Below are positions 1 to 64,000 of a stretch of DNA of 64,000 bases, piece by piece; positions within the stretch are counted from its first letter, which is position 1, and each line of letters begins with the position of its first letter. A program made the position numbers and the translations under genes. The notes under the pieces were generated by a model. That model was not told where the DNA came from and searched no databases. It worked only from the letters and a program-made list of their open reading frames with translations. Origin of the DNA: Parabacteroides faecis. Its GTDB lineage: Bacteria > Bacteroidota > Bacteroidia > Bacteroidales > Tannerellaceae. The stretch is taken from NCBI RefSeq assembly GCF_014647375.1, contig NZ_BMPB01000001.1:124001-188000 (forward strand). Reading direction: 5' to 3'.

Positions 1-896
1 CTCCTTTTTTTACCCCAACCACGTGGTACTGTATCTAAAGGATAAGGCAAAGCTTTTGCCAGGTAGCTAAAAGAGAGGTTACCGTTTTGGTTTTCCACAT
101 TACTAATGTAACAATTGTTTTGCGTTTCTACTCTTTTGTTTGTAGCATTTACACAAATTTCAGCGACTGACTTTCCGGCAAGTCCCTGTGATTTAAGAAA
201 GAAATAAGCCATCAGCATATTCCCATCGTTATCCGGGTGGATACGGTCTCCCTGCATTAAAGTGAACTCAGGATTCTTCGCTTGTTGTTCTGCGTTGATT
301 TGTAAAATGGGGTTATGGAAATCAACGAAGGCCCAGTTGTTTTTCTTCGCAGCATCAATCTGCATGCCTATAATTTTCCGAATTGTTTCATTTTTGTTCG
401 GGAACGGTTTATTATCCGCATTTTTCCAGGTTTCATCGTAAGGAGAACCTCCTATCAAAACCACTTCCGTTTCCGGATGTCCTTTCATTATTTTCTGCAT
501 AGCCTGAAACGTGGTATCCACTCTTTGTAGTTGCTTTTCAACAAACTGAGCTGCATCATCCCGGAAGTATTCATAATAACCGCTGTCATTCATCCCAAAC
601 GTCAAAGTCAGAACAGTCGGCTTTTTTGCATACGCATCTTCTTCCAGACGCTTGAGCATATCCCAGGATGCGTCCCCTCCGATACCTGCACTATACATTT
701 GCATACGCTGATCCGGAAAACGGGTCATATAATATAACCAGATATAAGAATGGTAATGTCCTCCTTCGGTAATACTATTTCCAACGAAGACCACCCGGTC
801 GCCAGCTTTAAACGGTTCCGGAGCTTTTTGGGCAGACAAAAATTGCACAGCCAATAAAGCTGAAGCTATTAATACTATTAATTGTTTCATTTTCAT
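1..896 (-). CDS. SGNH/GDSL-family esterase, 3' end outside window
   Basis: Secreted SGNH-fold hydrolase, probably a carbohydrate esterase or deacetylase working with the upstream glycosidases. An N-terminal signal peptide (MKMKQLIVLIASALL, cleavage probably after the Ala near LSAQ) is followed by the block I motif VFVGNSITEGG carrying the nucleophile Ser. A GMNDSGY stretch fits block III (Asn), and GDRIHPD fits the block V Asp-His pair, so the catalytic set looks complete. The start at 896 shares one base with the stop of the GH130 gene (TAATG), which implies translational coupling; an in-frame ATG at 890 is an alternative. The reading frame stays open to base 1, so the C-terminus is missing. 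The family is clear; the substrate is inferred only from the neighbours. Confidence 0.88.
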   Translation of the reverse strand, partial: MKMKQLIVLIASALLAVQFLSAQKAPEPFKAGDRVVFVGNSITEGGHYHSYIWLYYMTRFPDQRMQMYSAGIGGDASWDMLKRLEEDAYAKKPTVLTLTFGMNDSGYYEYFRDDAAQFVEKQLQRVDTTFQAMQKIMKGHPETEVVLIGGSPYDETWKNADNKPFPNKNETIRKIIGMQIDAAKKNNWAFVDFHNPILQINAEQQAKNPEFTLMQGDRIHPDNDGNMLMAYFFLKSQGLAGKSVAEICVNATNKRVETQNNCYISNVENQNGNLSFSYLAKALPYPLDTVPRGWGKKR

Positions 897-2047
897 TAAA
901 ATTCTAATTGTTTGTCGGAAACTGCAACAGCTACAAATGAGTCTGCACAGCCGTAATATAGATACCATTTGTTTTTATAATATACCAGCCCTTCGATAAA
1001 AACAGTTCCTGCTGGGTACTGGCCACTTTTTTCAAAATCATCCGTAGGTTGCAGGAATGGTTTATCCAGGCGGGCTATTACTTTTGTCGGATCTTTCTGA
1101 TCGAACAAAACCTGACCTGCACAATAAGAGTTGGCTGGATAAGCGGTGTCCCCTTCGGTTCCGGCTCTGTTTTTCCCGTTGTATAATAACAGAATGCCTT
1201 TCTTGGTAAGGATGGCGGGAGGACCACATTCCGTTAAATGGCTATCAAATTTACCTGGACGGGGAGAGAATAGCTTCAACAAATTACCATCTTTATCTAC
1301 AAGCGGTTCCCAGTCCGTCAGATTATCGGAGGTTGCAGCATATACATTCTGTTCTCCCCAATACATGAAATATCTGCCATTGATCTTTGTAATAACTTGT
1401 TTATTCCCCTTTAGTGTGGTTACGATAGAGGCAGATTTAGACGGTTCGTCATAAAATCGACCTTCATATGCTTTGCCAAATGCCGGCCCGTGTTTTGTCC
1501 AGTTTACTAAATCTTTGGATGTAGCAACAGCAAGACGGGGTACTTTTCGGTTCCATTGTGTATATAGTAATACATATGTACCATCTTCAGTCATTGCTAC
1601 ACGTGGATCTTCCGTTCCTCCAGGACACTCATTCGCTTCTTGCGAATCTTTCGCAGGGTAGAATGCAGGGGTAGTTTTCCTTGTAAAATTAAGCCCATCA
1701 ACAGAGGTTGCATATCCTAAACGAGATGTTCTGGAACCAATCCCCTGTGCCGAATTATCCTCTGCACGGTAAAGAACGACAATTTCATTCTTGTAAATAG
1801 TTGCGGCCGGATTGAATGTGTCGCTTTCTTCCCAGGCAACAGAGTCTTCCCGCATCGGACAGTAAAACTTTGTACTTCCCTGCGGAGAGATAATCGGATT
1901 CTTACCGGCTGGGCGTTCGAAACCATCCAGACACCAGTCTGTAGTGTCTACTGCGACAGTTTCTGTACTTTTCTTTTTCATTTCGCATGAAGTGAATGCT
2001 ATTGCCAGCAGTAAGCCGACAGAGATAATCATAATACCTTTATTCAT
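896..2047 (-). CDS. GH130 family glycosidase/phosphorylase, lipoprotein
   Basis: Predicted five-bladed beta-propeller enzyme of family GH130, whose members phosphorolyse or hydrolyse beta-mannosides (Man-beta-1,4-GlcNAc, Man-beta-1,4-Glc, beta-1,2-mannan). The sequence shows a lipoprotein signal with Cys21 (AFTSCE) and the family signature GGTEDPRV near residue 145, followed by propeller-type repeats (YVLLYTQW, ATSKDLVNWT, GILLLYNGKNRA). The 383-residue length fits the family. It lies between GH92 and an SGNH esterase in a SusC/D locus, so it probably acts in the periplasm or on the outer membrane on the mannoside left after alpha-mannose removal. Whether it is a phosphorylase or a hydrolase cannot be settled by eye. 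Confidence 0.87.
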   Translation of the reverse strand: MNKGIMIISVGLLLAIAFTSCEMKKKSTETVAVDTTDWCLDGFERPAGKNPIISPQGSTKFYCPMREDSVAWEESDTFNPAATIYKNEIVVLYRAEDNSAQGIGSRTSRLGYATSVDGLNFTRKTTPAFYPAKDSQEANECPGGTEDPRVAMTEDGTYVLLYTQWNRKVPRLAVATSKDLVNWTKHGPAFGKAYEGRFYDEPSKSASIVTTLKGNKQVITKINGRYFMYWGEQNVYAATSDNLTDWEPLVDKDGNLLKLFSPRPGKFDSHLTECGPPAILTKKGILLLYNGKNRAGTEGDTAYPANSYCAGQVLFDQKDPTKVIARLDKPFLQPTDDFEKSGQYPAGTVFIEGLVYYKNKWYLYYGCADSFVAVAVSDKQLEF

Positions 2048-2209
2048 GGATATCTTTTTTTTATTTAATTAGTAGATAACAGATACAATTTATCACACAA
2101 CTGTTTTTAGACTTACAATATTATAATATATATCTGTTATTAAGCCTCTACTCTTGACCTTCTTCGTGTAATTGTATCATTTTTTCTTTCTTATGACAGG
2201 ATAGACTGC

Positions 2210-4369
2210 TTAATTTCCAAAAGAAGGTGGAGTTACTGAAGTTCCCCATGCCTTATTCGGTTTCGGGGACAGCGAATATTCGAGTATTCCGCCATTTTTA
2301 ATGTCATTCCAGTCAATCCAAGTCGAATCAGATCTTTTCCCGTTTACTTTCAAAGCCTGTATATATTCTTTCCTTTCGTCCCCACCTTTTATCACTAAAT
2401 CCCCATCTGCCAAATGCAATATAATTTCAGGAAAAAAGGGACTGTTAATGGAAAAACCTCCAACTCCGGGTATTTCAGGGAAAAGACCGATATTGGCAAA
2501 TACATACCAAGCCCCCATCGAACCCAAATCATCATTTCCGGGAAGTCCATCCGGACGGCTATTGTACTGTTCATCCAATACTTTACGGATGATATGCTGT
2601 GCTTTATAAGGTGCCCCCACCCAATTATAAATCCAGGGAATCTGGAAACTGGGTTCATTACCCGAAGCAAACCATTCATCTCCATAACTGGCATCCAGGC
2701 GGTGAAATAATTCGTCCAAACGTTTTTCTCCTTCTTGTTTGCCTCCGATTATTTGAAGCAATCCTTTCAGATCGTAAGGAACCATCCAGAAATAATTTTT
2801 GTAAGTAGATTCACGCCAATCGTCACCCTGTTTCTTCCAGGAACCATCTTCGTTGCGGGAACGGAGCCAATTAGTTTCTTTATCATACAAATTCTTCCAT
2901 TTCATGGCACGGTTGGTATAATAATTGCAGACAGGTTCATCGTTGCAAGCCTGGAGCGCATATCTTCCAATCGCAAAATCGGAAGAGGTATATTCCAGCA
3001 TGGCAGAAGCATCATAATACCCTTTTTCAAGATACTGTTCGAGACCGGGACGGGTCAATACACCCTGTGAATTGGCTCCCGGCACTTCTGCTCCATAACG
3101 CATCGTTTTCAGTATACTGCGTGTATCGTAATTTCTGGCACCGAAAGCATAAGCATTCGCAATCAGAATAGGTGTAGGATCTCCTTGCATAATACCAGTC
3201 TCAATATTTGCCAGAACCCAACGGGGAAATCCACCTCCTGAACGAATGGCAAATAACTGATGCGACATGACAATATCGGAAGTAACATTGGGAGCCAGCA
3301 TGGCGATCAATTGAGTTTGTGTGCGGTAAGTATCCCAATTACTGAAAGAGGTATAATATTTACGTTCGGATTTATAAACTTTATTATCTGAACCCATATA
3401 TTCACCGTTCACATCACTACAAACGTTGGGATGGATAAATGAATGGTATAAATGCGTATAGAATTGTGAGACACGGTCTTCATTATTTCCCTTTACTTCA
3501 ATTTTTCCCAAATACTGATTCCATTTATTGGCTGCCGATTGTTTTACAGAGGAGAAGTTCCACGCCGGATTTTCTGTTTTCAGATTTTCTCTTGCATTTT
3601 CGACCGAAACATAAGATACTCCGATCTTATATAAAACCTCTTTCTTCTTATTAAGGTCGAAAGTGAAATAAACCCCGGAGTTTTTACCTTCCGCAAATTT
3701 CTCCCCGGGAAGTAAGCGTTCATTTTTCCATACACCTAACGATACGGAAGAAGCATCGAATTCTGCAACGAAATAGACTTTATAGGGAGTAGGAAATCCG
3801 CAAAAAGCGCCCCCGTCAGCATAACCTTCGCAGGAAGTAGGAGAAGTTATTGAAATGGCAGCAACCTGAATCGGCGTTGCAGCTACACCACCACCTATAA
3901 TAATCGTTCCTCTATTTTCATTTGCTGAAAAAGAATATTTAGCCATTCCGGTTCTTTCCGTAACCGTTAATTCAGCCTGTATACTGTCGTTGACACAGGT
4001 TGCATAATATCCTGCCGTACCTTTTTCTTTGGTGAGAGATGCCCGCAGATTTATAATACTGTCCGGAGATGTCCTCAGTTCACCGGATAACGGTAGAGTC
4101 GGAAAATTACCCATATGGTCGCAACCCGCCCCACTCAACTGGTTGATAACAAATCCCAGTTGCTTTGAGAAATAAGTAGGCGTAAATTGTACCATCCCGA
4201 ATGGATAAGTAGCTCCCGGATACAAATATCCCGAAGACCAGCCATTCCCCTGAGTTCCGATTAAAGTATTTACTTTCCCGCTATAATCCTGCGCCTGTAA
4301 AACAGCCGGCCAAAGAGATAAAACCTGTATTGCAACAGACAGGAAAAATGTATATAACTGTTTTCTCAT
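2210..4369 (-). CDS. GH92 alpha-mannosidase
   Basis: Secreted GH92 enzyme, an inverting Ca-dependent exo-alpha-mannosidase that trims alpha-1,2/1,3/1,6-mannose from N-glycans or yeast mannan. It has an N-terminal signal peptide ending near VLQAQ and no lipobox. The N-terminal beta-sandwich begins with NTLIGTQGNG, and the (alpha/alpha)6 catalytic domain carries the hallmarks SNWDTYRTQ, RSGGGFPRW, GNEPSFQIPW (general acid Glu) and GNDDLGSMGAWYVF (base Asp pair). The 719-residue length is normal for the family. It sits downstream of the SusC1/SusD1/DUF3823 set in the same orientation and probably belongs to that transcript. The family call is firm; the linkage specificity is not. Confidence 0.95.
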   Translation of the reverse strand: MRKQLYTFFLSVAIQVLSLWPAVLQAQDYSGKVNTLIGTQGNGWSSGYLYPGATYPFGMVQFTPTYFSKQLGFVINQLSGAGCDHMGNFPTLPLSGELRTSPDSIINLRASLTKEKGTAGYYATCVNDSIQAELTVTERTGMAKYSFSANENRGTIIIGGGVAATPIQVAAISITSPTSCEGYADGGAFCGFPTPYKVYFVAEFDASSVSLGVWKNERLLPGEKFAEGKNSGVYFTFDLNKKKEVLYKIGVSYVSVENARENLKTENPAWNFSSVKQSAANKWNQYLGKIEVKGNNEDRVSQFYTHLYHSFIHPNVCSDVNGEYMGSDNKVYKSERKYYTSFSNWDTYRTQTQLIAMLAPNVTSDIVMSHQLFAIRSGGGFPRWVLANIETGIMQGDPTPILIANAYAFGARNYDTRSILKTMRYGAEVPGANSQGVLTRPGLEQYLEKGYYDASAMLEYTSSDFAIGRYALQACNDEPVCNYYTNRAMKWKNLYDKETNWLRSRNEDGSWKKQGDDWRESTYKNYFWMVPYDLKGLLQIIGGKQEGEKRLDELFHRLDASYGDEWFASGNEPSFQIPWIYNWVGAPYKAQHIIRKVLDEQYNSRPDGLPGNDDLGSMGAWYVFANIGLFPEIPGVGGFSINSPFFPEIILHLADGDLVIKGGDERKEYIQALKVNGKRSDSTWIDWNDIKNGGILEYSLSPKPNKAWGTSVTPPSFGN

Positions 4370-4496
4370 GTTATTTTTATAATAGAAAATCGTTTTACTT
4401 AGAAATATACCTCCCCGGTATCCGATGTTTCCATAGGATACACAGAGAGTGTATATTCTTGTAAGTGAATAAACTAAAACCTATAAACCTTTCTGT

Positions 4497-5270
4497 TTAT
4501 TTTTCTATAGTAACTTTAACGGGAACAACTGTACTGTAGTTCACTTTGCCGTTTGTAGTTACACCAATACGGACAAAGATCTGGCTTCCGTGACCCAAGA
4601 TAATGGCTTTGTTATCTTCTTTGTTGAAGTTCGCATTATTGGTAAGGTCAATAGATTGGGTCAGTTCTGTGTTTAATAACTGATTATCATCCGTTCCTTT
4701 ACGATCGAGAGTATTCATATCCATAAAATTACCGGTAACCTTATCTATATACGGACTGATATGCCAGGCTAGAAATGTATTTTCAATCTTGTAATCAGCT
4801 TTACTTCTTGAAATCTTATAAGCCACGTTCAGTTGTTTGTTCTCGAAAGTAGCTCTTACATCACTAATACGGGCATAAGGAGTGACTAAGATATCTTTTT
4901 CTGTAATGCTTCCACCTCGAAGAGACACATCTATTGTATCGACCGGATAGAAATTAGTTTGTTCAAAAGTCAATAGATAATCCGTACTGAACGCCCAGCT
5001 ATTTTCATAGGTTCCATCTATTTTTGCATAGAAAGAAACCGGAAGTTCCGAATGATCCCGGTCTGTAGAATAGAAACGGTCTTTTTCATACAGTCGCAAC
5101 CTTACGCCATTGTCTCCCTGTACCGGCATAGGGACAAGTTCCGATGTCTCTGCATCAATAAAACGACCTTTGATTCCAGAATTGGGTTCATCATAGTTGT
5201 CATCCTGACAAGAAACCAAGGAAAGGGAGCCAAGCAAAATGGATAATATGCTATATATAATTTTTTTCAT
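4497..5270 (-). CDS. DUF3823-type lipoprotein of a SusC/D locus
   Basis: Surface or periplasmic lipoprotein with Cys21 (SLVSCQ). It resembles the DUF3823 proteins that follow susD in many Bacteroidetes glycan loci: an early GIKGRFIDAETSELVPMP segment looks like a carboxypeptidase-regulatory beta-sandwich, followed by a second all-beta part ending in TVVPVKVTIEK. Such proteins are thought to be surface glycan-binding partners, although the biochemical role of DUF3823 is not established. It starts 18 bases after the SusD1 stop, so it is cotranscribed with SusC1/SusD1. It has no catalytic motif. Confidence 0.8.
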   Translation of the reverse strand: MKKIIYSILSILLGSLSLVSCQDDNYDEPNSGIKGRFIDAETSELVPMPVQGDNGVRLRLYEKDRFYSTDRDHSELPVSFYAKIDGTYENSWAFSTDYLLTFEQTNFYPVDTIDVSLRGGSITEKDILVTPYARISDVRATFENKQLNVAYKISRSKADYKIENTFLAWHISPYIDKVTGNFMDMNTLDRKGTDDNQLLNTELTQSIDLTNNANFNKEDNKAIILGHGSQIFVRIGVTTNGKVNYSTVVPVKVTIEK

Positions 5271-5288
5271 ATTTAGAATATTTTTTAA

Positions 5289-7100
5289 TTAAAAACCAGG
5301 ATTATTAGGACCTAACATTGGATTACTACTCATGTCATCGTCCTTGATTTTTACATAGTAATTCCTTGTCTGGAACACTTTATTGGGTTTTGGAGCTTTA
5401 CCGGTAGTAAAGATGTATTTATTTTCGCCCCATACAAACCAGGGGTATAAAGCATTTGTCGGAAAGTCAGCCAATACGATATGGGCAGTTCTCCATCTTT
5501 TCAAATCCCAATGGCGATGATTTTCGTAAGCCAGTTCGACACGGCGTTCGTTGCGGATACGTTCCAGAGTTACCTCACCACTCAGTTCACGTATGTCGGC
5601 ACGTCTTCTGACTTCATTCAATGCAGCTTCAGCTTCGCCGCTTTTCCCTAATTCCATAGCGGCTTCAGCCTTGTTCAGATACATTTCTGCCAAACGGAAG
5701 ATAGGCCAGGGTGCTTCAGAATAATTCCCAACAATGTTTGTAATCGATTCATCCGAAAACTTTTTTGTATAGAAACCGGTCTTACCAACGTCTCCCGTAT
5801 CCCAAACACCGTCTTTACCCAAGATTTTCACCTGGCTGTTTTTGTAGTATTCATCTTTATTGCCGGAAGTAACGAATTTGTCATTTCCTGCAATAGACGG
5901 GTCATAAATACCTCTTCTGATTTCAACGATACCACCACGACAGTTATCAAACGGGAGATAAAATGTAGCTCTCAGGCGCGGGTCTTTATCCTTGAACAGA
6001 TCCAGCGGTGAATCATACTTAATGAAGTTGCCAGAGTTATCTTTCAACTTCAGTTTACCGGAAGTTCCATCTTTATATTCATATGCTTCAATTAAATCTA
6101 AAGTAGGATTTTGTCCGCAGCCATATCCATTCTGAACAAAACTAAACGGGACATTCAGTAAGTCCCAGGAATGTCCTTTATCTACAGCCTGAAATTCTCT
6201 ATAGAAAATGAACTCTGAACATCCTCTCTTTTCAAGGAACATTTTTTGATAATTTTCAACTTTATCGGAATACTTATTATATAAACTATATTGATTGGAA
6301 TTAATAACACTATCTGATGCGGTGATGGCTTTTTTCCAGTATTTATCGGCGTCTCCGTTGTTGACTCCAACGATACCATTTAATTGAACTTCTCCATACT
6401 TGGCGATGGAGGCTGCATATAAAGCTGCTCTGGACTGTAAGGCAAAAGCTCCGTAACGGGTAATACGAGTACGGCTGTTTGCGTCTCTTGAAACCGGAAG
6501 TTCGGAAGTAATTTCATCGACTTCGTTGATAATGAAATCCCAAACTGCCTGCTCTTTATCTCTCGGTACTTGCAAAGCTGGCAAATCTTCCGGGCCTGTA
6601 TAACTTTGTACATCTGTTACGATAGGTACACCACCGTATCGTTTTACCAGGTTGAAATAATGGAATGCACGCAAGAAACGTGCTTCTGCATTGTAGGCAT
6701 TCTTCAGTTTTTCCTCCATAGCAGATGCTTCCAGCTTTTCAAGAAAAACATTACAACCACGGATACTTTTATAAGTATCTGCCCAAAGCCCAAACCATTC
6801 GTCGTTAAATGTAGCTCTTACCACATCGCCTGTTCCAAGATCACCCGCCTGAAAAGCTCCGGTTCCTTCATCGGAAGCAGTTGTTAAACTCACATTCCAA
6901 ACATCCCAACCTTCAAAATAAGCAGAATTTTGTTCCACCTGTAATTTATCATATAAATTGGCAAGTGCACCTGTAACCAACGTTTCATCTTTCCATACAT
7001 CTTCTTCTGTTAACCTGTCAGTAACAGGAACATCGAAATCGTTACATGAAGACATGCCGACAAGGGATGCGAAAATAAAACTATATACTAATCTTTTCAT
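5289..7100 (-). CDS. SusD/RagB family glycan-binding lipoprotein (SusD1)
   Basis: Outer-membrane lipoprotein that caps the SusC1 barrel and presents glycan for uptake. It has a lipobox with Cys19 (GMSSCND), an N-terminal TPR-containing SusD-like region (NAEARFLRAFHYFNLVKRYGGVPIV is typical), and a C-terminal RagB/SusD part with the conserved IFRLAEMYLNKAEAAME and ERRVELAYENHRHWDLKRW segments. Its 603 residues are at the long end of the family. It starts 11 bases after the SusC1 stop. Ligand specificity cannot be read from sequence; the GH92 and GH130 neighbours suggest a mannose-rich glycan. Confidence 0.95.
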   Translation of the reverse strand: MKRLVYSFIFASLVGMSSCNDFDVPVTDRLTEEDVWKDETLVTGALANLYDKLQVEQNSAYFEGWDVWNVSLTTASDEGTGAFQAGDLGTGDVVRATFNDEWFGLWADTYKSIRGCNVFLEKLEASAMEEKLKNAYNAEARFLRAFHYFNLVKRYGGVPIVTDVQSYTGPEDLPALQVPRDKEQAVWDFIINEVDEITSELPVSRDANSRTRITRYGAFALQSRAALYAASIAKYGEVQLNGIVGVNNGDADKYWKKAITASDSVINSNQYSLYNKYSDKVENYQKMFLEKRGCSEFIFYREFQAVDKGHSWDLLNVPFSFVQNGYGCGQNPTLDLIEAYEYKDGTSGKLKLKDNSGNFIKYDSPLDLFKDKDPRLRATFYLPFDNCRGGIVEIRRGIYDPSIAGNDKFVTSGNKDEYYKNSQVKILGKDGVWDTGDVGKTGFYTKKFSDESITNIVGNYSEAPWPIFRLAEMYLNKAEAAMELGKSGEAEAALNEVRRRADIRELSGEVTLERIRNERRVELAYENHRHWDLKRWRTAHIVLADFPTNALYPWFVWGENKYIFTTGKAPKPNKVFQTRNYYVKIKDDDMSSNPMLGPNNPGF

Positions 7101-7111
7101 ATATCTTCTTT

Positions 7112-10100
7112 TTAAAAACCAATATTAATACCGAATGAATAAACTTTTAATTGCGGATAATAAAAACTCATCCATCCTTCCACAGCTTCCGGGTCCGTAT
7201 ATTTCACGTTAGTAATCGTCAACGGGTTATAAGCATTGAAGTATACACGCAGGTTATCCACCCCGACCTTGCTCAGTAATGATTTAGGAATAGAATATCC
7301 CAATTCGATACTCTTCATACGGACATAATAAGCATTGGTCGTCCAGTATGTAGAACTTCTTGAATTGTTATCATTATTATCGATACGCAAAGAAGGAAAT
7401 TTACCCGGTACCCACTCGCTATATGGGTCATCATAGTCTGCTTTATGCCATCTGTCCGTCCAAATTTCAAAACCGTTCCCTTCACCTGGACCTCTGAACG
7501 GATTTTTACAAGCATTCAGCATCTGGGTATAATTGGAAGCTCCCTGAAACAGAATGTCGAGATCGAAGTTATTCCATGCAAATGTCAGATTCAACCCAAA
7601 GTTCAGGTCAGGAAATGCCCCCTTACCGATAACCTTCTGGTCATTATCGTCGATGATGCCATCACCGTTTAAATCCTGGTATTTGATATCACCCGGACGT
7701 AAAGAAGAATTCGCCTTACCATCCTGAATAGGAGATTTATAGATTTCTTCATAAGACTGGAACTGACCGATAGCTTCATACCCCCATGTTTTGTTAGTAT
7801 ACCGGTAACTTCCATTATCACGCCAGTTCTTATATTGGTTTAACGGCGCAGCTTGTTCTTTATATAAATCTTTTGCTCTGGAATAAGCAACATTACCTTT
7901 AATACGGAAATCTACATTACCAATGCGTTGTGCTGTCCCCAGGGTTAATTCGAAACCACGGTTATCGCTGCTGTTCAGGTTTTCCTGCGGAAGAGGAATA
8001 CCGGCTGTTGTCGGTAATGAAGTTTCACGAGTTGCATATAACCCTGTTGTTTTACGGTAGAAATAGTCAAATTCAAAACTCAATTTTCCATTCCAGAAAG
8101 AGCCGTCGAAACCAATATTGGTTGTTTGTACTTTATACCAGAAGATATTCATATTTGCCAGATTAGCTTCTGAAAGTCCCTGAGTAATAGATGCTCCGTT
8201 GTTACCCCCGAAAATGTAATTACCTGACGGATATAACCAACCGCTAACAAAGTTGTTTGCATTCAACGAATTGTTGTTTCCGATCTTACCCCATGAGCCA
8301 CGGATTTTGAAATTGTCCATAGCCGGAACTGCATCTTTAATGAACGGTTCTTCAGATAGTCTCCAACCGGCGGATACAGCAGGGAAGAACCCCCAGCGGT
8401 GGTTAGGAGAGTTCTTGAAAGAACCATCATAACGGAAACTGAATTCAGCCATATACTTACCGGCAAAATCATAGTTGAAACGACCTACATAACCTCCATA
8501 TTTATCAACGGATGAGTTTCCTGAATTCTGCATATTATCCTTATCTCCCTTATCCAGTTCAGGTATAGCAGAAGTCATGCTGAAATAACGGCGTGCGTCA
8601 AACCAGTTTGTTTTAACTTCTTTCCACTCAAAAAGCAACAAACCTTCTACGTTATGTTTCTTTCCGAAAGTATTCTTATAGCTTAACGAATACTGCTGAG
8701 TAGTTTTATAGTAAGGCTGTGTTCTCTGATACAATTCGCCTTGTGCCACTTTGGTAATCGGATTGTATACATCCAGTGTCTGATCGTAGGTATAAGATTT
8801 GAAATCTTTCTTCAATTCTTTCTTCATTTCACTTGTGTAGTCGTAAGCCAGGAAAGCTCTTGCTATAAAACCTTTCATAATTTCATAGCTTAGAGACATT
8901 TGACCATTGAATTCGAGATAACGTTTATCCTTATAACCGGTTGCTTCACGGTCGAGCATGGCTATCGGATTCAATTCGTTGTTGTCGGAATTATAGTAAT
9001 ATGCCGGATTGTTGTTGGCATAAACCGGGACGTTCGGAGCATTTGACTTAATTGCAGAAAAGACCTTGACACCTTCGTCACCCAGATAATAAGGATATTT
9101 GTAATCTTCCAAACGGCCACCCAAACCTACTTCTGCTTTAAGTTTCGGAGTAATATCCGCTACAATATTTGATCTGAAGTTATAACGGTCGAATTCCTGT
9201 GAAGATTTCAGTATACCTTCCTGATTCAGGTAACCAAGAGAGAAAAAGTATCTGATTTTTTCAGAACCACCATTGATATTTAAGTTATGCTGCTGTTTTG
9301 GAGACACTTTTCTAACGGCTTCTTTATACCAATCCGTAGTCGGATAGTTCACAGGATCGGAACCTGTACGATATTTTTCAAGCTCTTCCGCTGTGTATTT
9401 TGGCGCTTGGCCGGCATTCATCAATGCTTCATTACGATAATATGCATATTGATAAGCATCCATCATCTCCAGGTTTTTAACCGGATTCTGCAAACCTATT
9501 GTATAGCTATAGTTGATTTTGGGTTTACTGATATTACCTTTCTTTGTTTCAATAATGATGACACCATTTGCACCTTTAAAACCATAAACGGATGCAGAGG
9601 CATCTTTCAATATATTGATAGATTCTATTTCGTTTGGATCTATTTGCGAGAAAGGTCTTTCCACACCGTCTACAATGGTCAGAGCATCCCCGAAACCACG
9701 AATGTCGAATGTACCTCCATCGTTACCCGGCTCACCGTTAGTCTGTTGGAAACGGATACCCGGAACCTTACCTAACATACTGGCGCGAATCGAAGGTTGG
9801 CTTACTTTAACAATTTCTTCTCCTTTAATGGAAGCCACAGCTCCTGTCAATGTTGCTTTCTTTTGCGTTCCGTAACCTACAACTACCACTTCGTCGAGGG
9901 CTTGTGTATCCTCCTTCAATTGAATTGTATATGAAGTGTTTTTTCCAATTTTGACAGCCTGAGGCAAATAACCGATATAACTTATTAACATCTCTGCATT
10001 GAGAGGAGCATCGATTTCAAAGTAACCCTCTATATCGGTAACGGTACCGTTGGTTGTTCCTTTTATAACAACATTTGCACCGATAACAGGCTCATTGTTC

Positions 10101-10513
10101 ATATCAACAATTTTACCTTTAATTTTACGATCCTGTTGCACAGTGTTAACTGCATGGGTATCATTAGAAGTAAGCACAATATGCCGGTCTTTAATCGCAT
10201 ATTTCAGACCTGTTTTAGTTGCAATTGCATCCAATACATCCTGAATATCGGCATTCTTCTTGTTAATAGAAATCTTTTCGTTTTTGTTGACTTCTTCGAG
10301 ATTATAGAAAAACAGAAACTCCGACTGCTTTTCTATCTGTTTCAATACACTTTCCAGTGTTTCATTTTTAGCAGAGACGTTTAGCCTTGCCGTTTGAGCA
10401 TAAGTCGCTGCAACTACTTGTGACAAGCATACTGCGAGCATTAGCACGGTCAGTTTCATAATATTTATAGTCCTTTTCAGATTTAAAGAAACAACTATAC
10501 GTTGATCATTCAT
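7112..10513 (-). CDS. SusC/RagA TonB-dependent transporter with STN domain (SusC1)
   Basis: Outer-membrane TonB-dependent glycan importer that also signals to FecR1 through an N-terminal STN domain. In order: signal peptide (MKLTVLMLAVCLSQVVAATYAQ after a longer n-region), STN domain (LNVSAKNETLESVLKQIEKQ), CarboxypepD_reg-like domain (KGKIVDMNNEPVIGANVV), plug with the SusC box DEVVVVGYGTQKK, and a long beta-barrel ending in a terminal aromatic (GINIGF). I chose the ATG at 10513: the frame opens further upstream to 10573, but that part overlaps a hairpin conserved with SusC2. An ATG at 10459 with an AAAGGA 11 bases upstream is a second possibility. It is a diverged duplicate of SusC2. Confidence 0.95.
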   Translation of the reverse strand: MNDQRIVVSLNLKRTINIMKLTVLMLAVCLSQVVAATYAQTARLNVSAKNETLESVLKQIEKQSEFLFFYNLEEVNKNEKISINKKNADIQDVLDAIATKTGLKYAIKDRHIVLTSNDTHAVNTVQQDRKIKGKIVDMNNEPVIGANVVIKGTTNGTVTDIEGYFEIDAPLNAEMLISYIGYLPQAVKIGKNTSYTIQLKEDTQALDEVVVVGYGTQKKATLTGAVASIKGEEIVKVSQPSIRASMLGKVPGIRFQQTNGEPGNDGGTFDIRGFGDALTIVDGVERPFSQIDPNEIESINILKDASASVYGFKGANGVIIIETKKGNISKPKINYSYTIGLQNPVKNLEMMDAYQYAYYRNEALMNAGQAPKYTAEELEKYRTGSDPVNYPTTDWYKEAVRKVSPKQQHNLNINGGSEKIRYFFSLGYLNQEGILKSSQEFDRYNFRSNIVADITPKLKAEVGLGGRLEDYKYPYYLGDEGVKVFSAIKSNAPNVPVYANNNPAYYYNSDNNELNPIAMLDREATGYKDKRYLEFNGQMSLSYEIMKGFIARAFLAYDYTSEMKKELKKDFKSYTYDQTLDVYNPITKVAQGELYQRTQPYYKTTQQYSLSYKNTFGKKHNVEGLLLFEWKEVKTNWFDARRYFSMTSAIPELDKGDKDNMQNSGNSSVDKYGGYVGRFNYDFAGKYMAEFSFRYDGSFKNSPNHRWGFFPAVSAGWRLSEEPFIKDAVPAMDNFKIRGSWGKIGNNNSLNANNFVSGWLYPSGNYIFGGNNGASITQGLSEANLANMNIFWYKVQTTNIGFDGSFWNGKLSFEFDYFYRKTTGLYATRETSLPTTAGIPLPQENLNSSDNRGFELTLGTAQRIGNVDFRIKGNVAYSRAKDLYKEQAAPLNQYKNWRDNGSYRYTNKTWGYEAIGQFQSYEEIYKSPIQDGKANSSLRPGDIKYQDLNGDGIIDDNDQKVIGKGAFPDLNFGLNLTFAWNNFDLDILFQGASNYTQMLNACKNPFRGPGEGNGFEIWTDRWHKADYDDPYSEWVPGKFPSLRIDNNDNNSRSSTYWTTNAYYVRMKSIELGYSIPKSLLSKVGVDNLRVYFNAYNPLTITNVKYTDPEAVEGWMSFYYPQLKVYSFGINIGF

Positions 10514-10531
10514 ACATTTGATTGTTTTAAG

Positions 10532-10565
10532 ATTAAACACTATCCCACGGCAATGGGAGTTTAAT
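10532..10565 (-). promoter_or_regulatory. Conserved leader hairpin B upstream of SusC1
   Basis: Read on the minus strand, ATTAAAC-TCCCA, loop TTGCCG, TGGGA, a 4-base bulge TAGT, then GTTTAAT form a 7+5 bp hairpin ending 18 bases before the SusC1 start. The same structure lies before SusC2, with one C-G pair of the inner stem replaced by T-A. This is compensatory change, so a conserved RNA element is likely. A role in translation or transcript stability is inferred. Confidence 0.6.
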
Positions 10566-10585
10566 TGATTCACTCATTTCAGAAT

Positions 10586-10609
10586 AATAAAATCCGGCAA
10601 GATTTTACC
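10586..10609 (-). promoter_or_regulatory. Conserved leader hairpin A upstream of SusC1
   Basis: On the minus strand GGTAAAATC pairs with GATTTTATT (two G-U pairs) around the loop TTGCCG. The equivalent site before SusC2 keeps AAAATC and loop TTGCAG while the outer stem changes to GGG/CCC. It lies 20 bases upstream of hairpin B. It may be an attenuator or a stability element; the function is unknown. Confidence 0.45.
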
Positions 10610-10671
10610 TTCTTGTTTTTCAGGTTAACTTGTATCCATATGCTTTTCTGATTTTATAATTAGAACGGCCG

Positions 10672-11652
10672 TTATATTTCCGATATAATCACATATTGAC
10701 TGTTTATCCTGTAGCGGATTGGCATGGATAAACGAATAATCTCCATGATATCTTTGATACTTTGCCCACGATAAAAAGTTCCGGTGAAAGTCTTTTTCTT
10801 TAATTTCTCCGAATTGATGGAGAACTGTATACCATACACATGACTCATTCTTTCAAGTATGGTTTCCAGACTTTGTTCCGGGAAATAATAATAACCAGCG
10901 GTCCATGAAGTGAATTGCAAAGCATCTACTTTCTGCAAATAAGCAAATTTGGAATTCCGGTTATATACAGACTGTTGATTTGGTTTTAGTATCGTCTGCT
11001 GAGCAATATTCGCTGTTGTCAAACGCACCGATCCTTCTAATAAAGTTGTTATCACCATCGAATCTAACGGATAAGCCATCACATTGAACTTTGTTCCAAG
11101 CGCTTCAATATCCTGTTCTTTTGTCTTTACAATAAAAGGTTTATTCTTTTGTTTGGCAACGTCAAAATAGGCTTCTCCTTCCAGATACACGACACGTTTA
11201 TCTTTCCCAAAATCCTTGTCATAATAAAAGGTTGTTTTTGAGCCAAGACTAACATGTGTACCATCCGGTAATTCTACAACATCCGCTTCCAGCCCATTCC
11301 CTCCTATATATCTAGAGTATAACCCTTTATCACTCTCGTGGAAGAATAAAAAATAAACAGAACTGATCGCTACAGCCAGCAAAGCGACAGCAGCATAAGT
11401 ACTTATTTGGTACCAAAGTTTGAACCTGCGTATCTGTGAATTTTTCTTTCTATTAAGCAAACGTTGCCAGCTGGAAGCCGTATCTATTGGTTTTCCCAAT
11501 GATATTCCGGCATCATACATTGCCTTAATTTCAAAAAACAACTCCTTATTAGAAGCACTCTCATTCACCCAACCATAAAAATGAGTCATTTCTTCAGGTG
11601 GAAGATTCCCCATCAAATAGCCTATAATCAACTCTGTATGTTCGTTTTCCAT
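10672..11652 (-). CDS. FecR-family anti-sigma factor (FecR1)
   Basis: Inner-membrane anti-sigma factor that holds the ECF sigma factor until the STN domain of the cognate SusC signals substrate binding. The N-terminal cytoplasmic sigma-binding part is residues 1-80, one membrane helix is about 84-104 (ISTYAAVALLAVAISSVYFLFF region), and the periplasmic FecR domain follows (ELPDGTHVSLGS, VVYLEGEAYFDVAK, ALGTKFNVMAY). The C-terminal FecR_C domain is TFTGTFYRGQSIKDIMEII. It lies between the sigma gene and SusC1, the classic order, and has its own ECF-like promoter. It is strongly similar to FecR2 over its whole length. Confidence 0.95.
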   Translation of the reverse strand: MENEHTELIIGYLMGNLPPEEMTHFYGWVNESASNKELFFEIKAMYDAGISLGKPIDTASSWQRLLNRKKNSQIRRFKLWYQISTYAAVALLAVAISSVYFLFFHESDKGLYSRYIGGNGLEADVVELPDGTHVSLGSKTTFYYDKDFGKDKRVVYLEGEAYFDVAKQKNKPFIVKTKEQDIEALGTKFNVMAYPLDSMVITTLLEGSVRLTTANIAQQTILKPNQQSVYNRNSKFAYLQKVDALQFTSWTAGYYYFPEQSLETILERMSHVYGIQFSINSEKLKKKTFTGTFYRGQSIKDIMEIIRLSMPIRYRINSQYVIISEI

Positions 11653-11702
11653 GACATCTTTTTTGATTTGTTACCTTTCGGTGACTTAGTCCTTTATGAA
11701 CT

Positions 11703-11734
11703 TATAACGCATGGCGGAAAAAAAATACTCACAA
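11703..11734 (-). promoter_or_regulatory. ECF-type promoter of fecR1
   Basis: Minus-strand TTGTGAGTA (11734-11726) and CGTTATA (11709-11703) are separated by 16 bases and lie 51 bases upstream of the fecR1 start. The same two boxes with the same 16-base spacer stand before fecR2. GTGAGTA fits a -35 and CGTTATA a -10 element of an ECF sigma promoter. The assignment to the sigma factor encoded at 11773-12318 is inferred. Confidence 0.6.
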
Positions 11735-11772
11735 GAAAACAATCTTTTTTTAAAATAAAATAATAAAGCGCT

Positions 11773-12318
11773 TTAAATCAGGGTAAAAAGATAAAAGAAT
11801 AAATGAGAGCAATGTTTACGTAAATAAAGTAATGAACGGTACAACTGATTTTCAACGGTACGAACAGACAAACCCAACTGATCGGCAATTTCAGCTGCTT
11901 TCATTCCCTTCATATAAGAAAGACGAAAAATTTCCTGGCTGCGTTCCGGTAACTCTTCGACCTTCTTCATTAAAAAAGCCAGGAGATCTTTACGCATAAA
12001 AAGTTCGTCGGACGACTCGAAATAGTCCAACTCATCTAATTTAAGCTGCACAGAACGGTGATCAAGTATTTCCTGTTCTATATTTGCATGGCGCAAATGA
12101 TCAATACAGGCATTGCGAACGGAAGTATAAAGAATTCTTTTCAGATCATCATCAGGAAGAAGGAAAACCTGCTTGTCCCACAATTTAAGGAAAACATCAT
12201 GGACTATATCTTCTGCAAAGAAATCAGACACAAATTTTCCGGCAAAACGAAGCAGCATTGGAGCATATTCAAGGTATATGCGCTGATAGCAATCTGTCGT
12301 TTGATCTCTTACATCCAT
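11773..12318 (-). CDS. ECF RNA polymerase sigma factor (FecI/RpoE type)
   Basis: ECF sigma-70 factor expected to switch on the neighbouring glycan-uptake genes when released by FecR. Region 2 is residues about 12-80 (FAEDIVHDVFLKLWDKQ), and region 4 is about 120-170 with the helix-turn-helix AAEIADQLGLSVRTVENQL. Its 181 residues are normal for the family. It is the only sigma gene beside two FecR genes. It starts after the SusD2 terminator, so it is a separate transcription unit. A TATGTTTG box lies only 4 bases upstream of the ATG, which would make the message nearly leaderless if that box is used. Confidence 0.95.
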   Translation of the reverse strand: MDVRDQTTDCYQRIYLEYAPMLLRFAGKFVSDFFAEDIVHDVFLKLWDKQVFLLPDDDLKRILYTSVRNACIDHLRHANIEQEILDHRSVQLKLDELDYFESSDELFMRKDLLAFLMKKVEELPERSQEIFRLSYMKGMKAAEIADQLGLSVRTVENQLYRSLLYLRKHCSHLFFYLFTLI

Positions 12319-12322
12319 ATTG

Positions 12323-12330
12323 CAAACATA
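12323..12330 (-). promoter_or_regulatory. Possible -7 box (TATGTTTG) of the sigma gene
   Basis: Minus-strand TATGTTTG matches the Bacteroidetes -7 consensus TAnnTTTG, but only 4 bases separate it from the start codon and no -33 TTTG was found at the usual distance. It may be chance. Confidence 0.25.
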
Positions 12331-12442
12331 TTAAAAATCTCGAAACGACACATGAAAGAGTTCTTTTTTAACTAATGATTTTTTTAATACGATAGGGTAA
12401 GCGCTCTTTTTACATAAAAAAAACAACGACAAGATTATTGAT

Positions 12443-12480
12443 AAAAAAAGGGACTGTCTCCGACTTGTCAGACAGCCCCC
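12443..12480 (-). terminator. Rho-independent terminator after SusD2
   Basis: On the minus strand GGGGGCTGTCT pairs with AGACAGTCCC around a short loop and is followed by seven T residues. It separates the FecR2-SusC2-SusD2 unit from the sigma-FecR1-SusC1 unit. Confidence 0.85.
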
Positions 12481-12511
12481 TATAAATTATTCAGTTACTA
12501 AAACCTTCTTG

Positions 12512-14005
12512 TTAATAGCCCGGATTCTGAATAACTGTCCCTCTACTTTCGTTTATTACAGACTGCGGTAAAGGCATCAGGTTCATATAGTCCTGTGCAG
12601 TAACAGAACCTTTGTATCTGCGGGCATATTCAATATATCTCCCGTAACGAACCAAGTCTGTACGGCGGGCACCTTCAAACCAAAGCTCATGACCGCGCTC
12701 CAGTAAAACCTTATCCAGAAAATCGTCGACGCCTTTAATATCAGAAAAGTTATATGTAGAAATACCAGCACGTGAACGCACCATATTCAATAAATCGACA
12801 GCTTCCTGCGTTACGGCATTGCCATTACGGACAATTGCTTCAGATAATAAAGTAATGACATCAGCATAACGATAAATGATCCAGTCGATCTGGCTTTCTT
12901 CACCCGTAGCTGCCGGATCCTCTCCGTACTTAATCGGCATGGCACCTGTTTGCAAAACCGTCCCGGGATTTTCTTTATTGTAAAGTTTCCCGTCCGTTCC
13001 TACAAATTCACCAACCAGCACTTCTAAACGCTTGTCATTCTTATCGAACGTCTCATAGAAATCCCACAGCACACGGTAACCACCCCATTTCTGGATGCTC
13101 TCGTTCTTTGTCGGATACTGGCTGGAAAGAACATGCGCCACCCAAAGTTGCTTATTCACACTACTACTACAAATGGCAGCCCAAATCGTTTCCGCATTCC
13201 CTTCATTTTCCAATGTAAAGATATCTTTGTAATTCCTCACCAACTCATATCCGTATTCCGGTTTCATCAGTTCACGTCCGCATTCAACAGCCTTTGTCCA
13301 GTTTTTTTCCTGCATATACAATTTCATGAGTACCGTATAAGCCAAGCCCTTTGTAAAGCGTCCGTAATTACTGTCCGAAGATTTATAGCTGGCCGGTAAT
13401 ACGGCAATCGCAGCATTCAGGTCATTTTCAATAAAAGCAACCATTTCTTCACGGGAAACACGCGGAATAATCTCTTCACCCAACGGATTACTCAATTGTT
13501 CCAAAGTCGGGATCTGGATCGGTCCATAAAAATCATACAGAAGATAAGCTAACCATCCCCGTCCGCAAAGAATTTCGGCCTCCAACCGCTTTTTAGTTTC
13601 TTCCTTCATATCGATACCGGAAATACGGTCCAGTGTCAACGTCATTTTACCTATATAACCAATATAGTCTTTGTACGGCGACGTCGGACATTGAGAAGAA
13701 GGGGTGAAATTCACTTCCAACAAATCAGGATAATAAGAGTCATTCCACTGACAATAACCGATATCGGTAGTCAGTTCAGCCGTCACATGTATGCCTCCGG
13801 ATCCGGCAGAATAAAGACCACTGTACCAGTTAGAACGAAACGGAGCATAAGCCGCGGCCGTTACCAACGCATTCGCATCGGCTTCATTCACCGGAAAGAT
13901 ATTCGGATTAATCACATCATACATTTCTGATTCCAGATTTGTACAAGAAGGTAGGAAAGCAGTGGTAGCTAACAATACCGATATTATATATAATAACTTT
14001 TTCAT
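12512..14005 (-). CDS. SusD/RagB family glycan-binding lipoprotein (SusD2)
   Basis: Outer-membrane lipoprotein partner of SusC2, with lipobox Cys21 (FLPSCTN). The SusD fold is seen in the N-terminal helix region (RLEAEILCGRGWLAYLLYDFYG), in YADVITLLSEAIVRNG and in the C-terminal RGHELWFEGARRTDLVRYGRY segment. At 497 residues it is about 100 shorter than SusD1, and the two are not close in sequence even though their SusC partners are, so their ligands probably differ. It starts 23 bases after the SusC2 stop, and a strong terminator follows it. Confidence 0.93.
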   Translation of the reverse strand: MKKLLYIISVLLATTAFLPSCTNLESEMYDVINPNIFPVNEADANALVTAAAYAPFRSNWYSGLYSAGSGGIHVTAELTTDIGYCQWNDSYYPDLLEVNFTPSSQCPTSPYKDYIGYIGKMTLTLDRISGIDMKEETKKRLEAEILCGRGWLAYLLYDFYGPIQIPTLEQLSNPLGEEIIPRVSREEMVAFIENDLNAAIAVLPASYKSSDSNYGRFTKGLAYTVLMKLYMQEKNWTKAVECGRELMKPEYGYELVRNYKDIFTLENEGNAETIWAAICSSSVNKQLWVAHVLSSQYPTKNESIQKWGGYRVLWDFYETFDKNDKRLEVLVGEFVGTDGKLYNKENPGTVLQTGAMPIKYGEDPAATGEESQIDWIIYRYADVITLLSEAIVRNGNAVTQEAVDLLNMVRSRAGISTYNFSDIKGVDDFLDKVLLERGHELWFEGARRTDLVRYGRYIEYARRYKGSVTAQDYMNLMPLPQSVINESRGTVIQNPGY

Positions 14006-14028
14006 ATTATACTCGATTTAGACTTTAA

Positions 14029-17000
14029 TTAAAATGTTATATCCAATCCCAGACTGAAACTTCTAACGTTCGGATAAGCCCATACGGAGTTGTCTGTTTC
14101 CAGGTCAAGCCCTTTATACGGAGTGATCGTGAACGGATTGTTGATATCTGCATACACACGTATATTAGATAAAATTTTCTTCGACTGCTTCATCGGAATC
14201 GTATATCCTAAAGTGATGTTACGGCAACGGATAAACCAACTCTTTTCCAGATAATAGTCACCGATCTTACCCGTGCTTGTGCCTGCTTCAGAAATAGGAC
14301 TCTTATCCTGGAAATATCCCGGACGGGTTGCTGTCGCATTATCATGAGCCCAAACATCCTTTGCTGAAACCGGCATATTATATCCACGGTACATATTTAC
14401 GATACCAGTCATACCATCGGCACCTGTCAGCCACAAATCATTGTAAGAACCTATATTCCATAAGGCAAACTGTCCGTAGAAATAAACATTCAGGTCAAAG
14501 TTTTTGTAACGGAACGAATTATTGAACCCCAATAAATAGCCAGGGTCTTTGCTACCATAGATAACCATATCGGCTTCGTCGATCTTGCCGTCCGGTTTAC
14601 CACTCTTTACAGGAATACCGTGTTTATCCACTTTCATTGTTCCGTCCTCGTTATACACATAACCATCGAGGTCTTTGATCTTTACTTGTCCGGGAACAGC
14701 ACCTTTCATCCACTCTACAGTTTCGCCTTCCTGAATCAACCCGTCAGACATATACCCATGAAAATAACGAAGCGGAGCATTGTACTGTGAATAGGCAGCC
14801 GGTTTCCATGACGCATCGCGGGTTTTCCATTTATCGCGATATAAAGAGAATGTAAGATCCGAACTCCAACTGAAGTCTTTTGTATCAATATTTTTAGTAT
14901 TAATAGTCAATTCAAAACCCTGGCTCTGCGTTTCACCGATATTAGCGGCTATTTTACTGACCTCATTGTAAGATAACAGAGTGCGTTCACTCAGCAAGTC
15001 TGAGATCACTTTATGATAATATTCGGCGGTTACGTTTAATCGGTTATTAAAAAATCCCAAATCCAAGCCAAGGTTCCATTCGGTCGTTGTTTCCCATTTC
15101 AAATCAGGGTTACCCATCTGGTCCAGGTAAACACCTACAGATTCCGTATCCCCAAACTCATTATTGTTACCGGTTTTATAATAAGAGATCGCCTTGTTAC
15201 CGATATTCGAGTTACCGGTCTGCCCGAAGCTCAGACGCAACTTACCGTTAGACAATACATTCGTCAATGGACGCATAAATTCTTCTTCCGTAAATCTCCA
15301 ACCGACCGCCACAGACGGGAAATATCCCCAACGGTTATTTTTAGCAAAGTTGGAAGCTCCATCGGCACGTAATGTTGCTGTTAATAAATAACGATCTCTG
15401 AAAGAGTAATTCACACGTCCAAAGAATGATGCCATTTCATCTTTCGAAGCAGAAGAACCCACACTTGGTTTCGGGTAAGCGCCTGCTCCCAGGTTATTAT
15501 ATAAGAATCCATCAATCAGGAACTGGCTGTTACCCGCCGATAAAGACTCATCCGTAAAACGTTGGAAAGAATATCCGGCCAAGGCATTCAGGTTATGTTC
15601 ACCAAACTGTTTTGCATAATTGGCTGTCAGTTCCAACAGATAATCGGATTTATCATATTGCGCGATATTAGCCTGTCCGTCGGTCTTAGCTCCGTAAAGC
15701 GTTGTTTTAGGCAGATATACTTTGCGTTTCTGGTAATTACGATCGATCCCTAAATTAGCCTTTAAAGTTAATTCCTTGATCGGTTTCACCTCTACAAAAG
15801 AGGTAGCCAATAATCTCTCTTTCGTTGTTTTATCAGTTATTTCCAACAAAGAAACAGGATTAGGCAAAAAGGATGCTTCGTCATTCAGGATATATTCACC
15901 ATTCTCATCCCTAACTGCTAAAACCGGATTGTACTGAGCGGCAGCAACCATAATACTGGCATTTTCATACTGTCCGGCACCTAAAGGCACATTATTGGTC
16001 TGGTTTCTTGACAAAGTCAGGTTTACACCTACTTTTACATATTTGCTGACAACCTGTTCCAAATTCATACGACCAGTAAAACGTTCCATATCATTATTCT
16101 TCACCACACCATTTTGTTTGAAGAAGTTGCCGGAAACCAGATACTTCGTCATATCGGTACCACCGTTAATCGAGACATTATGTTGAGTCTGAAAACCTGT
16201 ACAGGTGATTTCATCAAACCAGTTTGTATTATTGGCCGGATTAGCAATCTGGGAATCCGTATAACGGGGAACATAAACAGACGATGCATCGGACACACTT
16301 TTCCCTCCATAAATACCAATACTATTATCTTTCATCCATTGCTCGTATTGATAACGGTTAGACTCAGTCATAAAATCTTTTGAATTCAACATATCATAAG
16401 ACTTAGCAAGGGTTTGAACACTGGCTGTTCCAGAATACGTTACCGTAGGAGCACCGGTTTTCCCCTTTTTCGTTGTTATTATGATCACACCGTTGCCGGC
16501 ACGTGAACCGTAAATAGCTGTGGAACTTGCATCTTTTAAAACCTCGATAGATTCGATATCGTTCGGATTAATAGAAGCCAGGATATTATCCGTTGTCCCA
16601 CTCGAATATTTACCAGTACTAATTTTGTCTTCATTCGGCGTACTTATTGGAAAACCGTCTATAATAATCAAGGGATCATTACTGGCATTAACAGAAGCGG
16701 CCCCACGGATACGGAAAGTGGATCCGCCACCTGGTTGCGCACTGACCGCACTAACCTGCAAACCAGCCGCTTTACCAGCCAAAGCATGACTAATGGTAGA
16801 AACAGTTCCAACCGGCGTATCGTCCATTTTAACAGAAGCGACAGCACCTGTCAGGTCTTTCTTTTTCATTGTACCATAGCCAACTACCACTACTTCCTCC
16901 AATGCCTGCGTATCTTCTTTCAACAATGCATCAATCGTCCCCCGTCCTCTTACAGCTATATCCTGCGGTATATAACCGATAAACGAAATCTGCAAGACAG

Positions 17001-17517
17001 CATTATCCGGCACCTCTATGGAATAATAGCCATTCATATCGGTAGTCGTACCATTCGTCGTACCTTTTTGGATAATATTTGCCCCTGTTATAGGACCAAA
17101 GGCATCGCTTACCATACCTGTAACCTTACGCCCCTGTTGTGTTACAGCACCAACTGGAGATGAGGATTTGGTCGTTAAAACGACATGACGGTCTTTAATC
17201 ACATATTTCAGACCGGTTTTAGCAACAATAGCATCCAGTACATCCTGAATATTAGCATTTTGCTTGACAATAGAGATCTTTTCATTTTTATTGATCTCTT
17301 CCAGATTATAGAAAAACAGAAATTCAGATTGTTTTTCTATTTGTTTCAATACATTTTCCAATGTTTCATTTTCAGCGGAAACATTCAGTTTCGCTGTTTG
17401 TGCATAAGTAGCAGCTACCACCTGTGATAAACAGACGATCAGCATTAACATGGTTAATTTCATAATTTTTATAGTTCTTTTCAGATTTACGGAAACAACT
17501 ATACGTTGATTATTCAT
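14029..17517 (-). CDS. SusC/RagA TonB-dependent transporter with STN domain (SusC2)
   Basis: Second outer-membrane TonB-dependent glycan importer and signal transducer. Domain order is as in SusC1: signal peptide (MKLTMLMLIVCLSQVVAATYAQ), STN (LNVSAENETLENVLKQIEKQ), CarboxypepD_reg-like (VTGMVSDAFGPITGANII), SusC box EEVVVVGYGTMKK, plug, barrel, terminal LGLDITF. The first 115 residues are nearly identical to SusC1, while plug and barrel diverge, as expected after duplication followed by a change of ligand. The frame is open back to 17634, but those residues are lysine-rich and overlap the conserved leader hairpins, so the ATG at 17517 is chosen; 17463 is the alternative. Confidence 0.95.
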   Translation of the reverse strand: MNNQRIVVSVNLKRTIKIMKLTMLMLIVCLSQVVAATYAQTAKLNVSAENETLENVLKQIEKQSEFLFFYNLEEINKNEKISIVKQNANIQDVLDAIVAKTGLKYVIKDRHVVLTTKSSSPVGAVTQQGRKVTGMVSDAFGPITGANIIQKGTTNGTTTDMNGYYSIEVPDNAVLQISFIGYIPQDIAVRGRGTIDALLKEDTQALEEVVVVGYGTMKKKDLTGAVASVKMDDTPVGTVSTISHALAGKAAGLQVSAVSAQPGGGSTFRIRGAASVNASNDPLIIIDGFPISTPNEDKISTGKYSSGTTDNILASINPNDIESIEVLKDASSTAIYGSRAGNGVIIITTKKGKTGAPTVTYSGTASVQTLAKSYDMLNSKDFMTESNRYQYEQWMKDNSIGIYGGKSVSDASSVYVPRYTDSQIANPANNTNWFDEITCTGFQTQHNVSINGGTDMTKYLVSGNFFKQNGVVKNNDMERFTGRMNLEQVVSKYVKVGVNLTLSRNQTNNVPLGAGQYENASIMVAAAQYNPVLAVRDENGEYILNDEASFLPNPVSLLEITDKTTKERLLATSFVEVKPIKELTLKANLGIDRNYQKRKVYLPKTTLYGAKTDGQANIAQYDKSDYLLELTANYAKQFGEHNLNALAGYSFQRFTDESLSAGNSQFLIDGFLYNNLGAGAYPKPSVGSSASKDEMASFFGRVNYSFRDRYLLTATLRADGASNFAKNNRWGYFPSVAVGWRFTEEEFMRPLTNVLSNGKLRLSFGQTGNSNIGNKAISYYKTGNNNEFGDTESVGVYLDQMGNPDLKWETTTEWNLGLDLGFFNNRLNVTAEYYHKVISDLLSERTLLSYNEVSKIAANIGETQSQGFELTINTKNIDTKDFSWSSDLTFSLYRDKWKTRDASWKPAAYSQYNAPLRYFHGYMSDGLIQEGETVEWMKGAVPGQVKIKDLDGYVYNEDGTMKVDKHGIPVKSGKPDGKIDEADMVIYGSKDPGYLLGFNNSFRYKNFDLNVYFYGQFALWNIGSYNDLWLTGADGMTGIVNMYRGYNMPVSAKDVWAHDNATATRPGYFQDKSPISEAGTSTGKIGDYYLEKSWFIRCRNITLGYTIPMKQSKKILSNIRVYADINNPFTITPYKGLDLETDNSVWAYPNVRSFSLGLDITF

Positions 17518-17535
17518 ACTTTTGATTGTTTGAAG

Positions 17536-17569
17536 ATTAAACACTAATTCCAGCCCATGGAAGTTTAAT
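17536..17569 (-). promoter_or_regulatory. Conserved leader hairpin B upstream of SusC2
   Basis: On the minus strand ATTAAAC-TTCCA, loop TGGGC, TGGAA, a 5-base bulge, then GTTTAAT repeat the hairpin found before SusC1. The inner stem differs by one compensatory pair (T-A here, C-G there) while the loop sequence has drifted. It ends 18 bases before the start codon. Confidence 0.6.
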
Positions 17570-17587
17570 TGGATTACATTTCCGGAA

Positions 17588-17611
17588 GGGAGGATCCTGC
17601 AAGATTTTCCC
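17588..17611 (-). promoter_or_regulatory. Conserved leader hairpin A upstream of SusC2
   Basis: On the minus strand GGGAAAATC faces GATCCTCCC around the loop TTGCAG; seven of nine positions pair. It occupies the same position relative to hairpin B as its SusC1 counterpart and keeps the AAAATCTTGC core. Confidence 0.4.
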
Positions 17612-17668
17612 TTCTTTTTTCGTTTTTTACTCACTCATATTTATCACAATTTAAAGATTAACAATTAG

Positions 17669-18655
17669 TTATATTTCCAAAATAGTTACATGACGATCAT
17701 CTATTACATATTTGATCGGAATAGATAGATTGACAATTTCCATGATATCCTTTATACTTTGTCCGCGATAAAAAGTCCCGGTAAATGTCTTTTTGTAGAG
17801 ATCTTCCGACAATACAGTGAACTTTACTCCATAAACATGGCTCAGCCTGTCAAGGATGACTTCCAGACTTTGTCCGGGGAAGTAGTAATATCCCGAAGTC
17901 CAGGATACAAACTGCCGGGCATCAACCTTTTGCAAAGAACTTACTTTCGTATTACGGTTATAAGTAAACTGTTCATTAGGATGTAATGTTATTTTTTCTG
18001 ACAAATGAGCAGAAGTCAACCGGACAGAACCTTCCAATAATGTTGTTATTACTAATGAATCCATAGAATAAGCCATTACATTAAACTTTGTACCCAAAGC
18101 TTCTATATCCTGTTCCCGGGTTTTTACAATAAAAGGTTTATTTTTTTGTTTGGCAACATCAAAAAAGGCTTCTCCTTCCAAGTAAACAATTCGTTTTTTT
18201 TCACCAAAATCCTTCGCATAATGGAAAGTAGTTGTTGAACCGAGACTGACACGAGTTCCATCCGGAAGTTCGACAATATCTGCTTCCAAACCGTCACCAC
18301 CGATATAACGTGTATTTAATCCTTTTCCCTCTCCATCTTTCAGAATAGTTAAAAAGAAAACAGTACTAAACATGACAGCAAATAATACTATTGCCGCATA
18401 GCTAGCCCATTTATACCAAAAATTAAAATAATATGGTTTCTTTCCTGTTTTTTTCTTAAATAAACGCTCCCAACTTTCATCAATATTGTCTAGATTTTTA
18501 GGAGATTTATTTGCATCATACAACATTTTAATATCGAAAAAAAATTCTTTATTCGAATCGCTTTTATTGACCCACTCATAAAATTCATTTATTTCATCTT
18601 TATTAGAGTGTCCTTCCAAATAATCAATGATTAATTTTATATATTTATTTTCCAT
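17669..18655 (-). CDS. FecR-family anti-sigma factor (FecR2), no own sigma gene
   Basis: Inner-membrane anti-sigma factor with the same layout as FecR1: cytoplasmic residues 1-80, membrane helix about 84-104, FecR domain (ELPDGTRVSLGSTTTF, IVYLEGEAFFDVAK, ALGTKFNVMAY) and C-terminal TFTGTFYRGQSIKDIM. Long blocks are identical to FecR1 in the periplasmic part, while the N-terminal sigma-binding part is less alike. No sigma gene lies upstream; the gene there is a GH36-like enzyme with its own terminator. FecR2 may therefore control the sigma factor at 11773-12318 or one encoded elsewhere. Confidence 0.95.
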   Translation of the reverse strand: MENKYIKLIIDYLEGHSNKDEINEFYEWVNKSDSNKEFFFDIKMLYDANKSPKNLDNIDESWERLFKKKTGKKPYYFNFWYKWASYAAIVLFAVMFSTVFFLTILKDGEGKGLNTRYIGGDGLEADIVELPDGTRVSLGSTTTFHYAKDFGEKKRIVYLEGEAFFDVAKQKNKPFIVKTREQDIEALGTKFNVMAYSMDSLVITTLLEGSVRLTSAHLSEKITLHPNEQFTYNRNTKVSSLQKVDARQFVSWTSGYYYFPGQSLEVILDRLSHVYGVKFTVLSEDLYKKTFTGTFYRGQSIKDIMEIVNLSIPIKYVIDDRHVTILEI

Positions 18656-18702
18656 GTATTCCTATTAGTGATTTTTTCTGACAAATTCAACTCCTATGAA
18701 TA

Positions 18703-18734
18703 TATAACGAATGACAGATAAAAAGTACTCACAA
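18703..18734 (-). promoter_or_regulatory. ECF-type promoter of fecR2
   Basis: Minus-strand TTGTGAGTA (18734-18726) and CGTTATA (18709-18703) with a 16-base spacer, 48 bases before the fecR2 start. The boxes and spacing match those before fecR1, and part of the spacer and flank (TTCATA downstream) is also shared. Confidence 0.6.
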
Positions 18735-18793
18735 CAAAATCATATTTTTTTGTACTAAAATCATGATCCATTATAAATCAAAGTAAGAAGAAT

Positions 18794-18839
18794 GAAAAAA
18801 ATAAGGGGTAGACTTTATACAAAAAACCTACCCATTATT
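18794..18839 (-). terminator. Terminator after the GH36-like gene
   Basis: On the minus strand AATAATGGGTAG pairs with CTACCCCTTATT (one mismatch) and runs into a T tract. It ends the transcript of the GH36-like gene, so fecR2 needs its own promoter. Confidence 0.7.
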
Positions 18840-18877
18840 ACAAAATATAACTCAGATCAAATAAATCAAAACCAGAG

Positions 18878-20905
18878 CTAATATACTTCTATAAGATAGC
18901 TTCCTTTAAAGGAAATATTAATTACCGGATCAGAACCATCAACCTGGTAATTTTTCAAAGAATCATCGGTATATTCACAAACTGTATACTTTTTATTTTC
19001 GAGACCTTTTAAAACAATCTCTCCATCCCAATCATCCGCATAAAAAGCATAATACATCTTCCCTTCTTTTTCTATTACATGCGTTTCAGGCTTGTCGTAA
19101 CCCAAGTCATATAAATTCAGATATTCACCCTTTGACAGCATCTTATCGTTATAAATACCAACCCACTTTTTAAACCAGGCTTCTTTTTCCGGAGTGAGCA
19201 AATAAGAGATCTTTACCTCCGGATTATCTCTAGGATAAGTAAATTTAGAGCCAACTACCGCTCCGACTCCAATCTGGGTAGGAAAATCGTTTCCGTTATC
19301 ACTCAACTCCACATGGTCTGCATAATATGCTATTTTATCAAAGATAGCCCGGTAGACTTTTCCCTTCAGCCTGATCTGCCAACTGGATAACGGATCGGAA
19401 GAAACAGCCTGATTCATATACGGCATATTGAAAAAGTTCATGGCAGTGCCACAAGGGCAGTTTTGCACAACAGCATTTGGATTGATTTTCCGTGCCGTTT
19501 CAAAAATACCTTTGTAAAAAGCAGGCAACTGTTCGATGGCCTGTTCCGGATAATCTAATCCGCTTCGGGGGTTATAATCGGGAGGACAACAATTGAGATG
19601 CTGTCCGTCCAGCTTTAGTCCGTCGAATCCCCAGTCCCCAATAAACTTTTCAACCAATTCGTTCGTATATTTCTCGGTATACGGATTTACAGGCGATAGA
19701 TAAAAACAATTCCACCAGGTTATCATGCACGGAAGCCTCTCTTTCGTCAGCAATTTCATTTTGGAACTTTCCTTCAGCAGTTGGGAGTTAGGATCTGCGG
19801 CTAAAGGCGCCCACCATAATTTCGCTTTCAATCCATGTCGATGAATTAAATCTACTAAAGCTTTCATATCCTTATCGCCTCCCGGAAAACGCTTATTCAT
19901 ATCCCAATCACCAATTGCAACCTGAAAACCATCATCTACATCCACCCATTTAAAACCTAATTCTTTCACTTTGGGCAACGTGGCTTTTATTTCATCCATC
20001 GTAAAATTACGTTCATATCCCCAGGCACACCAAACTGCATCGAAAGCATCTTCCTCAGGAGCAGCAAACTCCATACCCTTAGATTGCATATATTTGGAGA
20101 ACTGACGCAAAGGATTATAAAAATCGCCGGTATGCACACTTACAAATGTATTATAAGTCGATATTGTATCATTCCTTTTAAAATCAATGGGAGAGCTATA
20201 TTCATATAAAACTTTGGCATTGGCTTTATTCTCATATTTCTGCCTGCTCACCGGAAAACTGACTAAGCGTAATACATCGTCAGTAACGCCTATAGCAAAT
20301 CCACCGTCTTTCCGCCACAGATCGCAGACAGGTATTCCACCGCCATAATCGGAATTATTCATCCCCATATAATTTTTTTTATAAAATCCGGGGGTAACAG
20401 GTAAAACCCAGTCGCCTCTGGAACTTGTCGAACTACATTGCAACGACCATACCGGCTCAGAGTCTTCTTCACGATCCATATACAAATCATGATTCACCCA
20501 GGCTGTAACAACAGGTTCCTTTTCTCCCTTATTTACATACTTAATAGTAAACAACAACATTCCCGGAAAAGAGTCAGGAGCCATTATATTTACGATCTTT
20601 TCAATCTCAATCCCATTTTTCTGATAAATTCCGGTCAGCTCATAAATAGTTTTGTCGACTTGTTTCGACTTTCTCATGTCTTTCAAAGTAAAATCGTTTG
20701 CAACACCTTCTCTCATTACAAGATAATCAGATGCAACAAAATCGCTATAAAAAGGTAATACATCATCTCCAATCATAGAGATATTCGTATACATTCGTCC
20801 GTCTATTTTCAAAGATATATTACCATTAATAATTTCTTTTTTTTCATTACAAGACGTCAAAAAAAACAATACATACAGGATAGAATACAGATAGTTTATT
20901 CGCAT
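18878..20905 (-). CDS. GH36-like (clan GH-D) alpha-galactosidase lipoprotein
   Basis: Probable alpha-galactosidase or related retaining glycosidase of clan GH-D. It has a lipobox with Cys19 (FLTSCNE), an N-terminal beta-sandwich (about 25-290), then a TIM barrel starting at VWCAWGYERNF with KWVDVDDGFQ, AKLWWAPLAADP, GFDGLKLDGQHLNCCPP (nucleophile Asp in KLDG) and VSSDPLSSWQIR (candidate acid/base Asp). A C-terminal all-beta domain completes it. At 675 residues it is close to the usual GH36 length. It faces the GNAT gene across a short AT-rich divergent promoter region. It may remove terminal alpha-galactose before the SusC2/D2 system acts; exact specificity is unknown. Confidence 0.85.
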   Translation of the reverse strand: MRINYLYSILYVLFFLTSCNEKKEIINGNISLKIDGRMYTNISMIGDDVLPFYSDFVASDYLVMREGVANDFTLKDMRKSKQVDKTIYELTGIYQKNGIEIEKIVNIMAPDSFPGMLLFTIKYVNKGEKEPVVTAWVNHDLYMDREEDSEPVWSLQCSSTSSRGDWVLPVTPGFYKKNYMGMNNSDYGGGIPVCDLWRKDGGFAIGVTDDVLRLVSFPVSRQKYENKANAKVLYEYSSPIDFKRNDTISTYNTFVSVHTGDFYNPLRQFSKYMQSKGMEFAAPEEDAFDAVWCAWGYERNFTMDEIKATLPKVKELGFKWVDVDDGFQVAIGDWDMNKRFPGGDKDMKALVDLIHRHGLKAKLWWAPLAADPNSQLLKESSKMKLLTKERLPCMITWWNCFYLSPVNPYTEKYTNELVEKFIGDWGFDGLKLDGQHLNCCPPDYNPRSGLDYPEQAIEQLPAFYKGIFETARKINPNAVVQNCPCGTAMNFFNMPYMNQAVSSDPLSSWQIRLKGKVYRAIFDKIAYYADHVELSDNGNDFPTQIGVGAVVGSKFTYPRDNPEVKISYLLTPEKEAWFKKWVGIYNDKMLSKGEYLNLYDLGYDKPETHVIEKEGKMYYAFYADDWDGEIVLKGLENKKYTVCEYTDDSLKNYQVDGSDPVINISFKGSYLIEVY

Positions 20906-20946
20906 AATTCGGGTATATAAAAATAATTTTTTAATAAAATAATCGT

Positions 20947-20954
20947 CAAATATA
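20947..20954 (-). promoter_or_regulatory. -7 box (TATATTTG) for the GH36-like gene
   Basis: Minus-strand TATATTTG matches the TAnnTTTG consensus 41 bases before the GH36-like start. No clear -33 TTTG is visible. It lies 12 bases from the opposing box of the GNAT gene, so the two promoters overlap. Confidence 0.4.
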
Positions 20955-20966
20955 TATATCTTTTTC

Positions 20967-20974
20967 TATATTTG
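20967..20974 (+). promoter_or_regulatory. -7 box (TATATTTG) for the GNAT gene
   Basis: TATATTTG on the plus strand, 33 bases before the acetyltransferase start, matches the Bacteroidetes -7 consensus. No -33 box was recognised. Confidence 0.4.
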
Positions 20975-21007
20975 CTATCATATTTATTACAATATAAATT
21001 ATAAAAA

Positions 21008-21439
21008 ATGGAAATAAAAATCATTAAACAAATCACAGACGAAGTAATTGAAGGATTACAGAATATTCTTCCTCAACTGTCTCCATCATCGGTATTTATT
21101 TTAGATAAAAAGCATCTGGAAAATGTAATTAAATCAGATTCTATAACTCTATTTATTGCTGAAGATGAAAATAAAGTTTTAGGCACTTTAACGCTTGCAA
21201 TATATCCAACACCTCTTACCAGAAAGGCATGGATTGAAGATGTTGTAACCGATAATGCAGCCAGAGGAAAAGGAATCGGAAAACTATTAATTGAGGCGGC
21301 GATGGAACATGCCCAAAAATTGGGAATTGAGAAAGTCGACTTAACATCAAGCAATGATAGGATTGCTGCCCACGGATTATATAAAAAGACCGGATTTGAA
21401 AAAAGAGATACTTCCGTTTTCAGAAGGTATATCAAGTAG
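21008..21439 (+). CDS. GNAT-family N-acetyltransferase
   Basis: Small cytoplasmic acetyl-CoA-dependent acetyltransferase of 143 residues. Motif A is clear: IEDVVTDNAARGKGIGKLL, with the RGKGIG pyrophosphate-binding loop, followed by DLTSSNDRIAAHGLYKKTGF, typical of the last helix and strand. The substrate cannot be predicted. It is a single-gene unit read divergently from the GH36-like gene, and a weak hairpin follows it. Confidence 0.9.
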   Translation: MEIKIIKQITDEVIEGLQNILPQLSPSSVFILDKKHLENVIKSDSITLFIAEDENKVLGTLTLAIYPTPLTRKAWIEDVVTDNAARGKGIGKLLIEAAMEHAQKLGIEKVDLTSSNDRIAAHGLYKKTGFEKRDTSVFRRYIK

Positions 21440-22288
21440 CTACTGACACTATAGTTTTCATAGAAAAACTATTTTCGGATAGAGAGTAAACCGAACAAAA
21501 GAAAAAACAGATATGTCAAAATGATATTTCAAGTGCTTTTTTACGGTAAGGTATGGAGCTTGACCAAACACAGTCATATTTTAGAGGATTCTCCGGAAGT
21601 TCAAATATATCGTATTGCAATAAAGGTGAAGATAAAACAAACTTTAAGACAGGATAATTCAAACAACAGTTCTCATTTATTCTTAAATTTTAATCCTCAG
21701 AAGATTAATGCAAGGCTCTTTTTGAATGATCTCGCCTACCTTTCAGAGTAAAAAAGAGGCCGAAAAACATAAGATTGGGGTAAAAAATCATACGACTAAG
21801 CTCCATTTAAATATTATTTAACATATTTTTCTATTAAAACAAATCCCCAGTTCATTTAAAAGGAAATTTTTTTCGTTTAAAACGAGATGAATTTTCTTTT
21901 AAACAAACTGAAAAATCAGAGAAGAAAGGCCTATGTGTTAAATATTGTAATCAAATATTCTCTAAAACAGTTAATTCAAAACACACATACATTAGTATCA
22001 CAAGCTATTTTTTAACTATTTGATAGCATAATACAGTATTTAATAGCTATTTATTATTTTACAAAAACTGATCAATAAAAAAACTCCACATTTCACATCT
22101 CCGGCATACGTCAGTAAATACAAAGGATAGCATAAGAAGGAGTTAAAATAGTCATAAAAGCTTGACACAAATGATAAAATAGAATAAAATAGAAAACAAG
22201 AACCTATCTACAGTATCAGCTTATTAAATTAAATTTTATCTTTAATCCATATAAATCAACCAACGATTAACACTAAAAACACTCCTAT
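21440..22288 (+). other. AT-rich 849-base intergenic region
   Basis: No convincing gene. A hairpin ATAGTTTT/AAAACTAT at 21451-21472 followed by TTT may end the GNAT transcript. An open frame at 21521-21751 has no recognisable family, no ribosome-binding site and skewed composition. Around 21850-21910 three TTTAAA-centred blocks recur, and ATAAAATAGA is repeated twice in tandem at 22174-22193 before the next gene. Confidence 0.6.
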
Positions 22289-24259
22289 ATGAAAAAGCAA
22301 GCTACCATTTTATTCTTACTCCTGGGGATAAGCTACACTACATTCGCCCAGCGCATCATAAAAAATCCTGAATATGAATTCAAGAGTACCGGTATCAATA
22401 CGATTACCCAAATAGAGCGAAACAAAGAAAACACACGGATACAAATACACAGTGAATTCATACCCCATTGGTGGATCACTTTCGACAGTACCTCTTACAT
22501 CAAAGATCCAGATTCCGGAAAGAAATATTTTCCCATCGGAATTGAAGGTACTACATTCGGTAAACAAACGTTCATGCCCGACTCCGGCGATTCGATATTT
22601 ACCTTGATCTTTCCGCCTCTCGATAAAAAAATGAAGAAATTCGATTATATGGAATCAGATACAGGGGAAGGCTCTATTTTTGGAGTCTCATTGGAAAAAA
22701 AGAAAAAACAAAAAAACAAACAGACAGAAGAAGGAATATACGGAACATGGAAAGATATGGAAAACTATTTGGCTACAGAAGCCGATCCGTCAGTTAATTA
22801 TGGGAGCGATTTCTTCCGGAAAGACACAGCTCACTTACGTGGTTTTCTGAAAGGGTATGATAGTCGCGCCGGATTCAATACGGGTATAATCTATATTAAT
22901 AATGTTATGACCCGCGAAGATTATCCGACTGTTGTACAAATTCATCCTGACGGACGCTTTGAAGCAGATTTTCCGCTGAATCAACCTTGGGAAGGCTATA
23001 TCTTTTTTAAAAGAACAACAGTACCGTTTTATATCGAACCCGGAGAAACTTTATTCATTTCTCTCGACTGGGAAGATTTTCTGATGGCAGACCGGTATCG
23101 CGACCGCCGATATGAATTCAAAAACATAGTATACAAAGGTACCTCAGCCAGGATAAATGCTGAACTTTGCAGGATTAAAGTAAACACCTTCAGTTATAGG
23201 GATTTTGAAAACCAACTCAAGACGCTTTCCCCTGCGGATTTCAAACAACAGCAATTGGAGGCTCTTCAAGAAGCAAATGACTCGCTGGCACTAAAACTGA
23301 AACAAAACTCAACATCAATTAAAGGACAGCAAATTTTGAAAAATAAAATACTTTTGTCATTCTACGGAGCTTTGTTCGATTATGCGATGATGCGGACTCA
23401 TTATGCTGCCCGGGATTCTACCAACGAGATACTGAAACAACCGCTTCCGGACGATTATTACGACTTCCTTACACAGATTAATAGTAACGATAAAAACTTA
23501 ATGATCCCGAATTCATTCAGTAGTTTCATAAACCGTTATGAGTTTATGGGACCTTTCAATAAAGCCAATATGCCATTCAAACCCGAAGACAGGTTCGAAG
23601 TACTTAGTAAAGAATGGATACGTAAAGATTCTATTTTACGAAATGATCTGCAAATCACTCCCGGTTTATTGTTCGATATAGCCAAGGTTCGTTCATTGGA
23701 TTACGCCCTGAGTTCGATCACACCTAAAGAAGGAACTTTACTGGTCGGACAGCTAACCAGCAGCATCGCTGAACCTTTCCTGAAAGAAGAAGCAATGCGT
23801 ATGTATGCAAAAAAATTCCCGGAGGGAGAAAAACAGGCCTATAAACTTCCGGAAGGAAAAGCGACAGATATTTTCCGCAAAATGGTCAATCCGCACAAAG
23901 GGAAGTTTGTCTTAGTTGATTTTTGGGCTACAACCTGCGGCCCTTGCATTTATAGCATTAAAGAGATGCAGCCGCTAAGAGATAAATACAAAGGCAGTCC
24001 GGATCTTGCTTTTGTATATATTACGGACACAGGTGGTTCTCCGGAAAGCTCTTACAATAAATTCATTTCGGAAAATGATATGGGGGATAACTTGTTCCGC
24101 TTGTCTGAAGATGAATATAACTACTTGCGCCAGTTGTTCAGATTCAACGGTATACCCCGTTATGTCATGTTAAACCGGGATGGGGATGTAATCGATGACG
24201 ATTTTCCCGGACACAGTGCAAAAACAGAATTACAGAAGCTATTGCCGGATAGCAAATAA
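22289..24259 (+). CDS. Secreted TlpA/thioredoxin-fold protein with long N-terminal domain
   Basis: Exported protein (signal peptide to about FAQRI) with a C-terminal thioredoxin-like domain: FVLVDFWATTCGPC with the redox pair Cys550/Cys553, cis-Pro in FNGIPRYVML, and the DGDVIDDDFPGH tail strand. The first 500 residues form a large domain of the type found in Bacteroidetes TlpA-family proteins, rich in beta and helical stretches, with a KKKKQKNKQ patch near residue 140. It likely reduces disulfides or acts in maturation of cell-envelope proteins; the target is unknown. It stands alone, convergent with the next gene across a shared terminator. Confidence 0.85.
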   Translation: MKKQATILFLLLGISYTTFAQRIIKNPEYEFKSTGINTITQIERNKENTRIQIHSEFIPHWWITFDSTSYIKDPDSGKKYFPIGIEGTTFGKQTFMPDSGDSIFTLIFPPLDKKMKKFDYMESDTGEGSIFGVSLEKKKKQKNKQTEEGIYGTWKDMENYLATEADPSVNYGSDFFRKDTAHLRGFLKGYDSRAGFNTGIIYINNVMTREDYPTVVQIHPDGRFEADFPLNQPWEGYIFFKRTTVPFYIEPGETLFISLDWEDFLMADRYRDRRYEFKNIVYKGTSARINAELCRIKVNTFSYRDFENQLKTLSPADFKQQQLEALQEANDSLALKLKQNSTSIKGQQILKNKILLSFYGALFDYAMMRTHYAARDSTNEILKQPLPDDYYDFLTQINSNDKNLMIPNSFSSFINRYEFMGPFNKANMPFKPEDRFEVLSKEWIRKDSILRNDLQITPGLLFDIAKVRSLDYALSSITPKEGTLLVGQLTSSIAEPFLKEEAMRMYAKKFPEGEKQAYKLPEGKATDIFRKMVNPHKGKFVLVDFWATTCGPCIYSIKEMQPLRDKYKGSPDLAFVYITDTGGSPESSYNKFISENDMGDNLFRLSEDEYNYLRQLFRFNGIPRYVMLNRDGDVIDDDFPGHSAKTELQKLLPDSK

Positions 24260-24284
24260 ATCAGCTCAATAAAAGCACTAAAAA

Positions 24285-24333
24285 AAGAGGATGTTGCAAA
24301 AGCATTAAAAATAAAGCTTTACAACATCCTCTT
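24285..24333. terminator. Bidirectional terminator between convergent genes
   Basis: Perfect 12-base arms AAGAGGATGTTG and CAACATCCTCTT around a 25-base loop. On the minus strand the hairpin is followed by six T residues, and on the plus strand it lies just after the thioredoxin-fold gene, so it can serve both convergent genes. Confidence 0.8.
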
Positions 24334-24354
24334 AAAATATACTCCGATTAAAAT

Positions 24355-27300
24355 CTATTCAACAGTTATTATATGTACGGAAGGTTCATCCAGCGTAACT
24401 GTTTTCGTTTCTCCCGTCTCCGTATTAAAACAACGTATCGTATCTTTCTCCGTATTCTGCACTGTTACCTGCCAGCCATTATCAACCTTTGTAATACGTA
24501 AGATATCCGTCGTATTGCTACCGGGAGAAACTGCCAAACCATCGGCACAATGAATCGTTTCGATATGATAACGTCTCACATCGACAGGGAATTTCCAGCC
24601 ATTGCAAACGAATGTAGCCTGATGTTGCTGCTCATCACTTTGCCAGTCGGTGTTCAACAGATAAATAGTACGGCGATCCTTATTATCCCAGACAGTAAAA
24701 CCAACAGACGGAGCTGATTCGATCCAACCTTTTGAGAGTTCTTCACCGACTGTTTCTGTTGCTAACTCACGCATTGTCGCCTCATACTGGCTTCGTAAAG
24801 AGGCTTCTGCCGGATATACCGTCTGCGGGAAATAGATAATCTTTCCACTGCCAAACGAAATAACAGTCTTTCCACTCAATGACTTATAACTATCACCTAA
24901 CATTTCACGGATAACCGCATCGTTTACCGGAAACTTCACAGGCTGGTCCGGTTGAAGTTCGGCATTCAGGTGAGCAGCGGTCAGCACCAACGTTCCGCCG
25001 TTAAATACATAGTTGCGGATACGGAGGAAATCGCCTTCCTCAAAACTATTCCAGCCCAGGAAAACCATTGCCTTGTATTTATTCATCACATCCTGCGGAG
25101 CTTCGACAGGTAAGATATCCACTGTACCATAAGGGGTAGAAGTAAACCAACCTTTCGGACCACAACCGTCGACAATATTATCCGGATAGAAAACATTCAG
25201 CAAATCGAAACTTTCCGTCGCCTTGTTAAATTCCCATTTATCTCCCTTCTGTGACCAGAGACTGCCGCGGCCAAATGATTTCCAGGCATCATTTCTTCCC
25301 TGAAGAACGGCAATGTTACTTTTCAGTTCACCGCGCCGGGTATGTGTTTCTATAAAGTCAAGCACACGGTGCTGAGCATACAGATGTTCTTTGCCGGACT
25401 GGGAGTAACGGTCGTTTGCATATTCGTCCAGCCATAATGCCTCTTCGGTGTTCATATGGGAAGAACCGTGCATATAAGCTACTGCCAGTGACATATATAA
25501 ACGCAGGGAGTGTTTCGGATCGGTGAAAGGACCTGATCCCCATTGCATGGCATGCAACGTTCCATAATTTTGTTTACTATAGGCACGTGAGGCACCACGC
25601 AGGGAAGAGAGGATAATTTCTTCCGGGCCATACATCTGCTCGGCTCCCAGCCAGTTATAACCTGCCTGATATAAATAACGGAACATAGTGGACGGACCGG
25701 TATGACGACTGCTCTCCCCCTTTGAATAACGGAAGTTTTCAACCAATTTACGGGCACCGTCAGCCATATCCTTCACCCCATACGGGTCATAATGAATAAA
25801 TACGCCATGATCGGTGTAGATAGGACGATGTTTGGCAAAGATACCCCCATAAGGGCGGTTACGGGCAGCCATATCGGAGAAGACTCCCTGATACAGGAAA
25901 TGTTGCCAGTAATAATAACCACCGTCATTTTCATGTGCCTGTTTTCCGCGAAACATAGGAGATGCCAGTGTCTCCAGATCCGGATTGATACGTTTTCCTG
26001 CCAATGTACGGCCTTCTACCTGCCAGGCATAAGGAATCTGCAGCTTGTTCAGCAAACCGGTATAATGACGAATAACTTCCGGACGGGCAACACGGAAACC
26101 ACTCCACTGGTAAGACGGGCGGAACTGATACCAGTTTCCAATGCGTTTGGAAATATACCATTTGAAGAAATAATCATAAGGCGTATATTCCTTATCTATA
26201 TAAATCTCATCACCCGAAGAAATATATACCTCATCCGGCTCTTTTTCTATTATCTGGCGAATCATCACTTCCGCTTTCCGGCTTCCGTCATCAAAAGTCA
26301 TCGGGACGGCAGAAGCATAGTCTCCGGCACGAAATTCCACAACATGCAAACCGGTCTCTTTCAGTTCTATCTCCTGGAACGACGGGAATACGAAAGACGG
26401 AGCCTGTACTTTTAAACGTACATCCGGTTTGTTGGTTTCCAGCAAAACGCCGAAAGCCGCCCCTGCCGTTACATAATCAGGAACTGAAACGACCTCAAAG
26501 TCGCGGGCACTCTCCTCGATAAGTTCCAGAGAACGGAGTTCGTACGAATAAGCAGCACGGTTGTCTTCTTTCAATAGAGTCAGTTTCAGATCCCCTTTTC
26601 CCTGTACGGATTCAGGCAAAAGGATATAAAAGTCCGCTATATCGGAAGACCGGTCGAAAATGTTTCCTTCATAAACAGTTGTACCGTTGAAATCCAGCGT
26701 CCAACGCGGCCAACTCCGGGTGGACAGGTTACATCCCGTCCAGTAATTATAATCATCTGTTTTATCGGCAAACTTCGCAAAAGGAATGGAGCAGACCTGT
26801 TTCTTATTCTGCATCAGCCGGGGAGCTTCCACCCAGCATTCGCCACTGAAATGAGTTCCTCCGATACGTAAAAAGGCACATGCTACATTGTCGGGAAGGA
26901 CAAACTTCTGCACTACATTTTGGTATTTACCGGAACCTTCGGGCACAGGGAAATAAAGCAATGAATCCGGGCGATCGTAAATATCGTCTTTATAACGTCC
27001 CGGTTTTTTGTAAAATAATTCTATTTCCACTCCGAAGTCTCCACCGGGTGATACGGACAGATCTTGACGTTTTACGACCGGCAATGTGACCGTCAGTTCA
27101 CCGGGTTTCAGTAAATCACCCGATATACGGTAATAGGCATGCCGTTCGAAATTATTATCTTCTCCCTTAAAATACAGGGAATAGTTGTCTTTCTTTACAT
27201 GGACGGAGTCCAGATTGTCATCGATATAAAATTCCGATCGCCTGAACATTTCTTCTCCCCTTTTCTCAAAAGGAGCCGGCATTTTCACACCTCCGATTAC

Positions 27301-27501
27301 ACGAAGGAATTTCCGGACAGGATAGGCTTGCTTTTCGAACGAAACAGTTTCGGATACACTGTTGCCGGGAGCTAGTAAATGTACTTTTCCGTTGCCGGAA
27401 GGAGTGAATATCACCGTTCTTTTCTCTGTTTGCACGTCATCGGCAAACACGGAAGCTACGGCTAACAATTGACAGATCAGAAGATAAAAGATTTTTTTCA
27501 T
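24355..27501 (-). CDS. Large secreted protein, putative glycoside hydrolase of unassigned family
   Basis: Exported 1048-residue protein (signal peptide MKKIFYLLICQLLAVASVFA). I do not recognise a named family. The first 430 residues look like stacked beta domains (DFGVEIELFYKKPGRY). The middle (about 450-760) is rich in aromatic residues, as in TIM-barrel glycosidases (SYQWSGFRVARPEV, YHMNTEEALWLDEY-like stretch), and a candidate acidic site is MNTEEALW. About residues 850-940 (FLGWNSFEEGDFLRIRNYVF, GGTLVLTAAHL) resemble the glutamine-amidotransferase-like domain of beta-galactosidase A4-type enzymes, and a beta domain ends the protein. It stands alone between two terminated or divergent units. 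A glycosidase role is inferred. Confidence 0.7.
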   Translation of the reverse strand: MKKIFYLLICQLLAVASVFADDVQTEKRTVIFTPSGNGKVHLLAPGNSVSETVSFEKQAYPVRKFLRVIGGVKMPAPFEKRGEEMFRRSEFYIDDNLDSVHVKKDNYSLYFKGEDNNFERHAYYRISGDLLKPGELTVTLPVVKRQDLSVSPGGDFGVEIELFYKKPGRYKDDIYDRPDSLLYFPVPEGSGKYQNVVQKFVLPDNVACAFLRIGGTHFSGECWVEAPRLMQNKKQVCSIPFAKFADKTDDYNYWTGCNLSTRSWPRWTLDFNGTTVYEGNIFDRSSDIADFYILLPESVQGKGDLKLTLLKEDNRAAYSYELRSLELIEESARDFEVVSVPDYVTAGAAFGVLLETNKPDVRLKVQAPSFVFPSFQEIELKETGLHVVEFRAGDYASAVPMTFDDGSRKAEVMIRQIIEKEPDEVYISSGDEIYIDKEYTPYDYFFKWYISKRIGNWYQFRPSYQWSGFRVARPEVIRHYTGLLNKLQIPYAWQVEGRTLAGKRINPDLETLASPMFRGKQAHENDGGYYYWQHFLYQGVFSDMAARNRPYGGIFAKHRPIYTDHGVFIHYDPYGVKDMADGARKLVENFRYSKGESSRHTGPSTMFRYLYQAGYNWLGAEQMYGPEEIILSSLRGASRAYSKQNYGTLHAMQWGSGPFTDPKHSLRLYMSLAVAYMHGSSHMNTEEALWLDEYANDRYSQSGKEHLYAQHRVLDFIETHTRRGELKSNIAVLQGRNDAWKSFGRGSLWSQKGDKWEFNKATESFDLLNVFYPDNIVDGCGPKGWFTSTPYGTVDILPVEAPQDVMNKYKAMVFLGWNSFEEGDFLRIRNYVFNGGTLVLTAAHLNAELQPDQPVKFPVNDAVIREMLGDSYKSLSGKTVISFGSGKIIYFPQTVYPAEASLRSQYEATMRELATETVGEELSKGWIESAPSVGFTVWDNKDRRTIYLLNTDWQSDEQQHQATFVCNGWKFPVDVRRYHIETIHCADGLAVSPGSNTTDILRITKVDNGWQVTVQNTEKDTIRCFNTETGETKTVTLDEPSVHIITVE

Positions 27502-27537
27502 AACTAATATTCAGAGATGTCTGTTAATAAATCAGGC

Positions 27538-27545
27538 CAAATGTA
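27538..27545 (-). promoter_or_regulatory. -7 box (TACATTTG) for the 1048-residue protein
   Basis: Minus-strand TACATTTG, 36 bases before the start codon, matches TAnnTTTG. It is part of the divergent region shared with ribF. Confidence 0.4.
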
Positions 27546-27601
27546 CAACTAATTTGCATGTTACGGATAACAAAGAGTGATTATACCTCGTTGTTTTTAT
27601 G

Positions 27602-27609
27602 TACTTTTG
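27602..27609 (+). promoter_or_regulatory. -7 box (TACTTTTG) for ribF
   Basis: TACTTTTG matches TAnnTTTG. The implied transcription start near 27616 leaves no room for a leader before an ATG at 27622, which supports the ATG at 27637 as the ribF start. Confidence 0.4.
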
Positions 27610-27636
27610 CCATTCCATTGAATGAATAGAAAGAAA

Positions 27637-28563
27637 ATGATCGTTATCAGAGATACGGATTTATTAAAAGGGAAAAGACTGGTCGCCACTATCGGCTTCT
27701 TCGATGGGGTCCATCTGGGACACCGGTTCCTGATCAATGAACTGAAAGGAATTGCAAAGGCTAAAAACCAGCCTTCGGCAGTCATAACCTTTCCGGAACA
27801 TCCTCGTGCCGTATTACATTCGGACTATCAACCGAAATTACTGAATTCATTTGAAGAAAAACTGGAGCAACTGGCGACTACAGGCGTCGATTACTGTATC
27901 GTTCTCGATTTCACTATAGAGCTATCTCGCTTGACGGCACAGGAATTTATCACTTCCATACTGGCTGAGAAACTGCATACAGACGCATTGCTGATCGGTT
28001 ACGATCATCGTTTCGGACGCGATCGCAAAGATGGTTTCGAGCAATATGTCGTTTACGGGGCTGCCTGTGGGATGGAAGTAATAAAAGCCTCTCCTTATGA
28101 CGAAGGCCGTACAGCAGTCAGTTCGTCGGAGATCAGAAAGTTGCTGACCGACTGTCATGTGGAAGAAGCTGCCCGGCTACTGACTTATCCCTACCAACTG
28201 CGGGGAACAATCGTTAATGGGTATAAGGTCGGGCGTAAACTCGGATTTCCGACAGCCAATATACAGGTGGATGAACCTTTTAAAATCGTTCCGGGAATCG
28301 GGGTATATGCTGTCTGGGTATACCTGAAAGGTAAAAGATACAAAGGTATGCTTTATATCGGCGATCGTCCTACGCTCGATAACGGCGATAATATCACACT
28401 GGAAGTAAACATCCTGGACTTCTCGGGAGATATCTATAATAATGAAATAACTGTTGCGTTTATATATTATGTACGGGGAGATGTCAAATTCAATTCGCTG
28501 GACGAACTGATAGAGCAACTCGGACGCGACAGGGATACGGTGGACAAGATATTAATTAGTTAA
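27637..28563 (+). CDS. ribF: Bifunctional riboflavin kinase / FMN adenylyltransferase
   Basis: Makes FMN and then FAD from riboflavin. The N-terminal nucleotidyltransferase domain shows GFFDGVHLGHRFL and a later VSSSEIRKLL motif. The C-terminal riboflavin kinase domain shows GTIVNGYKVGRKLGFPTANI and YIGDRPT, with VNILDFSGDIY matching the catalytic strand. Its 308 residues are normal for the family. I prefer the ATG at 27637, preceded by a purine-rich AGAAAGAAA, over one at 27622, because the nearby -7 box would leave the earlier ATG almost without a leader. A GTTGACA-type inverted repeat follows the gene. Confidence 0.95.
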   Translation: MIVIRDTDLLKGKRLVATIGFFDGVHLGHRFLINELKGIAKAKNQPSAVITFPEHPRAVLHSDYQPKLLNSFEEKLEQLATTGVDYCIVLDFTIELSRLTAQEFITSILAEKLHTDALLIGYDHRFGRDRKDGFEQYVVYGAACGMEVIKASPYDEGRTAVSSSEIRKLLTDCHVEEAARLLTYPYQLRGTIVNGYKVGRKLGFPTANIQVDEPFKIVPGIGVYAVWVYLKGKRYKGMLYIGDRPTLDNGDNITLEVNILDFSGDIYNNEITVAFIYYVRGDVKFNSLDELIEQLGRDRDTVDKILIS

Positions 28564-28654
28564 CAGTTGACAAGTGACAGTTGACAGTTACGAGCAAGCA
28601 TCAGATGCTGCAGGTAGCTTCAACTGTCATTTGTCAACCGTCAACTGTCAACTA
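28562..28654. repeat. GTTGACA/TGTCAAC inverted repeat element, copy 1
   Basis: The left arm (28562-28589) holds AACAGTTGACAAGTGACAG and TTGACAGTT; the right arm (28619-28654) is its approximate reverse complement. The loop contains a small nested AGCAT/ATGCT hairpin. Similar copies lie at 45071-45146 and 51493-51787. It fills almost the whole gap between ribF and the deacetylase gene. Confidence 0.8.
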
Positions 28655-28660
28655 TAAAAA

Positions 28661-29713
28661 ATGTACTACGAAGCAATAGATACTTTAAAAGGGATGATCA
28701 GTCGTCCTTCTTTCAGCCGGGATGAAACGGCTGTAGCCGATTTCCTGCAACAAACCTGGCAGGCCGCCGGACATTCGGTTCATCGTAAAGGGAATAATCT
28801 ATGGATCGTTTCTCCGGGATTCGACCTGAAGAAACCGACCTTATTACTGAACTCACATATCGATACCGTAAAACCGGCTTCCGGCTGGACAAAAGATCCT
28901 TTCAATCCGGAAGAGAGCGAGGATGAAAAACTTTACGGTCTCGGAAGTAATGATGCCGGAGCTAGTGTGGTATCTTTGTATACAGCTTTTACCGTGTTAG
29001 CCGGCAAGGAGCAAATGTATAACCTGATATTCCTGGCTTCCTGCGAAGAAGAAGTTTCCGGTAAAAACGGTCTGGAAAGCGTTCTGCCCGAATTGCCTCC
29101 GGTCTCCTTTGCCATTGTCGGCGAACCAACCGGAATGCAACCGGCTGTAGCCGAAAAAGGATTGATGGTTCTCGACTGCGTTTCGACCGGCAAGGCAGGA
29201 CATGCCGCCCGGAATGAAGGTATCAATGCAATCACGCTGGCGATTAAGGACATCGAATGGTTCAACAACTATCAGTTTCCGCAAAAAAGCGATTTCCTCG
29301 GACCGGTAAAGATGAGCGTTACGATCATTCATGCAGGTACACAGCATAATGTCGTACCCGATCGCTGTGAATTTACAGTCGATATACGCACCAATGAATT
29401 TTACCCTAACGAGAAGCTGTTTGAATTGATCAAAGAGCAAGTAGGTTGCGAAATAAAAGCACGCAGTTTCCGCCTGAACTCAACACGGACAGAGCTGAAT
29501 CACCCATTTGTACAGCGGGCAGTCCTGATGGGTAAAGAGCCATTCGGTTCACCTACACTCAGTGACCAGGCACTTATGCCATTCCCATCCGTCAAGATAG
29601 GTCCGGGCAATTCCGCCCGTTCGCATGCGGCAGACGAATACATCGGGTTGATGGAAATAAGGGAGGCTATCGATACCTATGTGCGGTTACTGGACGGACT
29701 AATTACCGTATAA
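28661..29713 (+). CDS. argE: M20 peptidase, N-acetyl/N-succinyl-ornithine deacetylase type
   Basis: Zinc-dependent M20 amidohydrolase, probably the arginine-pathway ornithine deacylase (Bacteroidetes use N-succinyl intermediates). Metal and catalytic motifs: NSHIDTVKP (His, Asp), LYGLGSNDAGAS (bridging Asp), LASCEEEVSGKNG (Glu pair), GEPTG, and the C-terminal GPGNSARSHAADEYI with the last His ligand. The inserted dimerisation domain includes GKAGHAARNEG. Its 350 residues match the ArgE/DapE branch. The symbol rests on overall resemblance to Bacteroides ArgE and lacks pathway context, since no other arg gene is nearby. The flippase gene starts 6 bases after its stop. Confidence 0.87.
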   Translation: MYYEAIDTLKGMISRPSFSRDETAVADFLQQTWQAAGHSVHRKGNNLWIVSPGFDLKKPTLLLNSHIDTVKPASGWTKDPFNPEESEDEKLYGLGSNDAGASVVSLYTAFTVLAGKEQMYNLIFLASCEEEVSGKNGLESVLPELPPVSFAIVGEPTGMQPAVAEKGLMVLDCVSTGKAGHAARNEGINAITLAIKDIEWFNNYQFPQKSDFLGPVKMSVTIIHAGTQHNVVPDRCEFTVDIRTNEFYPNEKLFELIKEQVGCEIKARSFRLNSTRTELNHPFVQRAVLMGKEPFGSPTLSDQALMPFPSVKIGPGNSARSHAADEYIGLMEIREAIDTYVRLLDGLITV

Positions 29714-29719
29714 TAAATT

Positions 29720-31057
29720 ATGATAGACAGGATACGAATAACCTTGGATAAATTACAGCAGTCAAACATTACCAGACATGTTGTAACCTTAGGATTAGGC
29801 TCATTCGTTTCACAACTAATACCGATTGCAGCCTCTCTAATACTGTCCCGCATATATTCCCCTAAAGCATATGGTGACTGGGGAATATTCGTTAGTTACA
29901 CAGGTATATTGATAGTTTTAGTATCTGGAAAATATGAGTTGGCAATTCTCCGCCCTTCCAGAAAAGTCGGTGCATTAAACTTGGTGGTTTTATCCACTTT
30001 GCTGGCTTTTACCGGAAGCTTCTGTTTTTTTCTTCTTCTGTATTTACTCTGTTTTTTAATGCCTGAGATTATTATTCCAGGTTTGAATTATTTACCTCTT
30101 TATGTATTTATGACCTGTCTTATCCAAATATATAATGGATATGCCAACAGGACTGAGCAATATGATGCTATAGCGCGCTCATCTATATCGCGTAGTCTTT
30201 CACAGGCCGGAAGCAGGATAATACTGGGAGGACTCCGTTATGAAAGTGGCCTGATCATAGGTGCTTTACTGGGAACCATAGCCGGAATATGGTCATTTGT
30301 GAAGAAAATACATATCATCCGGGATATACGACGAAGTTTCTCTTTCCGATACATGTGCAAATTAGCCCATGTATACAGATATTTTCCTTTTTTTCAAATG
30401 CCGAGCGCTTTGTTGAATTCACTGTCGACAAATTTACCATTGATTCTCATGGCATTCTATTTCAATAAGGATCAGATAGGCTGTTTCTCCATGGCTATCA
30501 CTTTATTATATCTACCGGTCACTCTGATCAGTAATTCTTTAGGACAAATATTCTATAAGAAAGCATCTGATTGGCCACCGGAAGACACTGCAAAACTGGC
30601 ACACAAGTTTTTAAAACTAACATTTCCTATCGGACTAGCAATGTCTCTGTTCCTTATCTGGGGAGGAGAACATCTGCTGGGATTCCTTTTAGGCAATCTG
30701 TGGAGTACCACCGGTTTATATGCAGCTTACCTATCTCCATGGATCTGGTTAATCCTTTGTTTTTCTCCTCTAGGAATGATTTTTGACGCATTAGATAAAC
30801 AAAAAACAGAGATGATACTAAATATCTGTTTATTTGTTTCCAGAATCGTGGTAATCATTGCAGGCGGAAGTTTGCTGGCTGCGCATCAGACCATTCTCTT
30901 ATATGGTGTGGTCGGAACTATATTATGGAGCCTTGAAGGATACATTATTTACCGATTGATCGGTATCCGGATTACCACCAGAGAAAAGAGATTCGCTTTC
31001 ATATTTATCAGTATTGTCTTATTGAGCTGGAGTATAAAAATATGGTACACATTCTAA
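29720..31057 (+). CDS. Oligosaccharide flippase (Wzx-like, MOP superfamily)
   Basis: Integral membrane protein of 445 residues with about 12-14 hydrophobic helices, beginning with GLGSFVSQLIPIAASLILSR, typical of polysaccharide-biosynthesis flippases that move lipid-linked glycans across the inner membrane. It follows argE by 6 bases and overlaps the asparagine-synthetase-like gene by 16 bases, so the two are translated together. No glycosyltransferase or polymerase lies nearby, which is unusual for a Wzx. Base composition looks more AT-rich than the flanking ribF and argE genes. Confidence 0.88.
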   Translation: MIDRIRITLDKLQQSNITRHVVTLGLGSFVSQLIPIAASLILSRIYSPKAYGDWGIFVSYTGILIVLVSGKYELAILRPSRKVGALNLVVLSTLLAFTGSFCFFLLLYLLCFLMPEIIIPGLNYLPLYVFMTCLIQIYNGYANRTEQYDAIARSSISRSLSQAGSRIILGGLRYESGLIIGALLGTIAGIWSFVKKIHIIRDIRRSFSFRYMCKLAHVYRYFPFFQMPSALLNSLSTNLPLILMAFYFNKDQIGCFSMAITLLYLPVTLISNSLGQIFYKKASDWPPEDTAKLAHKFLKLTFPIGLAMSLFLIWGGEHLLGFLLGNLWSTTGLYAAYLSPWIWLILCFSPLGMIFDALDKQKTEMILNICLFVSRIVVIIAGGSLLAAHQTILLYGVVGTILWSLEGYIIYRLIGIRITTREKRFAFIFISIVLLSWSIKIWYTF

Positions 31058-32652
31058 TTGAAAATAATCGGATCCATTCCTGGAGTACACACTCTCAGGA
31101 AAAAATGATAGGGTATGTAAAAGGGTATGCTTTCTATCAGAAAGAACTACTGCAAGGGGAGCTATTGTTTCAAACAGTACAGAAAGCCTGGAATGAAATG
31201 TATCTGGAGCAACTATTATTCGATCTGAACGGACAATTCTGTATTATTCTTCAACAAGAGAAACAGACCATTCTCATTACAGACAAGATACGCAGCTATC
31301 CTTTGTTCTATCTGGTAACAGGAGATGATTATATCGTAACCGATACGGGGGATACAGCCTATACATCCTTATCCGACCGTGAATGGGATAAGACTGCTGT
31401 TTTAAGTTATCTTTCAGCAGGATACATGAATGCTGGCTCTACCCTTTTCAGCAACTGCAAAATAACACCGGCATCCACTTATATCGTTATCGATAAAGAA
31501 ATAGCCATTAAATACTACTATACTCCCATATCATTAAAACAGTTAACACAACCGGATATTATATTCAAACGAAGTAAACAAGCATTAGAATCGGCTTTCT
31601 GCCGAATGCTGGAGAGTATCGGAAATGCAACAATCATCCTCCCTCTTAGCGGTGGCTACGACTCCCGGTTGCTTGCATGTCTATGTAGGCAATTTAATGT
31701 ACCAAACGTAATATGCTATACCTATGGAATCAAAGGAAGTCCTGAAATCAACGTCTCCCAAATGGTAGCCCAACAACTGGAATACCCCTGGTATTATGTT
31801 GAATATACAAAAGAGAAATGGGAACGGCTATTAAAATCAAATACCATCGAAGAATATATGCGTTATGCCGGAAATCTAAATACGATCCCTCACTTACAGG
31901 ATTTTCTTGCCATTCAAGAACTCAAGGAAAAACAAATCATTCCGGAAAAAGCAGTTGTCATTCCCGGACATTCAGGAGATCTAATCGGAGGAAGCCATTT
32001 GCCACAGCATATCCAAAGGAAAAATCTCGCATCTAGTTTATACGATAAATACTTCACTCTTAATATTTTAAAGCCCAGAGAAAAAAAAGATCTGATCAAC
32101 AATTTGCAACTCTATATAGAAAAGACATATCCGACAGGTAGCGAACAGGATTATTATCAAGCCTTCCATCTTTGGGGGATACAATTCAGGCAAATAAATT
32201 TTATAATTAATTCCGTACGTCTGTATGAATTTCAGGGATTAGACTGGAGAGTTCCCTTATGGGATGATGCTTTCGAGCAAGTGTGGGATGCCATTCCTTA
32301 CAAACTACGTGTAGGTTCAACTCTTTACAATAAATTCCTTTTTGATACATACTTTATGCCCTTTGGTGTAAGTTTCCATAAAAAGAAAGAGAACAATATT
32401 CCCTCCCCTTTCATTCAATTCATTCGAAATATAATCTCTAATGAAGATCGTTATTATATCAAACGACTTTTAAGCCAAGTGCACTTATATTCTTTTCCCA
32501 AAGATATAAATGCACTGGATATTGTAGGTGAACTCTTAATGAAAGAGAAAAATCTGCAGAAGCTACCATGTATCCGGACAACAAAGCCCAACAGTATGTG
32601 TATGAAAGCACTATACTATTTGTCACTTTATCCCGAAAGTTTCCCCCAATAA
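31042..32652 (+). CDS. Asparagine-synthetase-like protein lacking the glutaminase cysteine
   Basis: Resembles AsnB: an N-terminal Ntn-glutaminase-like half (about 1-170) and an ATP-pyrophosphatase synthetase half with the PP-loop LPLSGGYDSRLL (Ser203 of SGGYDS). The residue after the initiator Met is Val, not the catalytic Cys, so glutamine cannot be used in the normal way and the protein may transfer another amine or form a different amide. Its start lies inside the flippase gene (16-base overlap). Similar pairs occur in surface-glycan and peptide-modification loci, so a role in modifying an exported glycan is plausible but unproved. It ends 16 bases before the convergent kinase gene. Confidence 0.85.
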   Translation: MVHILIENNRIHSWSTHSQEKMIGYVKGYAFYQKELLQGELLFQTVQKAWNEMYLEQLLFDLNGQFCIILQQEKQTILITDKIRSYPLFYLVTGDDYIVTDTGDTAYTSLSDREWDKTAVLSYLSAGYMNAGSTLFSNCKITPASTYIVIDKEIAIKYYYTPISLKQLTQPDIIFKRSKQALESAFCRMLESIGNATIILPLSGGYDSRLLACLCRQFNVPNVICYTYGIKGSPEINVSQMVAQQLEYPWYYVEYTKEKWERLLKSNTIEEYMRYAGNLNTIPHLQDFLAIQELKEKQIIPEKAVVIPGHSGDLIGGSHLPQHIQRKNLASSLYDKYFTLNILKPREKKDLINNLQLYIEKTYPTGSEQDYYQAFHLWGIQFRQINFIINSVRLYEFQGLDWRVPLWDDAFEQVWDAIPYKLRVGSTLYNKFLFDTYFMPFGVSFHKKKENNIPSPFIQFIRNIISNEDRYYIKRLLSQVHLYSFPKDINALDIVGELLMKEKNLQKLPCIRTTKPNSMCMKALYYLSLYPESFPQ

Positions 32653-32668
32653 AAATGTCGACTTTTTC

Positions 32669-34336
32669 TCAATAACGGAAACTTCCGCCTCCCAGGAACT
32701 CACGCAAAAGTGAAGTTCCGGGCAGGCCGACATCCGGAATATAATTGAAGTAACGCAGGAAGCGCAACAAACGATAAGCTTCCGCATTCTCTTCGTCGTC
32801 TTCACGTACTTCTGCTAAAATCGGCTCGGCAAACTTACGCAAAGCAGCCAGCTCATAAAGCATAGCACTGTTGAACATCGCATCCGCATTTTCCTGGTAA
32901 GGGAAAATCCATTTATCTTCTCCCCGACGCACACTCGGCCAGCGGGCAATCGTATCCTTCGCTGAATAACCACGGAAACGGTAATCGCGGATAATACGCC
33001 GTAACAAACGATTATCGGTCGTCGGTATCCAGTTATGATTGTCCAGAGAAATAGAAGTCAGCACAGAGACGTACACCCGATACTTATATTTATCGTCTAT
33101 CATGGAAGTAAGTTCCGGATTCAATGCATGAATACCCTCTATCACCAACACGGAATTCTCACGCATTTTCAGTTTCTTACCTTTATAGACCCGCATACCT
33201 GTTTCAAAATTGAAGCTAGGCACTTCAATCTCTTCTCCCGACAACAGTTTTTTCATTTCACTGTTGAAATAAGGTAGATCAAGTGCATAAAGCGATTCAA
33301 AATCATAATCGCCGGTCTCATCCTTCGGCGTATCTTCCCGATTCAGGAAATAGTCGTCGAGCGAGATACTGACAGGGTGGATCAGATTTGTTATCAACTG
33401 TACTTCCAGACGTTTACAGAAAGTCGTTTTTCCGGAAGAAGACGGTCCCGATATCAACACGATACGAACCCCGTCCTGATATCGGCCGGCAATCTCTTCT
33501 GCTATTTTAGCGACCTGTTTCTCCTGCATCGCTTCGGATACCATGATCACTTCAGACGTATGTCCGTTTTCGAGAGCACGGTTCAGATCACCCACATTAT
33601 TCAGATCCAGTGTCCGCTGTAAAGTCAGATGCTGCTTGTAAGCCTCGAACATCTTATCCTGTTTGATCGCCGGTTCCAGTTCCAGCGGATTGCTTCTTTT
33701 CGGTATCTGGAGCAACACCCCGTCAAAATAAGGAACGATATCGAACAACTGGATATAACCTGTAGAAGGAGTCAGGCAACCATAAAAGAAATTGATATAG
33801 CCATCCAACTCGTAGTAAGAAGTATACGGCATACCGGCAGTTTCAATCAGGCGTGCCTTATCATTCATCCCGCGTTCACGAAAAAGGACGGTAGCATCCA
33901 CTGTCCGTACCGTTTTATGCAGGAAAGGCAGATCGGCATCGATAATTTCACGCATACGCTTCTTTATCTTGTCGATCGTTTCTATATCGATCTTCTTTCC
34001 GTTATGGATCACGCAGTAGTAACCCTTCGAGATCGGATGTTCCAAATTTAATGTAGCGGAAGGCAACACGTCATTCACCGCTTTCGAAAAAATATGACAC
34101 AACGAACGGACATACGTACGAAGCCCGGAAAGTTGTGTATAGTCCACGAACTCAACATCTTTCGGATGCCAGCAGCGAAAATTCAAGCTTTCCACTTTAT
34201 TGTTCACTTTTGCATTCATCGGACGGAAACGCAAGGGCGCACCGATCATCGTATAAATATCTAATAAAGAAGAACCAATAGGGACCTCTTTATAGGTATT
34301 GTTATTTTTGCAATAAATTGTGATTGTTTCAGACAT
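32669..34336 (-). CDS. TGS-domain uridine kinase fusion (nucleoside kinase)
   Basis: 555-residue fusion common in Bacteroidetes. The N-terminus carries a TGS domain (ITIYCKNNNTYKEVPIGSSL) and a threonyl-tRNA-synthetase second-additional-like domain (GYYCVIHNGKKIDIETIDKI region). The C-terminal half is a phosphoribulokinase/uridine-kinase P-loop domain with Walker A GPSSSGKTTF near residue 295, ISLDDYF and VLVIEGIHALNPEL. It probably phosphorylates uridine/cytidine or a related nucleoside; why it carries tRNA-synthetase-like domains is unknown. It is divergent from the first phosphate transporter. Confidence 0.9.
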   Translation of the reverse strand: MSETITIYCKNNNTYKEVPIGSSLLDIYTMIGAPLRFRPMNAKVNNKVESLNFRCWHPKDVEFVDYTQLSGLRTYVRSLCHIFSKAVNDVLPSATLNLEHPISKGYYCVIHNGKKIDIETIDKIKKRMREIIDADLPFLHKTVRTVDATVLFRERGMNDKARLIETAGMPYTSYYELDGYINFFYGCLTPSTGYIQLFDIVPYFDGVLLQIPKRSNPLELEPAIKQDKMFEAYKQHLTLQRTLDLNNVGDLNRALENGHTSEVIMVSEAMQEKQVAKIAEEIAGRYQDGVRIVLISGPSSSGKTTFCKRLEVQLITNLIHPVSISLDDYFLNREDTPKDETGDYDFESLYALDLPYFNSEMKKLLSGEEIEVPSFNFETGMRVYKGKKLKMRENSVLVIEGIHALNPELTSMIDDKYKYRVYVSVLTSISLDNHNWIPTTDNRLLRRIIRDYRFRGYSAKDTIARWPSVRRGEDKWIFPYQENADAMFNSAMLYELAALRKFAEPILAEVREDDEENAEAYRLLRFLRYFNYIPDVGLPGTSLLREFLGGGSFRY

Positions 34337-34356
34337 ATTATATCAGTTATTATTTG

Positions 34357-34364
34357 TAGTTTTG
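34357..34364 (+). promoter_or_regulatory. -7 box (TAGTTTTG) for the first Na/Pi transporter
   Basis: TAGTTTTG matches TAnnTTTG, 53 bases upstream of the start at 34417. No -33 TTTG is visible at the expected distance. Confidence 0.35.
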
Positions 34365-34416
34365 CTGCCTAAAGTTAGGAATATTAATCGGATATACTTC
34401 CAGGTATAACTATTTT

Positions 34417-36111
34417 TTGATGGATAATACAATTTTTACCGTACTGAAACTGCTTGGTTCACTTGCCCTGTTAATGTACGGAATGAAAGTGATGAGCGAA
34501 GGTCTTCAGAAGCTTACAGGGGACCGACTACGTAATATCCTAGGCGCCATGACTACGAATCGGTTCACCGGGTTGCTCACAGGAGCATTCGTTACAGCCG
34601 CCGTACAGTCATCCACCGCTACCACTGTTATGACCGTAAGTTTTGTCAATGCCGGTCTTCTGACTTTAACACAGGCCATCTCCGTTATCATGGGAGCCAA
34701 TATAGGAACGACTATCACCGCCTGGATTATGTCGATCTTTGGTTTCCAGTTCAATATGACCAATGTCATCTATCCTCTGTTTGCATTATCCCTCCCTTTA
34801 ATATTTTCTAAGAAAAGCGGACGCAAATCATTCGGCGAATTCATTTTTGGATTTGCTTTTATGTTTTTGGGACTGACCACTTTAAGGGAAAATGCCATGC
34901 ATATGGACCTGGAACATAATCAGGCAATCATTTCATTCATAACCACTTGCAAGGAATGGGGTATGTTTTCTGTTTTACTGTTCCTGCTGGTCGGAAGCAT
35001 TATCACAATGGCAGTCCAGTCATCAGCGGCAGTCATGGCCATTACATTAATATTATGTTCGAGCGGAGTTCTCGACCTATATCTGGGTATCGCACTGGTG
35101 ATGGGAGAAAATATCGGAACAACGGTAACCTCCAACATTGCGGCACTGACCGGTAACGCACAGGCACGCAGGGCTGCATTTGCCCACTTCATATTCAACT
35201 TCTTCGGAATCATCTGGGTACTCTGTATTTTCCATCCGTTCATCGATATGGTAAAAGATATTGTCAATTACATAGCTCCCAATACGCCGAAAGAAATAGC
35301 GATCACTTACACATTGTCCGCTTTCCATACCGCGTTTAACATATGCAATGTACTGATATTAATATGGTTTATAAAACCGATCGAGCGGTTGGTTTGTTTT
35401 GTCATCAAATCAAAACCGGAGGACGAAGAGTATCGCCTGCATTATATCACCGGAGGTTTGCTTTCAACAGCCGAATTGTCTATTCTGCAGGCGAATAAGG
35501 AGATATCTCTTTTTGCCGAACGGACAACACGCATGTTCAACATGGTAAAAGATGCGTTTTATGAAAAAGACGAAGAGGCCTTCATGAAAACGTATAACCG
35601 GATAGAGAAATACGAGAACATCAGCGACCATATGGAGATAGAGATAGCCAACTATCTCACGCTTGTTGCCGAAGGACGCCTTAGTTCGGAAAGTAAAGAA
35701 GAGATCCGTATCATGCTCCGTGCCGTATCGGAAATAGAAAGTATCGCCGACTCCTGTAACAACCTGGCGCGCACCATTAAACACCGGAACGAGGGAAAGT
35801 CTGTCTTTACCGACAAACAGAACCACAGTATCGACCGGATTTTCGAAATGGTGACAAAGGCATTGCAACAGATGAATTCCATATTGAAAAAGCCGGAATT
35901 GACACACGATGACATCAATCCGTCTTACAATATCGAGAACGAAATAAATAATTATCGCAACTTGCTGAAACAACATAATGTAGAAGATATCAATAATAAG
36001 GAATACCAGTATCAGGATGGTGTATATTATATGGATATCGTCAGTGAAGCTGAAAAGTTAGGGGATTATGTACTAAATGTTGTCCAGGCCGTTATAGAGA
36101 AAAAAATATAA
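34417..36111 (+). CDS. Na/phosphate cotransporter with PhoU-like tail, copy 1
   Basis: Inner-membrane sodium-dependent phosphate transporter of the NptA/PNaS family. The two inverted QSS repeats are visible: AAVQSSTATTVMTVSFVNAG with MGANIGTTITAW, and MAVQSSAAVMAITLI with MGENIGTTVTSN. About nine hydrophobic helices fill residues 5-320. The C-terminal 200 residues form a PhoU-like helical domain (SEIESIADSCNNLARTIKHR). Its 564 residues fit the family. A close paralogue follows 51 bases later. Confidence 0.93.
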   Translation: MMDNTIFTVLKLLGSLALLMYGMKVMSEGLQKLTGDRLRNILGAMTTNRFTGLLTGAFVTAAVQSSTATTVMTVSFVNAGLLTLTQAISVIMGANIGTTITAWIMSIFGFQFNMTNVIYPLFALSLPLIFSKKSGRKSFGEFIFGFAFMFLGLTTLRENAMHMDLEHNQAIISFITTCKEWGMFSVLLFLLVGSIITMAVQSSAAVMAITLILCSSGVLDLYLGIALVMGENIGTTVTSNIAALTGNAQARRAAFAHFIFNFFGIIWVLCIFHPFIDMVKDIVNYIAPNTPKEIAITYTLSAFHTAFNICNVLILIWFIKPIERLVCFVIKSKPEDEEYRLHYITGGLLSTAELSILQANKEISLFAERTTRMFNMVKDAFYEKDEEAFMKTYNRIEKYENISDHMEIEIANYLTLVAEGRLSSESKEEIRIMLRAVSEIESIADSCNNLARTIKHRNEGKSVFTDKQNHSIDRIFEMVTKALQQMNSILKKPELTHDDINPSYNIENEINNYRNLLKQHNVEDINNKEYQYQDGVYYMDIVSEAEKLGDYVLNVVQAVIEKKI

Positions 36112-36162
36112 TTATGCATACATTCATTTTAATCGGATATTTATCCACTTAAATTTACATAA

Positions 36163-37968
36163 ATGGACTATTCTTTTTTTGATTTTCTTACGCTTGTAGG
36201 AGCATTAGGTATGTTCCTATACGGAATGAAAGTGATGAGTGAAGGTTTACAGAAAGTCGCGGGAGACAAACTTCGAGGCATTCTCTCAGTAATGACGACA
36301 AACCGCTTCACCGGAGTATTAACCGGGATTCTGATAACTGCACTCATCCAATCTTCAAGTGCCACAACAGTGATGGTTGTCAGTTTCGTTAATGCAGGAC
36401 TTCTGACACTTACCCAATCCATCAGCGTCATCATGGGAGCCAACGTCGGTACGACGGTCACAGCATGGATCATCTCCCTCTTCGGATTTAAAGTCGACAT
36501 CAGTGTTTTCTCTCTGCCCATCATCGCTTTATGCATCCCGCTGATATTTTCCGGCAAAAGTAAACGAAAATCCTGGGGTGAGTTTTTAATGGGTTTTGCT
36601 TTCCTGTTCATGGGACTGTCTTATCTGAAATCTTCTGTCCCTGACCTGCAGAGTAATCCCCAAATCCTCTCTTTCCTTCAAGATTATACCTCATTGGGAT
36701 ATCCGTCCCTTCTCATATTCCTCCTTTTAGGAACTATTCTTACGGTTATTGTTCAATCATCCAGTGCGACTGTTGCCATCACATTGATCATGTGTACACA
36801 GGGATGGATTCCTTTCGAAATGGCTGCAGCCATGGTATTGGGAGAAAATATAGGAACGACCATTACGGCTAATATCGCTGCCATTTCGGCCAATGTATCC
36901 GCCCGCCGCGCAGCTATTGCACACCTGATGTTTAACGTATTCGGTGTATGCTGGGTTATGATATTGTTTTATCCATTCACTAGCATGATCTCATGGATCG
37001 TTACGAACTACGGCCCCGGCGACCCGAACGAAATGACTCAGTTCCTGAGTACCCTCGATCCGAAAACGATCTCCCTGATCACTTCCAGCGCGCAGATCAC
37101 TGATCCGCATCTGTTGGCATTGCAGAAGCAATTAATGACATTACAGGTTTCCGTTTCATACGGTTTATCTTTGTTCCACACCGTATTTAATATAGCAAAC
37201 GTATGCATCATGATCTGGTTCGTTAAATTCTACGTATACGTTTGTTCTGCCCTTATCAAGCCAAAGAATGTCAGCGACGAGGAAGAATTCCAGTTAAAAT
37301 ATATTCCGTCAGGAATGCTGTCGACTTCCGAGTTGTCATTGATGCAGGCTAAAAAAGAAATTGCCGTATTCGGCGAACGCACACAACGTATGTTCGGTAT
37401 GGTCAAAGACTTGTTCTATGAAAAGAACGAGGATAACTTCCTGAAAATATTCAGCCGTATTGAAAAATACGAGAACATCAGCGACCGCATGGAAATCGAG
37501 ATTGCCAATTACCTGACATTCGTTGCCGAAGGCCGCCTGAGTTCGGAAGGTAAAGAAGAGATCCGTATCATGCTTCGTACCGTTACGGAAATAGAAAGTA
37601 TTGCCGACTCTTGTAACAATCTGGCACGCGGCATCAAGCGTCGCAACGAAGGCAAATCCGAATTTACCGACGAACAGAACCATAACATCGATCAGATGTT
37701 TGCCCTGCTGGAAAAGGCTCTGACACGGATGAATGAAATCCTTCACATGCCGGAAGTCGTACACGACGATATCAACCAATCTTACAACATTGAAAACGAG
37801 ATCAACAATTATCGTAATCAGTTGAAGATCCATAACATGGAAGATGTCAACAACAAGAAATACCAGTATCAGGACGGTGTTTATTATATGGACCTTGTCG
37901 GTGAATCCGAAAAACTAGGCGATTATATATTAAATGTTGTGCAGGCTGTTATCGAAAAGAAAATATAA
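36163..37968 (+). CDS. Na/phosphate cotransporter with PhoU-like tail, copy 2
   Basis: Tandem paralogue of the preceding gene with the same architecture: QSS repeats (ALIQSSSATTVMVVSFVNAG, VIVQSSSATVAITLI), MGANVGTTVTAW and LGENIGTTITAN, then a PhoU-like tail that is nearly identical to copy 1. It is 37 residues longer, mostly from a loop around residues 285-325 (GPGDPNEMTQFLSTLDPKT). A strong terminator follows, so the two transporters probably share one transcript. The pair may differ in affinity or ion dependence; this is inferred only from the duplication. Confidence 0.93.
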   Translation: MDYSFFDFLTLVGALGMFLYGMKVMSEGLQKVAGDKLRGILSVMTTNRFTGVLTGILITALIQSSSATTVMVVSFVNAGLLTLTQSISVIMGANVGTTVTAWIISLFGFKVDISVFSLPIIALCIPLIFSGKSKRKSWGEFLMGFAFLFMGLSYLKSSVPDLQSNPQILSFLQDYTSLGYPSLLIFLLLGTILTVIVQSSSATVAITLIMCTQGWIPFEMAAAMVLGENIGTTITANIAAISANVSARRAAIAHLMFNVFGVCWVMILFYPFTSMISWIVTNYGPGDPNEMTQFLSTLDPKTISLITSSAQITDPHLLALQKQLMTLQVSVSYGLSLFHTVFNIANVCIMIWFVKFYVYVCSALIKPKNVSDEEEFQLKYIPSGMLSTSELSLMQAKKEIAVFGERTQRMFGMVKDLFYEKNEDNFLKIFSRIEKYENISDRMEIEIANYLTFVAEGRLSSEGKEEIRIMLRTVTEIESIADSCNNLARGIKRRNEGKSEFTDEQNHNIDQMFALLEKALTRMNEILHMPEVVHDDINQSYNIENEINNYRNQLKIHNMEDVNNKKYQYQDGVYYMDLVGESEKLGDYILNVVQAVIEKKI

Positions 37969-37991
37969 GTACATACAGACATTCCCAGAGA

Positions 37992-38022
37992 AGCCCTTTC
38001 CATATCCGGAAAGGGCTTTTTT
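37992..38022 (+). terminator. Terminator after the Na/Pi transporter pair
   Basis: AGCCCTTTCC and GGAAAGGGCT form a perfect 10 bp stem around a 6-base loop, followed by six T residues. Confidence 0.9.
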
Positions 38023-38604
38023 ATTCCGGAGAAACCTGGTGAAGCAATGGTAAAAGTATATAAGCCGGATTTTGTTTCATCCTAGTGAAACAGTTGTTTC
38101 TACATAATGGAACAAGTGTTTCACTAGGATGAAACAATCGTAAATAAGCAATAACTATCCACCAACAGTTGTAGTTTAATGATTTTAGTTGACTACTTTC
38201 TGTCCAATCTATAAAAAGGGTTGACTCGGTTTATAGTTAATAATAAAAAGGGTTGTCCCTTTTGCAATAACTATCAACCTAGCAGTTACACCAGATGAAA
38301 AAAGAAGATACGGGGAAAGCAGAAACATGGAGAGAAGGAAAGGTCTATAAACAATTAAAGCCTGTCTCCCGACAAGCCCTAACCAACTTTGTTAACCTTA
38401 AATCTAATACTATTATGAAAAAACCACAATGCAAAGATATACTCACAACAAGCATTTGTCAAGCCTTTTACAGACAATATATGTTAAGCCATCCAGACAT
38501 TGTAGCTAAAAATTGTTTTCGAACACAAAACTTCATACAATACAGATAAAAACTGCTAATTTTAACAATTAAAAGAAGGATTTTATCCGATTTCATCATC
38601 GCAT
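38023..38604. other. Structured intergenic region between transporter and regulator genes
   Basis: No convincing gene in about 580 bases. It contains a 62-base palindrome (38074-38135, listed separately), direct repeats GCAATAACTATC at 38148 and 38264, ATAAAAAGGGTTG at 38211 and 38243, and a small AAAAGGG/CCCTTTT hairpin at 38246-38263. An open frame at 38295-38549 overlaps this repeat-rich DNA and resembles nothing I know. Confidence 0.55.
38074..38135. repeat. 62-base palindrome with 19-bp perfect arms
   Basis: GTTTCATCCTAGTGAAACA (38074-38092) and its exact reverse complement (38117-38135) flank a 24-base loop. Each arm is itself an inverted repeat of GTTTCA/TGAAAC, so four copies of this half-site occur. 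It may be a multi-site operator, a cruciform or an RNA hairpin. Confidence 0.85.
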
Positions 38605-39564
38605 CTACAGCGTATCCACTATCCTGCGTTGCTCTTCGAAAAAGACGATGCGGTCTTTCTCGCCACTTCTTGAAATCAGAGTAGAAGTCCGGATCAGAGA
38701 TTGCATCCATTTTTTCATTCGCTGGAAGATAGCTTCATCCGGTGATGTAGCGTCGTTCAAAGTAAAAGATTTGATCATTGTCAGGTGGCAGTGCTGTGTC
38801 TCCACATAACTGTAGCTGGTCTCAAAATTCACACTGCTGACAAAGAAATGGACATTCTTACCTTCTGTCCAGGAACCTTTGGCTGCAAGTGCCTCCATAT
38901 CATCCAGAAACACCATCAGTTCCTTTTTCAGAGCCGCTATCTCTTCACGGGTTATCAGGTAAATGCTGGCAAAATATTTAATGTCATTCACCAGATAGAG
39001 AAAAGTCATACTATCCATGATATGATAAGCATTGGCGGCCTGGCGCGCCTCCATAATGATCTCGCTGTTGATCAACAACAACCGGTCGGGCAATACGATC
39101 TGGCTGAATTTAACAGGCATAACGCTGCCGCACTGGTACATCCATTTAAAAAGATAGAACTGATAAATATGCCTGTATCCCAATACCAGCGACTGGGGAA
39201 GAATATTCAAAGCTCCTCCTACTTCCGAATCGGGATCATCTCCGAGATATCTCAATTCATCGACAAAATGTTCAAGCATATCATAATCCTCTTCGCTCGG
39301 ATTAAGGAAATTCACCATTTTCAACTGGAACGGCCTGCTTTTACCCGAGGCACAACCAATGATATGATCCAGCGAAATATCCAGCTTATCGGCAATAGTC
39401 GCTATTTCAAAAATAGTGAAAGGCACATCGCCCCGCAACCTGCGGTAGACGGCTTCCTTTTCCAACATCAAAAGATCGGCCAAGTGATTTGTCAGTTTTC
39501 CTCTTTCCGGGAACTTCTCTTTAATGGCCGCTACAAGATTTTTATACAATAGGTCATTCTTCAT
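38605..39564 (-). CDS. XRE-like helix-turn-helix regulator, Bacteroidales type
   Basis: Cytoplasmic DNA-binding regulator of 319 residues. The N-terminal 75 residues form a helix-turn-helix (TNHLADLLMLEKEAVYRRLRG, then FEIATIADKLDISLDHIIG) of the XRE/BetR kind. The remaining 240 residues are helical with no recognised domain. Proteins of this layout are repeated several times in Bacteroidales genomes, and their ligands are unknown. It is a single gene with a TATATTTG box upstream and lies beside a histidine kinase read in the same direction. Confidence 0.85.
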   Translation of the reverse strand: MKNDLLYKNLVAAIKEKFPERGKLTNHLADLLMLEKEAVYRRLRGDVPFTIFEIATIADKLDISLDHIIGCASGKSRPFQLKMVNFLNPSEEDYDMLEHFVDELRYLGDDPDSEVGGALNILPQSLVLGYRHIYQFYLFKWMYQCGSVMPVKFSQIVLPDRLLLINSEIIMEARQAANAYHIMDSMTFLYLVNDIKYFASIYLITREEIAALKKELMVFLDDMEALAAKGSWTEGKNVHFFVSSVNFETSYSYVETQHCHLTMIKSFTLNDATSPDEAIFQRMKKWMQSLIRTSTLISRSGEKDRIVFFEEQRRIVDTL

Positions 39565-39636
39565 AACATAATCATTTTTTCAAATTTGGTCTTCAGTTCC
39601 CGGCGTTTACGCTAAAAAATACACTTCTGTTCTCTA

Positions 39637-39644
39637 CAAATATA
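39637..39644 (-). promoter_or_regulatory. -7 box (TATATTTG) for the XRE-like regulator
   Basis: Minus-strand TATATTTG, 72 bases before the regulator start, matches TAnnTTTG. No -33 element was found. Confidence 0.35.
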
Positions 39645-39695
39645 TTAAAAAACTTTTGATTATGTTCCTGTTATACCAGCTTACGGCTATTATTT

Positions 39696-41873
39696 TTATT
39701 TACAAGGCAAAGTAAACCAGAACTTTGACCCTTTGCCAGGCGTTGAATCTACGCCGATCTCCCCACGCAGGGCCTTAACGATCGTTTTACAAATAGATAA
39801 CCCGAGTCCCGTTCCCTGCCTGAAAGAGTTTATTTTGGTAAAGCGTTCGAAAATAGCTTCAACATGTGCCGGAGAAATACCGATGCCGGTATCACTTATC
39901 TCAAACAGCACATGATCTTCTCTCACACTGTATGAAAGGGTTATAAAACCTTGTTCAGTAAACTTGATCGCATTCGAAAGTAAATTGGATATTACCTGAG
40001 TTACACGCTTAGGATCCGTATAGAGTATTTTATCCGGCAACGCATCCAGGTCACAGACCATAGTAACACCTTCCTGGACTTTCAGGGAATGCACCTTATA
40101 TTGCTCACTGCATATTTCCTTTATATTGACATCCGCCAGTGAATAGTCCATTACTCCGGACTCGATCTTTGAGAAATCCAGGATATCCGTTATCAGACGA
40201 AGGAGGAGATCGCAGTTTTTATTGATGATCTTCACATATTCCTCTTTCTCTTCCACATTGTCCATTTCAGCAATAATACCGGAAAAACCGACAATCGCAT
40301 TCAGAGGTGTACGGATCTCATGGCTCATATTGGCCAGGAAAGTAGATTTCAACTTATCCGCTTCACGTGCTTTTTGCATTTCCAGTTCATTCCTGCGTGA
40401 TTCGTCACGAGCTTGTTGCAACTTCTCCTCCAGTTGTTTCTCGCCCGTTATATCTGTTATATAACAAACAACTTTGCTGGGATGCCCATCCTTATTTATT
40501 TTATGTGCCTGTGCATTGATACGTATCCAGGTCGGCACTTCTTGAACGAACATTTTACAGACAAAACTACAGCTATCGATATCACCGCGAACGACCTGTA
40601 AAAGCGGCTCCATATTATTCGTCGGAATTTCACTGAACCGTCCCAGGTTCCACAACTCCTGAATAGACAGATAATTATGTGTTTTCAGGTAATTGAACAG
40701 ATGATTCGGACTGGAATGATCGTTCAGCACAGGATCGATATATAATTCATCTTCTTCCACACTATACTCACCGACTATCGAACGTCCGGATAAAAGCACG
40801 GCCTTCAATATAGCCAGATTGTTTCTGGTTTGTTCCGCTTTGATCTGGACATCCGTATTATCAGAGATGATAAGCAGATATCCCACCCGTCCGAACTCCG
40901 GATCGTTCAGGCTGATCCCTTTCACCTGCAGATATTTGATCTGGTCGACAAAAGCCGACGGATAATAGCTACTGTTTTGTATGATACTGAAATCATAAAC
41001 CAGAGGAAAACTGAAAGCCCGCCCGCTCCTGACATTCTTCAGGAGCTTTTTAGGAACAGCCGGATTCTCAAACAGATTAACACCCAGAAGATCTTTACGT
41101 GTAGAACCGAAGATACGAACATCGGCTTCGTTGATATCGATCAGATATCCTTCCGAGTCATACAATTCGACCCCGATAGGCAGATTGTTGAAGAACTGTT
41201 TGAATTTAGTACTGAGTTCCGCCAGATGTTTCCGGGATTCCTCCAGACTGGCTTGTGTCTCCTTGCGCTCTATTATAAGAGAAAAGATACTAGCTATAAT
41301 ATGCAGGTCTTCCATTTCAGTACTCGTCCAGGAACGCTGCACACGCACCGAGTCAAAACCGATGAATCCCTGTATTCTATTATGAAAAGAGAGCGGAATC
41401 ATCAGCATGGATTTTAGTCCCTGAAATTCAAGTAACTTCTTATCCACTTCCGCTTCAGGAGGCAGATCGTCCATGCTGCACATGACAATATCACGACCAC
41501 TCTTCACGGTCTTCATGATCCAGGGGATCGTTTCGTCCGTCAGTTCCGAATGATTCTCTTTGGGAACCTCCACCCATCTACTCATTACCTCGCAGGGAAA
41601 ATAGGCTGTCCGCCCGTCTTTTTCAAAGATGGCTACATATCCCCAGTCTGCATCGAAAAAGTTCATCAGCAAACTCATGGCTTTCTCTATCGGCTGTTGT
41701 TCCTCATTAAACAGCAATACAAGTACTTCGGAAATAATACGTTTGATATTTGAAGCTTCTGTAAATGAATTTCCGGCATTCGCTTTCTCTCTATTGTCTT
41801 GTGCTTCCAATAATTGTATTAGTTCTTCTTTGGACAATTGGTTATATTTGTTTTTTGTTAGCGTCGACATCAT
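39696..41873 (-). CDS. Soluble GAF/PAS sensor histidine kinase
   Basis: 725-residue sensor kinase without membrane helices. A short helical start (SKEELIQLLEAQDNREK) leads to a GAF domain (about 45-200, FDADWGYVAIFEKDGR) and at least one PAS domain (about 230-340, PIGVELYDSEGYLIDINEAD); a second PAS-like stretch covers about 350-480. The HisKA domain carries His518 in SHEIRTPLNAI, and the ATPase domain shows the N box (VISNLLSNAIKFTE), G1 (EISDTGIGISP) and G2 (GTGLGLSICK). There is no receiver domain and no response regulator next door, so it is an orphan kinase. The signal is probably cytoplasmic, such as redox or a small molecule. Confidence 0.93.
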   Translation of the reverse strand: MMSTLTKNKYNQLSKEELIQLLEAQDNREKANAGNSFTEASNIKRIISEVLVLLFNEEQQPIEKAMSLLMNFFDADWGYVAIFEKDGRTAYFPCEVMSRWVEVPKENHSELTDETIPWIMKTVKSGRDIVMCSMDDLPPEAEVDKKLLEFQGLKSMLMIPLSFHNRIQGFIGFDSVRVQRSWTSTEMEDLHIIASIFSLIIERKETQASLEESRKHLAELSTKFKQFFNNLPIGVELYDSEGYLIDINEADVRIFGSTRKDLLGVNLFENPAVPKKLLKNVRSGRAFSFPLVYDFSIIQNSSYYPSAFVDQIKYLQVKGISLNDPEFGRVGYLLIISDNTDVQIKAEQTRNNLAILKAVLLSGRSIVGEYSVEEDELYIDPVLNDHSSPNHLFNYLKTHNYLSIQELWNLGRFSEIPTNNMEPLLQVVRGDIDSCSFVCKMFVQEVPTWIRINAQAHKINKDGHPSKVVCYITDITGEKQLEEKLQQARDESRRNELEMQKAREADKLKSTFLANMSHEIRTPLNAIVGFSGIIAEMDNVEEKEEYVKIINKNCDLLLRLITDILDFSKIESGVMDYSLADVNIKEICSEQYKVHSLKVQEGVTMVCDLDALPDKILYTDPKRVTQVISNLLSNAIKFTEQGFITLSYSVREDHVLFEISDTGIGISPAHVEAIFERFTKINSFRQGTGLGLSICKTIVKALRGEIGVDSTPGKGSKFWFTLPCK

Positions 41874-41893
41874 ACGGTGATACTTTATAAACG

Positions 41894-41901
41894 CAAAAAT
41901 A
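41894..41901 (-). promoter_or_regulatory. -7 box (TATTTTTG) for the histidine kinase
   Basis: Minus-strand TATTTTTG, 20 bases before the first ATG, matches TAnnTTTG. No -33 element is obvious. Confidence 0.4.
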
Positions 41902-42040
41902 TTGAATAGTTTTGATTTTTAAGGCATTTCAAGAGACTAATTCATCATTTGACATGTTAAAAGTCACACAGAATCGTCCGGCAAACGGATTCTTTAGAAC
42001 AATTATGCTTTTAATCATAAGAGGGTTCACCGTAAAAAGT

Positions 42041-42048
42041 TATATTTG
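42041..42048 (+). promoter_or_regulatory. -7 box (TATATTTG) for rpoN
   Basis: TATATTTG, 27 bases before the rpoN start, matches TAnnTTTG and would give a leader of about 20 bases. Confidence 0.45.
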
Positions 42049-42075
42049 CATGTTCTAATGTAGACGATTTTAAAT

Positions 42076-43530
42076 ATGTTGAAGCAACAGTTACAACAAA
42101 AGTTACAGCAAAAGCTCTCTCCACAGCAGATCCAGCTAATCCGGCTTCTGGAACTTCCCGCTATCGAGCTGGAAGAACGTATCAAGCACGAATTAGAAGA
42201 TAACCCTGCACTGGAGGAGGGGAAAGATATTGCAGACGACTTTGAACGAACTGACGACGAGGGAGTTGACGATATATCTACAAACGAAACAGAGGCAGAC
42301 CTCTCGCTCGGAGATTATATGAGCGAAGACGATATACCGGACTACAAGCTCCGGGAGATAAGTGAGAAAACCGAACGCAAAGAAGACATTCCCTTCTCTG
42401 TAAGCCAATCGCTGAACGAATATCTACTCCAGCAACTCGGTTTGCGCGACCTACCGGAAAAAGAAGTAAAAATAGCCGAATACATTATCGGCAACATAGA
42501 CGATGACGGTTATCTGCGCCGCGAACTCTCCGCCATTGCCGACGACCTGGTCTTCCAAGCAGGGCAAGACGTGAATGAGAAAGAGATAGAAGAAGTCCTC
42601 GCGATCATACAAGATTTCGACCCAGCCGGGGTCGGTGCCCGTAACCTGCAGGAATGTTTATTGCTGCAACTCGACCGGAAAGAACCGACGCCGGGAACAG
42701 ATATGGCGATCCGTATCCTCACCGAATATTTTGAAGAGTTCACCCGCAAGCATTACGACAAGATCATGCGTGGTCTCAACATCAGCGAGGCAATCCTTAA
42801 AAAGGCTATTCACGAAATAATTGCTCTCGATCCTAAACCTTGCAGCAGCTGGGGTGGTTCTATGGAAGTAGCCATGAGCCAGGTCATTCCGGATTTCCTG
42901 GTCGAAGCTATAAACGGCGAGCTGATCCTGAGCATGAACAACCGGGACATTCCCGATCTGCGGATCAGCCGTGAATATGCGGAAATGTTTCAGGACTATG
43001 CAGGCAATAAAGCCAACCAGACGTCCAAGATGCGTGAAGCCGTACAGTTTGTAAAACAGAAACTAGACTCCGCCCAATGGTTTATCGATGCCATCCGGCA
43101 GCGTCAGGAGACATTACAACGCACTATGGAAGCGATCATCCTCCTGCAACGGGACTTTTTCCTGACAGGTGACGATGCTACGCTGCGCCCGATGATACTG
43201 AAAGATGTGGCCGAACGTGCAGGATACGATATATCGACCATTTCAAGGGTTAGCAACAGCAAGTATGTTCAAACCAATTTCGGCATCTACCCTCTGAAAT
43301 TCTTCTTCTCCGAATCGATGCAGACCGACAGCGGCGAGGAAATATCCACCCGTGAGGTGAAGAAGATCATGAAAGAACATATAGACAGTGAGGATAAACG
43401 TAAACCGCTTACCGACGAGGAACTTACCACGATCCTGAAAGAGAAAGGTTACGTAATCGCCCGCCGAACAGTGGCCAAATACAGGGAACAACTCGATATT
43501 CCTGTTGCAAGGCTTAGAAAAGAAATCTAA
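42076..43530 (+). CDS. rpoN: RNA polymerase sigma-54 factor
   Basis: Sigma-54, which needs an AAA+ activator to open promoters with -24/-12 elements. The glutamine-rich region I is clear (LKQQLQQKLQQKLSPQQIQLIRLLELP), followed by an acidic region II with many Asp/Glu (about 50-110), the core-binding domain, and the C-terminal DNA-binding part with helix-turn-helix (DVAERAGYDISTISRVSNSK) and the RpoN box ARRTVAKYRE. Its 484 residues are normal. It heads a run of core genes with short gaps, starting with a PAP2-like protein 12 bases downstream. Confidence 0.97.
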   Translation: MLKQQLQQKLQQKLSPQQIQLIRLLELPAIELEERIKHELEDNPALEEGKDIADDFERTDDEGVDDISTNETEADLSLGDYMSEDDIPDYKLREISEKTERKEDIPFSVSQSLNEYLLQQLGLRDLPEKEVKIAEYIIGNIDDDGYLRRELSAIADDLVFQAGQDVNEKEIEEVLAIIQDFDPAGVGARNLQECLLLQLDRKEPTPGTDMAIRILTEYFEEFTRKHYDKIMRGLNISEAILKKAIHEIIALDPKPCSSWGGSMEVAMSQVIPDFLVEAINGELILSMNNRDIPDLRISREYAEMFQDYAGNKANQTSKMREAVQFVKQKLDSAQWFIDAIRQRQETLQRTMEAIILLQRDFFLTGDDATLRPMILKDVAERAGYDISTISRVSNSKYVQTNFGIYPLKFFFSESMQTDSGEEISTREVKKIMKEHIDSEDKRKPLTDEELTTILKEKGYVIARRTVAKYREQLDIPVARLRKEI

Positions 43531-43542
43531 ATTTGAAGCATT

Positions 43543-44163
43543 ATGAGATTATTTTCAAACATAATATCCGGAATGTTCCACCCGTTACTGATGGTAACGT
43601 ATGGAGTCATACTGGCATTGTCATTCACATACCTGGCGATCTACCCGCCCACCATGAAAATGTTCCTGGTTGGCGGAGCATTCCTCTCGACTGCTGTCGT
43701 ACCGGGTCTTTTCATCTTCCTGATGGTCCGCAACGGAGCCGCCGGCGACCTGGAACTGACGGACCGCAAAGAACGGGTCGTTCCTTACCTGATCATTATC
43801 ACCTCCATAATGGTCTGTATCTTTTATATGTACAAAATGATGATCCCTTTCTGGTTCCTGTCGTTGCTGATGGGTGCCTGTGTCGCTTTGATCCTCTCGC
43901 TGTGCATTAACTTTTACTGGAAGATCAGTGCCCATACCCTGGGTATCGGAGGACTTTTAGGGGGTATCATGGGGGTTGCCCGCATCCACCTGATAAATCC
44001 TTACTGGGGATTCATCATCATACTCCTGGCAGCCGGGCTGGTCGGTACTTCGCGTATCTTTTTGAAAAGGCATACTCCTATGCAGGTATATGCCGGCTTT
44101 TGTCTCGGTTTTATATGTACCTTTGTAGCCTCATTATTGAGTTATATCTATTTATTCATCTAA
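43543..44163 (+). CDS. PAP2-like membrane protein
   Basis: Inner-membrane protein of 206 residues with about six hydrophobic helices. Motifs resemble the phosphatidic-acid phosphatase type 2 family: [11 protein letters not shown] (His of motif 2) and [14 protein letters not shown], which fits S-R-x5-H of motif 3 but has Gln where the last Asp is expected. It may be a lipid phosphatase or a degenerate relative. It starts 12 bases after rpoN and ends 16 bases before gcvH, so it probably shares a transcript with them. Confidence 0.8.
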
Positions 44164-44179
44164 TAAAAACACTAAAGTT

Positions 44180-44560
44180 ATGAACTTTCCTGCTGATTTA
44201 AAGTACACAAAAGATCACGAATGGATTCGTGTTGACGGCGCCGTTGCCTATGTTGGTATCACTGACTACGCTCAGAGCGAATTGGGCGAAATCGTTTATG
44301 TAGACATCACTACAGAAGGCGAAGTAGTTGCCAGAGAAGAAGTTTTCGGTACTATCGAAGCTGTAAAGACTGTTTCCGACCTGTTCATGCCGGTAAGCGG
44401 AGAAGTGATCCAGGGCAACTCTGAACTGGACGACAAACCCGAACTGGTGAACGAAGACGTTTACGGAAACGGCTGGTTGATCAAGATCTCCATCTCCGAT
44501 CCTTCTGAACTGGACGACTTGTTGTCTGCTGCTGAATACGAACAATTGATCGCAAAATAA
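44180..44560 (+). CDS. gcvH: Glycine cleavage system H protein
   Basis: Lipoyl carrier of the glycine cleavage complex, 126 residues, the usual length. The lipoylated lysine is Lys63 in [14 protein letters not shown], and the N-terminal [12 protein letters not shown] and C-terminal [13 protein letters not shown] segments are typical. The other gcv genes are not in the window. It is followed directly by purE with no gap. Confidence 0.97.
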
Positions 44561-45067
44561 ATGACACCTGTAGTAAGTATTATCATGGGCAGTACTTCCG
44601 ACCTGCCCGTAATGGAAAAAGCGGCCAAATTGCTGGACGAGATGGAGATCCCGTTCGAAATCCATGCGTTGTCTGCACACCGTACCCCGGCAGAAGTAGA
44701 AGCTTTTGCCAAAGGAGCCAAAGACCGCGGTATCAAAGTTATTATTGCTGCGGCCGGTATGGCAGCGCATTTATGCGGAGTGATCGCTTCTATGACTACC
44801 CTTCCGGTAATCGGTGTTCCCATCAACTCTACACTCGACGGCATGGATGCCTTGTTGGCTATCGTACAGATGCCTCCGGGAATACCTGTTGCCACAGTCG
44901 GTATCAACGGAGCACTAAACGCCGGAATCCTGGCAGTTCAGATGCTTGCTGTTGGAGACGAACAACTTCAGGGTAAGCTGGCCGACTACAAGGAAAATCT
45001 GAAGAAAAAGATCGTAAAAGCAAACGAAGAGTTAGCAAAAGTATCTTTTAAATACAAAACGAATTAA
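44561..45067 (+). CDS. purE: N5-carboxyaminoimidazole ribonucleotide mutase
   Basis: Converts N5-CAIR to CAIR in purine synthesis. The nucleotide-binding start IIMGSTSDLPVMEKA and the catalytic SAHRTP motif (His) are present, followed by the typical AAAGMAAHLCGVIA and PPGIPVATVGINGALNAG. Its 168 residues match class I PurE. The ATG follows the gcvH stop with no gap. A GTTGACA-type repeat lies between it and ispG. Confidence 0.97.
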   Translation: MTPVVSIIMGSTSDLPVMEKAAKLLDEMEIPFEIHALSAHRTPAEVEAFAKGAKDRGIKVIIAAAGMAAHLCGVIASMTTLPVIGVPINSTLDGMDALLAIVQMPPGIPVATVGINGALNAGILAVQMLAVGDEQLQGKLADYKENLKKKIVKANEELAKVSFKYKTN

Positions 45068-45070
45068 TTA

Positions 45071-45146
45071 GTCGACAGTTGACAAGTGACAGTTGACAGA
45101 TTTCACGCTGCCGGAACTGTCAACTGTCAACTGTCACTTGCCAACT
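45071..45146. repeat. GTTGACA/TGTCAAC inverted repeat element, copy 2
   Basis: Left arm 45071-45099 (GACAGTTGACAAGTGACAG core) and right arm 45115-45146 (AACTGTCAACTGTCAACTG then TCACTTG) form a long imperfect hairpin. It sits between purE and ispG and ends only 7 bases before the ispG start. Confidence 0.8.
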
Positions 45147-45152
45147 GGAAAA

Positions 45153-46991
45153 ATGGAACATTTTTTTAATTACAGTCGCCGTAAATCATCTGTTGTCAAT
45201 ATAGGAAACACTCCGCTGGGAGGTGAGAACCCGATACGTATCCAATCTATGGCCAATGTATCCACCATGGATACCGAAGCATCCGTCCGCCAGGCCATCC
45301 GTATGATCGATGCCGGAGCCGAATATGTACGTTTCACCGCACAGGGTGAACGGGAAGCCCGTAATCTGGGCGAGATCCGGAAAGAGCTGAGAACGCAGGG
45401 ATACACCACTCCTCTTGTTGCCGATATCCATTTCAACCCCAGGGCTGCCGACGCCGCAGCCGAAGAGGTGGAAAAAGTACGCATCAACCCCGGGAACTAT
45501 GTTGATAAAGTAAAAACATTTGACCTTCTGGAATATACCGACGAAGAATATGCCGCCGAATTACAGAAGATACGCGACCGTTTTGTCCCTTTCCTGGAGA
45601 TTTGTAAAAAACACGGAACCGCCATCCGCATTGGCGTAAATCATGGTTCACTATCCGACCGTATCATGAGCCGGTATGGTGATACCCCTGAAGGAATGGT
45701 AGCCTCCTGCATGGAATTCCTGCGTATCTGCCGGGATGAGAATTTCCCGGACGTGGTGATTTCCATCAAAGCCTCCAATACGGTAGTCATGGTACGTACC
45801 GTACGCCTGCTCGTCCGTACCATGGACGCAGAAAACATGCACTATCCGCTTCATCTGGGAGTGACCGAAGCCGGTGACGGCGAAGACGGCCGCATCAAAA
45901 GCGCTGTCGGCATCGGTACCCTGCTGACCGACGGAATAGGCGATACCATCCGCGTATCCCTCAGCGAAGATCCCGAGGCAGAAATACCTGTCGCCCGCAA
46001 ACTGGTCGATTACATATTGGAACGTCGGGAGCACAGGCCGATCGCTGCCTCTCCCGCCCCCGGATACGACCCGGTAACAGCCACACGCCGAATCAGCCGC
46101 GTGACAGAAGCTATCGGAGGTAATTTTCCTCCTGTCGTTATCTCTGACCGAAGTAACGGCGATTTTGAATTTGACTACTCTTCCCTGCCCGACTATATTT
46201 ACATCGGCAAGGAAGACCCGGACAATCTTCCGGACACATTCCGCCTGCTGGTAGATGCCCATTTCTGGAAAGAACGTCCCAACGCATACCCTTATTTCAT
46301 CGCTTCCGAAATAGAAGAGATGAAAGAGTTCAACTCTCCGCTGAAATTCATCCGCCTGACCTACAATGACCTGACAGATCAGACACTGGAGATACTGAAA
46401 CAAGATAAAACAGCCGTGGTAGTCCTGAGTACCCACCACCGGAACGGTGTCGGATCACAACGTGCCGCCATGCACAAACTGCTGGTTGCCGGTTGCGATA
46501 TCCCTGTCGTCCTGCACCGCGACTATCACGAGACAGACAAGGAGACCTTACAGCTAAAAGCGGCTGCCGATTTCGGCACATTGCTGCTGGACGGTTTCGG
46601 CGACGGCATCATGATTCATAATCAGAGGATCGAAGCTTCATGCATCGACAGTTACATGTTCGGTATCCTGCAGGCAACCCGTTCACGCATCAGTAAAACA
46701 GAATATATCTCCTGCCCGAGTTGCGGACGTACACTCTACGACCTGCAAACGACCATTGCCCGCATCAAAGAAGCTACCTCACACCTGAAAGGGCTGAAGA
46801 TCGGCATCATGGGTTGTATTGTAAACGGTCCCGGAGAAATGGCAGATGCCGATTACGGCTATGTCGGTGCCGGACGCGGACAGATCAGCCTGTACAAAGG
46901 TAAAGAATGCGTGTTGAAAAACATCCCCGAAGAAGATGCTGTAGAACGTTTAGTTCAGTTAATAAAAGAGAACGGAGACTGGCAGAACTGA
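45153..46991 (+). CDS. ispG: 4-hydroxy-3-methylbut-2-enyl diphosphate synthase, long form
   Basis: Iron-sulfur enzyme of the MEP isoprenoid pathway, converting MEcPP to HMBPP. The N-terminal TIM barrel ([39 protein letters not shown]) is followed by the large inserted domain found in Bacteroidetes and plants, and a C-terminal domain with the cluster ligands [13 protein letters not shown] and [20 protein letters not shown]. 612 residues. The frame is open further upstream to 45093, but those residues come from the repeat element, so the ATG at 45153 ([13 protein letters not shown]) is the start. Confidence 0.96.
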
Positions 46992-47031
46992 TATTTGTAC
47001 TATCTTCGTCCCTCAAAATCAAGATATAATA

Positions 47032-47466
47032 ATGGAAGTAAAGATAATTAATAAATCCCATCACCCACTCCCTGCCTATGCGACAGAATTGTCTGCAGGC
47101 ATGGATATTCGTGCAAACCTGACAGAGCCTGTAGTGCTGAAACCATTGGAACGCAAATTGATCCCGACAGGATTATATATTGCTTTGCCGGAAGGATACG
47201 AAGCACAGATGCGCCCCCGCAGCGGCCTGGCCTTGAAACATGGTATCACTCTACTGAACACACCGGGAACGATTGATGCAGATTATCGCGGTGAGATCGG
47301 TATTATCCTGGTCAACCTTTCCTCCGAGCCTTTTACCGTAAATGACGGAGAACGTATCTGCCAGATGGTGATCGCTACTTTCAACCAGGTAAACTGGAAA
47401 CCGGTGGAAGTGCTCGACGATACCGAACGCGGCGCCGGTGGCTTCGGACATACCGGGAAAGAATAA
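47032..47466 (+). CDS. dut: dUTP diphosphatase
   Basis: Hydrolyses dUTP to dUMP and keeps uracil out of DNA. The five trimeric-dUTPase motifs are present: [50 protein letters not shown] and the C-terminal [12 protein letters not shown]. Its 144 residues are normal. It lies 40 bases after ispG and is followed by an ATACGA-rich repeat region. Confidence 0.97.
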
Positions 47467-47473
47467 ACGGACA

Positions 47474-47544
47474 TCGTATGTGATACTACTATACGACTGT
47501 CGTATACTCCTTTATACGATGACCGTATATGATTATCGTATAAA
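47474..47544. repeat. Cluster of ATACGA/TCGTAT motifs in two inverted repeats
   Basis: TATACGAC-t-GTCGTATA (47490-47506) and TTTATACGAT with ATCGTATAAA (47511-47520 and 47535-47544) stand side by side, and a further TCGTAT lies at 47474. Five exact hexamers in 70 bases between dut and the TPR gene suggest operator sites or an RNA structure. Confidence 0.65.
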
Positions 47545-47578
47545 ATTAGATACGTGATAAAATATAGAAAACGAATAT

Positions 47579-49339
47579 ATGCTGAAACAAGTAATATACG
47601 GGATACTCTTTTCACTCTTCCTGCTTACCGGGATCAATTCGCTGCATGCAGAAGAGACCCGGAAAGAAACTCCCACTAAGGCTAAAGAATTAAATGATGC
47701 TGAACGGAGAAAATTCGACTATTTCTTCTTCGAAGGACTGAACCTGAAGACTGCCGGAAAATTCGATGCCGCTTTTGATGCATTCAACTACTGTCTCGCC
47801 ATCGACTCTACGGCATCTCCTGTACTGTACGAACTTTCATCGTTCTACGTGCAGATGAACCGCCCGGAAAAGGCAGTCGATATGTTACAGCGTGCAGTGG
47901 ATAACAGCACAGACAACTTCACTTACCGGATGGCTTTGGCTACAATCAGCCGCAACCTGGGTATGTACGGAGAAGCTGCTGCAGAATACGAGAAACTGGT
48001 GAAAGCCTTTCCCGGAAAGACCGAACTGAATTACTACCTGGCAGAAGCCCTGACCCAGGAAGGTGAGATCGGCAAAGCGATCGATGCTTATAATGCCCTC
48101 GAATCGTCCATCGGCATGAACGAAGCTCTTTCCATGCAGAAATATAAACTATACACCCAACTGGAGCAATCGGATGCCGCCTTCAAAGAAATAGAGAAAC
48201 TGGCAGCCAAATATCCGATGGAGGCACGCTACCAGATCATCCTCGGAGACCTGCACCTGGAAAAGAACGACACGGTAAAAGCCCGTTCTTATTATGACAA
48301 AGCCCATGAGATCGATCCGGGTAACCCCTATTACATCGTATCCATGGCCAACTATTACGAAGCGACCGGCAATAAAGATGCTGCCGAAACTCAGATACGC
48401 AATGCCTTGATCAACGAGAAGCTGGATGTAGAGACCAAAGTCGCCATCCTCTCCCGTTATATCCTGAAACTGCAACAGACGCAGAAAGGGACGGATAGTG
48501 CCAATACCTTGTTCCAGACTTTGCTGGAGCAGCATCCCGAAGATACCGACCTGAAACAGATGTACGGCAGTCTTCTGATCGCGCAGGGTAAAACAGACGA
48601 AGCCCGTTTCCAGTTCCAACTCGTCACAGAGATGGAGCCAGAGAATGCAGCAGCCTGGCAGCAATTGCTGAACATGTCGCTGAAAGCCGAAGATATCCCT
48701 GAAGTAATCCGTATCTGTACCAAATGCCAGGAACTATTCCCGGATGCCCCCGAATATTATTTCTACCTGGGTATTGCCTATTATCAGCAGGAAAAATATC
48801 AGGAGGCTCTGAACACCTATTATGCAGGTATCAACATTATCCCGGCGGAGAATCCGCGGTTAAAGTCGGACTTCTACGGTCAGATCGGCGATATCTACTA
48901 TCAGATGAAACAGATGGACCAGACATACAAAGCATACGACGAGGCTCTGAAATATAACGACAACAACATCGTTGTCCTCAACAACTATGCTTACTTCCTG
49001 TCCCTGGATAAAAAGGACCTGAAAAAGGCAGAACGTATGAGCGCACAATGTATCAAGCTCGAACCGGACAATGCAACTTACCTGGATACATACGCCTGGA
49101 TTTTCTTCGTACAGGGTAACTATACCCTTGCCAAGATATACATCGAAAGCGCACTGGAAAAAGATACGACCAAAAGTGCGGAACTGGTAGACCATTACGG
49201 GGATATCCTGTTTATGACAGGAGATAAGGACGGTGCCATAGCTCAATGGAAGAAAGCCCGTGAAATGGGAAAAGAAAGCGAGACACTCGACCGTAAAATC
49301 ATAGAAGGTAAATATATCGAAGAGGAGGAAGCCAAATGA
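47579..49339 (+). CDS. Secreted tetratricopeptide-repeat protein
   Basis: Exported protein (signal peptide MLKQVIYGILFSLFLLTGINSLHA) with TPR units along most of its 586 residues, for example LKTAGKFDAAFDAFNYCLAI, PEKAVDMLQRAVDNS, and a C-terminal run (KAERMSAQCIKLEPDNATYL). Such scaffolds hold protein complexes. It overlaps the DUF4292 lipoprotein gene by 4 bases, and a LytM protein follows, so the three form one operon and probably one envelope complex. The exact function is unknown. Confidence 0.9.
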   Translation: MLKQVIYGILFSLFLLTGINSLHAEETRKETPTKAKELNDAERRKFDYFFFEGLNLKTAGKFDAAFDAFNYCLAIDSTASPVLYELSSFYVQMNRPEKAVDMLQRAVDNSTDNFTYRMALATISRNLGMYGEAAAEYEKLVKAFPGKTELNYYLAEALTQEGEIGKAIDAYNALESSIGMNEALSMQKYKLYTQLEQSDAAFKEIEKLAAKYPMEARYQIILGDLHLEKNDTVKARSYYDKAHEIDPGNPYYIVSMANYYEATGNKDAAETQIRNALINEKLDVETKVAILSRYILKLQQTQKGTDSANTLFQTLLEQHPEDTDLKQMYGSLLIAQGKTDEARFQFQLVTEMEPENAAAWQQLLNMSLKAEDIPEVIRICTKCQELFPDAPEYYFYLGIAYYQQEKYQEALNTYYAGINIIPAENPRLKSDFYGQIGDIYYQMKQMDQTYKAYDEALKYNDNNIVVLNNYAYFLSLDKKDLKKAERMSAQCIKLEPDNATYLDTYAWIFFVQGNYTLAKIYIESALEKDTTKSAELVDHYGDILFMTGDKDGAIAQWKKAREMGKESETLDRKIIEGKYIEEEEAK

Positions 49340-50190
49340 GAACCCCGTTAATAAAGCGAGTACAACTGCCAGCTCTTGTGATCCTGTGTTTCTTGCTGAT
49401 CCTGTCCGGCTGTAAATCATCCAAGAAAGTCGGAACAGTAGCCTCCGGAAGTACCAAAGCACACGACGAGTTCTTTGAAGCGATGGAAGAGCATTCTTTT
49501 CAGTTCAATACGATGACCGCCCGTCTGAATGCGGAACTGAAGGGCACTAAAAATAACATGAGTTCACGTGTGGACCTGAAGATGGTCAAAGACAGTGCAT
49601 TTCAGTTATCAGTCCAACCGTTTCTGGGTATCGAGGTTTTCCGTGCCGAATTTACAGTCGACAGCATAAAAGTAGTAGACCGCATGAATAAACGATATGT
49701 AGCCGAACGCTACGCCGATCTGAAAGGACAGACCCCGATCGAGTTCAACTTCTATAACCTGCAGGCATTGTTCACCAATCATATCTTCCTGCCCGGAAAA
49801 CAATATATCGAGCCGAAACAGTTCAAACGCTTCAAGCTGAACCAGGAAGGTTCGACCGCAGAGATCAAGATCAAGGATTCTATCGGATTGCTTTATACAT
49901 TCTTTGCCGACGGTGAAGAGAAGTTACTTTCCACCTATATCACCGACCCGTCCGAACAATACGCTCTGCAATGGGATTATACAGATTTTCGCCTGACAGA
50001 AGGACAACCGTTCCCGATGCTGATGGACGTACAAGTCCTGGCAAACGGCTCCTCACAGGGAGGGATCGCTTTCCGCTTCTCCCGCATACAGACAAATATA
50101 CCGGTAAACCTGGACTTTTCCATTCCGGCTAAATATAAACGTATTACCTTTGCACAGATCATAAAGTCAATCAGTAACAGTCAGAAATAG
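49336..50190 (+). CDS. DUF4292-type lipoprotein
   Basis: Lipoprotein with Cys26 (ILSGCKSS). The remaining 258 residues are mostly beta (FQFNTMTARLNAELKG, SSRVDLKMVKDSAFQLSVQPFLGIEVFRAEFT), resembling LolA/LolB-like folds and the DUF4292 family found next to LytM proteins in Bacteroidetes. It may bind lipids or acyl chains at the outer membrane. It overlaps the TPR gene by 4 bases (ATGA) and is followed after 2 bases by the EnvC-like gene. Confidence 0.83.
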   Translation: MRTPLIKRVQLPALVILCFLLILSGCKSSKKVGTVASGSTKAHDEFFEAMEEHSFQFNTMTARLNAELKGTKNNMSSRVDLKMVKDSAFQLSVQPFLGIEVFRAEFTVDSIKVVDRMNKRYVAERYADLKGQTPIEFNFYNLQALFTNHIFLPGKQYIEPKQFKRFKLNQEGSTAEIKIKDSIGLLYTFFADGEEKLLSTYITDPSEQYALQWDYTDFRLTEGQPFPMLMDVQVLANGSSQGGIAFRFSRIQTNIPVNLDFSIPAKYKRITFAQIIKSISNSQK

Positions 50191-50192
50191 AG

Positions 50193-51491
50193 ATGAAGTA
50201 TATTTGGTTTGTCATATTCACGTTATCTGCCCTGACCGCCTTCGGCCAGAAGTCCGCCCGGGTGAGACAGCTTGAAGAACAGCGAAAAAAGGCGCTGGCC
50301 GAAATCGAGATGACAAACCAGCTATTGCAGGAAACGACCCAGACGGCGCAGAACTCTCTCAACCGTCTGAATCTTCTTTCACAGCAGATCCTCTCCCGAA
50401 AGAAAGTGATCAGCCTGCTTAACCAGGAGGTAAGCGAACTGGACAACCAGATCACCGCATCCCGCCGCGAAATCACAAAACTGGAAAAGGAACTGGACGG
50501 AAAACGGAATAACTACGGCAAGTCCGTGCAAAGCATGTATAAACGGCGTAGCTCGCAAGACAAGCTGCTCTTTATTCTCTCTGCCGATAATTTCGCCCAA
50601 TCCATGCGCCGCATGCGTTATCTGCGCGAATATGCCGACTGGCAAAAGTTGCAGGCCACCGAGATCATCGACAAACAAACCGAGATAACCCTCAAACAGA
50701 AAGAACTGGAAAAAACACGTTCCGAAAAGAATGCACTGCTGGGCACCCGCGAACAGGAAAGCCAGAAACTGCAGACCGAGGAAACCAGCCAGAAAGCCGA
50801 AGTGCAGCAACTCAGCAAGAAACAAAAGGAACTGAAAGAGGAACTCCGTAAGAAACAACAACAAGCCAACGCGCTGAACCGTCAGATCGAAAAACAGATA
50901 GCCGAGGAAATAGCCCGTGCCGAAGCAGAAGCAAAGGCTGCCCGCGAACGTGAGCGCCGTGCCCGTGAAAAAGCGAAAGCGGAAGGCAAAGAGCCGGTCA
51001 AAGAGCCTGTACAGGAAGAACGTGTTGCCGAAACCAAAGGCGGCTATGCCATGACCAGGGCGGAGAAAAAACTTTCCGACGACTTTGCCGGTAACCGTGG
51101 CCGCCTGCCATTCCCTGTTGCAGGACGTTACACCATTGTCGGCACTTTCGGCGAACAGCAACATCAGGAATTAAAATATGTACGTACCAACAATAGCGGT
51201 ATCGACATTCAGACTACTCCGGGAGCTGATGCCCGTACTGTATTCAATGGCGAAGTGACCCGCGTGTTCGTTGTTCCGGGCTACAACAACTCTGTCATCA
51301 TACGTCACGGTAACTACCTGACCGTTTACAGTAATCTGAGCCAGGTATATGTAAAAGCCGGCGACAAGGTCAGCACCCGCCAGGCTATCGGCAAGATTTT
51401 TACCGATACGGAAAACGGCAATGCCACGATCCTGCATTTCCAGCTTTGGAAAGAGAAGACCAAACTCAATCCGTCTCCCTGGCTCGACTAA
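50193..51491 (+). CDS. EnvC-like murein hydrolase activator with degenerate LytM domain
   Basis: Periplasmic protein with signal peptide (to about TAFGQ), a long coiled coil (about 25-270, rich in Lys/Glu/Gln and Ala) and a C-terminal M23/LytM domain (about 310-432). In active LytM enzymes a His-x3-Asp and a His-x-His bind zinc; here the first site reads NNSGIDI (no His) and the last reads ILHFQLW (one His only). This is the pattern of EnvC-type activators that stimulate peptidoglycan amidases during cell division. It is the third gene of the TPR-DUF4292-LytM operon. Confidence 0.9.
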   Translation: MKYIWFVIFTLSALTAFGQKSARVRQLEEQRKKALAEIEMTNQLLQETTQTAQNSLNRLNLLSQQILSRKKVISLLNQEVSELDNQITASRREITKLEKELDGKRNNYGKSVQSMYKRRSSQDKLLFILSADNFAQSMRRMRYLREYADWQKLQATEIIDKQTEITLKQKELEKTRSEKNALLGTREQESQKLQTEETSQKAEVQQLSKKQKELKEELRKKQQQANALNRQIEKQIAEEIARAEAEAKAARERERRAREKAKAEGKEPVKEPVQEERVAETKGGYAMTRAEKKLSDDFAGNRGRLPFPVAGRYTIVGTFGEQQHQELKYVRTNNSGIDIQTTPGADARTVFNGEVTRVFVVPGYNNSVIIRHGNYLTVYSNLSQVYVKAGDKVSTRQAIGKIFTDTENGNATILHFQLWKEKTKLNPSPWLD

Positions 51492-51492
51492 G

Positions 51493-51787
51493 CAGTTGAC
51501 AATTGACAAGTGACAGTGGACAGTTAGGCTTCGCGATTATACATAGAAAGATTTGAGTCAATGTGGCAATATGTCCATGTGCCAATTTAGGAAGATATGA
51601 GCTATATATCCAGTTTGTATTAAGGAACGCAGATGACGCAGACGAGCGCAGATAAACGCAGATAATATATTTGTTTTAAAGAAAATAAAAAGTCTGCGAG
51701 CATCTGCGTATTCTGCGTCCCCTAATGCGATCTGAATAGACTCACATCTGATAATAACTGTCAACTGTCACTTGTCAACTGTCAACT
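51493..51787. repeat. GTTGACA/TGTCAAC element, copy 3, split by inserted repeats
   Basis: Left arm 51493-51525 (CAGTTGACAATTGACAAGTG core) and right arm 51756-51787 (AACTGTCAACTGTCACTTG core) are reverse complements, as in the other copies, but lie 230 bases apart, with two other repeat types between them. Confidence 0.7.
51623..51723. repeat. CGCAGAT/ATCTGCG inverted repeat
   Basis: GGAACGCAGATGACGCAGAC and two further CGCAGAT units (51623-51663) face TCTGCGAGCATCTGCGTATT and CTGCGTCC (51693-51723). The arms form an imperfect hairpin of about 30 bp around an AT-rich loop. Confidence 0.7.
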
Positions 51788-51800
51788 AAAAAATATTCCC

Positions 51801-51808
51801 TATCTTTG
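51801..51808 (+). promoter_or_regulatory. -7 box (TATCTTTG) for the CHR transporter pair
   Basis: TATCTTTG matches TAnnTTTG, 26 bases upstream of the first transporter gene. Confidence 0.4.
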
Positions 51809-51833
51809 TCACCGATTTTCAAAAAGAAAAATT

Positions 51834-52364
51834 ATGTATTTGACGCTCTTTCTAACTTTCCTAAAAATAGGTGTGGGTACAATAGGCGGCGGATATGCCA
51901 TGTTGCCGTTGATACAGCGGGAGGTAGTGGACCGCGGCTGGTTATCAAAAGAAGATTTCATAGATTTGTTCTCCGTCGCACAGTCATTACCGGGGATCTT
52001 CGCTGTAAATATCTCCATCTTCGTCGGCTATAAACTGAAGAAAAGTATGGGAAGCGTAGTCTGTGCCCTCGGTACGATCCTGCCGTCTTTCCTGATCATC
52101 CTGCTGATTGCCACGTTCTTTACCCAAGTTCAGGATAACGAATGGGTGGAGAAGATATTTAAAGGTTTACGCCCAGCCGTCGTGGCGTTGATCGCCGTAC
52201 CGTGTATCACTACGGCACGTTCCATCAAATTGACTTATGTTTCGATGCTGATCCCTGTTGCTGCCGCGTTGCTTATCTGGATGGGAGGAGTTTCGCCGGT
52301 ATGGATCATTCTGGTAGCTATTGCCGGAGGATTAGTGTATGGTTTAAAGATAAAGAAAAATTGA
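51834..52364 (+). CDS. CHR (chromate) transporter, half 1
   Basis: Inner-membrane protein of 176 residues equal to one half of a full-length ChrA. The family motif appears as FLKIGVGTIGGGYAMLPLIQRE and SVAQSLPGIFAVNISIFVGYK, with five or six hydrophobic helices. Short CHR proteins occur as gene pairs whose two products work together; here the partner follows 1 base later. The real substrate is uncertain, since most family members have never been tested with chromate. Confidence 0.92.
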   Translation: MYLTLFLTFLKIGVGTIGGGYAMLPLIQREVVDRGWLSKEDFIDLFSVAQSLPGIFAVNISIFVGYKLKKSMGSVVCALGTILPSFLIILLIATFFTQVQDNEWVEKIFKGLRPAVVALIAVPCITTARSIKLTYVSMLIPVAAALLIWMGGVSPVWIILVAIAGGLVYGLKIKKN

Positions 52365-52365
52365 T

Positions 52366-52917
52366 ATGATCTGGTTTCAGTTACTTTATGTCTATCTGAA
52401 GATCGGAATCTTCGGTTTTGGTGGCGGATATGCCATGCTCTCACTGATACAGGCAGATGTTGTAGACCGTTATAAATGGATTTCTCTACAGGAATTTACG
52501 GATATCGTGGCCATCTCACAGATGACGCCAGGCCCCATCGGGATCAACAGTGCGACTTATATCGGTTACACCGCCATTCACAACGCCGGATATTCACCGT
52601 TCATGGCTGTTCTCGGTTCGTGCCTGACCACATTTGCCGTGTGTCTGCCGTCGTTCATACTCGTATTGGTCATCTCTTATTTCTTCGCCAAGTTCAAGAA
52701 CAATAAATATGTCGTTGCCGCTTTCACAGGCTTACGACCTGCAACTGTAGGACTGATAGCCGCTGCCGCATTAATGCTGATGAACAAAGAAAACTTCATC
52801 GATTACAAAAGTTTCCTGATCTTTGGTGCCGCCTTTATCCTTACCTGGAAGTTCAAAGTTCACCCCATCCTGATGATTGTATTGGCAGGGGTTGCGGGGT
52901 TGATATTGTACTGGTAA
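52366..52917 (+). CDS. CHR (chromate) transporter, half 2
   Basis: Partner of the preceding gene, 183 residues, with the same motifs in the variant FLKIGIFGFGGGYAMLSLIQAD-like form and AISQMTPGPIGINSATYIGY. The Q-x-x-PGP motif is the more canonical of the two. Together the pair gives the 10-12 helices of a full transporter. A terminator follows at 53055. Confidence 0.92.
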   Translation: MIWFQLLYVYLKIGIFGFGGGYAMLSLIQADVVDRYKWISLQEFTDIVAISQMTPGPIGINSATYIGYTAIHNAGYSPFMAVLGSCLTTFAVCLPSFILVLVISYFFAKFKNNKYVVAAFTGLRPATVGLIAAAALMLMNKENFIDYKSFLIFGAAFILTWKFKVHPILMIVLAGVAGLILYW

Positions 52918-53238
52918 CCAGGAAATCATCCTGTATCTCTTGGGTTGGAAACATTTTTTGATCAAATCTTCGTTCATCATATTATGATATTTACTCCGTA
53001 AAGGAGTGTCGTTTCACTTCCAGTGATCCTGTTCTGTTTTCCTATCCTATAACGAAAGCCCCGACAGAAAATTCCGCCGGGGCTTTGTTTTGCCTGTCTT
53101 CGCTCTTCACAGAGCTAGAACAGAAGAACTTTATTTCATTACTTTAGTATTAATACTGACCGCTTGTTCGCCTGTCGCAGGGTAATTGATTCCTTACGGA
53201 ATCACGCAGTCAACTCTAATTTATTGATTATAAATGTC
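52918..53238. other. Intergenic region between convergent CHR and surface-protein genes
   Basis: About 320 bases without a gene. It holds the terminator at 53055-53090 and two short hairpins, ACTCC/GGAGT near 52995 and GATTCC/GGAATC at 53188-53203, the latter possibly part of the 3' end of the surface-protein transcript. Nothing else stands out. Confidence 0.6.
53055..53090 (+). terminator. Terminator after the CHR transporter pair
   Basis: AAAGCCCCG and CGGGGCTTT form a perfect 9 bp stem around a 14-base loop, followed by GTTTT. Confidence 0.85.
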
Positions 53239-56200
53239 TTATTTTACGATAGCTTTAACTGTTGTTTCTCCTTCAACAGCTACTACAACTACACCTGCAG
53301 GAGCTTTGATAACAGCGTCATCAGAAGTGATAACAGTATTAGCAATTGTCTGACCCAGCAGATTGTTGATAGCTACTCTCTTACCTGCTGCACCAACAAT
53401 TGTGATCTGACCTTCGCCAGCAACAACCTTCACAGCAGAAGCATTGATTTCATCGTTAGCTGTAATAGTACCTTCTTTGCCAACTTCGATTTCAATTTCA
53501 CCTACATTATCACCAACGAACTGAGAAGTAGGAATGAATTCTTGTGCTAACAAAGTTTTACCATCAGCAAACAGACAAGGATGATAAGCAGTAACTGTTA
53601 CATCATATAAGCTATTCGGCTTCATGTTCTTAACATTTACAGTTAAGTATTTGCCATCCTTCGTATAGTTAGCTTCGTTACCAGCATGAATTTTTACAGA
53701 TTCTGCACCATCAACCAAGTTGAACTCTACGTTTTCAGGACCTTCCCACCAATAAGAAGCATTACCGTTGCCATCAACTAAAGAAGTATTGATAGTTTCC
53801 CAGTCAGTGATGTTGAATTCACCCTGGTTTTCAGGCATACCATTATAAGCCTTACGAGCTAAGTGAGCACCAGCTTCACCGAATGTGAAGACGTCAATCT
53901 GATTTTCACCTTCCATCAGATATACATTATAACGATACTGATCGCTAATTGTGATGTTTACAAGGTTACCTGCGTTTTCATCTGTACCCTTCTTATCGCG
54001 GAATTCACTGATGATCACAGCACTGTTTGTCCAACCGCCTTGCAGATTGAATGTATTGATAGTTGTATTCTTGAAGTGACCATAATATACTTCTTCGTCA
54101 CCAGCTTTATCTGTACGAACTACTTTCAGATAATAGTTAACAATCATTTTAGGATTGATTACTTTACCTGTACCGTTGAACAACTCTACAGACAAAATAT
54201 CGTTATTTTGGTTAGAACCTTTACTCTTAGCCAATACTTCAGACATGAAGACATTCTTAGATGTATTCTTCGGAGCCAAGTGACCTACCTGTACTACATA
54301 ATAGTCAGCACCCGGAATACCTTCCCATTTCAAGACAGCTGTTGCACCGTCGATATCACCGTGTACCATCGGTTGCAATACAGGAAGTTCATCTCCAACA
54401 GTCGGTTCTCCAGCAATTGCCAAATCATTCGTTAAGCAGTTAGCCTCTACGATCAATACATTTTCTTTTGCACATGCTGTAGCAGCGGTCGGAGCATACT
54501 TAACAGTAGCAGTAGTAGTGAAAGAACCGTTCACATCAACCTTCACATTTGCCGGAGCTGTCAAAGTAAATGGGTTATCATAATTTACTGTACCCAAAGA
54601 AACCTTAATAGCTTCTGTTGCAGTCAGCGGGTTGAATTCTTTACCTTCAATAACTACATTCACATTAGCTTCTTCATCTACATTAGCAGTAATGTCTCCC
54701 GCAGGAGTGATTGTAATTTCCGGTTTGTAAATGAAACCATATACTCCACCTTCGTTTACATAGTGCATATAATTAAACTGTTCTAACGGATTCAACTCAC
54801 CGTCTGTCCAAGTCATTACATTTTCGTTAGACTTAACAGTGAACAAATCTTCAGCTCTATGCATAGCTCCGTTTTTAGTAGCCTGGTTGAATGTTACAAC
54901 CACTAAACCTAACACTTCACCATATTGGTTCGGAGTCAGTTTATCAACGGCTGCACCATCATTCAACATATCCTTGATTACATAAGTAAATGCATTCGGA
55001 TATGCGCTTACATTCGCTTTACGAGTTACATTAACTACTTTTTCCAAGTTGTAACCAGCTACGTAGAATGAGTCTACTGCCAATGGGTTTACGTAATCAC
55101 ATTCATCCTGATATACTTTACCAAAGTATTTCTGGAATTCAGGATATACTAAGTTCGGTAAATTTGTACCAAATGAAGGACGATAAGAGTTGTGCATTTC
55201 TTCAATGAGACTCAAGTTATTGATATTACTCCACAAATTAGCACGAGTATCACCATATAAACCTGCTACTACACCAACACCACATAACGGGCAATTGCTT
55301 TCAGACTCAACACCTACAGCCCAAACTTGTAATTCATATGTATCAGGATTCCATTCCTTAACATTTGCTTTTTCAGGATCTAGGAAACCATCCTTATTCG
55401 GAACGAACTGTACATAAATAGGAAGACCTTCTTCACGGAACTGTTTCATCTTAGCATCGTCCAATGTATTGATGCTGATTTCCAATGTATCCGTATTGTT
55501 GTTTACCCAAGCAGCATCTTCACTCAATTTGAAGCGGAATTCCTGGTTATCTGTAGCATTCTCATTATTTCCACTAAGATTCAGATTCTGCAAAGTTATA
55601 CGAACTTTAGCGATACCGTCATTTCCTGTAGGTTTCAATTCGCTACCATGCAACACCAATTTCTTAACACGTGAAGCATAACGAGAGTTATCCAATGCAT
55701 CTTTCTTATTATAAGGAGCAAAGAATACATTGTCGGCAGTATAACGACCTACTGTACCGTCAAAGTTTTCGCCTTCATAAGTCAGCCACAATGCGCCAAC
55801 TCTAGCAGCAGCCAATGTCCAGCCGAATTTTCCATAAGCATCAAAACCTAACGGTTTGTAGTCTGCATTCACTGCGATTTTCCATGCTTCTTCACGAGTG
55901 ATGTCGTTAGTCCATTCTCTCAACGCTAAAGTCAATTTAGAACCTTCTTCTATTACACCACATGAAGAATATTTAATACCGTCAGTTATTTTCACTTTAC
56001 CATATGAAGTCCACTGATCAGAAGTCATCTTTTCATATGCCAAGAAATCCATCGGATATGTTTTCTGATCAGGAATATTCTTACCCACAACTTCTACTTC
56101 TTGTGTCTGGCAATTTTCATTGAAAAAGATATGATCTTTAGCGAAAGCTAATTCAGGAACAGAGTTTGCAGAAATTAATCCTGTTTCAGCAGACAAACGG

Positions 56201-57339
56201 ATAGGATTCAATACATCTGTTTCTGGTAACTTAGCAGCATATTTTCCAGAGAAAGTAGCGATTGATTTCGGTTGGAAATCATATGTTACTTTATCTTCCA
56301 ACTTAGCGCCATCTGATTCTTTTTCAAATTCAGCACGAACAACATCGTTGTTATTTGTTACGTTTGTCCATACAAAAGCATTTTCAGCAGTTGTTTTAGC
56401 AGGTAATTTAACATTTTCTGCGCTCAACGCCAAAGTACCATTTGTACAGCTAATTAAGCCTAAACCAGCTTCGAAAGATGTTACATCAGCAGTCAAAGCC
56501 AAAGTCGGTTCGTCGAAATTCATCTGGAAACCACTAACAACCAATGCCGGAGCAAAATGGCTCTTAGAAGCAGTCTCTTCTACATCCTTAATTTCAACAA
56601 AATCAGACCACAAGGTCACCTGGATCAACTTGTTATCCAAAGAACCTTCAATAAACATCCTTGCATCAGTAATCGGATCAGTTACAACATCGAACAAATT
56701 GATTACTTTATCTTCTACATCAGCAGCTCCTGTTTTAAAGATTGCACCGTCAGATTTAAATTCAGCATCAGCAGAAGCAGAACCATTTTTCAATATTTCA
56801 CTTCTCTTTACTGGATTACCTTCCAAATCAAATACAGCAACTTTAATATGCCAATCTGCAGAAGAAGTTGCAGCCAAACCGAAGTTCTCAGCACTTAACT
56901 TAACTTTCAGTTCACGTACATTTGTCATATACTTAGTTGACAAATCGAACATCAACTCACCACTCTGACTGTCACCCAAGAAGATTCCTAAAGAGTCAGT
57001 ACCACTTTGCCATACCGTAGTAGTGGTATAATTGTTTGTCGGCTTTTCGGTAATATTAGGATAATATACATCATCTACGTCCTTATTAAAAGCACGGAAA
57101 TAAACACCATTACCCCAAACTTTCTTTCCATCTACAGTTTTTAAAGCCTTACCAGGGAAACCCGGTAGAACGTCATTGCCTTCGGCTTCATACAAAATAG
57201 GTTTTTGAGCAGCAGTCAAACCCGCATATTCGGTGGCAGCCCATGCAGGAGCATTTTCTACCTGTCCAAATACCGATGCTGTGCCCAAAACTAACATAGC
57301 ACTAATAGTTAGCACTTTTGTTTTAGTAAAGTTTCGCAT
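53239..57339 (-). CDS. Large secreted surface protein with DUF6383-like C-terminus, S-layer-like
   Basis: 1366-residue exported protein (signal peptide MRNFTKTKVLTISAMLVLGTASVFGQ). The body is acidic and beta-rich with no enzyme motif. The last 75 residues (IVGAAGKRVAINNLLGQTIA, then APAGVVVVAVEGETTVKAIVK) match the DUF6383-like C-terminal module of Bacteroidales surface proteins, related in layout to type IX secretion sorting domains. Possible O-glycosylation sites of the D-S/T-hydrophobic type include DSL and DTL. The length, composition and invertible promoter upstream resemble the phase-variable S-layer glycoproteins of P. distasonis; that identity is inferred. It is a single-gene unit. 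Confidence 0.87.
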   Translation of the reverse strand: MRNFTKTKVLTISAMLVLGTASVFGQVENAPAWAATEYAGLTAAQKPILYEAEGNDVLPGFPGKALKTVDGKKVWGNGVYFRAFNKDVDDVYYPNITEKPTNNYTTTTVWQSGTDSLGIFLGDSQSGELMFDLSTKYMTNVRELKVKLSAENFGLAATSSADWHIKVAVFDLEGNPVKRSEILKNGSASADAEFKSDGAIFKTGAADVEDKVINLFDVVTDPITDARMFIEGSLDNKLIQVTLWSDFVEIKDVEETASKSHFAPALVVSGFQMNFDEPTLALTADVTSFEAGLGLISCTNGTLALSAENVKLPAKTTAENAFVWTNVTNNNDVVRAEFEKESDGAKLEDKVTYDFQPKSIATFSGKYAAKLPETDVLNPIRLSAETGLISANSVPELAFAKDHIFFNENCQTQEVEVVGKNIPDQKTYPMDFLAYEKMTSDQWTSYGKVKITDGIKYSSCGVIEEGSKLTLALREWTNDITREEAWKIAVNADYKPLGFDAYGKFGWTLAAARVGALWLTYEGENFDGTVGRYTADNVFFAPYNKKDALDNSRYASRVKKLVLHGSELKPTGNDGIAKVRITLQNLNLSGNNENATDNQEFRFKLSEDAAWVNNNTDTLEISINTLDDAKMKQFREEGLPIYVQFVPNKDGFLDPEKANVKEWNPDTYELQVWAVGVESESNCPLCGVGVVAGLYGDTRANLWSNINNLSLIEEMHNSYRPSFGTNLPNLVYPEFQKYFGKVYQDECDYVNPLAVDSFYVAGYNLEKVVNVTRKANVSAYPNAFTYVIKDMLNDGAAVDKLTPNQYGEVLGLVVVTFNQATKNGAMHRAEDLFTVKSNENVMTWTDGELNPLEQFNYMHYVNEGGVYGFIYKPEITITPAGDITANVDEEANVNVVIEGKEFNPLTATEAIKVSLGTVNYDNPFTLTAPANVKVDVNGSFTTTATVKYAPTAATACAKENVLIVEANCLTNDLAIAGEPTVGDELPVLQPMVHGDIDGATAVLKWEGIPGADYYVVQVGHLAPKNTSKNVFMSEVLAKSKGSNQNNDILSVELFNGTGKVINPKMIVNYYLKVVRTDKAGDEEVYYGHFKNTTINTFNLQGGWTNSAVIISEFRDKKGTDENAGNLVNITISDQYRYNVYLMEGENQIDVFTFGEAGAHLARKAYNGMPENQGEFNITDWETINTSLVDGNGNASYWWEGPENVEFNLVDGAESVKIHAGNEANYTKDGKYLTVNVKNMKPNSLYDVTVTAYHPCLFADGKTLLAQEFIPTSQFVGDNVGEIEIEVGKEGTITANDEINASAVKVVAGEGQITIVGAAGKRVAINNLLGQTIANTVITSDDAVIKAPAGVVVVAVEGETTVKAIVK

Positions 57340-57398
57340 ACGAATTCTTTTTTAATTAATACTTTATTTATATGTCTCAAATTTGATTGATTCTATAA

Positions 57399-57430
57399 TA
57401 ATGACTAGAGAAAACGTTCCTTTTTTCTCG
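57399..57430 (+). repeat. Left inverted repeat of invertible promoter segment
   Basis: A 32-base repeat (TAATGACTA at the outer end, CTCG at the inner end) whose reverse complement occurs at 57578-57609 with 2 mismatches. The inner part AAACGTTCCT agrees at 9 of 10 positions with the ARACGTWCGT core I recall for Mpi-type promoter inversion sites in Bacteroides fragilis. It lies 60 bases upstream of the surface-protein start. Confidence 0.85.
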
Positions 57431-57448
57431 TCATTTTTTAGGTAGTAT

Positions 57449-57479
57449 TTTGCCTTGGTAATAAGAAGTACTATTTTTG
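57449..57479 (+). promoter_or_regulatory. Promoter 1 inside the invertible segment
   Basis: TTTG (57449-57452), a 19-base spacer and TATTTTTG (57472-57479) match both boxes of the Bacteroidetes housekeeping promoter. It points right, away from the surface-protein gene. Confidence 0.7.
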
Positions 57480-57542
57480 TACTCTAATTGCTATTCAATT
57501 GATAAGAAAGAGGATAGGATTGAAAAAAAATTATGAGAAAGA

Positions 57543-57573
57543 ATTGTAGGTTTAAAACTTATATCTAACTTTG
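57543..57573 (+). promoter_or_regulatory. Promoter 2 inside the invertible segment
   Basis: ATTG (57543-57546), a 19-base spacer and TAACTTTG (57566-57573), ending 4 bases before the right inverted repeat. It also points right. Confidence 0.7.
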
Positions 57574-57577
57574 CTGG

Positions 57578-57609
57578 CGAGAAAAAAGGAACGTTTTTTT
57601 TAGTCATTA
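57578..57609 (-). repeat. Right inverted repeat of invertible promoter segment
   Basis: The reverse complement of the left repeat at 57399-57430 over 32 bases with 2 mismatches, both G to A in the run before CGTTCC. The outer end reads TAGTCATTA on the plus strand. Confidence 0.85.
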
Positions 57610-58470
57610 CAATAACCATTCTAGCCTTATATTTCAAAGCGTATATAAATTATCACCCTCGCAAATATTTAACTCGATGCTTATTCGTCTAAAATGGATG
57701 CCTACCCGCCAAAACCCCGATCCCTACTCATTTTCAGGCCGATTAGCACTCGTTGGGTAAAAGGTGTTTTTTGAAAAGCGATTGTTAACTATCGTTAATC
57801 GCATCAAAAACGACTCATCCGATCTCCGAATCACTCGATATTCTCTGGGGATAACCACAACACCCCCGATATTTGTGTCGATTGCTTTCCTCAGAGAGTT
57901 TTTATAATCATCGTTTCAGGCTTCATCCCTTTTAAACATTTGATATTTAATAAGTAACACTGAAAGGTCAGCAAATGGTACACCCGCCTGAAAAAGCAGC
58001 CCCAGCACCTTCGAAAGAATAAACATCCGTTATTTGTTCACTGCCTACTTGTTCGGAAAAACATAGGCATCAGCACGAAGAAATATGTACGCTTATTTGT
58101 CGGACTAAAGGTCTGAGTTTATTTCTTTTTTACTGGAGCCTTCAGACCAAATCCATTGAAAATAAAAGTGTGATAGAGAACTGAAAGCTGAAGGGTGATT
58201 GTAAAAAAGTTCCTGTAGGTGGTAAAAACGATAGGTGTGACCGATAGTACTATAGTGTTATCCCGTCAGCACTACTGTGCTACCATTGCTTAGACTACTA
58301 TGCTATATCAAGGGAGACTATAGGGCTATCTGGAATTATATCTCATGCAAAAAACAGATATTTATCCACACTGATTAAACCTTTTTTTATCTCTCTTGTC
58401 TATATCTCGGTTGAGTTGTGTATATTTACATGCCTATTGATAAGTTTTTAAAGTAGATACCATTGAAAAT
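57610..58470. other. Long intergenic region upstream of the RND efflux operon
   Basis: About 860 bases without a convincing gene. It includes a bulged hairpin GCGATT...AATCGC at 57778-57802, an imperfect GGTCTGA/TCAGACC pair at 58110-58148, and a degenerate repeat array at 58246-58329. The efflux promoter is not clear; TATATTTA at about 58423 is the nearest -7-like sequence. Confidence 0.55.
58246..58329. repeat. Four degenerate 22-24-base tandem repeats
   Basis: Units begin at 58246, 58268, 58292 and 58315 and share a core like AGACTACTATGCTAT (others: AGTACTATAGTGTTAT, AGCACTACTGTGCTAC, AGACTATAGGGCTAT). Several cores are partly palindromic (ACTATAGT). The array lies 140 bases before the efflux adaptor gene. 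Confidence 0.6.
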
Positions 58471-59568
58471 ATGACGAAGAGAGTGAAGTGGGGCGTTACC
58501 GCCGCAATTTTTCTGATGATTGCAGGAATGATTGCTTATCCACAGATTAAGAACCAGTTGACAGCATCCGGCAAGGATTCCAATGTGGCTCCCGCACCGG
58601 GAACAAGCGTACGTAAGCAGGTGCTGAACATCAACGCCGAAGTGTTGAAATTCCAATCGCTGACCGATAAAGTAATCAGTACAGGCAGTATCATTCCCGA
58701 CGAAGAAGTAGACTTATCCTTCGAATCGTCCGGAAAAGTGGTGAATATCTATTTCACCGAGGGAACACATGTAAAAGCCGGTGACCTGCTGGCCAAGATC
58801 AATGATAAACCCTTACAAGCCCAGCTCAGGAAACTGGAAGCCCAGATCCCTCTGGCAAAAGACCGGGTATACCGCCAGCGCACTTTGCTGGAGAAAGATG
58901 CGGTCAGCCAGGAAGCCTATGAACAGGTGACTACCGAATACGAAAAGCTGATGGCCGATATCGACCTGGTGAAAGCCAATATCCTGCAAACCGAACTGCG
59001 TGCCCCTTTCGACGGCATCATCGGCCTGCGTTCAGTCAGTGAAGGTGCTTACGTGTCTCCTACCACCGTCATTACCAAGCTGACCAAAATATCTCCGTTG
59101 AAAATCGAGTTCTCCATCCCTGAAAGATATGCGAATGATGTGAGTAACGGGACAATGATCGTCTTCCGCCTAGAAGACTCGAACGGTATCATGCGCAACT
59201 ATAATGCAAAAGTATATGCGGTCGAGAGTAAAATGGACATGACCACCCGTACCCTGAAAGTACGCGCTACCTATCCGAACACGAACGAAGCGATTTTCCC
59301 CGGACGTTACACATCCGTCGAGATCACCAAACGCGAGATCAAAGACGCATTGGCTATCCCGAGCGAAGCGTTGATCCCGGAAATGGGAAAGAATGTCGTT
59401 TACCTCTACAAGAACGGGGTAGCCGACCCGGCAGAGATCGAGATCGGTTTGCGTACCGAAAGCCACGTACAGGTGCTCAAAGGTATACAACCCGGCGACA
59501 CACTGATAACTTCCGGTGTGATGCAGCTCCGTACCGGCATGAATGTAACTATTGATAATCTGTATTAA
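58471..59568 (+). CDS. RND efflux periplasmic adaptor (MFP family)
   Basis: Membrane-fusion protein linking the inner-membrane pump to the outer-membrane channel. It has an N-terminal hydrophobic anchor (WGVTAAIFLMIAGMIAYP) and no lipobox, then a lipoyl-like domain (GKVVNIYFTEGTHVKAGDLLAKIND), a helical hairpin (QLRKLEAQIPLAKDRVYRQR), the second lipoyl half (LRAPFDGIIGLRSVSEGAYV) and beta-barrel domains. Its 365 residues are typical. It is the first gene of a three-gene operon, 8 bases before the pump gene. The substrate is unknown. Confidence 0.95.
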   Translation: MTKRVKWGVTAAIFLMIAGMIAYPQIKNQLTASGKDSNVAPAPGTSVRKQVLNINAEVLKFQSLTDKVISTGSIIPDEEVDLSFESSGKVVNIYFTEGTHVKAGDLLAKINDKPLQAQLRKLEAQIPLAKDRVYRQRTLLEKDAVSQEAYEQVTTEYEKLMADIDLVKANILQTELRAPFDGIIGLRSVSEGAYVSPTTVITKLTKISPLKIEFSIPERYANDVSNGTMIVFRLEDSNGIMRNYNAKVYAVESKMDMTTRTLKVRATYPNTNEAIFPGRYTSVEITKREIKDALAIPSEALIPEMGKNVVYLYKNGVADPAEIEIGLRTESHVQVLKGIQPGDTLITSGVMQLRTGMNVTIDNLY

Positions 59569-59576
59569 ACTCCCCT

Positions 59577-62500
59577 ATGGCAAATATATCGGAAACCAGT
59601 ATAAACAGGCCGGTTCTTTCGACGGTAATGATGCTTATCATCCTGCTGTTCGGTATGATCGGCTACAAGTTCCTGGGGGTTCGCGAGTTCCCCAGTGTGG
59701 ACCAGCCTATTATTTCGGTAAACGTGTCCTATCCGGGAGCGAATGCCGAAGTTATCATGAACCAGATCACGGAACCGCTGGAACAAAACATCAACGGTAT
59801 CCCGGGTATCCGTTCACTAAGTAGTGTCAGTAGCCAGGGTAGCAGCCGTATCACCGTAGAGTTCGAACTGTCGGTGGATATGGAAACGGCAGCCAATGAC
59901 GTGCGCGACAAGGTTTCGCGCGCCCAACGGTATCTGCCGCGCGACTGTGACCCGCCTACCGTAGCAAAAGCGGATGCCGATGCTACCCCTATCATGCAAA
60001 TCGGTGTACAAAGTAACCGGCGCTCGTTGATGGAGTTGAGTGAAATAGCTGAACTAACCGTAAAAGAACGCTTACAGACGATCTCGAATGTGAGCGGTGT
60101 AGATATATGGGGACAAAAACGTTACTCCATGCGCTTGTGGCTCGACCCGATCAAGATGGCAGGTTATGGTGTTACCCCTTTGGATGTAAAAAACGCAGTA
60201 GATGCGGAAAACGTGGAATTACCCTCCGGTAGCATCGAAGGAAATACGATCGACCTGTCTATCCGTACCCTGGGCCTGATGCATACAGCGAAAGAGTTCG
60301 ATGACCTGATCGTTAAGGAAGATGCCAATAATATCGTCCGCTTCAAAGATGTCGGACGCGCAGAACTGGCACCGGAAGACTTGCGCAGTATCCTGCGTAA
60401 AAACGGAGAACCGATGGTAATCTGTGTAATCGTGCCCCAGCCGGGTGCCAATCATATCGAGATTGCCGACGAGGCTTACAACCGTATCGAACAGTTGAAA
60501 AAGGACTTACCGGAAGATGTATCGATCGAAATGATCTATGATAATACCCGTTTCATCCGCGCATCCATTGCCGAAGTGGAAGAAACGATCTATGTGGCAT
60601 TGGCACTCGTGGTATTGATCATCTTCCTGTTCCTGCGCGACTGGCGCGTTACGCTGGTTCCTTGCGTGGTTATCCCCGTATCGCTGGTCGGTGCCTTCTT
60701 TGTCATGTATATCTCCGGTTTTTCCATCAACGTATTGACCATGCTGGCAGTCGTACTCTCGGTAGGACTGGTGGTGGACGACGCAATCGTGGTGGCAGAA
60801 AACATCTATGTCCGTATCGAACAAGGCATGAATCCGAAAGAGGCAGGTATAGAAGGTTCGAAAGAAATTTTCTTTGCAGTAATCTCAACGACCGTGACGT
60901 TGGTTTCGGTATTCCTCCCAATCGTATTTATGGAAGGGATGACCGGACGTTTGTTCAAGGAGTTCAGTATCGTGATCGCCGGCTCCGTGACGATTTCTTC
61001 ATTTGTTGCCCTAACCTTTACCCCGATGCTCGCTACTAAGTTACTTCGCAGGCGGGAAAAGAAGAACTGGTTGTATGTAAAAACCGAGCCTTTCTTCGAA
61101 GGGTTGAACAATATTTATGCCTGGTCGCTCAACTATTTCCTGAGCCATAAATGGTGGGCTATCCCTATCGTGATCATTATGTTCGGTTCGATCGGCTATT
61201 TCTGGAACACGATCCGTTCTGAACTTTCACCGCTGGAAGACCGCTCTTCCATCTCCATCAATATGCGTGCCCAGGAAGGGGCCACTTTCGAGTTTATCCG
61301 CGATTATTCCGACCGGATTGCAGAACTTGCCGACTCCATTGCGCCGGAGCGTAAGTTCCTGACAAACCGTGCATCCAGTAGTAATGCCAATATCAGCGTG
61401 ATCCTTCCGGATATCAAAGAGCGCGAGCGTTCACAGATGGAAATAGCAGAAAAACTCTCGGCTGCCGTACGAAAAGAAACGCAGGCACGTGCCTTTGTCC
61501 AGCAACAGTCTACTTTCGGCGGACGACGCGGAGGTATGCCTGTGCAATATGTGCTACAGGCGCCCAGCCTGGAAAAGCTGGCGGAACACCTGCCTGAATT
61601 CATGCAAAAAGTAAATGAAAGCCCTGTCTTTCAGATGGCGGATGTGAACCTGAAATTCACCAAGCCGGAAACACGCATCGAGATCGACCGCGACAAGGCT
61701 TCCTCCCTGGGAGTCAGTACGCGTAATATCGCCCAGACATTACAATATGCATTGAGTGGACAGCGTATGGGGTATTTTTATATGAATGGCAAACAATATC
61801 AGATATTGGGCGAGATCAACCGCCAGCAACGTAACACACCGCTCGATCTGAAGTCGATCTATGTGCGAAGTGACAACGGCTCAATGATCCAGCTGGATAA
61901 CCTCGTCACCCTGCTTGAGGACGTGGCACCGCCCCAGTTATACCGCTACAACCGTTTTGTTTCGGCAACGGTATCCAGTGGTCTGAACAAAGGATATACG
62001 ATCGGCGACGGCCTGGACGAAATGGACCGTATCGCGGCTGAGACACTGGACGGAAGTTTCCGCACAGCTCTTTCCGGCGAATCGAAAGAGTTCCGCGAAA
62101 GTTCTTCCAGCCTGATGTTCGCCATGATCCTCGCCTTGTTAATGATCTACCTGGTACTTGCCGCCCAGTTCGAGAGTTTCAAAGACCCGTTTGTGGTGAT
62201 GTTCACCGTACCGCTTGCCATTGCCGGAGCTTTGATATTTATGAGCTACTCGGGTATTACAATGAATATATTCAGTCAGATCGGTATTATCATGCTGATC
62301 GGTCTCGTGGCGAAGAACGGTATCCTGATCGTGGAGTTCGCCAACCAGCGCCAGGAAGCGGGATTGAGTATGGCGGAAGCAATCCGTTCGGCTTCTACAC
62401 AGCGTCTGCGCCCGATCCTGATGACCAGTGTATCCACCATTCTCGGATTGGTTCCGCTGGTATATGCAAGCGGTGAAGGTGCACAGGGACGTATTGCGAT

Positions 62501-62606
62501 GGGTATTGCCGTAGTAGGCGGTATGTTGGTTTCAACATTCCTTACCCTGTTTATCGTTCCGGCCATGTATAGTTTTATTTCAACAGACAGAGCAAAAAAG
62601 ATATGA
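59577..62606 (+). CDS. RND efflux pump (AcrB/MexF-like, HAE1 family)
   Basis: Inner-membrane proton-driven multidrug pump of 1009 residues. The start matches the family (ISETSINRPVLSTVMMLIILL), the porter domain contains SYPGANAEVIMNQITEPLEQ, and the proton-relay Asp401-Asp402 pair lies in VGLVVDDAIVVAENI. The second half shows GLVAKNGILIVEFANQ with the conserved Lys, as in AcrB. Twelve transmembrane helices are expected in the usual 1+5+1+5 layout. It overlaps the channel gene by 4 bases. Confidence 0.97.
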   Translation: MANISETSINRPVLSTVMMLIILLFGMIGYKFLGVREFPSVDQPIISVNVSYPGANAEVIMNQITEPLEQNINGIPGIRSLSSVSSQGSSRITVEFELSVDMETAANDVRDKVSRAQRYLPRDCDPPTVAKADADATPIMQIGVQSNRRSLMELSEIAELTVKERLQTISNVSGVDIWGQKRYSMRLWLDPIKMAGYGVTPLDVKNAVDAENVELPSGSIEGNTIDLSIRTLGLMHTAKEFDDLIVKEDANNIVRFKDVGRAELAPEDLRSILRKNGEPMVICVIVPQPGANHIEIADEAYNRIEQLKKDLPEDVSIEMIYDNTRFIRASIAEVEETIYVALALVVLIIFLFLRDWRVTLVPCVVIPVSLVGAFFVMYISGFSINVLTMLAVVLSVGLVVDDAIVVAENIYVRIEQGMNPKEAGIEGSKEIFFAVISTTVTLVSVFLPIVFMEGMTGRLFKEFSIVIAGSVTISSFVALTFTPMLATKLLRRREKKNWLYVKTEPFFEGLNNIYAWSLNYFLSHKWWAIPIVIIMFGSIGYFWNTIRSELSPLEDRSSISINMRAQEGATFEFIRDYSDRIAELADSIAPERKFLTNRASSSNANISVILPDIKERERSQMEIAEKLSAAVRKETQARAFVQQQSTFGGRRGGMPVQYVLQAPSLEKLAEHLPEFMQKVNESPVFQMADVNLKFTKPETRIEIDRDKASSLGVSTRNIAQTLQYALSGQRMGYFYMNGKQYQILGEINRQQRNTPLDLKSIYVRSDNGSMIQLDNLVTLLEDVAPPQLYRYNRFVSATVSSGLNKGYTIGDGLDEMDRIAAETLDGSFRTALSGESKEFRESSSSLMFAMILALLMIYLVLAAQFESFKDPFVVMFTVPLAIAGALIFMSYSGITMNIFSQIGIIMLIGLVAKNGILIVEFANQRQEAGLSMAEAIRSASTQRLRPILMTSVSTILGLVPLVYASGEGAQGRIAMGIAVVGGMLVSTFLTLFIVPAMYSFISTDRAKKI

Positions 62607-63943
62607 AAAAGGTCTTATTAATGATACTGGCTGTTTCTGCTACCCTGAGTGTCAAGGCACAGGAAGTATACAGCCTGAAACAATGCATCGAAACCGGATT
62701 GGAACGGAACTATTCCATCCGTATCATACGTAACGAGCAACTGATCAGTAACAATAACGCGACACTGGGTAATGCCGGTTATCTGCCGACGGTAGATATG
62801 AGCGGCGGATTCAGCGGCTCGGTCAACAACAACCGTAACAAATTAGCCGACGGTACAACCGAGAAGCAAAACGGTGTCAAAAACGAGACGGGCGACATCG
62901 GACTGAACGTGAACTGGACCGTGTTCGACGGCTTCGGCATCCAGGCAGAATATGCACGTCTTAAAGAATTGAAGCGGATGGGTGAGCTGGATACGCGCCT
63001 GACGATTGAAGATTTTGTCGCAACGCTTTCAGGCGAATATTACAACCTGATCCGCCAGCATATCCGATTGCGCAACCTGCGTTCTTCTCTCGACCTCTCC
63101 CGTGAGCGTGTACGTATTGCGGAAGAGCGTTACCACATCGGTTCCGGATCACGTATGGACCTGCAACAGGCACAGGTCGACTTCAATGCCGACAGTTCAA
63201 ATGTCCTGAACCAGCTGGAAGTAGTTCATACTTCCCGTATCCGGCTGAACGAACTCATGGCGCTTGATAATATAGACGAACAGATCGCCTTGAAAGATTC
63301 AGTAATACGTCCGAACATCTTTCTGGACGAAATAGATCTCTGGCAAAGTACCCTGGCATCGAACGCCTCTCTGTTGATCGCCCAAAAAAACCAGTCACTC
63401 TCCGAACTGGATTACAAAAAGGTGAAAAGCCGTGACTACCCGTATGTAAAACTAAATGCCGGTTACGGCTACACCGCTAACTGGTATGAAGTCGGAACAA
63501 CCGACCTGCAGCAACGTCTGGGGCTAAACTACGGACTGACAGTCGGCCTGAATCTGTTCGACGGTCTGAACCGCCGACGTGAACGCCGCAACGCCCGTAT
63601 CCAGATCGAAAACAGCCAGTTGAAGAAACAGGAACTCGAACTGGGCCTGCGTGCCGACATGAGCAACCTGTGGATGGCTTACCAAAACAACCTGGGCCTG
63701 TGGAACCTGGAAAAAGCCAATGTCGTCGTTGCCCTGGAAAATCACCGTATCGCGATCGACCGCTATAAACTGGGAGAATTATCCGGTATCGAACTGCGTG
63801 AAGCCCAGATAAGCTTGCTGGAAGCAGAAGAAAGGCAATCCATCGCAGAATACTCCACCAAGCTATGCGAGATATCTCTCCTGCAACTAAGCGGCCAGAT
63901 ACTGACCTATGTGGCGCCGGAGCCGGAGAAAGCCAGTTTTTAA
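62603..63943 (+). CDS. TolC-like outer-membrane efflux channel
   Basis: Outer-membrane factor of the tripartite pump, 446 residues. Signal peptide MKKVLLMILAVSATLSVKA, then two OEP repeats with long helical hairpins: SLKQCIETGLERNYSIRIIRNEQ, LDLSRERVRIAEERYHIGSGSRMDLQQAQVDF, and the second ENHRIAIDRYKLGELSGIELREAQISLLEAE. There is no lipobox Cys. It overlaps the pump gene by 4 bases (ATGA), so translation is coupled. Confidence 0.95.
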   Translation: MKKVLLMILAVSATLSVKAQEVYSLKQCIETGLERNYSIRIIRNEQLISNNNATLGNAGYLPTVDMSGGFSGSVNNNRNKLADGTTEKQNGVKNETGDIGLNVNWTVFDGFGIQAEYARLKELKRMGELDTRLTIEDFVATLSGEYYNLIRQHIRLRNLRSSLDLSRERVRIAEERYHIGSGSRMDLQQAQVDFNADSSNVLNQLEVVHTSRIRLNELMALDNIDEQIALKDSVIRPNIFLDEIDLWQSTLASNASLLIAQKNQSLSELDYKKVKSRDYPYVKLNAGYGYTANWYEVGTTDLQQRLGLNYGLTVGLNLFDGLNRRRERRNARIQIENSQLKKQELELGLRADMSNLWMAYQNNLGLWNLEKANVVVALENHRIAIDRYKLGELSGIELREAQISLLEAEERQSIAEYSTKLCEISLLQLSGQILTYVAPEPEKASF

Positions 63944-63972
63944 AACAGTCGACAACCAAATAAGAACAACCT

Positions 63973-64000
63973 ATGAGATACAAGATTCTAATACTACTGA
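63973..64000 (+). CDS. Start of a further gene, cut by window edge
   Basis: An ATG 29 bases after the channel stop opens the frame MRYKILILL, which looks like the beginning of a signal peptide or membrane anchor. Only nine codons are visible, so neither the gene nor its product can be confirmed. Confidence 0.4.

Follow-up and report, generated by a model that had tools for sequence, protein, structure and literature searches.

A probable Mpi-type invertible promoter, captured in the OFF orientation, upstream of a DUF6383 surface-protein gene of Parabacteroides faecis

The window analyzed here is a stretch of 64,000 nucleotides of Parabacteroides faecis DNA. Upstream of a gene for a large DUF6383 protein, it carries an element that we judge, with a probability of about 0.9, to be an Mpi-type invertible promoter cassette, that is, a phase-variation switch captured OFF whose inversion in this copy is predicted. 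The architecture of such a switch had been claimed by a sequence-only reading of the same DNA, and is now supported by an Mpi equivalog in the genome, by arm dinucleotides that match in 78 of 78 elements, and by inversion between orthologous loci of two species. The kind of switch is already known; the analysis adds to it a family of such elements, a rule for the crossover, a candidate enzyme, the ON orientation as found in relatives, and a hint of cassette exchange. Mpi-type phase variation is thereby extended to the DUF6383 family, matches to which were found in all 39 genomes of the genus searched (1 to 38 per genome), the elements before DUF6383 genes having been examined in part of the 39. 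The analysis also yields testable rules, namely the two bases that must match, the ON orientation, and the candidate enzyme.

We infer the inversion of the window copy, the identity of the enzyme, and the transcription that follows. The enzyme would be a serine invertase, for which the Mpi equivalog encoded at G000:C13:214216-214815 is the likeliest candidate. It would pair two inverted 32-bp sites, cut both at their central TT, and rejoin them so that ~173 bp become inverted. In the assembled orientation, the promoter at 57544-57573 reads away from the 1366-aa DUF6383 gene, which would be OFF. Once the segment is inverted, the -7 box would come to lie at 57435-57442 on the minus strand and face the gene, which this form would transcribe with a leader of ~90 nt (ON).

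The sequence-only reading had described two 32-base inverted repeats with 2 mismatches and 147 bases between them, and both the coordinates and the match were reproduced exactly. The arms, at 57399-57430 and 57578-57609, are complementary at 30 of 32 positions and enclose a spacer of 147 nt; when the 64-kb window was randomized 12 times under a first-order Markov model and searched with gaps of 50-300 nt, the top arm pair reached 21-25 of 32. The gene-proximal 32-bp recombination site lies at 57402-57433 on the plus strand and has the form TGACTAGAGAAAACG-TT-CCTTTTTTCTCGTCA, with the crossover dinucleotide at 57417-57418, and the gene-distal site lies in inverted orientation, on the minus strand, at 57575-57606, with its dinucleotide at 57590-57591. 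From the site centers, the segment predicted to invert spans 57418-57590, or ~173 bp; the corresponding segment is inverted between orthologous loci of relatives. The inner repeat had also been said to fit the Mpi site consensus at 9 of 10 positions; AAACGTTCCT does match ARACGTTCGT at 9 of 10 in both window arms, and exact AAACGTTCGT is present in relatives, for example at L169 and L218. An Rfam search of 56500-58600 returned 0 matches. The window holds another 30/32 inverted repeat, at 51494-51525 and 51756-51787, which was set aside as composed of short TGACAGTTGACA-like repeats; this pair is located upstream of two chromate-transporter genes.

The target gene (53239-57339, minus strand) encodes 1366 aa, with a signal-like N-terminus noted by eye and a C-terminal DUF6383 (PF19910) that is the sole Pfam match of the open reading frame. 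Its ATG is found 60 nt to the left of 57399, exactly where a surface-protein gene had been claimed to start. DUF6383 is termed a putative T9SS targeting domain in an excerpt of PMC9722745, and the target protein would be located at the cell surface.

The repeat belongs to a larger set. A 20-base repeat query allowing ≤3 mismatches found 21 places in the genome, 14 of which form 7 pairs 169 bp apart, and the reversed-pattern control found 3 places. We then scanned with the site consensus the own-genome stretches of the 15 DUF6383 genes besides that of the window (16 in total), together with four other places. This gave 14 elements in the own genome (G000), 11 before DUF6383 genes and 3 elsewhere. 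Since 11 of the 16 DUF6383 genes are thus preceded by such an element, a population would be a mix of cells with different surface proteins. The three elements without a DUF6383 gene are L097 (C18:23.7 kb), L095 (C5:163.6 kb), and L096 (C15:210 kb); judged by eye from open reading frames, one lies 5' of a lipoprotein-like and a TonB-receptor-like gene, one precedes an apparent gene remnant, and one is close to a probable potassium-transport operon.

Stretches from ten other genomes contributed 64 further elements, for a total of 78 in 11 genomes, which is a sample and no census. The DUF6383 genes whose upstream stretches were sampled were taken from among the matches listed: 10 of 14 in G012, 9 of 13 in G015, 6 of 9 in G014, 15 of 21 in G021, 4 of 11 in G026, 24 of 38 in G009 (20 short stretches plus 4 genes in others), and 18 of 31 in G038 (12 short stretches plus 6 in others). 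For G013 and G022 only exact-pattern places were taken, and for G006 one locus; the upstream stretches of 4 DUF6383 genes of G004 fall outside the sample. By threshold, L154, L159, and L166 stand outside the 78, each with a promoter directed away from the gene, and L187 (22/32, without a promoter) was left uncounted. Of the 39 genomes of the genus, counting that of the window, 5 hold exact copies of the arm pair.

A Bacteroidales promoter is present within the segment. Two plus-strand promoters with N19 spacing had been claimed there, and both exist; the reading of both as functional promoters fared less well. The sequence TTTG-N19-TATTTTTG at 57449-57479 (plus strand) has counterparts of its type in 2 of 78 elements, counting that of the window, and was rejected as not conserved and probably due to chance. 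The second, TTG-N19-TAACTTTG at 57544-57573 (plus strand), is directed away from the surface-protein gene and has ATTG, not TTTG, as its -33 box. At its place, TTG-N19-TAnnTTTG is found in 70 of 78 elements, with N20 or N21 in 2 more and no such promoter in 6. The family promoter is therefore likely to be the one at 57544-57573 alone. A search for TAnnTTTG on the minus strand within the segment found none, in line with the earlier claim that this strand has no -7 box there. Located 5' of the -33 box is a conserved GATAAGAAAG block (57501-57510, plus strand), taken from the consensus of 36 elements of 205 nt, which is a possible candidate activator site.

In its present orientation, the promoter faces an efflux operon (HlyD-type MFP, AcrB-type RND, and OEP; 58471-63943, plus strand) that begins ~0.9 kb away, raising the question of whether the promoter serves this operon now, with the switch governing drug efflux instead of, or besides, the surface protein. 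Both plus-strand promoters are directed toward 58471, the sole terminator-like hairpin in 57000-58600 (58100-58116) is at chance level (1 found, 1.1 expected), and invertible promoters before resistance genes are described for the same order in an excerpt of PMC8748976. We nonetheless consider an efflux switch very unlikely: 11 of the 14 own-genome elements stand before a DUF6383 gene, the far-side neighbor in G006 is a different gene, and transcription of the operon would need an untranslated lead of ~0.9 kb. The efflux operon is probably not the target of the promoter.

The assignment to the serine invertases comes from the center of the sites. The central dinucleotide (site positions 16 and 17) was equal in both arms of all 78 elements, TT/TT in the window, even though seven kinds occur (38 TT, 19 AT, 12 TA, 3 GT, 3 AA, 2 AC, and 1 TC). 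Agreement with other elements of the same genome was 41% over 864 ordered comparisons, and 10,000 within-genome permutations of the partners averaged 40.5 matches of 78 and never exceeded 57. Elsewhere in the site the arms of an element do differ, in 48, 53, and 44 of 78 elements at positions 7, 8, and 9, and in 14, 10, 1, and 4 at positions 13, 14, 18, and 19. At positions 15 and 20-22 the arms are always alike, but these positions are invariant across elements too. The two central bases alone are variable between elements yet always matched within an element. Position 19 agrees at 0.95 within elements versus 0.56 between elements of the same genome, with four exceptions, and the matching core is therefore slightly wider than two bases in most elements. 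Serine invertases require a matching 2-bp overlap, and an arm-matched dinucleotide that differs between elements is, as far as sequence can tell, the mark of a 2-bp serine-invertase crossover. A tyrosine recombinase was considered as the enzyme and rejected because the arms differ at positions 14 and 19 in 10 and 4 of 78 elements, and an overlap of 6-8 bp needs identity at both (at 13-20 for 8 bp).

The orientation of each element was called from the direction of its promoter and marker, giving 73 OFF, 4 ON, and 1 unclear among the 78. The ON elements are L164 (G015), L204 (G014), L218 (G021), and L229 (G006). In the own genome, 13 of 13 callable elements are OFF, 11 of them before DUF6383 genes, the states of L095 and L097 having been called from 59-codon open reading frames and four of the 13 calls from the marker alone. 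The ON state is thus rare in assemblies (73 of 77 callable elements OFF). Such uniformity is what a fixed regulatory element would also show, its repeats being ordinary operator sites and its orientation frozen. That reading we hold to be extremely improbable, as the orientation is reversed in four elements, of which one has colinear flanks, as the arm dinucleotides match in 78 of 78 elements though they differ between elements, and as paralogs without the arms have the promoter reversed.

The case with colinear flanks is one locus in two species, L164 of G015 and L154 of G012. The flanks align at 76% and 83% identity, and the segment aligns inverted, 539-744 to 743-539, at 86%. A second instance is the sole ortholog found for the window gene, in G006 (57% identity), where the element is reversed, that is, ON. 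The G006 inner segment is 65% identical when reversed and 48% in the direct orientation, with shuffled controls averaging 47% and reaching 53%. This is a similarity at the level of the family, as the inner segments of elements from four genomes have a median identity of 0.67 to one another. The ortholog search, at E 1e-100, matched 2 of 39 genomes, that of the window included, with 15 first-look candidates scored per genome; candidates beyond these 15 existed in 12 genomes, again including that of the window, and further orthologs may be missed.

The ON direction was set from repeat-less paralogs, in which the promoter faces the gene. At L160, L165, L186, L196, L206, L214, and L226, the promoter and GATAAGAAA are directed at the gene, with an additional promoter-like match in the opposite direction at L206. 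By eye, the same arrangement is present at L082 of the own genome, and L084 shows the marker together with a -7-like box. A repeat-less paralog with a gene-facing promoter was found in eight sampled genomes (G000, G012, G015, G009, G038, G014, G021, and G026), which suggests one default gene per genome. The claim that the window copy is OFF is supported, in that the conserved promoter points away from the gene and these paralogs show the opposite direction to be ON. Taken together, the strong OFF bias and the gene-facing repeat-less paralog suggest one default surface protein and many rarely expressed alternatives.

The sequence-only reading had named the absence of an Mpi-like recombinase from the genome as evidence that would count against it. 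Four serine recombinases, three of them small and the fourth large, were found in the own genome, together with 23 phage-integrase (tyrosine recombinase) matches, 22 of them above cut-off. One of the small serine recombinases, at G000:C13:214216-214815, matches NF009949 ('master DNA invertase Mpi family') with 323 bits against a cut-off of 272, and is therefore an Mpi equivalog, so that this ground for refutation falls away. Orthologs of at least 49% identity were found in 34 of the 39 genomes, including that of the window, two of the 34 (G028 and G030) having broken matches only. The four genomes G025, G029, G031, and G032, in which no orthologs of any of the three enzymes were found, have one DUF6383 match each, at completeness values of 97, 99, 84, and 75%, two of the four thus below 90%; the other 35 genomes have 3 to 38 DUF6383 matches.

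The other two small enzymes (C2:147145-147741 and C7:327450-328085) are Mpi-like paralogs that score 188 and 185 bits, below the 272 cut-off, and a real switch might be flipped by one of these instead. Besides the own genome, three others with this exact arm sequence have both paralogs, namely G009, G013, and G038. In addition, elements are present in G022 along with the first paralog (68%) and a portion of the second (82%, residues 74-210), yet the search of that genome for a close and intact Mpi ortholog found only two fragments of 44-45% on one contig of an assembly of 490 contigs. On the other hand, elements of the same type are present in G021, G026, and G006, where the Mpi-type enzyme was the sole one of the three found, although all three assemblies are incomplete (90, 81, and 88%). 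Furthermore, directly 5' of the Mpi gene, four genomes (G000, G009, G013, and G038) carry an imperfect palindromic version of the site that has 9 mismatches (L001:1987-2018), and no further place reaching 9 mismatches was found among the 27 recombinase loci of the own genome (184,980 positions, both strands). We consider it unlikely that a paralog is the enzyme, and retain the Mpi equivalog as the candidate. The palindromic copy may be an operator through which Mpi controls itself. As a separate observation, G022:C427:3151-3979 carries an Mpi-like gene as two halves on opposite strands, which is either an intragenic inversion or an assembly error.

Comparison of the cassettes with one another revealed that the interior of the window segment is 96% identical to that of L083 (C5:31.4 kb) and 95% identical to that of L088 (C1:205.6 kb), and that over the element the identity is 94-95%. 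The flanks of the window element compared with those of L083 and L088 are 0.53 and 0.57 identical on the distal side and 0.57 and 0.54 on the proximal side, with background medians in the own genome of 0.55 and 0.58. BLAST (E 1e-3) of 800 nt per side of the window element against L083 and L088 detected homology over the element alone. Among 382 same-genome pairs in four genomes, 13 have an inner identity of at least 0.88, and three of these have distal flanks at background level, namely the window with L083, the window with L088, and L131 with L132 in G013. The last pair has inner, distal, and proximal identities of 0.89, 0.51, and 0.65, and ~85 nt in common on the gene side. In each of the remaining ten, one or both flanks exceed background, as expected from ordinary duplication. 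Among the pairs compared, one from G013 gave a gene-side flank identity of 0.02.

These values raise the possibility, which we put forward tentatively and with some doubt, that cassettes are mobile, the invertase, or conversion at its sites, also trading complete cassettes between far-apart surface-protein genes with a central dinucleotide in common. For the window cassette, exchange by the invertase is the simplest explanation, but conversion or copying by way of the sites would leave the same picture, and the breakpoint is resolved no finer than the site. If cassettes move, the bacterium would rewire which promoter drives which protein, beyond the direction of that promoter. The term cassette exchange was absent among the literature matches listed.

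Several known systems resemble the one proposed here. Serine invertases of the Hin/Gin type act on inverted partial-dyad sites with a 2-bp crossover core, and the present elements likewise have such sites and such a core. Unlike in Hin/Gin switches, no recombinase gene lies in or beside the window segment, and one enzyme would serve many loci in trans.

The Mpi-controlled invertible promoters of Bacteroides fragilis were reportedly described by Coyne et al. in 2003. In excerpts of the papers concerned, Mpi is stated to invert 13 regions in B. fragilis, of which seven are capsule promoters (PMC4747536), its repeats are given as ARACGTTCGTN (PMC8375218), and the system is also treated in a paper that mentions P. 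distasonis (PMC5903667). The likenesses are one serine invertase for scattered promoter cassettes, inverted repeats based on ARACGTTCGT, and a Bacteroidales -33/-7 promoter within the segment. The present system differs in that most linked genes encode DUF6383 proteins rather than lying in capsule loci, in that each site is a 32-bp partial dyad and several central dinucleotides occur, and in that many sites, those of the window included, have CCT for CGT.

In Parabacteroides distasonis, DgpA and its relatives are phase-variable surface (S-layer) glycoproteins that Fletcher et al. are said to have reported in 2007. Excerpts of PMC8400631, PMC2943079, and PMC8068183 cite phase-variable S-layer glycoproteins of P. 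distasonis alongside promoter DNA inversion, and a table in PMC2943079 lists DgpA and DgpC. Among the matches listed, the papers naming DgpA concern other subjects by title. As described in these excerpts, Dgp proteins resemble the present ones in forming a family of large secreted proteins, in phase variation described with promoter inversion, and probably in the genus. In the window protein, the O-glycosylation motif given in an excerpt of PMC8068183, D(S/T)(A/L/V/I/M/T), shows no enrichment, with 2 found versus 4.2 expected. Phase-variable S-layer loci are also described for B. thetaiotaomicron in excerpts of PMC12548429 and PMC12118408, and these too have invertible promoters before S-layer genes in a gut member of the Bacteroidales. 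The B. thetaiotaomicron loci differ in the repeat, CCGTTACCTABVRAGTAAC, and in adjoining site-specific integrases, as given in the excerpt of PMC12118408.

A second, repeat-less class of DUF6383 genes was observed to carry a conserved 5' leader RNA of ~375 nt below the promoter. It is represented by L210:334-713 (plus strand) and by L172, L175, L203, L213, L215, L216, L219, L220, L222, and L223. The predicted fold has a z of -8.45 (L210). Both-side changes occur in 25 of 114 pairs across 11 sequences, a value reached by 0 of 500 shuffles, the structure having been derived from the same alignment, and for pair types the corresponding figure is 6 of 500 shuffles. Searches of 4 loci against Rfam gave no match. 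Inspection by eye suggests that a GC-rich hairpin followed by a U run could provide an alternative, attenuator-like pairing outside the predicted fold. With ≤2 mismatches, the core of the leader is present in 15 of 39 genomes, and the predicted structure is possibly that of a new regulatory RNA.
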